Source: Nitrospirota bacterium (GTDB taxonomy: Bacteria; Nitrospinota; Nitrospinia; SZUA-224). Taken from it: DNA of 33,851 bases. The position numbers were made by a program, and so were the translations under genes. The stretch's first letter is position 1. The number at the start of each line of letters is the position of its first letter. Shown piece after piece: positions 1-33,851 of the stretch. The stretch spans positions 1-33,851 of the forward strand of contig QIDP01000109.1 of NCBI GenBank assembly GCA_003229375.1, in the 5' to 3' direction. The notes beneath the pieces are model-generated. The model was not told where the DNA came from, did not search any database, and saw only the letters and a program-made list of their open reading frames with translations.

Positions 1-40
1 TTACAACAATAACTACTATTATAGGGGGTTTTCATGCATA

Positions 41-64
41 AGTCAATGTTTTTATTGACTTTTT
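41..64 (+). terminator. AT-rich hairpin followed by a T run, possible terminator of an upstream gene
   Basis: AGTCAAT (41-47) and ATTGACT (54-60) form a perfect 7-bp stem around a six-base T-rich loop, and TTTT follows directly. The stem has only two G-C pairs, so it would be a weak intrinsic terminator. It lies about 100 bp before coaE and most likely belongs to a gene that ends before the window. Confidence 0.3.
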
Positions 65-90
65 ATCTAATAATTTAAACAGGCTTTATA

Positions 91-122
91 ACTCGGAGTA
101 AACTCTGCGGCAGATTATTAAT
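91..122. repeat. Half copy of the CTCTGYGGT intergenic repeat
   Basis: AACTCTGCGG (101-110) is followed by CAGATTATTAATTAATA. This matches the half-site plus ATTATTAA tail seen at 13873-13892 and 19869-19892. Only one arm of the palindrome is present here. It lies in the leader of coaE. Confidence 0.5.
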
Positions 123-160
123 TAATAAGTGAATTATTATTCCTCTATGATGAGATTGTT

Positions 161-859
161 GTGACAGAATGTTTACGAATAGCGAGTGAATCCGGGGAAA
201 AAGGGTTCAAGGTCATTAAGATCGGGCTTACGGGTGGGATTGCGAGTGGAAAAAGCCTTGTATCCTCCTGTTTTAAGAGATTAGGGGCATATATTATTGA
301 TGCAGACACGATTGCAAGACAGGTTGTAAGGCCCGGAAGTAAACCCTGGAAACAGATCGTCAAACACTTTGGTAAGGAAATTCTTCAGGAGGATGGATCA
401 TTAAACAGGGCAATGTTAGGAGAGATTATATTCAGGGACCATTCCAGGAGGGATATCCTTAACAACATTATTCATCCTCAGGTATATGAAAAGATAAATA
501 GAGATATTAAAAGATTTGAAGATTCAATAGAAAAAGATCAGGTAAATAAAAAGGGACTTGACAAGGGTAAAAGGGTAGTTGTAGTAGATATTCCTCTTTT
601 AATAGAGACAGGCAATATAGATGAATTTGATGCAATTGTGGTGGTCTATTGTGACCCTGACAGGCAGATAGAGAGGCTCAGAAAAAGGGACAACCTGAGT
701 GAGGAAAAGGCAAGGGAAAGACTGAGATCGCAGATGCCTCTTAAAGACAAACTATCATATACTGACTATACTGTTGATAACAACGGCACCAAAACAGAAA
801 CAGAAAGAGAGGTCAAAAGGATCTGGTCAGAGTTACTCAAAAAGCTGACTGATCTATAA
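161..859 (+). CDS. coaE: Dephospho-CoA kinase
   Basis: This enzyme catalyses the last step of coenzyme A synthesis, phosphorylating the 3'-OH of dephospho-CoA with ATP in the cytosol. The Walker A loop GLTGGIASGKS is at residues 22-32 and the family DAD motif at 47-49. A PLLIETG segment and a C-terminal basic region with RLRKRD follow. At 232 residues it is slightly longer than the usual ~200 because of an acidic/basic insert around residues 120-140. The only in-frame initiation codon upstream of the P-loop is GTG 161, which adds about 17 residues before the conserved start and has no clear Shine-Dalgarno, so the true start is uncertain. The next gene begins 27 bp downstream, so the two may be cotranscribed. 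Confidence 0.93.
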   Translation: MTECLRIASESGEKGFKVIKIGLTGGIASGKSLVSSCFKRLGAYIIDADTIARQVVRPGSKPWKQIVKHFGKEILQEDGSLNRAMLGEIIFRDHSRRDILNNIIHPQVYEKINRDIKRFEDSIEKDQVNKKGLDKGKRVVVVDIPLLIETGNIDEFDAIVVVYCDPDRQIERLRKRDNLSEEKARERLRSQMPLKDKLSYTDYTVDNNGTKTETEREVKRIWSELLKKLTDL

Positions 860-886
860 TCGTAACCACAAAGGGATACGGATATC

Positions 887-2176
887 TTGAAGAAACTGTT
901 GATTGTCACTACACTTGATTATGGGTATTATTCCAATAGCAGGGTACACCATATCGCAGATCAATTTAAACAGAAGTTTGAAGATGTTACGGTAATGTAT
1001 ACAAAGGACTATATTTCCGGGCCCCACACCTTTTATCAACAGTTAAAAATATTGCTGACCCTCAGGATAAAGACGCAGAATAAAGAGAATGTAAAATCTG
1101 TAGAGGTTGATCGATTTTTAAACCATATTGCCAGTATGGGTCTTAATATCTTAGGTCTTGATACCCCATATGTAGTCCCTAACCCTCTCATTAAAAGGAT
1201 GTTGAGAAGGATTTTTAGCACCATGGGGTTTGTCTCTGATCTGGCCATACTACCCTCCTTTCTTATTGCGTATTTTTTAAAAGATAGATCAAAGATAGAT
1301 GTCTTTATTGGGCATGGCCCATGGGAGGTCGCCTTTGGTTATGTCTTGCGTAAGTTAGGATTGGTTAAGACCTTAATATATGATGACCTTGATTATGCTC
1401 CCGGCTATCAATATATTAGTCAATTTAGAAGGTTCTGCACCTCTAAATTAGAAATCTTTTGTCTTAAGAAGGCAGACCTGATTATCTCTGTGGGATCATT
1501 ATTGGCAAAACTCAGAGAAGAGCAGACAGGGAGAAAGGTTTATGTTATACCAAATGGCGTGGATTATAGACATTTTCAGAAGGCTCAGATCAAAAAGCCT
1601 CATCCACCGACTTTAATATACATGGGTTATATTAGTGATTGGGCAGGATTAGATCTTATAGTTGAGGCATTAGCAAAAATAAGACAGGATATCACTGATA
1701 TAAGGTTTCTTATATTAGGTCACACAAACCCTGATTATTTAAAAAAAATCCTAAATACGGCAAAAGATCTCGGGTTAGAAGAACATGTCCAATATTTAGG
1801 TAATAAGAGGTATCGGGAACTGATAGACTATCTGGCAGAGGCTGATTTGGGGATGGCTGTTTTCAGACCTGTAGAGTTGAGAAGGTATGCCTTTTCTTTA
1901 AAGATTATAGAATATATGAGTTCCGGTCTTCCTGTTATAACCACAAAAGATACACAGTCCGGATCTTTGGTAGAGGATTATCAATGTGGTGAGGCAATTG
2001 AATATAATACAGATGATATAGCCCGGGCAATACACAATCTCCTTTTGGATAAAGATAGATATAAGAGATATCACGAAAATGCTAAAAAATTTAGCAGAGA
2101 ATATGACTGGCAAGAGTTAGTGGGCAAAAGATATTATGATCTTATAAAAGAATATAGTAACTACTCAGGTGGATAG
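887..2176 (+). CDS. GT4-family (GT-B fold) glycosyltransferase
   Basis: A 429-residue protein with the two-domain layout of GT4 transferases: an N-terminal Rossmann acceptor domain beginning KKLLIVTTLDYGYYSNSR, and a C-terminal donor-binding domain from about residue 235 (PTLIYMGYISDWAGLDLIVEAL). The EYMSSGLPVITT segment near residue 345 carries the Glu that binds the sugar nucleotide. It probably transfers a sugar from a nucleotide donor to a lipid- or glycan-bound acceptor at the inner membrane; donor and acceptor cannot be told from sequence. The start is TTG 887, the codon that places KKLLIVTT at the N terminus, with AGGGA at about 872. Its position beside other glycosyltransferases supports a role in surface-glycan synthesis. 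Confidence 0.85.
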   Translation: MKKLLIVTTLDYGYYSNSRVHHIADQFKQKFEDVTVMYTKDYISGPHTFYQQLKILLTLRIKTQNKENVKSVEVDRFLNHIASMGLNILGLDTPYVVPNPLIKRMLRRIFSTMGFVSDLAILPSFLIAYFLKDRSKIDVFIGHGPWEVAFGYVLRKLGLVKTLIYDDLDYAPGYQYISQFRRFCTSKLEIFCLKKADLIISVGSLLAKLREEQTGRKVYVIPNGVDYRHFQKAQIKKPHPPTLIYMGYISDWAGLDLIVEALAKIRQDITDIRFLILGHTNPDYLKKILNTAKDLGLEEHVQYLGNKRYRELIDYLAEADLGMAVFRPVELRRYAFSLKIIEYMSSGLPVITTKDTQSGSLVEDYQCGEAIEYNTDDIARAIHNLLLDKDRYKRYHENAKKFSREYDWQELVGKRYYDLIKEYSNYSGG

Positions 2177-2211
2177 TCTATAGGTATTTAGCTGAATAGT
2201 GAGGAAGAAAT

Positions 2212-2322
2212 ATGCGAGATCATACAAAGCTCAGAGCGTTTGTAGAGTCTGAAAAGGTGTTGGGAGCCTTGATGCGTTCTTTGCGCAGTCCTAACAGACT
2301 ACAGTCTAAACAACCTGAGTAG
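2212..2322 (+). pseudogene. 36-codon remnant resembling an internally deleted four-helix-bundle (S23/IVS-type) protein
   Basis: ATG 2212 follows a good ribosome site (GAGGAAG at 2201). The frame reads MRDHTKLRAF and then ESEKVLGALMRSLR before a short tail and TAG at 2320-2322. From memory, the first ten residues resemble the start of the four-helix-bundle proteins first found in 23S rRNA intervening sequences, and LGALMRSLR resembles their C terminus, with about 80 residues missing between. The frame is still open, so this may be an in-frame deletion remnant. It could also be a chance small ORF. It ends one base before the stop of the convergent GT9 gene. Confidence 0.35.
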
Positions 2323-3483
2323 TTACGGAATATTTAAGACCTTATCAATTGCATCCATAACCTCTGAGACCGATATTGTATTGAGACATTTTACATCCTT
2401 ACATCTTGGTATAAACAGGGGCTGATGAACAAAGCATGGACTGCATGGCAGATCCTTTTTAATCGCTATGAAACGTGTGCTATTATTAGAAATTACCTGT
2501 TCTGGTGAGGTTGATCCAAATATACCTATAGAAGGGATATTTAATGCTAAGGCAAGATGAAGGGGGCCGGAGTCATTACCAATAAAAAGATGAGATGATT
2601 TTATCAAGGCAGCCATCTGCCCCATAGAGGTCTCTCTTATACTACTTATTATATTGGAATTTTTGATCCTTTGAGTGATATAATCATTTATGCGGCCTTC
2701 ACTTTTGTTTCCGAGGATTATTATCCTGGATTTGTAACTAAGATTGATCTGCAGGAATAGATCTATAAAGTTGTCTAAGGGCCAGCATCTGAGTTTTGAG
2801 GCCCAGTAGGCGCCCGGATGGACACAAAATATTAAATCATCCTCTGAAATATTATGCCTTTTTAGAAAATCCTTTACAAAGAGTATATCATCTTTTGGGA
2901 TAACAATATCTATATCCGGGTTATTAACAGGTATTCCTGCCTCCTTAAGGAGGGCAATATTTTGTTCCAGTATAGACAGGTCCTTTTTAAACTCAATCTT
3001 AGTGGTATGTAAAAAACCAGACCCATTTTTAGTAAAACCTATCCTATAAGGAGCACCAATTACTGCGCTCATAATCGTACCTTCTGTCATCCCCACTCCT
3101 CTATGAGGACTATATATAAGATCAAACCTATACTTTCTGAGAGATAGGGAAAACAGTATCTTAACTAATAGCTTTTTATGCTCTTTATAGGTATTGAAAT
3201 AGATAAATTTAAAGAAAGGTTCGGGAAATAGTTTAAAGAACTCCTCATTAGCGGAATCTATTAATATTGTAACCGAGGCGTGAGGAAAGGCCTCGTGTAA
3301 GGCCCTGATTACAGGAAAGAGGCGAATATTATCACCGATCCCACCGAGGCAGACGATAAGGATATTATGAATCTCCTCTTTATTGAGATCCTTATCAAAA
3401 TATCTTCCGCACCTCAAACCAATTAATGAAAAAAGTTTCAAAAATGGTATCTTAATATATTGTTTCAGTGTATGTAGATTCAT
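2323..3483 (-). CDS. GT9-family ADP-heptose:LPS heptosyltransferase-like protein
   Basis: A 386-residue GT-B enzyme of the RfaF/WaaF type. ILIVCLGGIGDNIRLFPVIR (from about residue 42) is the N-terminal family signature. HPGAYWASKLRCWPLDNF begins the nucleotide-sugar domain, and GNDSGPLHLALALNIPSIGI is the conserved C-terminal donor site, followed by a Cys-rich LPCSPCF segment common in this family. Members add heptose, or a related sugar, to the lipopolysaccharide core at the cytoplasmic face of the inner membrane. Substrate is not decided by sequence. The ATG start at 3483 is preceded by a near-consensus promoter with a very short leader. Its partner across the divergent promoter is a GT4 gene, consistent with one glycan locus. 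Confidence 0.88.
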   Translation of the reverse strand: MNLHTLKQYIKIPFLKLFSLIGLRCGRYFDKDLNKEEIHNILIVCLGGIGDNIRLFPVIRALHEAFPHASVTILIDSANEEFFKLFPEPFFKFIYFNTYKEHKKLLVKILFSLSLRKYRFDLIYSPHRGVGMTEGTIMSAVIGAPYRIGFTKNGSGFLHTTKIEFKKDLSILEQNIALLKEAGIPVNNPDIDIVIPKDDILFVKDFLKRHNISEDDLIFCVHPGAYWASKLRCWPLDNFIDLFLQINLSYKSRIIILGNKSEGRINDYITQRIKNSNIISSIRETSMGQMAALIKSSHLFIGNDSGPLHLALALNIPSIGIFGSTSPEQVISNNSTRFIAIKKDLPCSPCFVHQPLFIPRCKDVKCLNTISVSEVMDAIDKVLNIP

Positions 3484-3497
3484 GGCGAACTCTTATA

Positions 3498-3526
3498 ATT
3501 ATATCCTAAAAGGGGGGAAAATACAA
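3498..3526 (-). promoter_or_regulatory. Sigma70-type promoter for the GT9 gene
   Basis: On the minus strand TTGTAT (3526-3521) and a perfect TATAAT (3503-3498) are separated by 17 bp. The -10 element is strong and the -35 weak. The implied start would leave a leader of only about 8-10 nt before ATG 3483. Confidence 0.5.
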
Positions 3527-3531
3527 GAAAC

Positions 3532-3561
3532 TTGACAGCCAGCATCAGTAAAAGGTATATT
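3532..3561 (+). promoter_or_regulatory. Sigma70-type promoter for the GT4 gene at 3613
   Basis: TTGACA (3532-3537) and TATATT (3556-3561) are separated by 18 bp. The -35 box coincides with the upstream TTG that could otherwise be read as a start codon, so transcription from here excludes that start. The -35 box lies 5 bp from the -35 of the opposing GT9 promoter, a back-to-back arrangement. Confidence 0.6.
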
Positions 3562-3612
3562 AAACATATATGGTTCACCTTCTTACCAATCAAATTTATT
3601 CTACAATCCAAT

Positions 3613-4806
3613 ATGAATATAGCTCATTTTGTTATTGGTCGGTGTAATCCTTATGCACCACCATCAGGGGTTGAAAAGTTTGTGTTCCATCTGGCACAGG
3701 CACAGGCACGGGCAGGACATACTGTTTCAGTCATATCTATAACAACACACGCTGGAGAACCTCTTCCAGTAAAACCTGAAGATTTTGATATAAGGGAATA
3801 TCCATTTACCAGATCGAGATTCATTCTTTCACGACAATTCAAGAGAGATATTGAAGAAGGGAGAATCAAGTTAGACATCGGGCATCTTCACTCTGTATTC
3901 AAACCAGAGTTGTGGGCAGCGGGTAGACTCCTCAGACGTCTTGGAGTGCCTTATGTCATCACACCTCATGGGGGGCTTTCACCCTGGGTGATCAATAGAT
4001 CTAAGTTTAAAAAGACCATTTTTAATTATCTTTTCCAGATACCGCTTTACAATGCTGCTGCTAAGATCCATATCTTAGTTGAGAAAGAGGTGTCTGATCT
4101 GAGGAGATTAGGGATCCGAAGCCCGACCTTTATGATAGGCCATGGATTTGACCTCACAGAACTGCCAGAGAGACTTAATAGAGATTGGTTTATATCAAAA
4201 GGACCTATGGTACAAAACAGTTTTAAACTTATCTTTCTCGGGCGGCTTGACCCCTTTCATAAAGGTCTTGATCTTCTGATAAAAGGATTCTCTATTGCCA
4301 TCTCTCGTTTGAAGGATATCCCTATGTCTCTGGTGTTAATAGGGGCACCATTTAAAAATAATCAGAAGGTCATATCATCATTGGTCAAGGAGTGCAAAGT
4401 AGATCAGAGGGTCTTCTTTACAGGGCCAATATATGGGGCAGACAAGTATCATGCACTTGCAAGCGCTGATATCTATGTTCAAACCTCTCGTTGGGAGGGT
4501 ATGCCACTTACTTTAATAGAGGCCCTTGCATGTTCAACTCCGTGTATAGTAACCACAGCTACAAATGCCGCAGAACTTATACTCCGGTGCGGAGCTGGCT
4601 TTGTGACAGGGCCCACCCCTGAGGATATTGCAACAAAGATAATTCAAGCTGTTGAACAACGAGAGGGACTGCATGAGATGGGAAGAAATGGTCGGAGGTT
4701 GGTCGAACAGGAATTTGATTGGGCAAGAACTGCAGAGGTTATATGTAACAATTACCTCGAAATCATTGGGAACCCGCCTAACAAGTTGATTGAACGATGT
4801 TTATAA
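3613..4806 (+). CDS. GT4-family glycosyltransferase
   Basis: A 397-residue GT-B transferase. The N-terminal domain begins MNIAHFVIGRCNPYAPPSGV, with the glycine-containing acceptor loop near SGVEK, then TPHGGLSPWVINRSKFKK typical of GT4 enzymes. The donor domain starts near LIFLGRLDPFHKGLDLLIKG, and the EGMPLTLIEAL stretch holds the paired Glu residues of the E-x7-E motif. An in-frame TTG at 3532 would add 27 residues, but it lies inside the promoter -35 box, so ATG 3613 is chosen although its ribosome site is poor. It converges on the zinc-ribbon methyltransferase with 23 bp between. Role inferred: sugar addition in surface polysaccharide synthesis; donor unknown. Confidence 0.85.
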   Translation: MNIAHFVIGRCNPYAPPSGVEKFVFHLAQAQARAGHTVSVISITTHAGEPLPVKPEDFDIREYPFTRSRFILSRQFKRDIEEGRIKLDIGHLHSVFKPELWAAGRLLRRLGVPYVITPHGGLSPWVINRSKFKKTIFNYLFQIPLYNAAAKIHILVEKEVSDLRRLGIRSPTFMIGHGFDLTELPERLNRDWFISKGPMVQNSFKLIFLGRLDPFHKGLDLLIKGFSIAISRLKDIPMSLVLIGAPFKNNQKVISSLVKECKVDQRVFFTGPIYGADKYHALASADIYVQTSRWEGMPLTLIEALACSTPCIVTTATNAAELILRCGAGFVTGPTPEDIATKIIQAVEQREGLHEMGRNGRRLVEQEFDWARTAEVICNNYLEIIGNPPNKLIERCL

Positions 4807-4829
4807 AAGAAAAAGGATTCATCAGAGTA

Positions 4830-5735
4830 TCAATATTTTAATCTCGCAAGAACATAAAGCCCTCTACTCGGGAGGGAAATGACCGATAAAATGGGCTTCA
4901 AGGGGAGAGTAAGAACATTAAATATCATATTTTTAGTCTTTACCAATTTGGCTGCCTTCCGGATATCCTCTTGTGTTTTTGACTCTATGCCACGCGTTGC
5001 CATACCCTTTGCAATACCGAAGCGAAACTTTCCCTTTAGATACTCCGCTACATCCTTAGTATCCTGTTTTTTTACAATACATTTAATAATCTCAAATCCG
5101 TTTCGTTCTAAGAAAGCACTTAAAATAGCACTATTCCATCTGGTCAGATGGTGTGGTGGATAATCAGCCTCGTGCAGGGTATCCATGAAGCAGTCTCGGT
5201 TCGGGACGCTCAAAGCAATATAGCCTCCAGGTCTAAGGATATCCTTGATTTGGCCTATGAATTGAATTGGACTGTTCAGATGTTCCAAGACTTCAAAAAA
5301 GGTTATGATATCGAATCTCTTTTGTGAAAATTCCCCCAAAATATCTTCAACACTCTTAATATAGACATTTTCTAATCCATAATGCTTTTTGGCAATACTT
5401 ACTTGTTCCCTATTAAAATCGATACCCCAGACATTGTAACCCTTTTTCCTTGCCTCATTAAGGAATATTCCCGTGCCACATCCCATATCCAATAGCCTCT
5501 GCCCATACAATACCTTATCATTTAAAAACTGCTTATGCCACCACCATGTTATATCAGTATATAAGATATTGCCAACTACATACATCTCCGACTTTTCATA
5601 CCATTCAGCCCCTGCAGTTTTCATGGGATCGGAAAAAACAACATCACACGCTGGACAGTGATTAATAGTATATTCGCCGTATTTCTCAATAAATTTTGGT
5701 ATTATCTTCTTTTCACATACAGGACATTCATTCAT
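4830..5735 (-). CDS. Class I SAM-dependent methyltransferase with N-terminal zinc ribbon
   Basis: A 301-residue protein. CPVC (C4, C7) and CPAC (C27, C30) form a small zinc ribbon, followed by a Rossmann methyltransferase domain with motif I LLDMGCGTG (81-89), an acidic end of strand 2 (GID) and FFEVLEHLNSP. The C-terminal third is hydrophobic and may contact a membrane or lipid acceptor. This zinc-ribbon plus Methyltransf_11/23 layout is common in O-antigen and capsule loci, where members methylate sugars or act in deoxysugar synthesis. ATG at 5735 is chosen because GAGG lies 7 nt upstream; a TTG 12 bases earlier would cover that site. It has its own possible promoter 250 bp upstream. Confidence 0.85.
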   Translation of the reverse strand: MNECPVCEKKIIPKFIEKYGEYTINHCPACDVVFSDPMKTAGAEWYEKSEMYVVGNILYTDITWWWHKQFLNDKVLYGQRLLDMGCGTGIFLNEARKKGYNVWGIDFNREQVSIAKKHYGLENVYIKSVEDILGEFSQKRFDIITFFEVLEHLNSPIQFIGQIKDILRPGGYIALSVPNRDCFMDTLHEADYPPHHLTRWNSAILSAFLERNGFEIIKCIVKKQDTKDVAEYLKGKFRFGIAKGMATRGIESKTQEDIRKAAKLVKTKNMIFNVLTLPLKPILSVISLPSRGLYVLARLKY

Positions 5736-6066
5736 CTTAAACCTCAACTGATATTATAATGATAAGATATATCGAGTATGCATAGGGATTACTCCTCACA
5801 TCCCTTTGCAAAATCGGTTTTAAAAGTAGGGTCAAAAGATGACAAATTATTTTTGAGCGAACCCTTAATAGATTTTCACATAATAAATCACAAAAGGCCA
5901 GAAGAAATCCTGGTAGTGGCGAATACAATTTTAAAAAAATGAACACACATACCTTTCCCTCCACTCCATCTCCAACAGATAAAAATGAGTTTATCACTTT
6001 TCAAAATTGAGTCAAGAAAAATTTTCCCTCTTTCGTGTTTAAGTTGAAAAATTTAGGTTAAAAGCA
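5736..6066. other. 331-bp non-coding gap between methyltransferase genes
   Basis: AT-rich spacer between two minus-strand genes. A minus-strand frame of 86 codons spans most of it, but it is Leu/Ile-rich without a recognisable domain and runs into the ribosome site of the downstream gene, so I do not call it. A possible promoter lies at 5988-6015. No palindromic repeat of the families seen elsewhere was found here. Confidence 0.5.
5988..6015 (-). promoter_or_regulatory. Possible sigma70 promoter for the zinc-ribbon methyltransferase
   Basis: Minus-strand TTGACT (6015-6010) and TAAACT (5993-5988) with a 16-bp spacer; five and four of six consensus bases match. It implies that the 4830-5735 gene is expressed separately from the operon ending at 6067, with a leader of about 250 nt. 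Confidence 0.35.
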
Positions 6067-6939
6067 CTATGTATCACCAATGTTTTCGGATTTGTTTTCT
6101 ATAATGACTATTTTTCTATAAAATCCCCCCCAGCCAGAATTCAATATACAATAAGGAACAAGATTGAAAGCCAAACTTTTGATCACATAACCCGGCTTGC
6201 TTCCTAATCTTGCTAATACCGAATAATACCAAAATCTTACACTCTCGTTCTCCAGTATCCGGGTGTCTGAAACCCAATTATACTTTGTTGCTGCTTTCTT
6301 TAAAATGTCTATAATTTCCTCGACTGCTGGCAGTTTTTTATCCTTATGCTCTATGAGAAAATCACTACGTTCTTTGATTATTTGTCTCTTCAAAGGATGC
6401 AAATTCTTATCTGCAATCTTTTTCTCATATAAAATTCTCACTCTTTCTTCAAATTTCTCAGCAATTTTGCCTGATGGAAATCCAAGAATCACTGTTTTTC
6501 TGCATACCCTGATTATCTCACTTAATATATCAAAATATCTTTCATGGCTGATATGCTCAAGGGTGTCCATACAGATAATACAGTCAAAGGTTTTAGATTT
6601 GAACGGCAAAGATGAACAATCTCCTCTTACCATATCAAGAAAACCTAATTGCTTTCCTGTATAAAAACTAAAATTCAAATCCAACCCTACAATTTTTTTA
6701 ATAAGATATTTAGTAATTCCTGTTCCTTTTGGCCCAACACCTATTTCTAAGATCGATGCATTCTTAAAGCGGTTGTCATTGAGATATTTTGTAACCGGTA
6801 GATACCTTATTCTATTAGTTGGTTCCAAAAATTTCAATATATATATTCTTAAATATTTCCCGATAACTCCCCGTATCCCTGGTTTTGTTTTATAATTAAA
6901 CAACAATTCTCTAAACTTATTGATAAACATTTCAAACAT
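6067..6939 (-). CDS. Class I SAM-dependent methyltransferase (Methyltransf_11 type)
   Basis: A 290-residue protein with motif I ILEIGVGPKGTG (63-74), an acidic strand-2 end (VGLDLNFSF), DCSSLPFKSKTFDCIICMDTLEHI covering motifs II-III, and a helical N terminus of about 50 basic residues. Substrate unknown. It is the last gene of the operon that starts at 11567, and its ATG lies 8 bp inside the preceding GT2 gene, so translation is probably coupled. In that setting it may methylate a sugar, a lipid carrier or a glycan terminus. Confidence 0.78.
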   Translation of the reverse strand: MFEMFINKFRELLFNYKTKPGIRGVIGKYLRIYILKFLEPTNRIRYLPVTKYLNDNRFKNASILEIGVGPKGTGITKYLIKKIVGLDLNFSFYTGKQLGFLDMVRGDCSSLPFKSKTFDCIICMDTLEHISHERYFDILSEIIRVCRKTVILGFPSGKIAEKFEERVRILYEKKIADKNLHPLKRQIIKERSDFLIEHKDKKLPAVEEIIDILKKAATKYNWVSDTRILENESVRFWYYSVLARLGSKPGYVIKSLAFNLVPYCILNSGWGGFYRKIVIIENKSENIGDT

Positions 6940-7873
6940 TTTTATTTCTCAATTTGAGGATACATCTAATACAGGCCGTGCTTTTCTTAATCGTAAATGC
7001 GGCTTGAATCCTCTTTGACGGCTTAATTATATATAGAACTGTGTGACCTACGATTCGAACTATTTGGTAAAACCACAAAATCAATAATAAACATATCAGG
7101 ATAGGCCGGCTATAGTATTTCTCCCAATATTGCAAAATAGCCTGTTGTCTTTCTAAGTGGAATCTGATCGGTACATTAGAAGAACTGGCGCCGCCGTAAT
7201 GAATTGCCTCCGCATAAGGGAAAAAGACAACCTTCCAGTCTGAATCCCAAAATCGTTTGCACCAGTCGATATCCTCTCCATAAATGAAAAAGTTCTCATC
7301 AAGTAAACCTACCTGATTCAATGCCTCCCGCCTTACCATCCAAAAACATCCGAAGATCACCTCAACAGTACGAATTGTGTCGTAGGACCCAAAGGTCGTA
7401 AATAGATCACCAAACAGCTTTGATTTCGGAAAGAGCGTGTCAAGGGCTAAAGCACGGCAAAGGTTATTCCAGAGGGTTGGAAACCTCATAAAGGAACGCT
7501 GTACGGTACTGTCAGGATTAAGTATTTTTGGGCCAAGCATACCAATATCAGGATGCTTATCCATATAAGCAAGTATTCGGTTGAGACAGCCCTCTAAGAC
7601 CTTGACATCTGAATTGATAAAAGCAACATACCTTCCTATACTTTGTCTTATGCCAATGTTGTTCGCCTTTGCAAAGCCTACATTAGTATTGCTGCGAATC
7701 AACTTCACATGTGGAAAATGTTTTTGTACAAGCTCTAAAGATCCATCTGTAGACGCGTTGTCAACCACGATGATCTCCGAACAATGATTATCTGTCTCTG
7801 CTGTCAGGGATTGCAGGCATTCTGATAAAAACTCTTTTGCATTCCAGCTAACAATAATAATCGATATATCCAT
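6932..7873 (-). CDS. GT2-family glycosyltransferase, rhamnosyltransferase (WbbL)-like
   Basis: A 313-residue GT-A enzyme. ISIIIVSWNAKEFLSECLQS starts the nucleotide-binding domain, DNAS is at 38-41, and the metal-site region reads INSDVKV (86-92), the variant usual in WbbL-like enzymes. YGEDIDWCKRFW carries the catalytic ED pair. A hydrophobic stretch near residues 255-285 probably anchors it to the inner membrane. Homologues often move rhamnose or similar sugars from dTDP donors to lipid-linked glycans. Its ATG shares one base with the stop codon of the upstream GT2 gene (TAATG), showing tight operon packing. Confidence 0.87.
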   Translation of the reverse strand: MDISIIIVSWNAKEFLSECLQSLTAETDNHCSEIIVVDNASTDGSLELVQKHFPHVKLIRSNTNVGFAKANNIGIRQSIGRYVAFINSDVKVLEGCLNRILAYMDKHPDIGMLGPKILNPDSTVQRSFMRFPTLWNNLCRALALDTLFPKSKLFGDLFTTFGSYDTIRTVEVIFGCFWMVRREALNQVGLLDENFFIYGEDIDWCKRFWDSDWKVVFFPYAEAIHYGGASSSNVPIRFHLERQQAILQYWEKYYSRPILICLLLILWFYQIVRIVGHTVLYIIKPSKRIQAAFTIKKSTACIRCILKLRNKNV

Positions 7874-8850
7874 TATAAGCCCCTGGCCTTTTTACTATAT
7901 GACAACACTCCCCATATTATCCCGGCCCCTAACGAGGCTGCCCTTATTAAGAGAAAAAAGGGAGATATAAGTCCCACTACGGGATCCTGTTTGACAGCAA
8001 AAGCGGTAAAGGGTAAAAGCAAGAAGATCAATACTATTATACTAAAAAATAACAATAATGCCAAATGTGGCCAGATAGCTATTAGCAATAATGCAACTAA
8101 AGATAAATATAAAAATAGGACCTGAAGCTTTAAGGTTTGCGGGGTATAGGTATCTTTAACCATTTTGTCAGGGAATCTTTTATAAACCACCATGCGCCAA
8201 TAACCTCTCCAAAACTTGAGCCGAGCATATCTACTGATAGTGTTTGGGTGGTTCAGGTGATAGACCTTTGCTTCGGGGTTAAAAATCATTCTATAACCAA
8301 GGGTTGACATCCTGTAGGAAAGCTCTGTGTCTTCATTATTGGCTACCGGAAAGCTGGTGTCAAACCCTCCCATCTTCAGGAATATGTGCCTGCGAAACCC
8401 GGCAGAATAGGTATCCACCATGTCTATCATGCTAACCTTTTTCAGCATTTCAAACCGCTCTTCAAACTCAAGCTGAGCAAACCTGGCTACAATACTCTTT
8501 TGCCGGGTCAGGTAAGCACCTTTAACTGCCGCCACTTCTGGTTGGTCAAAGGGTTTAATCATCTCTTGAATCCAGTTGATATCCGGCACGCAGTCTGAGT
8601 CAGTAAAAAGAATAATCTCACCCTTTGCCTCCTGCACGCCTTTATTTCTGGCAGCGGCCGGTCCCCGGTTCTCCTGCCGCACATATCTTACAGCATGATT
8701 TTGGACAATGCTTCCTGTCCTGTCACCGGAGCCATCGTCCACCACAATAACCTCGTATAAATTGGCAGGATAAGATTGCCCGGCCAGGGCCTTCAAACAT
8801 TGTCCAATGGTTTCTTCAGCGTTATAAGCAGGAATAATGACAGAAATCAT
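7873..8850 (-). CDS. GT2-family glycosyltransferase with C-terminal membrane segments
   Basis: A 325-residue GT-A enzyme opening MISVIIPAYNAEETIGQCL, with the DDGS motif at 38-41, NRGPAAARNKG (61-71) and the metal-binding TDSD at 83-86. NNEDTELSYRM holds the catalytic acid. Two to three hydrophobic segments from about residue 240 (LQVLFLYLSLVALLLIAIW and LLLFFSIIVLIFLLL) place it in the inner membrane. It overlaps the radical SAM gene upstream by 4 bp (ATGA) and the next GT2 gene by 1 bp. It likely extends the same glycan; donor and acceptor are not determinable. Confidence 0.88.
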   Translation of the reverse strand: MISVIIPAYNAEETIGQCLKALAGQSYPANLYEVIVVDDGSGDRTGSIVQNHAVRYVRQENRGPAAARNKGVQEAKGEIILFTDSDCVPDINWIQEMIKPFDQPEVAAVKGAYLTRQKSIVARFAQLEFEERFEMLKKVSMIDMVDTYSAGFRRHIFLKMGGFDTSFPVANNEDTELSYRMSTLGYRMIFNPEAKVYHLNHPNTISRYARLKFWRGYWRMVVYKRFPDKMVKDTYTPQTLKLQVLFLYLSLVALLLIAIWPHLALLLFFSIIVLIFLLLPFTAFAVKQDPVVGLISPFFLLIRAASLGAGIIWGVLSYSKKARGL

Positions 8851-10322
8851 ATCTCCTTACTGCGGGCAGCCTTAATATCCGAGCCTTTGAAAAGGTATTT
8901 AATAAAGGTTCGGGCTGCCTTGAGTGTTCGGGGAATCTCATGGGGATGTGTAAACATCTGCCTCAGTTTATAGAGTATATAGCGCGGTCTTAAATAAAAC
9001 TCCCGTCTGGCATCATCGCAAAATCTGACCAGTTCTTCTGAGGACAAAGCCTCTGTCCTGATAACCGTATTGTGAAGCCCCTGAGGGGTAATCCATTTCC
9101 TGAAATCAGATGTGTTGATTAATCCCCTCTCATTATACCAGAGGTATGCCTCTGTCCCCGGATAAACCATAACCGGATAAAATTGGACAGTATCAGGATT
9201 AAGCCTCTTGGCAAGTTCAAGGGTCTCACCCAGGGTTTCTTTGGTCTCGCCGGGGAGTCCTGCCATAAAGCAGCCATGGATTATGATCCCTGCCTTCTTG
9301 GCATGGGACATAAAATTCTCCATCTCCTCCAGCTTGATCTTTTTCTTCATGTTATCCAAAACCTTCTGACTTCCACTTTCAAATCCCACGCACAGGGAGC
9401 GGCAGCCTGCTTCCTTCATTATCCTCATCGTCTCAAAATCCAGGCCCACTCTGGCATTGGCTGTCCAGGAAATCTTTATCCCCTTTTGTATTATAAGTTC
9501 GGCCATTTCCTTACACCTTTTTTTATTAACCGTCATTGTATCGTCTTCAAAAAAGATGGCCTTAGCCTGAGGAAAATGCTCCACAATATACCCTATTTCA
9601 TCTACCACATTCTCCACACTCCTGAGCCGAAAGCCCCTTCCCATCAGGGTTTGCGGATAGACGCAGAAGGTACAGGGAAATGGACAGCCTCTGCTGGTGG
9701 TAATAGTCACCATGGGATAGAGGGCATTCGGGTTAAAGTAGTTCTCTATTTTCAGGAACCTCTGGTAAACCGTGCTCACAAAGGGCAATTTATCCAGATT
9801 TTCTATATATGGCCTCCCGGGGGTGTGAATGAACCCGGTGTTCTCTCTGAATACTATACCGGGAACATCCTTTAAGTCCCCTTTTTTCTCCAAATTTCCG
9901 GCAAGGTCTAACAGGGTATATTCATATTCGTATAGTGCCACCGCGTCCACCCTTTTATCGATATTCAGGGTTTCATCAGGAAGGGCGGATACATGGGTTC
10001 CCACCAGGATAATGAAAGATTGGGGAAATTCATCTTTAAACTTTCCGGCAACTTCCACATCATTGTAAATGCTTGGTGTACTGGTATCCAGAACTATAAG
10101 GTCCGGACCGAGCTTTTTAGCCCTTTTGAAACAATAGTCTAAGTCATAACCATGGGCCGGTGCATCTATCAAATCCACCTCAAGCCCATCTTTTCCCAGA
10201 ACCCCGGTAGCATAGGCCAGCCACATAGGAAAGTAAAGTGTCCCGCTCTTGGTTACTGCCGGACTTCGCTGGGAACGGGAAAATCTTTTCAGGAACGGGG
10301 GATTGAGCAATAAAACCTTCAT
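8847..10322 (-). CDS. B12-binding-type radical SAM protein
   Basis: A 491-residue enzyme. Residues 1-150 look like the cobalamin-binding Rossmann domain (MKVLLLNPPFLKRFSR, then LIVLDTSTPSIYNDVEVA and GTHVSALPDETL), although no DxHxxG cobalamin ligand motif is visible, so B12 might bind base-off without a protein His, or not at all. The radical SAM domain follows, with the 4Fe-4S motif CPFPCTFC giving C213, C217 and C220. GCRSLCVGFESGSQKVLDNM is the usual later strand. Members methylate or rearrange unreactive carbons in lipids, cofactors and natural products. It abuts the DUF362/ferredoxin gene with no spacer and is coupled to two GT2 genes, suggesting a lipid or glycan substrate. Base composition is richer in GC than the flanking methyltransferase genes. 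Confidence 0.85.
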   Translation of the reverse strand: MKVLLLNPPFLKRFSRSQRSPAVTKSGTLYFPMWLAYATGVLGKDGLEVDLIDAPAHGYDLDYCFKRAKKLGPDLIVLDTSTPSIYNDVEVAGKFKDEFPQSFIILVGTHVSALPDETLNIDKRVDAVALYEYEYTLLDLAGNLEKKGDLKDVPGIVFRENTGFIHTPGRPYIENLDKLPFVSTVYQRFLKIENYFNPNALYPMVTITTSRGCPFPCTFCVYPQTLMGRGFRLRSVENVVDEIGYIVEHFPQAKAIFFEDDTMTVNKKRCKEMAELIIQKGIKISWTANARVGLDFETMRIMKEAGCRSLCVGFESGSQKVLDNMKKKIKLEEMENFMSHAKKAGIIIHGCFMAGLPGETKETLGETLELAKRLNPDTVQFYPVMVYPGTEAYLWYNERGLINTSDFRKWITPQGLHNTVIRTEALSSEELVRFCDDARREFYLRPRYILYKLRQMFTHPHEIPRTLKAARTFIKYLFKGSDIKAARSKEI

Positions 10323-11567
10323 CTAGGCCACCCTTCTGGTAATATCATCATATTGCCTGAGTTGTTCAGACATAAAACCAAGCTTCCCATTGAACTCAAT
10401 AGCCTTCACCGGACAGACCAAAAAGCAATACAGACACCCGATACAGCCACTATTCTGATCCTCTAACTCTTCAGGAGACCTTAGTCCAATCGGACAATAA
10501 TCCATACATTTACTACACCCATCCTGGCATTGGTTTCTGTTAAAGGTAAGTCCTTCAAATACCATCTCTTCCTTTATAAAATTGTCCTGTCTAAGCCCGG
10601 TCCGGAAAAGGATGTTTCCCACGAGTTTTGTCGAACACAGGTAGTTAAAGAGGATTGTATTTCGGATAGCCAGAAAATACCGTTGACGCTTTGGACTATG
10701 AATAAAAGAAACCAGCGGGTTCGCCTTTGGCCCTTGAAATTTTCTTTTTATAGCAGATAAGTCTAAGGAGTCGATAAACCGATGATAATCCTTGGTGAGT
10801 ATACCTTTATCTTCAGCTAATTTCAATGTCCTGATCTTTCGGTAGTCAAATCCAGCAATCCTGGCGCAGGCCAGGTCTATAAGATACGGGTCTGTACCCA
10901 CTATGATAAGCCCTGTATTGACAGGAGTTCCCCGGGTCGGTCCAAGCCCCTCCATCGCAATTAGAGCGTCAACAATATGAAGATGGGGACTTATCCCCTT
11001 ATTGATGTTCAGAATATTTTTTGATAGGCTTTTATGGGTCTTTTTTTTGTTTTCCTGCCCTACCAGACACCCCATCATATTTTTTAAGCAAACACTCATG
11101 CCCACCTCAAAATGAGTCTTCAGTTTGGGCATATTGATGAAAATATCTGCCTCCAGACACTCCTTAGCCACACCTGCCTTTATCCCCCCCTCAAATCCTA
11201 TTATGTCAACCTTCTCTGAATAGTTCAAATCCACCACCTTGGCACCATAATGTTCCGCCAGCCTGTCAACGGCCAATCTGGAGATTACACTAATGTCATT
11301 CCTGTAAAACCCACTATTCGTTCCCTCAGCAATTGTTATATCCTTATATCCATTCCCCTTGATAAATTCTACAACCGCAGCAATGAGCCTCAGATCAGTG
11401 GTATTCCCGGTTAAGGCGTTCATGTTGCTATTCAGATTCGGTTTTAAGAATATCTTCGCCGCCTTTGATTGGGGTAATAAGTCCTGATACTTCTCTAAGA
11501 TAGCAGACAGCCCCTGGCAAATATCTTCTATAGTATGGGCACTTATAAAATCAATTCTAAACTCCAT
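10323..11567 (-). CDS. DUF362 protein with C-terminal 2[4Fe-4S] ferredoxin domain
   Basis: A 414-residue protein. The DUF362 domain fills about residues 35-290 (KIFLKPNLNSN, then NMPKLKTHFEVGMSVCLKNM, and HIVDALIAMEGLGPTRG). The C terminus has two ferredoxin motifs, CQDGCSKCMDYCP and CIGCLYCFLVCP, enough for two 4Fe-4S clusters. DUF362 proteins are poorly understood. Joined to the adjacent radical SAM gene without any spacer, this one could supply electrons to that enzyme; that is inference. ATG 11567 follows GAGGTGG at good spacing. It is the first gene of the operon, behind a possible promoter at 11726-11755. Confidence 0.85.
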   Translation of the reverse strand: MEFRIDFISAHTIEDICQGLSAILEKYQDLLPQSKAAKIFLKPNLNSNMNALTGNTTDLRLIAAVVEFIKGNGYKDITIAEGTNSGFYRNDISVISRLAVDRLAEHYGAKVVDLNYSEKVDIIGFEGGIKAGVAKECLEADIFINMPKLKTHFEVGMSVCLKNMMGCLVGQENKKKTHKSLSKNILNINKGISPHLHIVDALIAMEGLGPTRGTPVNTGLIIVGTDPYLIDLACARIAGFDYRKIRTLKLAEDKGILTKDYHRFIDSLDLSAIKRKFQGPKANPLVSFIHSPKRQRYFLAIRNTILFNYLCSTKLVGNILFRTGLRQDNFIKEEMVFEGLTFNRNQCQDGCSKCMDYCPIGLRSPEELEDQNSGCIGCLYCFLVCPVKAIEFNGKLGFMSEQLRQYDDITRRVA

Positions 11568-11601
11568 GATAATCCACCTCGCCTTATGCCGGACTATTTT
11601 A

Positions 11602-11649
11602 ACCGCAGAGGCGCTGAGTAAAAAATATTACTCTCTGTATCTCTGCGGT
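11602..11649. repeat. Complete CTCTGCGGT / ACCGCAGAG palindrome
   Basis: ACCGCAGAG (11602-11610) pairs with CTCTGCGGT (11641-11649), and inner bases CTGAG and CTCTCTG extend the stem imperfectly around an AT-rich loop. It is the best two-armed copy of the repeat family in the window. It would fold in the leader of the radical SAM operon mRNA. Confidence 0.7.
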
Positions 11650-11725
11650 AATTAATTGATTTCCATGATCTTAAAATGGAAATTTCTATACAATTAAATT
11701 AGGAAAATCAAGATTCCATATCCTT

Positions 11726-11755
11726 ATTTAACCATGCAAAGGAGGGGGAAGTCAA
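11726..11755 (-). promoter_or_regulatory. Possible promoter of the DUF362-radical SAM-GT2 operon
   Basis: Minus-strand TTGACT (11755-11750) and TTAAAT (11731-11726) with an 18-bp spacer. It would give a leader of about 150 nt containing the 11602-11649 hairpin. Confidence 0.35.
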
Positions 11756-11776
11756 GAGTTAGCAGAGAGTTTTTAC

Positions 11777-11805
11777 TTGATAACCTTAAGGAACTATGAT
11801 ATTTT
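11777..11805 (+). promoter_or_regulatory. Sigma70-type promoter for the phosphodiesterase gene
   Basis: TTGATA (11777-11782), 17-bp spacer, TATTTT (11800-11805). The -10 sequence and the preceding CTATGA resemble the promoter at 25738-25766. Leader of about 75 nt to ATG 11889. Confidence 0.5.
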
Positions 11806-11888
11806 TAAAAAACTATTAGTGGATAACAGATTGATTGAGCTTCCGTTGGGGTAGGAGGTAAGGAGGGTATCCTGATCGGGTACACAAC

Positions 11889-13538
11889 ATGAGCAGGGAC
11901 AACACCATGAGCAGTAATTCATATAATAAATTGTTTGTCTTTGGACTTGATGGCGGCACATTTGATATAATATTACCTTTGATTGAACAGGGGAAACTTC
12001 CAAATTTTAAAAAAATACTTGATAGTGGTTGTCACTCTATTTTAAAATCGACTGTACCACCTGTTACCGCCCCGGCATGGATATCTTTTATGACCGGTAA
12101 TAGTTCTTTTAAAACAGGTGTCTTTGAATTTAGAAAGTTAAATTTATCTGACTATTCAAACTATACAACTAAACTGATGGATCTCAGTTGTGTTGAGTCC
12201 AAAACATTCATAGAAATTCTTAGCGAAAATGGGAAGAAAGTGCTCTCCTTGTTTTTACCCATGACTTATCCCCCCTTTAAAACAAATGGTATAATGCTAT
12301 CCGGATTCCCGAGACCGGAAAACAACAAATTACCTGTATATCCGCATGGATATTATGACAAAATAAAACATTTAAAGCCTGAAAAATTGATAATCAAACC
12401 AACAACCAGGAAAAAAAGATTCGCAAAAAATTTAGACATAAGAGCCAAAAAAGAGGCTGAATTGGCTCTGGAAATTATAGATTCTGAGTCATATGATTGC
12501 TGCATATTTGTCATGAGCACCATAGATCATGGAAGCCATTTTTTCTGGGACAGATGTCTTGATGATACAGATAATACTCTTCGTAAACAATACATATATG
12601 CAGATAGGGTTTTAGGGGAGATATTAAATAGATTAAATGAAAAAACAGCATTGATGATTATGTCTGATCACGGTTTTGGGCCCACACCGGGATATTTTTT
12701 TTATATAAATAAATTTTTAATAGATACCGGCTATCTTTGTTTAAAAAGAGATCTTGATGCTGCTACAGTACCTATTCTTAATAGAGCTGTTACTAAAATA
12801 AAACAGTCCATTAACCCTGTTTTATGGCAAAAGTTAAAGGACTTTGTCCCTAAAAATGTAAAAAATGGGTTATGGCAAGCGCACAAAAATTTGAATATAT
12901 ATGACTTTGAAAATACAAAATTATTTGGAGGCACCCTTTATTTAAATTATGCCTATTTCAATGTAAATTTAAAAAATAGACAAGAATACGGAATCGTAGA
13001 GAAGAGCAAATACAATAGCATGTTAGATCTGTTTTTGGATAAGCTATCTCTTGTCAAAACACCAGCCAACAAAAAAATTATTAACGATGTTGTATATAGA
13101 AAAAAAGATCACAAAGATACTGAATTACCGGATCTGATTCTGGAATTTAATGAAGACATTGAAATAAGAGATACACTTAAAAACAATTTATTTGAAAAAA
13201 GAGACAAAAAATTTTATAAATTTCCGGGCCAACATAGAAAAAACGGAATATTTATGATGAAAGGACCTGGAACAAAGAAAATAGAAATAAAAGATAGCCC
13301 ATATATATATGACTTGATGCCAACTATATTGTATTATCTTGGCTCACCAATTCCAAAAGATATTGAAGGTAAAGTTATAGAGGAAATTTTTGATAACTCG
13401 TTTTTAAACAAGCATAAAATAAAATACCTTGAAGATAATAATAATACACATAAGTATGATAGAGGTAAAGAAGATATAAAAGAATCAGAAAAAACAATGA
13501 TAGAAGAACAATTAAAAAATATGGGTTACCTTGATTAG
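11889..13538 (+). CDS. Alkaline phosphatase superfamily phosphodiesterase / nucleotide pyrophosphatase-type protein
   Basis: A 549-residue protein of the type I phosphodiesterase/NPP family. LFVFGLDGG places the first metal ligand at D21. STVPPVTAPAWISFMTGN carries the probable nucleophile T60. Further metal-site residues are in STIDHG, MSDHGFGP and the FPGQHRKNG segment. No signal peptide is evident, so it may act in the cytosol or at the inner membrane face. Members cleave phosphodiester or nucleotide-sugar bonds, and some transfer phospho-groups to glycans; this one lies at the head of the polysaccharide export genes, so a role on an activated or lipid-linked sugar is plausible. The start is ambiguous: ATG 11907, in frame, has CAGGGA 7 nt upstream. 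Codon use is very AT-rich, in sharp contrast to the next gene. Confidence 0.8.
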   Translation: MSRDNTMSSNSYNKLFVFGLDGGTFDIILPLIEQGKLPNFKKILDSGCHSILKSTVPPVTAPAWISFMTGNSSFKTGVFEFRKLNLSDYSNYTTKLMDLSCVESKTFIEILSENGKKVLSLFLPMTYPPFKTNGIMLSGFPRPENNKLPVYPHGYYDKIKHLKPEKLIIKPTTRKKRFAKNLDIRAKKEAELALEIIDSESYDCCIFVMSTIDHGSHFFWDRCLDDTDNTLRKQYIYADRVLGEILNRLNEKTALMIMSDHGFGPTPGYFFYINKFLIDTGYLCLKRDLDAATVPILNRAVTKIKQSINPVLWQKLKDFVPKNVKNGLWQAHKNLNIYDFENTKLFGGTLYLNYAYFNVNLKNRQEYGIVEKSKYNSMLDLFLDKLSLVKTPANKKIINDVVYRKKDHKDTELPDLILEFNEDIEIRDTLKNNLFEKRDKKFYKFPGQHRKNGIFMMKGPGTKKIEIKDSPYIYDLMPTILYYLGSPIPKDIEGKVIEEIFDNSFLNKHKIKYLEDNNNTHKYDRGKEDIKESEKTMIEEQLKNMGYLD

Positions 13539-13717
13539 ATGAGATGATAGCTGTATCTTTGCCTTAACAAAAAATAGCTAACCCTAAAAAAATAGCTGCA
13601 AAGTTATTTATAACTATGGAGTTTTTTTCAACCGTTTGGGTGCAAAAGTAATCAGCCTAACTACATCTTTTTCAGATAGATACAAAATAGATGATGGATT
13701 TTGGAATCTGCATTATC

Positions 13718-13746
13718 TTGACATCCTCAAAGAAATGTGATAAAGT
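13718..13746 (+). promoter_or_regulatory. Sigma70-type promoter for the large secreted protein
   Basis: TTGACA (13718-13723, six of six), 17-bp spacer, TAAAGT (13741-13746, four of six). The leader would be about 230 nt and would carry two repeat elements before ATG 13983. Confidence 0.5.
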
Positions 13747-13822
13747 TTCTTTAATTTTATTTATTAAAAGCAAGTCTTTTTTAACCCCTTTTGGATATAA
13801 ATGACAGGTTCAGGTGCTATAG

Positions 13823-13892
13823 CCACAGAGCACGGATAATTCTCTATAACTCTGAATTCTGAATTCACTGCGAACTCTGTGGTAACTTATTA
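13823..13892. repeat. Two-armed CCACAGAG / CTCTGTGG repeat
   Basis: CCACAGAG (13823-13830) and CTCTGTGG (13875-13882) are perfect 8-bp arms. The TAACTTATTAA tail matches the ATTATTAA tail of the copies at 91 and 19864. The interior holds GAATTC twice in a small direct repeat (TCTGAATTCTGAATTC). Confidence 0.6.
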
Positions 13893-13918
13893 AATAACTT
13901 ATTGTTTTATTATCTCTT

Positions 13919-13947
13919 GCTGGCTACTGATAGCTGACTGCTGAACG
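13919..13947. repeat. Short GCTGACT-type tandem repeat
   Basis: GCTGGCTACTGATA is followed at once by GCTGACTGCTGAAC, two imperfect copies of one unit. Similar CTGACTACTGA strings are, from memory, common dispersed repeats in environmental genomes. It lies 35 bp before the large secreted-protein gene. Confidence 0.4.
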
Positions 13948-13982
13948 TTTACAGATGTTAGAGACCAAGAAAGGAAAAGGCT

Positions 13983-16900
13983 ATGAGGAGAAATATGACA
14001 GTGGTAATTGGGATCCTTCTGATACTCCTGATGGCTGAGGCTAATGCTGCCCCGGGCGATGTTGCTACAATTACCACCGGATTCCAGCAGAATAGATGGC
14101 CTAATTATGACTATGCGGGATGCGCCGATGCTTATCTAACGTCTAAATACTTTGATGACAACACAGGTAGTCTTCCTGTCCTCAAAGAGAGCAGTTCGAC
14201 CAGGAATATCAGGACCATCCTCATAAAGTTTGACTTAGAAGGCAACATTCACTCTGACTCCACCATCACCTCGGCTACACTTTATCTCTATTATTATGGA
14301 CCTGCTTCCAATAGCAACAAAAGGATCTACGCCTCCAGGGTTACCTCTGACTGGGACCAAGGCACAGTGACCTATAATACTCCTCTTTCTGTTGAGGATC
14401 CCCCCTTGAGTTGGGCTGACTGGGATCTAAGTGAGGCCGGCTGGAAAGAGATAGATGTGACCGGCCTGGTTGACTATTGGTATGCTAATCCTGATGCCAA
14501 CTTCGGGATGAAGCTCACGTCAGACAGCACAGACGTTGCTCTCTTCTATTCAAGCGAGTACACCGATAATCCGAAGCTGCACCCCAAACTGACTGTCACA
14601 TACAGACCTCCTGCCTTCACTATTTCCTTTCCTGTTGAGCCGACCAGATTTTTTTCCAGCGATTGGATGATGTCCTGGCATTACCGTGAGAATGATAGTG
14701 CTATGAATGACGGTTGGGCCCAGATGGATACCACTCTAAGGGATGCCGGTTGCACATGGACCCAGCCCGCCTGGGCATGGACAGCTATCGAGAATACGCC
14801 TTCCGGCAACGCAGTTGATGGCATTGTGCATACTTATAATACTTATAATTTGAACCAACTGGCAAGACAAATTGCTTACCTTAAAGGTCTCGACTACCGG
14901 ATAGCATTATTAATTAACCCTGACTTTGCTATCTGGAATTGGGAGGATCCCTGGAAAGATAAAGTTAAGGCAGGTGATGCAGATGCCCAGATGGCCTTCT
15001 ATGATACGATGAAGAAACTTGCCACTGACTTTAGAGGAATAGTCGATGTCTGGCAGATTGACCAGGAACCAAGCGACACCACTGCCAGCGCTGGCGGCTA
15101 TGAGAATATCGAGGCCTATGCCAGATTACTGCGCGCTGGATATCATGGTGTCAAGAAAGGCGATCCTGATGCCTTTGTGATGTTTAGTGACAGTGTTTAT
15201 GACGGATGGACTGGGCAGGTGCTTGCCTACCTGGCAGAGAATTACTCGGACAAGGCTCTCTTCCCCTTCACAGACAGTCTGGCCCCCCATCTCTTCCGGA
15301 CACGGGGACCTGACCATGATACAGGATATTCTCACACCACTGCCTTTACCGGGACAATGGTTGATGCCCTGACGCTTTATCATCTGTTTGGTCGCGACTA
15401 TGGCGTTTCATGGGATAATACCACGCCTATAGGCATGGTGCAGACGCCTTACTCCACTTATGGTATTAGTGACAATGACATAGAAAATAATGTGGTTACC
15501 TTCGAGCAGCAGGCAAACTACCGGGTCCGCAAGGCCATTCTCGAGCTGACCCTGGGCTACGTATGGGCAGGCTGGTCAGAGCATCTGGCAGACTGGACAG
15601 GTGTCCAGGTTCTTGGCCTGTGGCTGTTTGATGAAGGAGAAGAACAGACCACAGCCGAGGCAACCGGAGCACAAGATCCTGACAATCCGGACATTGGTTA
15701 CGACTTGCTACTCGGGGACACCGCCAATGATGAGATTTTTGACCCTGCATGGCTGATGCCGGGCAAATACGGAAGTGCCGTGAAGTTTGCCAGGGGCGAT
15801 AATGATCGGGTTACCCGTCCATACCCCTGGATAGGTCCAAACCCGACCGGCAACAAGCTCACCGTGGAGGCCTGGATTAATCCCGGTTCCGGGATCGATA
15901 TCTCCTCTGTCAGCACGGTCGTCTCCGCTGGTAGGGCAGGTGTGAACGGCTATACCCTCGACACGAACTATCATAAGCTCCGTTTTCATGTCGGAGATAA
16001 AGTCTTTGCAATGACTGACCCGCTGATCAACACCTTTGATGTATGGCACCATGTGGCCGCTGTCTGGGACGGTGATGCCGATATGGTCACACTCTATCTC
16101 AATGGAAGAGAGACTGATACGTTCACTAATGCTGACGTTACCTATACCAATGGAGATACCCGGTTCCAGATCGGGACCCGCAGGAATATGAGGGGCTTCC
16201 CCGGTGCCATAGATGAAGTGCGCATCTCGGATGCGGCTCTAAGACCGGGACAACTCGGTTACACAGGAAGTCGTGCCTGGCGTGCCTACTGGGGCAGCGC
16301 CGGTATCATCATAAATAAAGAAGACACCGGCGGATTAGGATTAATAGATAGCACCGGGGATTCGATGGAGGACATCGAGCCGGATATCCCTTACCCGGAA
16401 CTGGAAAAAAAGGCCTGGTGGGCACTTAATACCTTAGGCGGGAACTATACGGCAAATGGCATCAAGGTCGCCGGGATACTAAAGGGGGCTGCATTCCTCA
16501 GCCGCCTCCAGCTTGATAAAGAGACCCGGCACGGCTACCGGTTCCTCAAGCCGGACAACACCATGGTCACGGTCATCTGGGATGCTGCCCCGGACCTAGA
16601 GCCATCAGGAACCAGTCAGGTAAATCTAACGAGCATAGGCATGGTTGATGTTATCAGCCGGGATGGGGATCACCTCTTTGAAAAGAGCGGTAATTTCTCC
16701 CTCTATATCGGTCCTGCGCCCATATATTTAGTCGGCGCAGCCATCACCGAACCCGACAGGGCAATGATTCGTAAGATATCTAATGATGGACTGCCGGCTC
16801 TTCAGGGTTATAGCGACGCCTACATCATAGATATTCAGAGCGAAAATGAAGCCACCGGCATTGAGGTAACCGTGCCTGATGGCTGGACATTGCCTCAAGA

Positions 16901-18365
16901 CACAGACAGTACAAAGGCCGGTTACATAACTGTAGAGCCAGGGCAGGGTGTGCCGTTTCCCATTGTGAGTATTTCCGGGGCAATGATCGGCATAAGCTTT
17001 GATCTGCTTGCCCCCATGCCGGCCGGAGGCACTCTGCGTATCTATTACGGCGATGTGCGGGAGCAGGCTATGTTACTGGACCCCGGGCTCAACGGAGTGC
17101 TTGACTATTCTACGCCAAAATTTCTCGCTCCCCCGGATAATGCTTACCGCAAACCAGCCTGGAATTCGCTTTATAATGATTTTCTGGGTTACGGATTTGA
17201 TAGTGTAGGTACAGATTCCTGGTACGATAACCGGACCTCCCGGAATAGCATCTACGCCGATGGCGCTTCATGGTCAAATAATGATGATAAAACCCGGTGG
17301 ATGTTGAAGGCCAATATAGAATATCCCTCACTCACTTATCAGGTAAAGGTCTACTTAGCCTCCGCAAATCCTAAAGGCCGTTATCTGAGACATCAGGTGG
17401 TAACCGTGAACGGACAGTCCCCGGATTATGAGGACCGCTACAGCCTTGACCGTGGCGCTCTATTGATATTTTCCGACATAGTTCCTCAAGGCAGTCTGGT
17501 CAAAGTAAGCGTCTCACCCGAATATAGTACTCTTCAAGATTCATGGGTCCGTTCGTTTTATGGTGTGGACATCTGGCCGTCAGGGGTAGGAGTTATCCCT
17601 GGAACAACGGTAGGTAAAAATGAGTTTACGGTTAAGATAGAAGGCAACCGGGTTTCGCCTGCCCCTTCAATAACTGTGGAGTCAATAGTTCCGATTGCCA
17701 TGTGGCAGTTTGATGAAGGAACCGGTCAGCGGGCAAGCGAGGCTACCGGGACACAAGATCCTAACAATCCAGACCTTGGTTATGACCTGATACTCGGGAC
17801 AAGTACCAACGTGGAGACTCAAGACCCTGTATGGGTGCCGGGCAAATACGGAAATGCCCTGGAGTTTAACAAGAACGAGAATGATCGAGTGTACCGTCAA
17901 GAGACAGGTACGGATAAATCTGCATGGGGTCCGTATCCGATCACTAACCAGCTCACTGTGGAGGCCTGGGTCAAGTTAACGGATTCGGTTAACTATACTG
18001 GAGTAATCGTCTTCAATGGATATAGTGGTTCTGCAGGGTATACCCTTTACCTGAAGCAGGGTCGCCCCTGCTTACATCTTATGGGTGTCACTTATGCGGA
18101 TGCAGGGGACGATACTGTCCCTAACGACGGCAACTGGCACCATATAGCTGGTGTGTGGGACGGTGATGCCGGGACGGTCAAGCTCTATCTGAATGGATCA
18201 GTGATCGAAGAGTTTACAGGTGCTCCAGGCAGCTATGAGGCCGGATTTGCAGATTTCCTAATCGGCACCTGCCCCGCAGGCCACGGGTTCCCAGGTGCAA
18301 TAGATGAAGTGCGCATCTGGGATAAGGCCCTAAGTCAAGGACAACTCGGTTACTATGCCCCGTAA
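13983..18365 (+). CDS. Secreted multidomain glycosidase-like protein with DNRLRE-like and two LamG modules
   Basis: A 1460-residue protein. Residues 1-23 are a signal peptide (basic start, VVIGILLILLM, cleavage near NAA-PG). About 25-208 match a DNRLRE/CBM96-type beta-sandwich (RTILIKFDLEG, SATLYLYYYG, WKEIDVTGLVDYW). About 215-540 look like a TIM-barrel hydrolase: VDVWQIDQEPSD places a candidate acid/base Glu at 362, and YVWAGWSEHLADW may end the barrel; a clear second catalytic Glu is not identified. A LamG/concanavalin-like module spans about 545-760, beta-rich sequence about 780-1235, and a second LamG about 1238-1460, ending at the last residue without anchor or sorting signal. Likely secreted to bind and cleave or trim polysaccharide. 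GC is visibly higher than in both neighbouring genes, which suggests separate origin. Start ATG 13983 follows AAGGAAAAGG. Confidence 0.8.
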   Translation: MRRNMTVVIGILLILLMAEANAAPGDVATITTGFQQNRWPNYDYAGCADAYLTSKYFDDNTGSLPVLKESSSTRNIRTILIKFDLEGNIHSDSTITSATLYLYYYGPASNSNKRIYASRVTSDWDQGTVTYNTPLSVEDPPLSWADWDLSEAGWKEIDVTGLVDYWYANPDANFGMKLTSDSTDVALFYSSEYTDNPKLHPKLTVTYRPPAFTISFPVEPTRFFSSDWMMSWHYRENDSAMNDGWAQMDTTLRDAGCTWTQPAWAWTAIENTPSGNAVDGIVHTYNTYNLNQLARQIAYLKGLDYRIALLINPDFAIWNWEDPWKDKVKAGDADAQMAFYDTMKKLATDFRGIVDVWQIDQEPSDTTASAGGYENIEAYARLLRAGYHGVKKGDPDAFVMFSDSVYDGWTGQVLAYLAENYSDKALFPFTDSLAPHLFRTRGPDHDTGYSHTTAFTGTMVDALTLYHLFGRDYGVSWDNTTPIGMVQTPYSTYGISDNDIENNVVTFEQQANYRVRKAILELTLGYVWAGWSEHLADWTGVQVLGLWLFDEGEEQTTAEATGAQDPDNPDIGYDLLLGDTANDEIFDPAWLMPGKYGSAVKFARGDNDRVTRPYPWIGPNPTGNKLTVEAWINPGSGIDISSVSTVVSAGRAGVNGYTLDTNYHKLRFHVGDKVFAMTDPLINTFDVWHHVAAVWDGDADMVTLYLNGRETDTFTNADVTYTNGDTRFQIGTRRNMRGFPGAIDEVRISDAALRPGQLGYTGSRAWRAYWGSAGIIINKEDTGGLGLIDSTGDSMEDIEPDIPYPELEKKAWWALNTLGGNYTANGIKVAGILKGAAFLSRLQLDKETRHGYRFLKPDNTMVTVIWDAAPDLEPSGTSQVNLTSIGMVDVISRDGDHLFEKSGNFSLYIGPAPIYLVGAAITEPDRAMIRKISNDGLPALQGYSDAYIIDIQSENEATGIEVTVPDGWTLPQDTDSTKAGYITVEPGQGVPFPIVSISGAMIGISFDLLAPMPAGGTLRIYYGDVREQAMLLDPGLNGVLDYSTPKFLAPPDNAYRKPAWNSLYNDFLGYGFDSVGTDSWYDNRTSRNSIYADGASWSNNDDKTRWMLKANIEYPSLTYQVKVYLASANPKGRYLRHQVVTVNGQSPDYEDRYSLDRGALLIFSDIVPQGSLVKVSVSPEYSTLQDSWVRSFYGVDIWPSGVGVIPGTTVGKNEFTVKIEGNRVSPAPSITVESIVPIAMWQFDEGTGQRASEATGTQDPNNPDLGYDLILGTSTNVETQDPVWVPGKYGNALEFNKNENDRVYRQETGTDKSAWGPYPITNQLTVEAWVKLTDSVNYTGVIVFNGYSGSAGYTLYLKQGRPCLHLMGVTYADAGDDTVPNDGNWHHIAGVWDGDAGTVKLYLNGSVIEEFTGAPGSYEAGFADFLIGTCPAGHGFPGAIDEVRIWDKALSQGQLGYYAP
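15610..16262 (+). repeat. LamG module, copy 1 of an intragenic duplication
   Basis: DNA here and at 17697-18353 aligns over the module, with near-identical blocks such as CACAAGATCCT, CCGGGCAAATACGGAA and ATAGATGAAGTGCGCATCT. Conservation at the DNA level as well as the protein level suggests a fairly recent duplication within the gene. Confidence 0.7.
17697..18353 (+). repeat. LamG module, copy 2 of an intragenic duplication
   Basis: Second copy, ending GGACAACTCGGTTAC just before the stop codon. It differs from copy 1 mainly in the middle third of the module, where the ligand-facing loops would be. Confidence 0.7.
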
Positions 18366-18402
18366 CATGAGTGTAAGCACTATTTTAATATGAACTACTA
18401 CA

Positions 18403-19845
18403 ATGTTAGAAACCTTTAGGGATCTTAGCAAAGCAAATCTTATACCATTTCTTATCGGGATATATGTTAGTCTTATAATAAGCCTTGATCCATTCATTAG
18501 CAATTACCTGCCTCTGAAATATCTCAAATCTATCCCATATTCATTTACTATAACAGTCTTTATATTGACTATTTGCCTATATCTTATCTATATAAATTCT
18601 GAAAAGATATGGGAAAAGATAATACCCATCCTTTTGGTCTCTCTGATTATAGGTGACCAGACAAAGGGCTTGACTGGCAAGGGCGCCGATCTTGCCGATC
18701 TTGTAGTTCTGTCAGCCTTTATTATCTGGCTTATAAAAAATTTCATGAATGAGGATAGCAGAGTAAAATGGAGTAAGTTCGATCTGCTGATTTTAGGTTT
18801 AATATTACTTGCCTTCCTCTCAGAGAGCAATACAGGACGGATCTCTTATTTCCGTCTTGCAAAAGGCCTGAAATGTTTTGGGGTGGCGTTTATTGTTGTT
18901 AAATTGATTACAACAAAGGATGATCTCTATTTCTTTATCAAATCACTAATCATAATTATCTCTGTTTCTGCAATATTAGGCATCCTTCAGGAATTATTGT
19001 ACCTTCAAACAGGTATTATTTTCCCACCTACAAAAGAGATATTCCTGGCCGTTAACACACAAGTAATAAATGGTGTTATTATGTTAAGAATATCTGCCTT
19101 CGCAGGAATCACACAAGATTTTGCAAATATACTCGCTGCAACATTATCCATTACCCTATTTCTATTATTATCACCAATCATAAGGGATCGTAAAAGATAT
19201 ACCCTCCTCCTGATTGCCTTTTTGTTAATATTTACTGCCCTATATCTTACCTTTGCAAGGGCGGCATGGCTTGCCTTTGCTGTAACTGCCTTAATAGCAC
19301 TATTTTTCAGAAGACCATCCTATTCTATTCATTTTATTATGGCATTGTTATCTATCCTTCTTTTATGTTATGTCACAGGTATATTAGATATTATTAACAA
19401 TTTTCTTTATGAGGAAATCAGTTTAATGGGAAAACTTGGACTCAGAAATGAGATGAATAAATTGGGCATTGAGGCCTCATTAGCCAGGCACCCCTTTATT
19501 GGAAGAGGAATTGAACGCTCTAATATATATATGTCTAATCCATATCGCTGGCCACCTCATAATACCTTTGTCCAGGTATTAGCTGAAATCGGTATTATTG
19601 GTTTTAGTATCTATTTGTCAATGTTATTATATTTAATCTTCAGGCTCTTCATGGTCATTATAACCGTTAAAGGAAGTAATGAGAAGGCAATTGCCACTTC
19701 CCTGTTAATGGGATTATTCACCCTTACAATTTATAGCCAGTTTGACCCGGATTTCTTGCGTTTATTCCCATGGATATATTTTGGATTAACTGAAAGTGCA
19801 ATACTTATATTGGGGGAGGAGAGGCAAAAAACCTTGCAATCATGA
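18403..19845 (+). CDS. O-antigen ligase / polymerase (WaaL/Wzy_C family) membrane protein
   Basis: A 480-residue polytopic inner-membrane protein with roughly ten to twelve hydrophobic segments. The large periplasmic loop near residues 340-390 carries ARHPFIGRGI and WPPHNTFVQVLAEIGIIGF, the Wzy_C/O-antigen ligase signature (HN followed by an EhG stretch). An Arg in YLTFARAAWLAFAV also fits the family. It joins or polymerises lipid-linked glycan at the periplasmic face. Sequence alone does not separate ligase from polymerase, but its placement just before a Wzz-type regulator favours a polymerase. It starts 37 bp after the large secreted gene, without an obvious ribosome site. Confidence 0.83.
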   Translation: MLETFRDLSKANLIPFLIGIYVSLIISLDPFISNYLPLKYLKSIPYSFTITVFILTICLYLIYINSEKIWEKIIPILLVSLIIGDQTKGLTGKGADLADLVVLSAFIIWLIKNFMNEDSRVKWSKFDLLILGLILLAFLSESNTGRISYFRLAKGLKCFGVAFIVVKLITTKDDLYFFIKSLIIIISVSAILGILQELLYLQTGIIFPPTKEIFLAVNTQVINGVIMLRISAFAGITQDFANILAATLSITLFLLLSPIIRDRKRYTLLLIAFLLIFTALYLTFARAAWLAFAVTALIALFFRRPSYSIHFIMALLSILLLCYVTGILDIINNFLYEEISLMGKLGLRNEMNKLGIEASLARHPFIGRGIERSNIYMSNPYRWPPHNTFVQVLAEIGIIGFSIYLSMLLYLIFRLFMVIITVKGSNEKAIATSLLMGLFTLTIYSQFDPDFLRLFPWIYFGLTESAILILGEERQKTLQS

Positions 19846-19863
19846 GGATGTTGTGCTTAAATA

Positions 19864-19892
19864 AACTCTGTGAACTCTGTGGTAAATTATTA
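19864..19892. repeat. Half copy of the CTCTGYGGT repeat upstream of wzz
   Basis: AACTCTGTGAACTCTGTGGT followed by AAATTATTAA. The CTCTGTG unit is doubled in this copy. A matching inverted copy lies after the two small membrane genes at 21583-21601. Confidence 0.6.
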
Positions 19893-19925
19893 AGGGACTG
19901 TAAAGTAATAACTTTTACAGTCTCT
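19893..19925 (+). promoter_or_regulatory. Perfect-stem hairpin in the leader of the Wzz-type gene
   Basis: GACTGTAAA (19896-19904) pairs with TTTACAGTC (19914-19922), and three outer pairs including one G-U extend it to 12 bp. It ends 14 nt before ATG 19940, and GAGGGG (19928-19933) lies just after it. Its function is unknown: it may protect mRNA, modulate translation or mark a repeat boundary. Confidence 0.5.
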
Positions 19926-19939
19926 AAGAGGGGAATTAA

Positions 19940-21013
19940 ATGGAAGAACGTACCTTAGCTGATTATTGGTTTGTACTCTATACGAGAAAGAAAGCAATCT
20001 ATCTTATTATTATTATTGCTATCCTTTTTGCTGTATATTTTAGTTATACATTAGAAAAGGTGTATGAGGCCACGACTGTCTTTTTTATTCCCCATGGATT
20101 CGATATCTTCTCTTTCTTTAGCGGTGAAGCAAATGAGGATATAATAAAGGGACCTCTGTTTCCAATACCCCAGCAAAATATACATGCAGCATTTGTCGGC
20201 ATCTTGAGAAGCAGGACAGTTGCACAGAAGGTACGCGACAAGTTTCCACAAAAAAGTTTAAAATCATTACTTAAAAAAGATGTAGATTTTATTGTAAGCA
20301 GTGAATATTTATTAAAGGTATATGTTAGGGACAAAGACCCTCAACTGGCAGCAGATGTAGCAAATGCCTATCCAATATCTTTTAATGAAATTCTTCAACA
20401 GTTTTCTGCCAATCCTATACTTAAGAGAAAAAACAATTTAGAAAAACAAATAAACGAGATTGAACCAAAACTTGCAGAAAGTAACAAAGGGCTGGAGAGA
20501 TTTCGAGAAGCAAACAAGACGGTCTCTTTAAGGGAGGAGATATCTCAACTTATAGAGGATAGGGCCCGGGTACAATCCAAGATTATTGATGCCAGGGCCG
20601 AAATTGTTAGCATGGAATCTTATCCGGATATTGTTACCTGGAAGAATAGGCTAATTGAATATCAAAAAGAGAAAAAGAGGATGGATGGCAGGCGATCAAA
20701 AATAACAAAGATAATCTCAAAGGAGGATGAGATAGCCCGGGAGGTCGATCGTTACAAAGAGATGCTGAAAAAACTACATATTCAACTGGAAGAAATAAAG
20801 GCACAAGAAGAACGGGAGACTCAAAATGTGGTTGTAGTTGATCGTGCCGGGCCTCCCAAAAGACCGGCTTTTCCCGTCCTCTGGATTAATGTTATTATAT
20901 CCGGTTTCTGCGGTTTAATAGGAGGGGTATTTTTCGCATTTTTTATGGATTATGTTGATAAAATTGCAAAAAAGAAAAGATTTGAAGCAATAGAAACCAG
21001 CGAAAAGATATAA
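19940..21013 (+). CDS. Wzz/GumC-type polysaccharide chain-length regulator
   Basis: A 357-residue protein with the polysaccharide co-polymerase layout. TM1 is at about 18-36 (KAIYLIIIIAILFAVYFSY), a periplasmic region with a long coiled coil spans about 150-295 (LEKQINEIEPKLAESNKGLE onward), and a PPKRPAFP proline motif precedes TM2 at about 313-336. The short C-terminal tail lacks a tyrosine-kinase domain, so this is the kinase-free type. It sets the modal length of polymer made by the adjacent Wzy-like protein. AGAGGGG at 19927-19933 is the likely ribosome site. Two small membrane proteins follow closely and may be accessory subunits. Confidence 0.85.
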   Translation: MEERTLADYWFVLYTRKKAIYLIIIIAILFAVYFSYTLEKVYEATTVFFIPHGFDIFSFFSGEANEDIIKGPLFPIPQQNIHAAFVGILRSRTVAQKVRDKFPQKSLKSLLKKDVDFIVSSEYLLKVYVRDKDPQLAADVANAYPISFNEILQQFSANPILKRKNNLEKQINEIEPKLAESNKGLERFREANKTVSLREEISQLIEDRARVQSKIIDARAEIVSMESYPDIVTWKNRLIEYQKEKKRMDGRRSKITKIISKEDEIAREVDRYKEMLKKLHIQLEEIKAQEERETQNVVVVDRAGPPKRPAFPVLWINVIISGFCGLIGGVFFAFFMDYVDKIAKKKRFEAIETSEKI

Positions 21014-21022
21014 AAAGGAGGA

Positions 21023-21268
21023 TTGTTGTTAGAGCTTAGCGAAAAGAGAAAAAAGGATATAGAGAAAGAGGAATATTGGCAAATTATTTCCAGACTCCAG
21101 GCCAAAGAGGTCATGAAAGGGAACATACCTCCTTTGCGGTTAATCAACAGGAAGATAGGGCCATTCCTAAAAATAACGGGTGAGGTGCTTTTGGGCATCT
21201 TCATTGCGGAAATATCGCTAATTCTTAATTTTATCGTATTTAATTTTTTGTTCCATATAGAGTTTTAA
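21023..21268 (+). CDS. Small single-pass membrane protein, unrecognised
   Basis: An 81-residue protein: a charged, probably helical N-terminal half (EKRKKDIEKEEYWQIISRLQ), a short IPPLRL loop, and a C-terminal membrane segment of about 25 residues (EVLLGIFIAEISLILNFIV). I do not recognise the family. A strong AAAAAGGAGG site (21012-21021) supports translation; the start is TTG 21023 or TTG 21026. It begins 9 bp after the wzz stop codon and ends just before another small membrane protein of the same layout, so the three probably form one unit. Confidence 0.6.
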   Translation: MLLELSEKRKKDIEKEEYWQIISRLQAKEVMKGNIPPLRLINRKIGPFLKITGEVLLGIFIAEISLILNFIVFNFLFHIEF

Positions 21269-21272
21269 TATT

Positions 21273-21557
21273 ATGTTCAAAGATTGTAAAAGAGTAGAGG
21301 AGTTAGAGAGGACATACAGGAAAGAGGTCAGGGATAAACTGATAAAAGATATAACAAGAAAAAATGAGGATATGATAAAAAATGGTCTTTTCCCCTTCGA
21401 AGGCCGATGGCTTAACATTGATGATATAAAGAGATATAAAAAAGAGTTAAAGAAAAAGGATAGGGGAATTTTTTATGAATTGATCTTTCTATTTTTATTA
21501 ATGGGATTCTTAACATGGGGGCTTTATAAGGTGCTTATTTCGTTATTACCAAAATAA
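21273..21557 (+). CDS. Small single-pass membrane protein, unrecognised
   Basis: A 94-residue protein: a highly charged helical N terminus (RVEELERTYRKEVRDKLIKD), a conserved-looking NGLFPFEGRWLNIDDIK segment near residues 37-53, and a C-terminal membrane segment (FYELIFLFLLMGFLTWGLY). The FPFEGRW piece resembles small folded elements in several membrane-associated bacterial proteins, but I cannot name a family. It starts 4 bp after the previous gene without its own clear ribosome site, which suggests translational coupling. Shared size, topology and position with the 81-residue protein point to a paired function beside Wzz. Confidence 0.58.
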   Translation: MFKDCKRVEELERTYRKEVRDKLIKDITRKNEDMIKNGLFPFEGRWLNIDDIKRYKKELKKKDRGIFYELIFLFLLMGFLTWGLYKVLISLLPK

Positions 21558-21564
21558 GGCCTCA

Positions 21565-21601
21565 ACTGTAAAAGTTCACCTAACCGCAGAGTACACAAGA
21601 G
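21565..21601. repeat. Inverted copy of the wzz-leader repeats
   Basis: ACTGTAAAAGTT (21565-21576) is the exact reverse complement of AACTTTTACAGT at 19910-19921, and ACCGCAGAGTACACAAGAG (21583-21601) is an imperfect reverse complement of the CTCTGTGAACTCTGTGGT half-site upstream of wzz. The two elements occur in mirrored order, bracketing the three genes. Confidence 0.55.
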
Positions 21602-21625
21602 CTTGCTGTACCAAAAACCAATTAA

Positions 21626-21654
21626 TTGACATATCTGTAGATTGTCTATATAAT
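21626..21654 (+). promoter_or_regulatory. Consensus sigma70 promoter for the PilZ-tmk-ubiX-mqnP-queA genes
   Basis: TTGACA (21626-21631), exactly 17 bp, TATAAT (21649-21654): a full match to consensus in both boxes. Transcription would begin near 21661, giving a leader of about 20 nt before ATG 21681. An alternative upstream GTG start at 21654 overlaps the -10 box and is therefore unlikely. Confidence 0.75.
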
Positions 21655-21680
21655 TGTGGAAAATTATATGGAGAGGAGAG

Positions 21681-22088
21681 ATGAAGGACAGTTCCTCTAA
21701 GAGGCTTGAGAAACGGAGGTTTTACAGATTAAAAAGTCCTGTTCAGGTTAGGTTCAGGATAACCAGCGGTGACAATGAAGGGGGATCATCGAGGTTAATA
21801 AAAGGAAAGACCGAGAATATCTCAGAGGGCGGTATATGCCTGGAGACAAATTTAGTACAAGTAGATGGACTCCATATATCTCATGACAGCTCTATGCTCT
21901 ATAAAAACAGGCTTGAGCTGGAGATAGACCTATCTCCGGATATGGAGAGTATCAGGGCCGTTGGTGAAGTCATCTGGTATGACCTTAAGAAAAAAAAGGA
22001 CCAGTATACATACAATGTAGGTGTATGGTTCTCAGAAATCAGTGAGGATGACAAAGATAGACTCAGTAAATTCTTGTCACATAAGTAA
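21681..22088 (+). CDS. PilZ-domain protein, probable cyclic-di-GMP receptor
   Basis: A 135-residue single-domain protein. RRFYR places the R-x3-R motif at R12 and R16, and NISEGG gives the N-x-S-x2-G motif at N46, S48 and G51, the two elements that clasp c-di-GMP. The remainder is the beta-barrel (LELEIDLSPDMESIRAVGEV, WYDLKKKKDQYTYNVGVWFS). It is probably a stand-alone adaptor that changes partner activity on binding the messenger. Partners are not encoded in the sequence, but polysaccharide machinery lies just upstream and is a common target. The leader is short, with GGAGAGGAG as ribosome site. tmk follows after 8 bp. Confidence 0.85.
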   Translation: MKDSSSKRLEKRRFYRLKSPVQVRFRITSGDNEGGSSRLIKGKTENISEGGICLETNLVQVDGLHISHDSSMLYKNRLELEIDLSPDMESIRAVGEVIWYDLKKKKDQYTYNVGVWFSEISEDDKDRLSKFLSHK

Positions 22089-22096
22089 GTTGACCT

Positions 22097-22747
22097 ATGC
22101 ATAATACAACTATCGGAGAAAAGCTGCGTCAGGGTCAGGGTACCATTATCGCCATAGAAGGGATTGATGGGGCCGGGAAGACAACCCAATCAAAACGTCT
22201 GGAGAGCGATCTGGCAACTGAGGGATACAGGGTAATCTATCTGAAGGAACCGACCGACAGCAAATGGGGGAGAAGGATAAGGGAAATCGCACAAATGGGG
22301 AGGGATAACACCCCACCTGAGGAGGAACTATACCTTTTCACAGAGGATAGGAAGGAAGATGTGCATAGGAACATAATGCCGGCACTGGAGGAGAAGAAGA
22401 TTGTTATAATGGATAGATACTATATATCTTCCATAGCATATCAGGGGTCACTAGGTATTGATATAAAAAGGATAAAGGAAATGAATGAGGAGTTTGCCCC
22501 TGTGCCTCATCTGGCTATTATCCTGGAGATCGAACCAAAAGTTGGGATATTAAGGATCACCAGAGGAAGGGGAGAAAAAAATAATTATTTTGAAAGGGAA
22601 AAAGATCTAAAGAAGGTAAAAGAGATATTCGACTCCCTTAATGAACCTTATATAGTCAGAATAGATGCCTCTTTGCCAGAGGATCAGGTATATAGAGAAA
22701 TAAGAGAGGTGGTAAAAAAAATCATATGCAATCAAGATATATATTAG
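22097..22747 (+). CDS. tmk: Thymidylate kinase
   Basis: A 216-residue kinase that converts dTMP to dTDP with ATP in the cytosol. The P-loop EGIDGAGKTT is at residues 21-30, with DRYYISSIAYQG near 112-127 as the DR(Y/H) nucleotide-site motif. IIAIEGIDG and the lid region RITRGRGEKNNYFE match the family. Normal length is about 205-215. It overlaps the start of the ubiX-like gene by 22 bp, an unusually long overlap, and is in the operon driven from 21626. Confidence 0.93.
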   Translation: MHNTTIGEKLRQGQGTIIAIEGIDGAGKTTQSKRLESDLATEGYRVIYLKEPTDSKWGRRIREIAQMGRDNTPPEEELYLFTEDRKEDVHRNIMPALEEKKIVIMDRYYISSIAYQGSLGIDIKRIKEMNEEFAPVPHLAIILEIEPKVGILRITRGRGEKNNYFEREKDLKKVKEIFDSLNEPYIVRIDASLPEDQVYREIREVVKKIICNQDIY

Positions 22748-23301
22748 CTATTTCGGGTGCTAGTGGTGCCTTTTATGCCAAAAAGGTCTTTGATCTTCTT
22801 CACAGGATGAACGCCGAGATACATCTCATTATCTCCTCCAATGGTGTAGCCATCCTGCAGGAGGAGACAGGGATTACTCCTTCTTACTTTGAAGGCAGGG
22901 GAATACATATATACAAAAATTCGGATATCAACGCGAGTATAGCTAGTGGCACATTTAAGTGCGGGGGAATGGTTGTAATTCCATGCAGCATGGGAACTCT
23001 GGGGAGGATAGCAACCGGGATCTCTAACGATCTCATCAGCAGGTCAGCCGATGTAACCCTTAAGGAGAGGAGAAGGCTTATACTTGTCCCGAGAGAGACA
23101 CCTATAAATGAGATTCATATAAGGAATATGTTGACCCTGAGTCAGGCAGGCGCTATTATACTTCCTGCCTCGCCAGGCTTTTATCACAACCCCCGGTCTA
23201 TTGATGATATAGCAGATTTTATTGCGGCAAAGGTACTAGATCACTTGAACATAGATAATGATCTATTACCATGTTGGGGAAAGAAAAAAGAAAGTGGATG
23301 A
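22726..23301 (+). CDS. ubiX: UbiX-family flavin prenyltransferase
   Basis: A 191-residue flavoprotein. UbiX enzymes prenylate FMN to make the cofactor for UbiD-type decarboxylases. ISGASGAFYAKK (GASG at 11-14) is the FMN phosphate loop, and VVIPCSMGTLGRIATGISND with KERRRLILVPRETP gives the conserved active-site and dimethylallyl-phosphate residues. In genomes using the futalosine route, such an enzyme supports the decarboxylase step of menaquinone synthesis; the adjacent prenyltransferase gene fits that reading. No ubiD-like gene is in the window. The gene starts 22 bp inside tmk; no better start is visible. Confidence 0.9.
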   Translation: MQSRYILAISGASGAFYAKKVFDLLHRMNAEIHLIISSNGVAILQEETGITPSYFEGRGIHIYKNSDINASIASGTFKCGGMVVIPCSMGTLGRIATGISNDLISRSADVTLKERRRLILVPRETPINEIHIRNMLTLSQAGAIILPASPGFYHNPRSIDDIADFIAAKVLDHLNIDNDLLPCWGKKKESG

Positions 23302-24152
23302 TTGAACGATTTAAGATAATACTAAAGGATATAAAATTTGAGCATACAGTCTTTTCCTTACCTTTTGCCCTGATGAGTGCCTTCCTGGCGGCAGAAGGTA
23401 TACCACCGCTTAATAAACTATTCTGGATAGTGACAGCAATAGTAGGGGCTAGAAGTTGCGCAATGGCATTCAACAGGATAGTTGATGTTGTTTATGATGG
23501 GTCGAATCCACGTACAAGTAATCGGGCACTTCCATCAGGAAAGGTTAAACTCCATCATTATCTGATCTTTCTCCTTGTCTCTGCCCTCTTATTCCTCTTT
23601 TCATGCTACATGTTGAATACAATGGCATTTCAACTCTCACTACCTGCCTTAATTATAATATTCTTCTATTCATTTACAAAGAGATTTACTTCAAACTCCC
23701 ATCTATTCCTTGGCCTGGCTCTCAGTTTAGCGCCTATAGGTGCATGGGTAGCTGTCAGAGAGGAGATATCCTTAACATCGATTGTCCTGGGTACAACAGT
23801 ATTGCTCTGGCTTGCAGGCTTCGACATAATATATGCCTGTCAGGATATCAATTTTGACAAGAGGAATGGTCTCTTCTCCATACCCCGGAGGTATGGTATT
23901 ACAAAGGCATTGAGGATATCATCAATATTTCATATCCTGATGATAATATCGGTTCTTTCCCTGATCATGATAGATAAACTTGGTTTCCTCTATCTCACAG
24001 GTGTAGCACTGGTAGCCCTACTACTCTGGTATGAGCATTCTATTGTAAAACCGGCCGATCTCTCCAGGGTCAATGTAGCATTCTTTAATGTTAATGGTGT
24101 GATAAGCATAATGCTGATGTTGTTTGTAATCATAGATTGTGTATGGATTTGA
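23298..24152 (+). CDS. mqnP: UbiA-family prenyltransferase, MqnP-like
   Basis: A 284-residue integral membrane prenyltransferase with about eight or nine hydrophobic segments. The first Asp-rich motif reads NRIVDVVYDGSNPRT (N59, D63, D67) and the second DIIYACQDINFDKRNG; both bind Mg-diphosphate of the polyprenyl donor. KFEHTVFSLPFALMSAF at the N terminus is typical of the MqnP (futalosine pathway) branch. Start ATG 23298 gives the common four-base ATGA overlap with the ubiX-like stop; an ATG at 23271 would add nine residues. Probable role: prenylation of the naphthoate precursor of menaquinone. Assignment to MqnP rather than UbiA rests on the N-terminal pattern and neighbours. Confidence 0.85.
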   Translation: MIERFKIILKDIKFEHTVFSLPFALMSAFLAAEGIPPLNKLFWIVTAIVGARSCAMAFNRIVDVVYDGSNPRTSNRALPSGKVKLHHYLIFLLVSALLFLFSCYMLNTMAFQLSLPALIIIFFYSFTKRFTSNSHLFLGLALSLAPIGAWVAVREEISLTSIVLGTTVLLWLAGFDIIYACQDINFDKRNGLFSIPRRYGITKALRISSIFHILMIISVLSLIMIDKLGFLYLTGVALVALLLWYEHSIVKPADLSRVNVAFFNVNGVISIMLMLFVIIDCVWI

Positions 24153-25207
24153 AGCTCTCGAATTTTGATTACAATTTACCCAAAGAGCTAATAGCTCAGT
24201 GCCCTTTAAAAATCAGGGATAGGGCCCGGTTGATGGTCATTGATAAGGATAAGGGAAGTATAACTCACAGTATCTTTTGCAATATTGCTGATTTTTTAAG
24301 ACCAACAGATCTTCTCGTCCTCAATGACACAAAGGTATTTCCTGCAAGACTGGTGGGAAGGAAGAGGGTAACCGGGGGTAAAATAGAGATACTACTCCTG
24401 AAAGAAAAATCTAACAATACATGGGAAGCCCTGATAAGAGGTGGGAGGAGATTCCGGGTTGGCACCATAATCATCTTTGAAAAAGGAGAATTAGAGGGAA
24501 GGATAATATCGCAAGATGGCGATGGAAGGGTAACAATCGAATTCCAGTACAGTGGTGATTTCAATGATAAACTGAACAAATATGGATATGTCCCTATTCC
24601 ACCTTATATCAAAAGGGATCTACAGGGAACCGGTACTGACCACTCAATCAGGGCCATGGATAATGAATATTATCAAACAGTCTATGCCAACCAGATAGGA
24701 GCGATTGCCGCACCTACAGCAGGTCTTCACTTTACTAAAAATTCCCTCGGAAGGATAGAGGATAGGGGGATAGATATCTCCACAATAACCCTTCATATCG
24801 GACCAGGCACATTCCATCCTATACGGGTCGATAATATCTTTGATCATACGATGGAGTCAGAATATTACGAGGTTGATACCACTAATGCACATAAGATCAA
24901 TGAGGGAAAAGAGAACAAAAGGCGTATTATAGCCGTAGGTACCACAACTACACGCGTATTAGAGCATATTGTGAAAAATAATGGCAGAATGATCCCGGAA
25001 AGTGGATATACTGATCTCTTTATATATCCCGGCCATAGATTCAGAGGTGTAGATGCTCTACTAACAAACTTCCACCTCCCACGATCTACCCTCCTTATCC
25101 TGGTGAGTGCTTTTGCAGGACAAGAATTGATTATGAAGGCTTATCTGAAGGCAATAGAAAAGAGATATCGCTTTTATAGTTATGGCGATGCAATGCTGAT
25201 TATCTGA
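24143..25207 (+). CDS. queA: S-adenosylmethionine:tRNA ribosyltransferase-isomerase
   Basis: A 354-residue enzyme that transfers and isomerises the ribose of SAM onto preQ1 in tRNA, making epoxyqueuosine. Family signatures are DYNLPKELIAQ at the start, LVLNDTKVFPARL, PTAGLHFT, HIGPGTFHPIR and TNFHLPRSTLLILVSAF. Length matches the usual 340-360. Start ATG 24143 overlaps the end of the prenyltransferase gene by 10 bp; an in-frame TTG two codons upstream is less likely. It is the last gene of the 21.68-25.2 kb plus-strand run. Confidence 0.94.
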   Translation: MDLKLSNFDYNLPKELIAQCPLKIRDRARLMVIDKDKGSITHSIFCNIADFLRPTDLLVLNDTKVFPARLVGRKRVTGGKIEILLLKEKSNNTWEALIRGGRRFRVGTIIIFEKGELEGRIISQDGDGRVTIEFQYSGDFNDKLNKYGYVPIPPYIKRDLQGTGTDHSIRAMDNEYYQTVYANQIGAIAAPTAGLHFTKNSLGRIEDRGIDISTITLHIGPGTFHPIRVDNIFDHTMESEYYEVDTTNAHKINEGKENKRRIIAVGTTTTRVLEHIVKNNGRMIPESGYTDLFIYPGHRFRGVDALLTNFHLPRSTLLILVSAFAGQELIMKAYLKAIEKRYRFYSYGDAMLII

Positions 25208-25250
25208 ATGAGATTTAAGGGTGCCGCATAAACTCTGAGGGTATAAATAT

Positions 25251-25535
25251 CTAGTTATTATTATTATTTACTACCTCTTTAAAATATTTACCTGATTTAA
25301 ACCTTACTACCCTCCGTGCAGATATCCCTGCCTCTTCCCCTGTCTTAGGGTTCCGGCCAATCCTTGCTCTCTTGTCTCTTACCTCAAAAGAGCCGAATCG
25401 CCGTAGTATTACCGATTCCCCATTGCTAAGGGCATCTTTAATTAAATTAATAACCCCTTCCACAGCCTTTTCTGCCTTATTCCTCGCCAATCCTGTCTCT
25501 TGTGAAACCCTATTGATTATCTCCAACTTTGTCAT
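25251..25535 (-). CDS. IHF/HU-family DNA-binding protein with polyasparagine tail
   Basis: A 94-residue nucleoid protein that bends DNA. MTKLEIINRVSQETGLARNK begins the helical dimerisation part; RRFGSFEVRDKRARIGRNP leads into the beta arm, with RNPKTGE at 61-67 (Pro63 intercalates in IHF). GEEAGISARRVVRFKSGKYF completes the fold. The sequence is nearer IhfA than HU. The C terminus ends in five Asn encoded by a run of GTT/ATT triplets on the plus strand, absent from ordinary family members. ATG 25535 follows AAAGGGGGGGG at good spacing; an in-frame upstream GTG would add ten residues across that site. It diverges from dciA. Confidence 0.88.
   Translation of the reverse strand: MTKLEIINRVSQETGLARNKAEKAVEGVINLIKDALSNGESVILRRFGSFEVRDKRARIGRNPKTGEEAGISARRVVRFKSGKYFKEVVNNNNN
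25254..25270. repeat. ATT trinucleotide run inside the IHF-like gene
   Basis: GTT followed by four ATT units codes the final five Asn residues on the minus strand. Such runs change length by slippage in whole codons, so tail length may vary between strains. Confidence 0.6.
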
Positions 25536-25684
25536 AGCCCCCCCCTTTCTAAACTGTTTAACCATTAGAAGTAACGGCTAAATATAATTGAAAATTGTAA
25601 AGTGCAAAATAAGAAATTTTGGAGCCATTCATACTCTTACATTAATACAAGGATATATACCATATTCACCTAAATAAATCAAAC

Positions 25685-25705
25685 AAAAAATTTTCAAAAT
25701 TTTTT
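25685..25705. promoter_or_regulatory. 21-bp A/T palindrome, possible nucleoid-protein or repressor site
   Basis: A6T4 (25685-25694), C (25695), A4T6 (25696-25705): a perfect inverted repeat about one central base. It lies 33 bp before the -35 of the dciA-side promoter and 150 bp before the IHF-like gene. A-tract bending and autoregulation by the IHF-like product are possible. Confidence 0.35.
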
Positions 25706-25737
25706 ATGCACTATTTTTATACACCAAATCTCTTTAC

Positions 25738-25766
25738 TTGACATAAATCGCTATGACTGTTATTTT
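25738..25766 (+). promoter_or_regulatory. Sigma70-type promoter for the dciA-TPR-ispE run
   Basis: TTGACA (25738-25743), 17-bp spacer, TATTTT (25761-25766). It precedes GTG 25864 by about 95 nt. Confidence 0.55.
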
Positions 25767-25863
25767 AATAATATAAACTATTTATCTGTGATTTCGTATT
25801 ATAATTCATTATATCAGAGATTGAAAAGCAACATTCTATTGAATCGAATAATTCCCGAAACTG

Positions 25864-26349
25864 GTGGACAAAAATTCTTACAAAAAAAAATTTAAAACCC
25901 TTAAGGTAGTTCTGCAGGATTCCTTTAAAAATCTTGGCATAGACTCAAAGTTAAAAGAACAAGAGTTCCTATCTACCTGGGATGATGTGGTGGGTGGTAA
26001 GATTGCCTCCATAGCCCAACCTGACTACATAAGGTTTAAGATCCTTTTTGTAAGCGTTGCTGATCCAATATGGATTCAACAGTTGAGTCTTATGGAGGAT
26101 ATGATCGTTGACAAATTAAACAGACAGTCAGATAGAAAGCTAATAGAAAAGATCCGGTTCAGGTTTGGGAAGATTCAGAGGGGAAGAGATCAGATTAAAG
26201 CTAATACAGAAAAGATCAGAGAGAGAAGGTTATCCCCTCTTGAGAGGGAAGGGATAGAAAGGGAGTTAAAACCTATAAAGAATCAAGAGATAAAAGATGC
26301 CCTGAAAAGACTTATGGTCAAAGGGGTCGTTCAAAGAGAGGAAAGTTGA
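25864..26349 (+). CDS. DUF721 / DciA-type protein, predicted helicase loader
   Basis: A 161-residue protein. FLSTWDDVVGGKIASIAQPDYIRFKILFVSVADPIWIQQLSL is the DUF721 core (a Trp-containing WxxVVG motif followed by the VxV-x-SxxW strand), split here into LSTWDDVVGG and VSVADPIWIQQL. The family includes DciA, which binds DnaB and helps load it in bacteria lacking DnaC or DnaI. The basic C-terminal half (KIRERRLSPLEREGIERELK) is probably disordered or helical. It starts at GTG 25864 and has no obvious strong ribosome site. The TPR lipoprotein gene begins 3 bp after its stop. Confidence 0.75.
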   Translation: MDKNSYKKKFKTLKVVLQDSFKNLGIDSKLKEQEFLSTWDDVVGGKIASIAQPDYIRFKILFVSVADPIWIQQLSLMEDMIVDKLNRQSDRKLIEKIRFRFGKIQRGRDQIKANTEKIRERRLSPLEREGIERELKPIKNQEIKDALKRLMVKGVVQREES

Positions 26350-26352
26350 TAG

Positions 26353-28131
26353 ATGCAAAATGCAACATACATATTTATCTTTTCTATTATTATATCCCTG
26401 TCTGTGCCAGGATGTGCATTGTACAGAGCCTCCGGTCCTGCTGAAAAAGGAATATTTACATCTCCTCCTCACGCTCCTGAGAAGATTGAAGAGGAGGCAA
26501 TAACCTTTACTGAAAAAAAGAGGGATTACAGGGCATATTACAGCTTCATCATGGCCCAGATGTATGAACGTCATAACGATTTTAAAAATGCCATAGAAGG
26601 ATACCATAAGGCTATCAAATATGATCCGGAATCGCCCATTCTCTACTTGAATCTTGCCTCAATCTATGTCCGTACAGGAAAGTTGAAAATAGCGATTTCC
26701 ACCTGTGAGGATGCACTTGTCATAGATCCCGGGTATATACCGATAAGGATGATGTTAGGTAAGCTTTACTACAGCATGAGCCAATACAACTCTTCAATAG
26801 CTCAGTACCAGGAAGTACTTAAGGTAGATACTGATAATGGAGATGCATACCTCTTTCTCGGGATATTATATATGGAAATTGAGGAGAATGACAGAGCTAT
26901 AGAAACGCTGGAGAGATTTATAGAGATCAAACCAGATTATGTGCTGGGCATGTACTATTTAGGGAGAGCATATGCAAAGATACGGCTCTTTTCCATGGCT
27001 GAGAAGTATTTTGAAAAAGCTGTTAAACAGAGCCCCCACTTTGAAAAAGGATGGGAGAACTTAGCCTGGATATACAGGGCTCAGGAAAGATATGATGATG
27101 CGATAGAAATCTATAAAAAGATGTTACGATTAGATCCCGCCAATGATAGGATACGTAGCAGCCTGGGAGATGTATATATTCTGCAAAAATCCTTTGGTAA
27201 GGCACTGAAGGAATATAACGAAATAAACAAAACAGAAGCGGCCAATCTTAACATACACATCAAGATAGGATTGATATACTATGAGCAAAAGGATTATCAG
27301 AGGGCACTGGAAGAGTTTCAGATAGTTCTCGCTTCAGAACCTGAAAACAGCAATATCCGCTACTATATAGCCATGATATATGAAGATATGGAAAGGTATG
27401 AAGATGCGCTGAAGGAGTTAAGGTATATACACGAGAAAAAACCAAATTCAATTGAGATTCAAGTCCAAATGGGCAGGATATATGAAAAACTTGGGCGGAT
27501 TGACGAGACTATAAAAATTTTAAAGGAGAGTATAAAGATAGAATATGATAACCCGACACTCCATTTTTCCCTGGGGATGGCCCTATCAAACACTAAGGCT
27601 TACGACTCAGCCATAGAGAGCCTTAAAAAGGCAATAGATATTGATCCGGAAAATGCTACATATCGCTTCTATCTAGGTGCAACCTACGAAAAGATTAAAG
27701 ATTTTGAAAAATCGATTGAAGAAATGAAGAATACCATTAAAATAAACCCTAACCATCCCAATGCCCATAACTTTCTTGGTTATATGTATGCTGACATGGG
27801 GATCAATTTAGATAAGGCGATCTACCATGTGAATAAGGCATTAGAGATGGAACCGACTAATGGTTATTTTTTAGACAGCCTCGGTTGGGCATATTTCAAG
27901 AAAGGGATGCTTGATAAGGCACTGGCAGAGATCATAAAGGCGATTACCTTTGTCCAATCTGATGCGATAATATATGACCACTTAGGGGATATTCATTTCA
28001 AGTTGAAAAACTATCAGAGGGCCAGGAAGATATGGGAAAAATCGTTATCCTTGAGCGAAGAAGGTGAAAATGAGAATATCAGAAATAAACTTAAAAAGGT
28101 CATGGAGTTGATACAGGAGGAACACAAATAA
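26353..28131 (+). CDS. TPR-repeat lipoprotein
   Basis: A 592-residue protein with an N-terminal lipoprotein signal (hydrophobic YIFIFSIIISLSVPGC, lipid-attached Cys21) and then about fifteen tandem tetratricopeptide repeats from about residue 60 to 575 (for example FKNAIEGYHKAIKYDPESP and YDSAIESLKKAIDIDPENA). It is probably anchored to the inner or outer membrane with the superhelix in the periplasm, serving as a protein scaffold. HNFLGYMYADMGINLDKAIY and LDSLGWAYFKKGMLDKAL near the end resemble TPR lipoproteins found beside ispE in related genomes. Partner and specific role unknown. Confidence 0.85.
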   Translation: MQNATYIFIFSIIISLSVPGCALYRASGPAEKGIFTSPPHAPEKIEEEAITFTEKKRDYRAYYSFIMAQMYERHNDFKNAIEGYHKAIKYDPESPILYLNLASIYVRTGKLKIAISTCEDALVIDPGYIPIRMMLGKLYYSMSQYNSSIAQYQEVLKVDTDNGDAYLFLGILYMEIEENDRAIETLERFIEIKPDYVLGMYYLGRAYAKIRLFSMAEKYFEKAVKQSPHFEKGWENLAWIYRAQERYDDAIEIYKKMLRLDPANDRIRSSLGDVYILQKSFGKALKEYNEINKTEAANLNIHIKIGLIYYEQKDYQRALEEFQIVLASEPENSNIRYYIAMIYEDMERYEDALKELRYIHEKKPNSIEIQVQMGRIYEKLGRIDETIKILKESIKIEYDNPTLHFSLGMALSNTKAYDSAIESLKKAIDIDPENATYRFYLGATYEKIKDFEKSIEEMKNTIKINPNHPNAHNFLGYMYADMGINLDKAIYHVNKALEMEPTNGYFLDSLGWAYFKKGMLDKALAEIIKAITFVQSDAIIYDHLGDIHFKLKNYQRARKIWEKSLSLSEEGENENIRNKLKKVMELIQEEHK

Positions 28132-28152
28132 CCATCATGAGGGGGAAATTTA

Positions 28153-28176
28153 CGATTTTCGAATGTCGATTTTCGA
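28153..28176. repeat. Direct repeat CGATTTTCGA upstream of ispE
   Basis: CGATTTTCGA occurs at 28153-28162 and again at 28167-28176, and a third partial CGATTT follows. It occupies the 56-bp gap between the TPR gene and ispE where a ribosome site would be expected; none is visible. Similar ACGATTTTCGA strings are, from memory, dispersed repeats in other environmental genomes. Confidence 0.5.
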
Positions 28177-28187
28177 TTTAAAAATTG

Positions 28188-29093
28188 ATGAAAGAGATAA
28201 AGATAAAATCACATGCCAAGATCAATCTTGGCATGAAGGTCTATAGAAAGAGAGAAGACGGGTTTCACGAAGTTGAGACTATCCTGCAGATGGTCGATCT
28301 TTATGATACAGTAACCCTCAGGAGGATAGAGGCAGGAATAGTAGTATCATGCAATAATGGCTCTGTTCCGGAAGATGAAAACAATCTGGCATATAGGGCG
28401 GCTGAACTTATTCAGGGGCATATAAAGGTTAATAAGGGGGTTTTGATAAAAATTGATAAACAGATACCTGTCTCAGCAGGATTAGGTGGCGGCAGCAGTA
28501 ACGCAGCAGTTACCCTCCTTGCTCTAAACAGGTTATGGGATCTCGGGCTGAAAAAGGATGAATTAATAGATCTTGCAAAGTCATTAGGCTCGGATGTCCC
28601 CTTCTTTATCTTCGGAACAAGGGCAATCGGCAGAGGGAGGGGAGAGGAATTAGAACCTTTATCTCCCGGAGAAAGGGTGCCGATAGTTCTGGTCAATCCA
28701 AATCTATCCCTCTCCACCTCTCTGGTATACAAAAACCTAAATTTGAGGTTGACAAATAAAGATAATAATATTAATCTATTAATGTCTCTACTGAATAAGG
28801 GAGAGATCAAAAAGATAGGAAGATATATATTTAACGACCTAGAATCTCCAGCTATAAAGAGCTTTCCGGTTATAAAAGATATAAAGGATAAACTATGGTC
28901 GCTTGGGGCAGTAGGTTCTATGATGTCGGGAAGCGGTCCAACCGTTTTCGGTCTATTCACAGATTATAATATTGCTAAGGAGGCTTGTCACAGACTGAGA
29001 GAGGGAGAATGGAGTGTCTTTTTAACAGAGACAATTGTCGATTTACAGGAGATATATCCCACAGCTAATCTTTGGGGCGTCGTCAAGCGGTAA
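28188..29093 (+). CDS. ispE: 4-diphosphocytidyl-2-C-methyl-D-erythritol kinase
   Basis: A 301-residue GHMP kinase of the non-mevalonate isoprenoid pathway, phosphorylating CDP-methylerythritol at position 2. AHAKINLG-type start ([12 protein letters not shown], Lys11), the GHMP ATP loop [14 protein letters not shown] (94-107), SDVPFF with Asp136 as likely catalytic base, and the C-terminal [13 protein letters not shown] glycine loop are all present. ATG 28188 is preferred to the adjacent TTG 28185. No ribosome site is visible in the repeat-filled leader. Unusually, the last seven codons and the stop lie inside tRNA-Gln: the stop TAA (29091-29093) falls in the D-arm. Confidence 0.93.
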
Positions 29094-29144
29094 GACACAG
29101 GATTTTGGTTCCTGGATTCGGAGGTTCGAATCCTCCCGCCCCAG
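29073..29144 (+). tRNA. tRNA-Gln (anticodon UUG)
   Basis: Cloverleaf read by hand. Acceptor TGGGGCG (29073-29079) pairs with CGCCCCA (29137-29143), with discriminator G29144. The anticodon stem CAGGA (29098-29102) and TCCTG (29110-29114) enclose loop TTTTGGT, giving TTG at 29105-29107. The T arm GGAGG (29120-29124), TTCGAAT, CCTCC (29132-29136) is perfect. CCA is not encoded. The 5' end overlaps the ispE reading frame by 21 nt. It lies 19 nt before the prs start. Confidence 0.93.
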
Positions 29145-29163
29145 TTATAGGAGATTTTTAAAA

Positions 29164-30111
29164 ATGATTAACAATAAGATGTTAATTTTTTCAGGGCGGG
29201 CAAATACAGCTCTTTCCAAAGAGATATGCGATTATATAAATATCCCTCTCGGGAATTCAGGTATATCCAATTTCTCTGATGGAGAAATACTGGTACATAT
29301 AAAAGAAAATGTGCGTGGTAAAGATGTATTTGCAATCCAATCCACTTCTTACCCTGGAAACACAAATCTGATGGAACTCCTGATAATGATTGATGCCCTG
29401 AAGAGGTCCTCTGCAAAGAGGATCACAGCAGTTCTACCATATTATGGATATGCCCGCCAGGATAGAAAGGTAGAACCGAGGGTACCCATAACCTCCAAAC
29501 TGGTAGCGGATCTTATTACTGCTGCAGGGGCCAACAGGGTATTAACCATGGATCTCCATGCAGGACAGATACAGGCGTTCTTTGATATCCCGGTAGATCA
29601 CCTCTTTGCCACACCTATCTTAATAGAATATATCAAAAAGAAGAATCTCAATAATGATATGGTGGTAGTCTCTCCTGATCCTGGAGGGGTAGAACGTGCA
29701 AGGGCATTTGCTAAGAGATTGGATGTCTCCCTGGCCATAATTGATAAGAGGAGAGATGCGCCCGGAGAAACAAAGGTCATGAATATTATAGGAGAAGTGA
29801 AGGACAAGAATGTACTGATTGTAGATGATATGATAGATACTGCCGGGACCTTGACAGAGGCTACAAAGGCACTTATCAATAATGGGGCACGTGATGTCTA
29901 TACCTGCTGTACACACCCTGTTTTATCCGGTCCTGCCCTGGAAAGGATCACCTCTTCTCAATTAAAAGAGGTGATAGTGACAAACACTATACCCCTTAAC
30001 GGGAAAGATGATATATGCAAAAAAATTAAGGTACTATCGGTCGCTAAACTCTTAGGTGAGGCTATAATAAGGATTCACAATGAGACATCTGTAAGTTCAT
30101 TATTTGTTTAA
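29164..30111 (+). CDS. prs: Ribose-phosphate pyrophosphokinase
   Basis: A 315-residue enzyme that makes PRPP from ribose 5-phosphate and ATP for nucleotide, His and Trp synthesis. [11 protein letters not shown] (91-101) contains ATP-site residues, [14 protein letters not shown] (130-143) holds the metal-binding His132, and [11 protein letters not shown] (220-230) is the PRPP loop. ATG 29164 has AGGAG 10 nt upstream and gives the exact family length; longer frames run back through the tRNA and are not credible. It probably shares transcripts with the tRNA and rplY. Confidence 0.95.
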
Positions 30112-30148
30112 CTAATTTAAATTAAGTTCTGTTTATGGAGAATAGATT

Positions 30149-30790
30149 ATGAAAAATCTTGAATTGGATGGTAAAATACGGGAGGGTATAGGTAAAAGTG
30201 CCTCCAGAAAATTGAGAAAAGCTGACCTTATACCTGCGATCCTATACAGGGATAAAAAAAATCTCCCTGTAATTATCAACCACAAGGATATAATGAATAT
30301 CCTAAAGCACGGGGGTGAGAACGCGATCTTCCAGTTTAATATAGAAGGGGAAAATGGGGGAAATAGAAAGGTAATTATTAAAGAAATACAGTCCTATCCA
30401 TTAAAAAGTGGGATACTACATGTGGATATGATGGAGATATCAATGGATAAGGCGATCATGGTCAATGTTCCTCTCAGTATATTTGGAAAATCAATAGGGA
30501 TAGCCAATAAAGGAGGAATATTAAACCATCTTGTAAGGGAAATAGAGATCGAATGCCTGCCTGGATTAATACCCGGGGAGATCAAAGTCGATATCTCCCC
30601 GCTTGATATAGGAGATGCAATACATATCAGAGATCTCAATGTTGCAGAGGGTATCAAGATATTGAACAACCCGGATGAGCCATTAATCACTGTTACCGTA
30701 CCTACAGCAGAGGTCAAAGAAGAGAAAATCAAGGCACAAGAGGAAGTAGGTGTAAATGAAAAGGAGGAAAAGAAAGAAGTAAAAGAGTGA
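30149..30790 (+). CDS. rplY: 50S ribosomal protein L25, long (CTC/TL5) form
   Basis: A 213-residue 5S rRNA-binding protein. The N-terminal L25 domain covers about 1-95 (REGIGKSASRKLRKADLIPAILYR), followed by the extra beta-domain of the long CTC/TL5 form to about 185 (VDISPLDIGDAIHIRDLNV) and a Glu/Lys-rich tail (EEKIKAQEEVGVNEKEEKKE). The stop codon overlaps the GTG start of pth by four bases (GTGA), a sign of translational coupling. Order prs-rplY-pth is widely conserved. Confidence 0.92.
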   Translation: MKNLELDGKIREGIGKSASRKLRKADLIPAILYRDKKNLPVIINHKDIMNILKHGGENAIFQFNIEGENGGNRKVIIKEIQSYPLKSGILHVDMMEISMDKAIMVNVPLSIFGKSIGIANKGGILNHLVREIEIECLPGLIPGEIKVDISPLDIGDAIHIRDLNVAEGIKILNNPDEPLITVTVPTAEVKEEKIKAQEEVGVNEKEEKKEVKE

Positions 30791-31308
30791 AAGTAATCGT
30801 TGGACTGGGCAACCCGGATATTGAATACCAATATACAAGGCATAATGTTGGATTCCTTGTAATTGATGAAATAACCTCAAGATATAAGATACATCTTAGT
30901 ATCAAAAGATACTATTCATTATTAGGGGAAGGGGAGATTCATAACAAGATGGTCATGTTAGTAAAGCCTCTTACCTACATGAATAGAAGTGGTAAGGCAG
31001 TTAAATCTATACTTGATACCCTCAATCTCTTCCCGACAGATATTATAGTAATCCATGATGATATTGACATCCCATTAGGAAAAATCAAAAAAAAGGTTAG
31101 AGGAGGAGATGCGGGACATAAGGGTATAAGGTCGGTTATAGAATATATCGGGACAGACAATTTCTCCCGCATAAGGATTGGGGTTGGCAGGCCGCCTAAA
31201 GGAGAGGATCCATCAGAATATGTATTAAATACCATACCGGATAATGAACATGAATCTATAAAGCTATCTATCGATAAGGCAGTAGAGGAGATAGAAAAAA
31301 CAATCTAG
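30787..31308 (+). CDS. pth: Peptidyl-tRNA hydrolase
   Basis: A 173-residue hydrolase that frees tRNA from peptidyl-tRNAs dropped by ribosomes. GLGNPDIEYQYTRHNVGF places the catalytic His19 and Asn20, TYMNRSG gives Asn66, and HDDIDIPLGKI holds the Asp at 91/94. GGDAGHKGIRSV and RIGVGRPP match the family. It lacks about 15-20 C-terminal residues compared with the E. coli enzyme, a common short form. GTG start coupled to rplY; a large hairpin repeat follows. Confidence 0.94.
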   Translation: MKVIVGLGNPDIEYQYTRHNVGFLVIDEITSRYKIHLSIKRYYSLLGEGEIHNKMVMLVKPLTYMNRSGKAVKSILDTLNLFPTDIIVIHDDIDIPLGKIKKKVRGGDAGHKGIRSVIEYIGTDNFSRIRIGVGRPPKGEDPSEYVLNTIPDNEHESIKLSIDKAVEEIEKTI

Positions 31309-31339
31309 TAGAGCGATTCACTAAAATGTCTACAAATAA

Positions 31340-31428
31340 TTCACCACAAAGACACGAAGAACACAAAGGTTTAATTTATTGTTTTTAAAGGGCATAGTTC
31401 TTTGTGCCCTCTGTGTCTTTGTGGTGAA
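31340..31428. repeat. Long inverted repeat of the CACAAAG type between convergent genes
   Basis: TTCACCACAAAGACAC (31340-31355) and its exact reverse complement (31413-31428) form a 16-bp perfect stem; inner CACAAAG/CTTTGTG blocks extend it around an AT-rich centre. It is a diverged relative of the CTCTGYGGT family. Placed between convergent pth and cvpA, it may end or protect both transcripts. Confidence 0.7.
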
Positions 31429-31458
31429 TATACGGCTATATTTTAATGAAACGTTATA

Positions 31459-32118
31459 CTAGAGGCTATCTTTCAGCAATTTTTCAAGCTTTGTCTTATC
31501 ATCTTCTGAGATGTCCTCATCGATAAGAGAGAGAACCTCCTTTTTTTTGAAGGTCTTCTTAATCAACTCTACCTCCTGGCTCAACCTATCTTTTACCCCT
31601 TTCAGGGTAGTATTACCTTCCAGCTTTTCCAGCTTCTTACCTATAGATAATTTAGAAAAAGAAAAATTGGTTAACTCCCTGGAAATGGCCATGAAATATG
31701 GCACCAGCCTGGATCTCAACGCCATCTCGCTTCTCAAAAAGGGAAAGTTATTTATCGGTATCAATATCAGTGAGAGTATCAATACCCCCTTGAGGATCCC
31801 TAACATACCACCTGCAAGACGATCTATGAAAGTCAGTGTCTTTCCCTTCCTTAGAAGTCTCCTTATGAATTTCCCTATATAGCTTACGAGGATGGCTGTG
31901 ACAATAAATATGATGATAAAGCCCAATATATCTGTAACAATAGAATTCCTTATTAACCCGGAAAGATAATAAGAGATATATTGGTAAAACTGGCTGGCCA
32001 TGAAAAATCCCATTATAATGGATGCCAAAGAAAAAAGTTCCTTTACAAATCCTCTCAGAAGGCTATACACCAAGCTGATACCCAAAAGAGCTATGATACC
32101 AATATCTATCCAGTTCAT
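31459..32118 (-). CDS. CvpA-family membrane protein
   Basis: A 219-residue protein with four hydrophobic segments: NWIDIGIIALLGISLVYSLL, FSLASIIMGFFMASQFY, ILGFIIIFIVTAILVSYIG and LGILKGVLILSLILIPI, followed by a charged cytosolic tail of about 80 residues. RLAGGMLGILKG near residue 105 is a CvpA-family signature. Members affect colicin V secretion in E. coli and envelope stability more broadly; precise role here is unknown. It is transcribed alone from a promoter at 32154-32181. Confidence 0.82.
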   Translation of the reverse strand: MNWIDIGIIALLGISLVYSLLRGFVKELFSLASIIMGFFMASQFYQYISYYLSGLIRNSIVTDILGFIIIFIVTAILVSYIGKFIRRLLRKGKTLTFIDRLAGGMLGILKGVLILSLILIPINNFPFLRSEMALRSRLVPYFMAISRELTNFSFSKLSIGKKLEKLEGNTTLKGVKDRLSQEVELIKKTFKKKEVLSLIDEDISEDDKTKLEKLLKDSL

Positions 32119-32153
32119 TGCTTTATATCTTCCTTCTCATTTATCTATTAATA

Positions 32154-32181
32154 ATTCTACCTTAAATTAAAAGTATGTCAA
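32154..32181 (-). promoter_or_regulatory. Sigma70-type promoter for cvpA
   Basis: Minus-strand TTGACA (32181-32176) and TAGAAT (32159-32154) with a 16-bp spacer; eleven of twelve consensus bases match. The start would lie about 30 nt before ATG 32118. Confidence 0.6.
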
Positions 32182-32201
32182 GTCAAGAACCTTTCTTTTT
32201 A

Positions 32202-32230
32202 GTGACATCCCTGTTTGTTTTTGGTAATAT
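32202..32230 (+). promoter_or_regulatory. Possible promoter for the DUF192 lipoprotein
   Basis: GTGACA (32202-32207), 17-bp spacer, TAATAT (32225-32230). If used, the C-run/G-run repeat at 32287-32394 lies within the mRNA leader. Confidence 0.4.
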
Positions 32231-32286
32231 AGAAAACTAATTATGAAACCCTCGTGCCACCAACGGCACAAAGTGGATGAAAAACT

Positions 32287-32394
32287 AATCCCCCCTGACC
32301 CCCCTTTGGAAAAGGGGGGGAATTACTGCTTTTCTTTTTCCAAAGGGAGGAGATACTGCTTTCTCTTTTTATTAAAGGGGGGGTAGGGGGGATT
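32287..32394. repeat. C-run/G-run palindromic element
   Basis: AATCCCCCCTGACCCCCCTTT (32287-32307, 21 bases) has near-complementary AAAGG...GGGGGATT at 32374-32394, with CTTTGGAAAAGG and CCAAAGGG between. This is a widespread non-coding repeat type in environmental bacteria. The ATTTTCAGAGGAAG at its right edge recurs 30 bp downstream inside the DUF192 gene. Confidence 0.65.
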
Positions 32395-32409
32395 TTCAGA
32401 GGAAGGAGA

Positions 32410-32937
32410 ATGAAAAATAGTATTTTCAGAGGAAGCCATCTATTCATTGGAATCCTTTTTCTGCTCTGTTGCATTACATACTGTACCTCTTGCAATTCTG
32501 GCCGTGATGAAACCAATAAATCTAATGAAACAGAGTCTATAGATATTATTCATATACAAAATCGTGAAGAGCTGAGGATAAATGGTATCCCCCTTTATGT
32601 AGAGATTGCCGATACCCCTGAGAAACAGGCCATTGGATTGATGTGGCGTAAAAAACTTGAAAAAAATTGCGGGATGATATTTATTTATCCATCTGAAGAA
32701 AAAATGACCTTCTATATGAAAAACTGCTACATAAATCTATCTATTGCCTTTGTCAATAAAGACTATGAAATAGTTGATATTCAGGAGATGAAGGCCCAGT
32801 ATGGTGTACCTGATCATCAACTTATTTATTATCATGCCAAAAGACCTGCCAGATATGCTGTAGAGATGGCTGAAAATTGGTTTACAGAGCATAATATCCA
32901 TATCGGCGATAAAGTTGATATGAGTGAAGTGAAGTGA
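32410..32937 (+). CDS. DUF192-family lipoprotein
   Basis: A 175-residue exported protein. Residues 1-28 form a lipoprotein signal (MKNSIFRGSHLFIGILFLLC, then TYCTSC with probable lipid Cys28). The DUF192 domain spans about 50-165 (VEIADTPEKQAIGLMWRKK, GMIFIYPSEEKMTFYMKNCY, INLSIAFVNKDYEIVDIQEM). Function of the family is not established; the fold is a small beta-barrel. GGAAGGAG ends only one base before ATG 32410, an atypically tight spacing, and that sequence is repeated 30 bp downstream, so initiation may be weak. Confidence 0.82.
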   Translation: MKNSIFRGSHLFIGILFLLCCITYCTSCNSGRDETNKSNETESIDIIHIQNREELRINGIPLYVEIADTPEKQAIGLMWRKKLEKNCGMIFIYPSEEKMTFYMKNCYINLSIAFVNKDYEIVDIQEMKAQYGVPDHQLIYYHAKRPARYAVEMAENWFTEHNIHIGDKVDMSEVK

Positions 32938-32948
32938 TTAAAGATATT

Positions 32949-33190
32949 ACCTGAATCTTGCGCGAATTTAGCCTTTAATGGGATATGGTGGCAGGCAAAC
33001 CACACCCGTTATAGGTTTGCTCATAGTGTTATATATTAATGTCTTTAACCAGTTAGGTTATCTTATCGGTTTAAATAGATATGAGACAAAATTGGTAGCC
33101 GCAGGCTTTAGCCTGCGTAAAATCGCAGCCTGAAGGCTGCGGCTACCGGCAAGAAAAATTTCTTGCACGGAAACGGTGCAAGATTCAGGT
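32949..33190. repeat. MITE-like element with 13-bp inverted ends
   Basis: ACCTGAATCTTGC (32949-32961) and its exact reverse complement (33178-33190) bound 242 bp. Near the right end are CAAGAAA/TTTCTTG (33150-33165) and CTTGCAC/GTGCAAG (33162-33182) hairpins. It has no coding capacity. The bounded layout resembles a non-autonomous mobile element, but no target duplication or transposase is seen. Confidence 0.45.
33094..33147. repeat. REP-like palindrome of the TAGCCGCAG type
   Basis: GGTAGCCGCAG (33094-33104) pairs with CTGCGGCTACC (33137-33147). Each arm is followed inward by its own small palindrome (GCAGGCTTTAGCCTGC and GCAGCCTGAAGGCTGC), so a cruciform or double hairpin can form. Such sequences are common dispersed repeats in environmental genomes, from memory. 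Confidence 0.65.
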
Positions 33191-33221
33191 ATTAATAAAT
33201 AGAGTTCACCCAATGAGTGAG

Positions 33222-33294
33222 GACAGGCGAGACGCCTGTCCTACTGGAAAGGGTTGATGCTTCACACAACAGTAGGACAGGCGTCTCGCCTGTC
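33222..33294. repeat. GACAGGCG-type 24-bp perfect inverted repeat
   Basis: Bases 33222-33245 and 33271-33294 are exact reverse complements (24 bp), and each arm is itself palindromic around GGCGAGACGCC / GGCGTCTCGCC. A 25-bp loop separates them. Confidence 0.75.
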
Positions 33295-33301
33295 AAATTA
33301 G

Positions 33302-33320
33302 GTCGGGCGTCTCGCCCGAC
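33302..33320. repeat. GTCGGGCG hairpin
   Basis: GTCGGGCG (33302-33309), TCT loop, CGCCCGAC (33313-33320): a perfect 8-bp GC-rich stem, a third variant of the neighbouring GACAGGCG repeat. It lies 24 bp past the DUF302 stop codon and could act as a transcription barrier for that gene. Confidence 0.65.
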
Positions 33321-33344
33321 ATGAAAGAATCGCTCAATTTAGGT

Positions 33345-33737
33345 TCAAATACTATTTATCACCTGATGAAGTTTCTTAGATACCTCCTTAGCAATCTCTT
33401 TTACTTCAGCATTATCTATCAACTCCATCATCTGAAGCGGTTCTACTGCGGATACAACCGTTTGACCTTCCTTGTTTTCATAAACAATCACATTACAGGG
33501 TAATAATAGACCTACATCCTTATTCGCTGTCAATGTCTTATGGGCAAATTGAGGATTGCATGCCCCTAAAATGATATATTTTTCAAAATCTACTCCTATC
33601 TTTTCCTGCAAGGTCTTTTTTACATCTATCTCCGTTAAAACACCAAAACCTTCTTTCTTTAATTCATCCTTTGCCCTTGTAATAGCATCTTCGTAGCTTA
33701 AATCAACAATCTTTTCTATTCCAAGTTCTTTTGCCAT
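33345..33737 (-). CDS. DUF302-family protein
   Basis: A 130-residue soluble protein. DLSYEDAITRAKDELKKEGF opens the DUF302 domain, VDFEKYIILGACNPQFAHK contains the conserved GACNP motif, and GLLLPCNVIVYENKEGQT closes the core strand. The biochemical function of the family is unknown; some members have been linked to sulfur or oxidative metabolism by context. The start ATG 33737 has GGGGTGAG about 7 nt upstream. It stands alone, with a repeat block downstream. Confidence 0.85.
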   Translation of the reverse strand: MAKELGIEKIVDLSYEDAITRAKDELKKEGFGVLTEIDVKKTLQEKIGVDFEKYIILGACNPQFAHKTLTANKDVGLLLPCNVIVYENKEGQTVVSAVEPLQMMELIDNAEVKEIAKEVSKKLHQVINSI

Positions 33738-33851
33738 CTTTTCTCACCCCTTTCTTTAAAATTTTTGGCTCTTCTCCCAATTACTACGGTAGCAATAAGG
33801 GATAAATAGGGATTGATAGACATTGTGAATCCTTCTAAAATAGTAAGTTTA

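Follow-up and report, generated by a model that had tools for sequence, protein, structure and literature searches.

A secreted LamG protein with a GH39/PslG-type barrel and a substituted catalytic nucleophile

The gene at 13983–18365 encodes a secreted modular protein of 1460 residues, in which a remote GH39/PslG-type barrel of clan GH-A keeps the acid/base Glu and carries Gln at the position of the catalytic nucleophile. The protein may be described as a lectin-decorated, GH39/PslG-derived barrel with an apparently rewired active site, and we tentatively propose that it is a substrate-assisted glycosidase acting on an N-acetylhexosamine polymer. As a rule, the members of a glycoside hydrolase family share one catalytic mechanism. 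The present small, genus-restricted family, with its nucleophile lost, its acid kept and a new Asp two residues ahead of that acid, offers a clean natural test of a mechanism change or of the conversion of an enzyme into a lectin.

Modular architecture and barrel identity

In the window, that is, the whole stretch of 33,851 nucleotides that was analysed, the gene is an intact open reading frame whose ATG is preceded by the purine-rich stretch AAGAAAGGAAAAG. The frame and the order of modules described in the initial annotation were borne out (Table 1). The N-terminus, as judged by eye, resembles a signal peptide, as had been claimed. The DNRLRE-like module and the two LamG modules of that annotation were confirmed by profile searches. 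The former matched NCBIfam DNRLRE NF033679 (residues 48–206, E 1.5e-29, 103.2 bits against a curated cut-off of 34) and Pfam CBM96 PF24517 (residues 48–199, E 1.3e-17, 64.5 bits against a curated cut-off of 26). Laminin_G_3 of Pfam was found with E 3.3e-48 and 164.1 bits (curated cut-off 27.6) in two stretches, both above the cut-off, and the LamG matches at the genome level lie at 15846–16253 and 17943–18344. The conserved β-rich region between the barrel and LamG-2 contains the motifs TVEPG, RIYYGDxR and YGVDIWPS, and a part of it has weak matches in three unrelated genomes.

Table 1. Features of the gene for the 1460-residue protein and of the two genes that follow it
Feature	Position	Strand	Basis
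Whole gene, 1460-aa secreted modular protein	13983..18365	+	ORF and library searches
Signal peptide, aa 1–23 (...AEANA/AP), putative	13983..14051	+	by eye from the translation
DNRLRE/CBM96 module, aa 48–206	14124..14600	+	NCBIfam NF033679 and Pfam PF24517
GH39/PslG-type TIM barrel, β1–β8, aa 218–541	14634..15605	+	hhalign, joint profile, Foldseek
D360-Q361-E362, acid/base site	15060..15068	+	alignment of family against relatives
Switched β7 end, G484-M-V-Q487-T-P-Y490 (W, E, W in relatives)	15432..15452	+	column scan
Q487, nucleophile position	15441..15443	+	alignment; equivalent to Glu276 in PslG (PMC11912335)
LamG-1, aa 542–757	15606..16253	+	LamG match 15846–16253; missing from other copies
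Barrel end, α8 and post-barrel strands, aa 758–835	16254..16487	+	alignments, AF2 model
β-rich region of family core, conserved, aa 836–1260	16488..17762	+	alignments; no Pfam match
LamG-2, C-terminal, aa 1263–1457	17769..18353	+	LamG matches
O-antigen ligase/Wzy-like gene	18403..19845	+	Pfam PF04932
Wzz/EpsF-like chain-length gene	19940..21013	+	profile matches

No Pfam match was obtained for the barrel region of the 1460-residue protein; in four related copies, the barrel had none even with the E-value limit relaxed to 10. A profile made from the family only had PslG as its sole match in the PDB, and this match was below significance (E 0.11–0.12). With the PslG segment as the query, a family member was recovered at E 1.5e-5, together with PslG-like proteins in many other genomes. 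With six family barrels on one side and nine PslG-like barrels on the other, hhalign gave a probability of 99 and E 7.6e-18 over 323 columns. The joint profile of the family and its relatives (34 sequences) matched PslG at E 2.9e-56, followed by other GH39 structures; its E-value against the GH39 structure 5jvk was 5.2e-44, and 5jvk is also the best Foldseek match of the barrel (E 2.8e-8). A first AF2 model, built from three sequences, had a pLDDT of 41 and was set aside. In the second model, from 37 sequences (pLDDT 71, pTM 0.66), strand β4 ends just before D360 and strand β7 ends on Q487. Foldseek matches to botulinum neurotoxin and to pentraxin reflect the jelly-roll shape shared with the LamG part, not the barrel, and have no functional meaning. 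The barrel is thus a remote GH39/PslG-type domain of clan GH-A. The initial annotation had described a TIM-barrel-like domain without a glycoside hydrolase family that could be named. Homology to PslG/GH39 and the fold match establish a glycosidase-derived TIM barrel, and the region lacks a Pfam match, but its family can be named from hhalign, the joint profile and Foldseek.

Residues of the active site

The acid/base residue of PslG is Glu165 and its nucleophile is Glu276 (PMC11912335), and both catalytic columns are visible in the profile alignment of the family to PslG. The acid/base residue of the 1460-residue protein, E362 at the end of β4, is invariant in the family, and its column holds Glu in all 29 relatives from outside the genus; the acid/base Glu that had been noticed within a QEP motif is therefore kept. 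The residues that precede it are different, as the site reads W-N-E in all 29 relatives and D-Q-E in the six family barrels, so that the Asn of the NEP motif (29/29) is replaced by Gln361 (6/6). At the nucleophile position, at the end of β7, Gln487 is present in all seven family copies, whereas every one of the 29 relatives has Glu. The check for a second catalytic Glu in the barrel, proposed in the initial annotation, was run with a negative result. The absence of this residue excludes, by sequence, the classical retaining mechanism with two Glu residues. With the nucleophile lost, the barrel must either work by a different mechanism or be non-catalytic.

All barrel columns were scanned for switched positions, defined as fixed in the family and conserved to at least 80% as another residue outside it. 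Only five positions were found, namely W to D360, N to Q361, W to G484, E to Q487 and W to Y490, and all of them lie where strands β4 and β7 end. The active-site motifs align without gaps at both strands, and the family's longest stretch without variation is WQIDQEP. The substitutions look like a fixed and selected redesign of the active site and not like decay. The literature that was found contains no description of a natural Glu-to-Gln change of the nucleophile in GH39, although the yield of this search was thin and shows little.

Family distribution, module insertion and genomic setting

The host genome encodes two paralogs, C26 (L009, 1356 aa) and C155 (L010, 1106 aa), and two other genomes of the genus contribute four more copies, which gives seven copies in three genomes. 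The family forms one clade with support of 100/100 on the longest stem of the tree, and its pairwise dN/dS values are between 0.22 and 0.44. The constant core consists of the barrel and about 400 residues, and the outer modules vary from copy to copy. Across 77 genomes of the phylum, the full core had no match beyond the genus. The single extra match among 387 wider relatives (G502) is an ordinary WNEP/E barrel. Variants with D-Q-E/Q were detected outside the genus neither in the 77 phylum genomes nor among the 387 wider relatives, and there were none among 30 GH39-like matches from another class, of which 158 genomes were covered. Two scans of viral contigs and a search of plasmids returned no relatives, and the sole match in the scan of genome contigs was a LamG protein in a Nitrospinota MAG. 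In one of the copies (L024, G001:C103, positions 1–500), the 3' end of the family member runs into the translation 'RSEEHTSELQSH...', which we take to be typical of Illumina adapter read-through and thus an artefact of the contig end in that assembly.

LamG-1 (about residues 542–757) is located in the β8–α8 loop, between strand 8 and helix 8 of the barrel, and only in this copy. Since the barrel is uninterrupted in all other copies that span this point, paralogs and same-genus copies alike, LamG-1 is an insertion specific to the 1460-residue copy. It is most similar to the C-terminal LamG of a Nitrospinota-MAG protein (54%), with LamG-2 of its own protein second (45%). The GC and GC3 of the insert match the remainder of the gene, and the reading frame is intact through it. 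Tandem LamG modules also occur in two more host proteins (G000:C16:1264-2574 and G000:C171:1064-2179), so such modules are freely available for shuffling in the host genome. The sub-branch of L010:4734-8054 (G000:C155), L012 and L023 has its own Cys-containing insertion of variable length right after QEPND, in the β4–α4 loop, which makes it another example of module growth next to the active site.

With a GC of 0.509 and a GC3 of 0.532, the gene has the highest GC among 170 sampled host ORFs (mean 0.421, sd 0.034), and its codon-usage distance is at the 90th percentile; L025 and L026 read as N in this sample and add nothing to the statistics. The contrast in base composition that was pointed out initially is real, and the gene is well above the mean of the sampled ORFs. 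The direct upstream neighbour of this most GC-rich ORF, 444 nt away, is the AT-rich gene of a type I phosphodiesterase (11889–13538), whose GC of 0.311 and GC3 of 0.27 are among the lowest in the sample. A foreign origin is nevertheless unproven. The paralog C26 is the third highest of the 170 ORFs (GC 0.488) and its surroundings are normal. Because three genomes of the genus have the family and C26 is GC-rich in ordinary housekeeping surroundings, GC is not proof of import. The intergenic segment 13780–13982, as well as 19868–19893, contains short repeats that recur at 8 other places in the genome (70–92% identity).

The O-antigen-ligase/Wzy-like gene begins 37 nt 3' of the gene and, beyond the Wzz-like gene, housekeeping genes follow downstream. 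Upstream lie the phosphodiesterase, glycosyltransferases, methyltransferases and a radical SAM/B12 protein. This last protein (8847–10322) resembles HpnJ, with a score of 413 bits that falls short of the equivalog cut-off (577.6), and adjoins a DUF362/ferredoxin protein. The setting was initially called a polysaccharide export locus. The Wzy-like, Wzz-like and glycosyltransferase genes agree with the polysaccharide part of this name, but no Wza, Wzx or ABC exporter was found among the proteins scanned in the window. The broader view of a secreted protein of carbohydrate-active type, with lectin-like modules and beside polysaccharide genes, is supported. The two paralogs are located elsewhere and not beside polymer genes of such kind. 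One of them adjoins threonine-pathway genes and golvesin-type surface proteins, and the other adjoins a ThiC-like gene and two glycosyltransferase-like genes (gene identities partly by eye). As both paralogs sit away from such genes, the tie of the family to the polysaccharide locus is weak, and a link to the polymer of its neighbours is unproven.

Possible function and comparison with known systems

In the proposed substrate-assisted mechanism, E362 would still protonate the glycosidic oxygen, and the 2-acetamido group of an N-acetylhexosamine at subsite -1 would attack in place of an enzyme nucleophile. The acetamido group would be held by D360, perhaps together with Q487 and Y490, in the role that an Asp has in GH18 and Asn171 has in GH85 Endo-A. 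The CBM96 and LamG modules may keep the protein attached to its polymer, for which a surface polysaccharide is a plausible candidate, and LamG-1 has been added in a loop that borders the barrel cleft.

A serious rival ranks close behind this mechanism: the former GH39 barrel may have become a non-catalytic sugar-binder that, with its CBM96 and LamG modules, binds or organises surface polysaccharide as an adhesin or matrix protein. The loss of an essential nucleophile in every copy and the many binding modules, which come and go from copy to copy, argue for such a protein, and a conserved pocket would fit it too. However, a pure binder needs no acid/base Glu, yet this Glu lies within the longest invariant run of the family, and the changes are coordinated and fixed and not decaying. 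It is considerably less probable that the barrel acts on glycans by another non-classical route, be it with a nucleophile or base at a new position, by inversion or by transglycosylation. The family-invariant Asp three residues past the acid/base Glu (residue 365, the D of QEP(S/N)D) and the Tyr in place of Trp at 490 could serve in it, but no specific motif points to such a route, and GH39 is known as a retaining family, mechanism being mostly conserved within families (PMC11912335).

The initial annotation had suggested that the protein may trim or depolymerise the polymer of its neighbours, and a classical PslG-like retaining endoglycosidase acting on the product of the adjoining genes would be the corresponding enzyme. 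Homology to PslG is in line with it, and PslG, encoded in its own exopolysaccharide gene cluster, is a precedent for a GH39 protein in such a place (PMC11912335), to which the adjoining Wzy-like gene here may be compared. We nevertheless regard this activity as very unlikely, because the second catalytic Glu on which it depends is Gln in each copy, and neither paralog is next to polymer genes of such kind. Even less credit is given to an assembly or alignment artefact behind the Gln/Asp pattern or the LamG insertion. The draft assembly does consist of 203 contigs, but the same residues recur in seven copies from three genomes, the motifs align gap-free at both active-site strands, and the insert shares its frame and base composition with the rest of the gene.

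By comparing the family with PslG of Pseudomonas aeruginosa (GH39; PDB 4zn2, 5bx9), barrel homology is seen from end to end. The strand with the acid/base Glu is common to both, and the same QA-x-Y-x-x-R motif follows β7. On the other hand, Glu276 of PslG is Gln487 here and WNEP is DQEP, and PslG has no CBM96, no LamG, no family-specific C-terminal region and no LamG inside the barrel. Also close are 5jvk, a GH39 enzyme of Bacteroides cellulosilyticus WH2 that is the best fold match and is matched by the joint profile as well, and GH39 β-xylosidases. GH39 is a retaining family with two catalytic Glu residues (PMC11912335), and the present barrel differs from it by the missing nucleophile Glu. 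The accessory modules are shared with multimodular LamG/DNRLRE surface proteins; here, in contrast, they are add-ons, and what stays constant across the family is the barrel with its approximately 400 further residues.

The substrate-assisted mechanism finds its closest parallel in GH85. The motif W-F-I-N171-Q-E173 of GH85 Endo-A was taken from mutagenesis primers, and N171 of this enzyme orients the 2-acetamido group for attack in place of an enzyme nucleophile (PMC2646837). W-F-I-N-Q-E was also seen in a fetched GH85 gene. The family motif W-Q-I-D-Q-E similarly places the acid Glu at the strand end and an amide or acid residue two before it. In GH18, an Asp has the same spacing from the acid Glu as N171 in GH85. 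Thus, GH85, GH18 and the present family have in common the lack of an enzyme nucleophile (here Q487) and an Asp or Asn two residues before the acid Glu on β4 (here D360-x-E362). Pocket residues of Endo-A such as Y205 are not matched in the family, and the likeness to the GH85 active site would come down to three residues. Sequence homology to GH85 was not detected (hhalign probability 0.9 and E 0.063 with a one-sequence GH85 profile; no GH85 Pfam match), so the likeness would be convergent. It would mean, as a slightly more doubtful extension of our proposal, that a handful of substitutions (W to D, N to Q and E to Q) switched a GH39-type barrel of clan GH-A from an enzyme nucleophile to substrate assistance, and that an Asp/Asn-x-Glu site holding the acetamido group arose independently on a clan-A scaffold, with a lectin module in the cleft-side loop.
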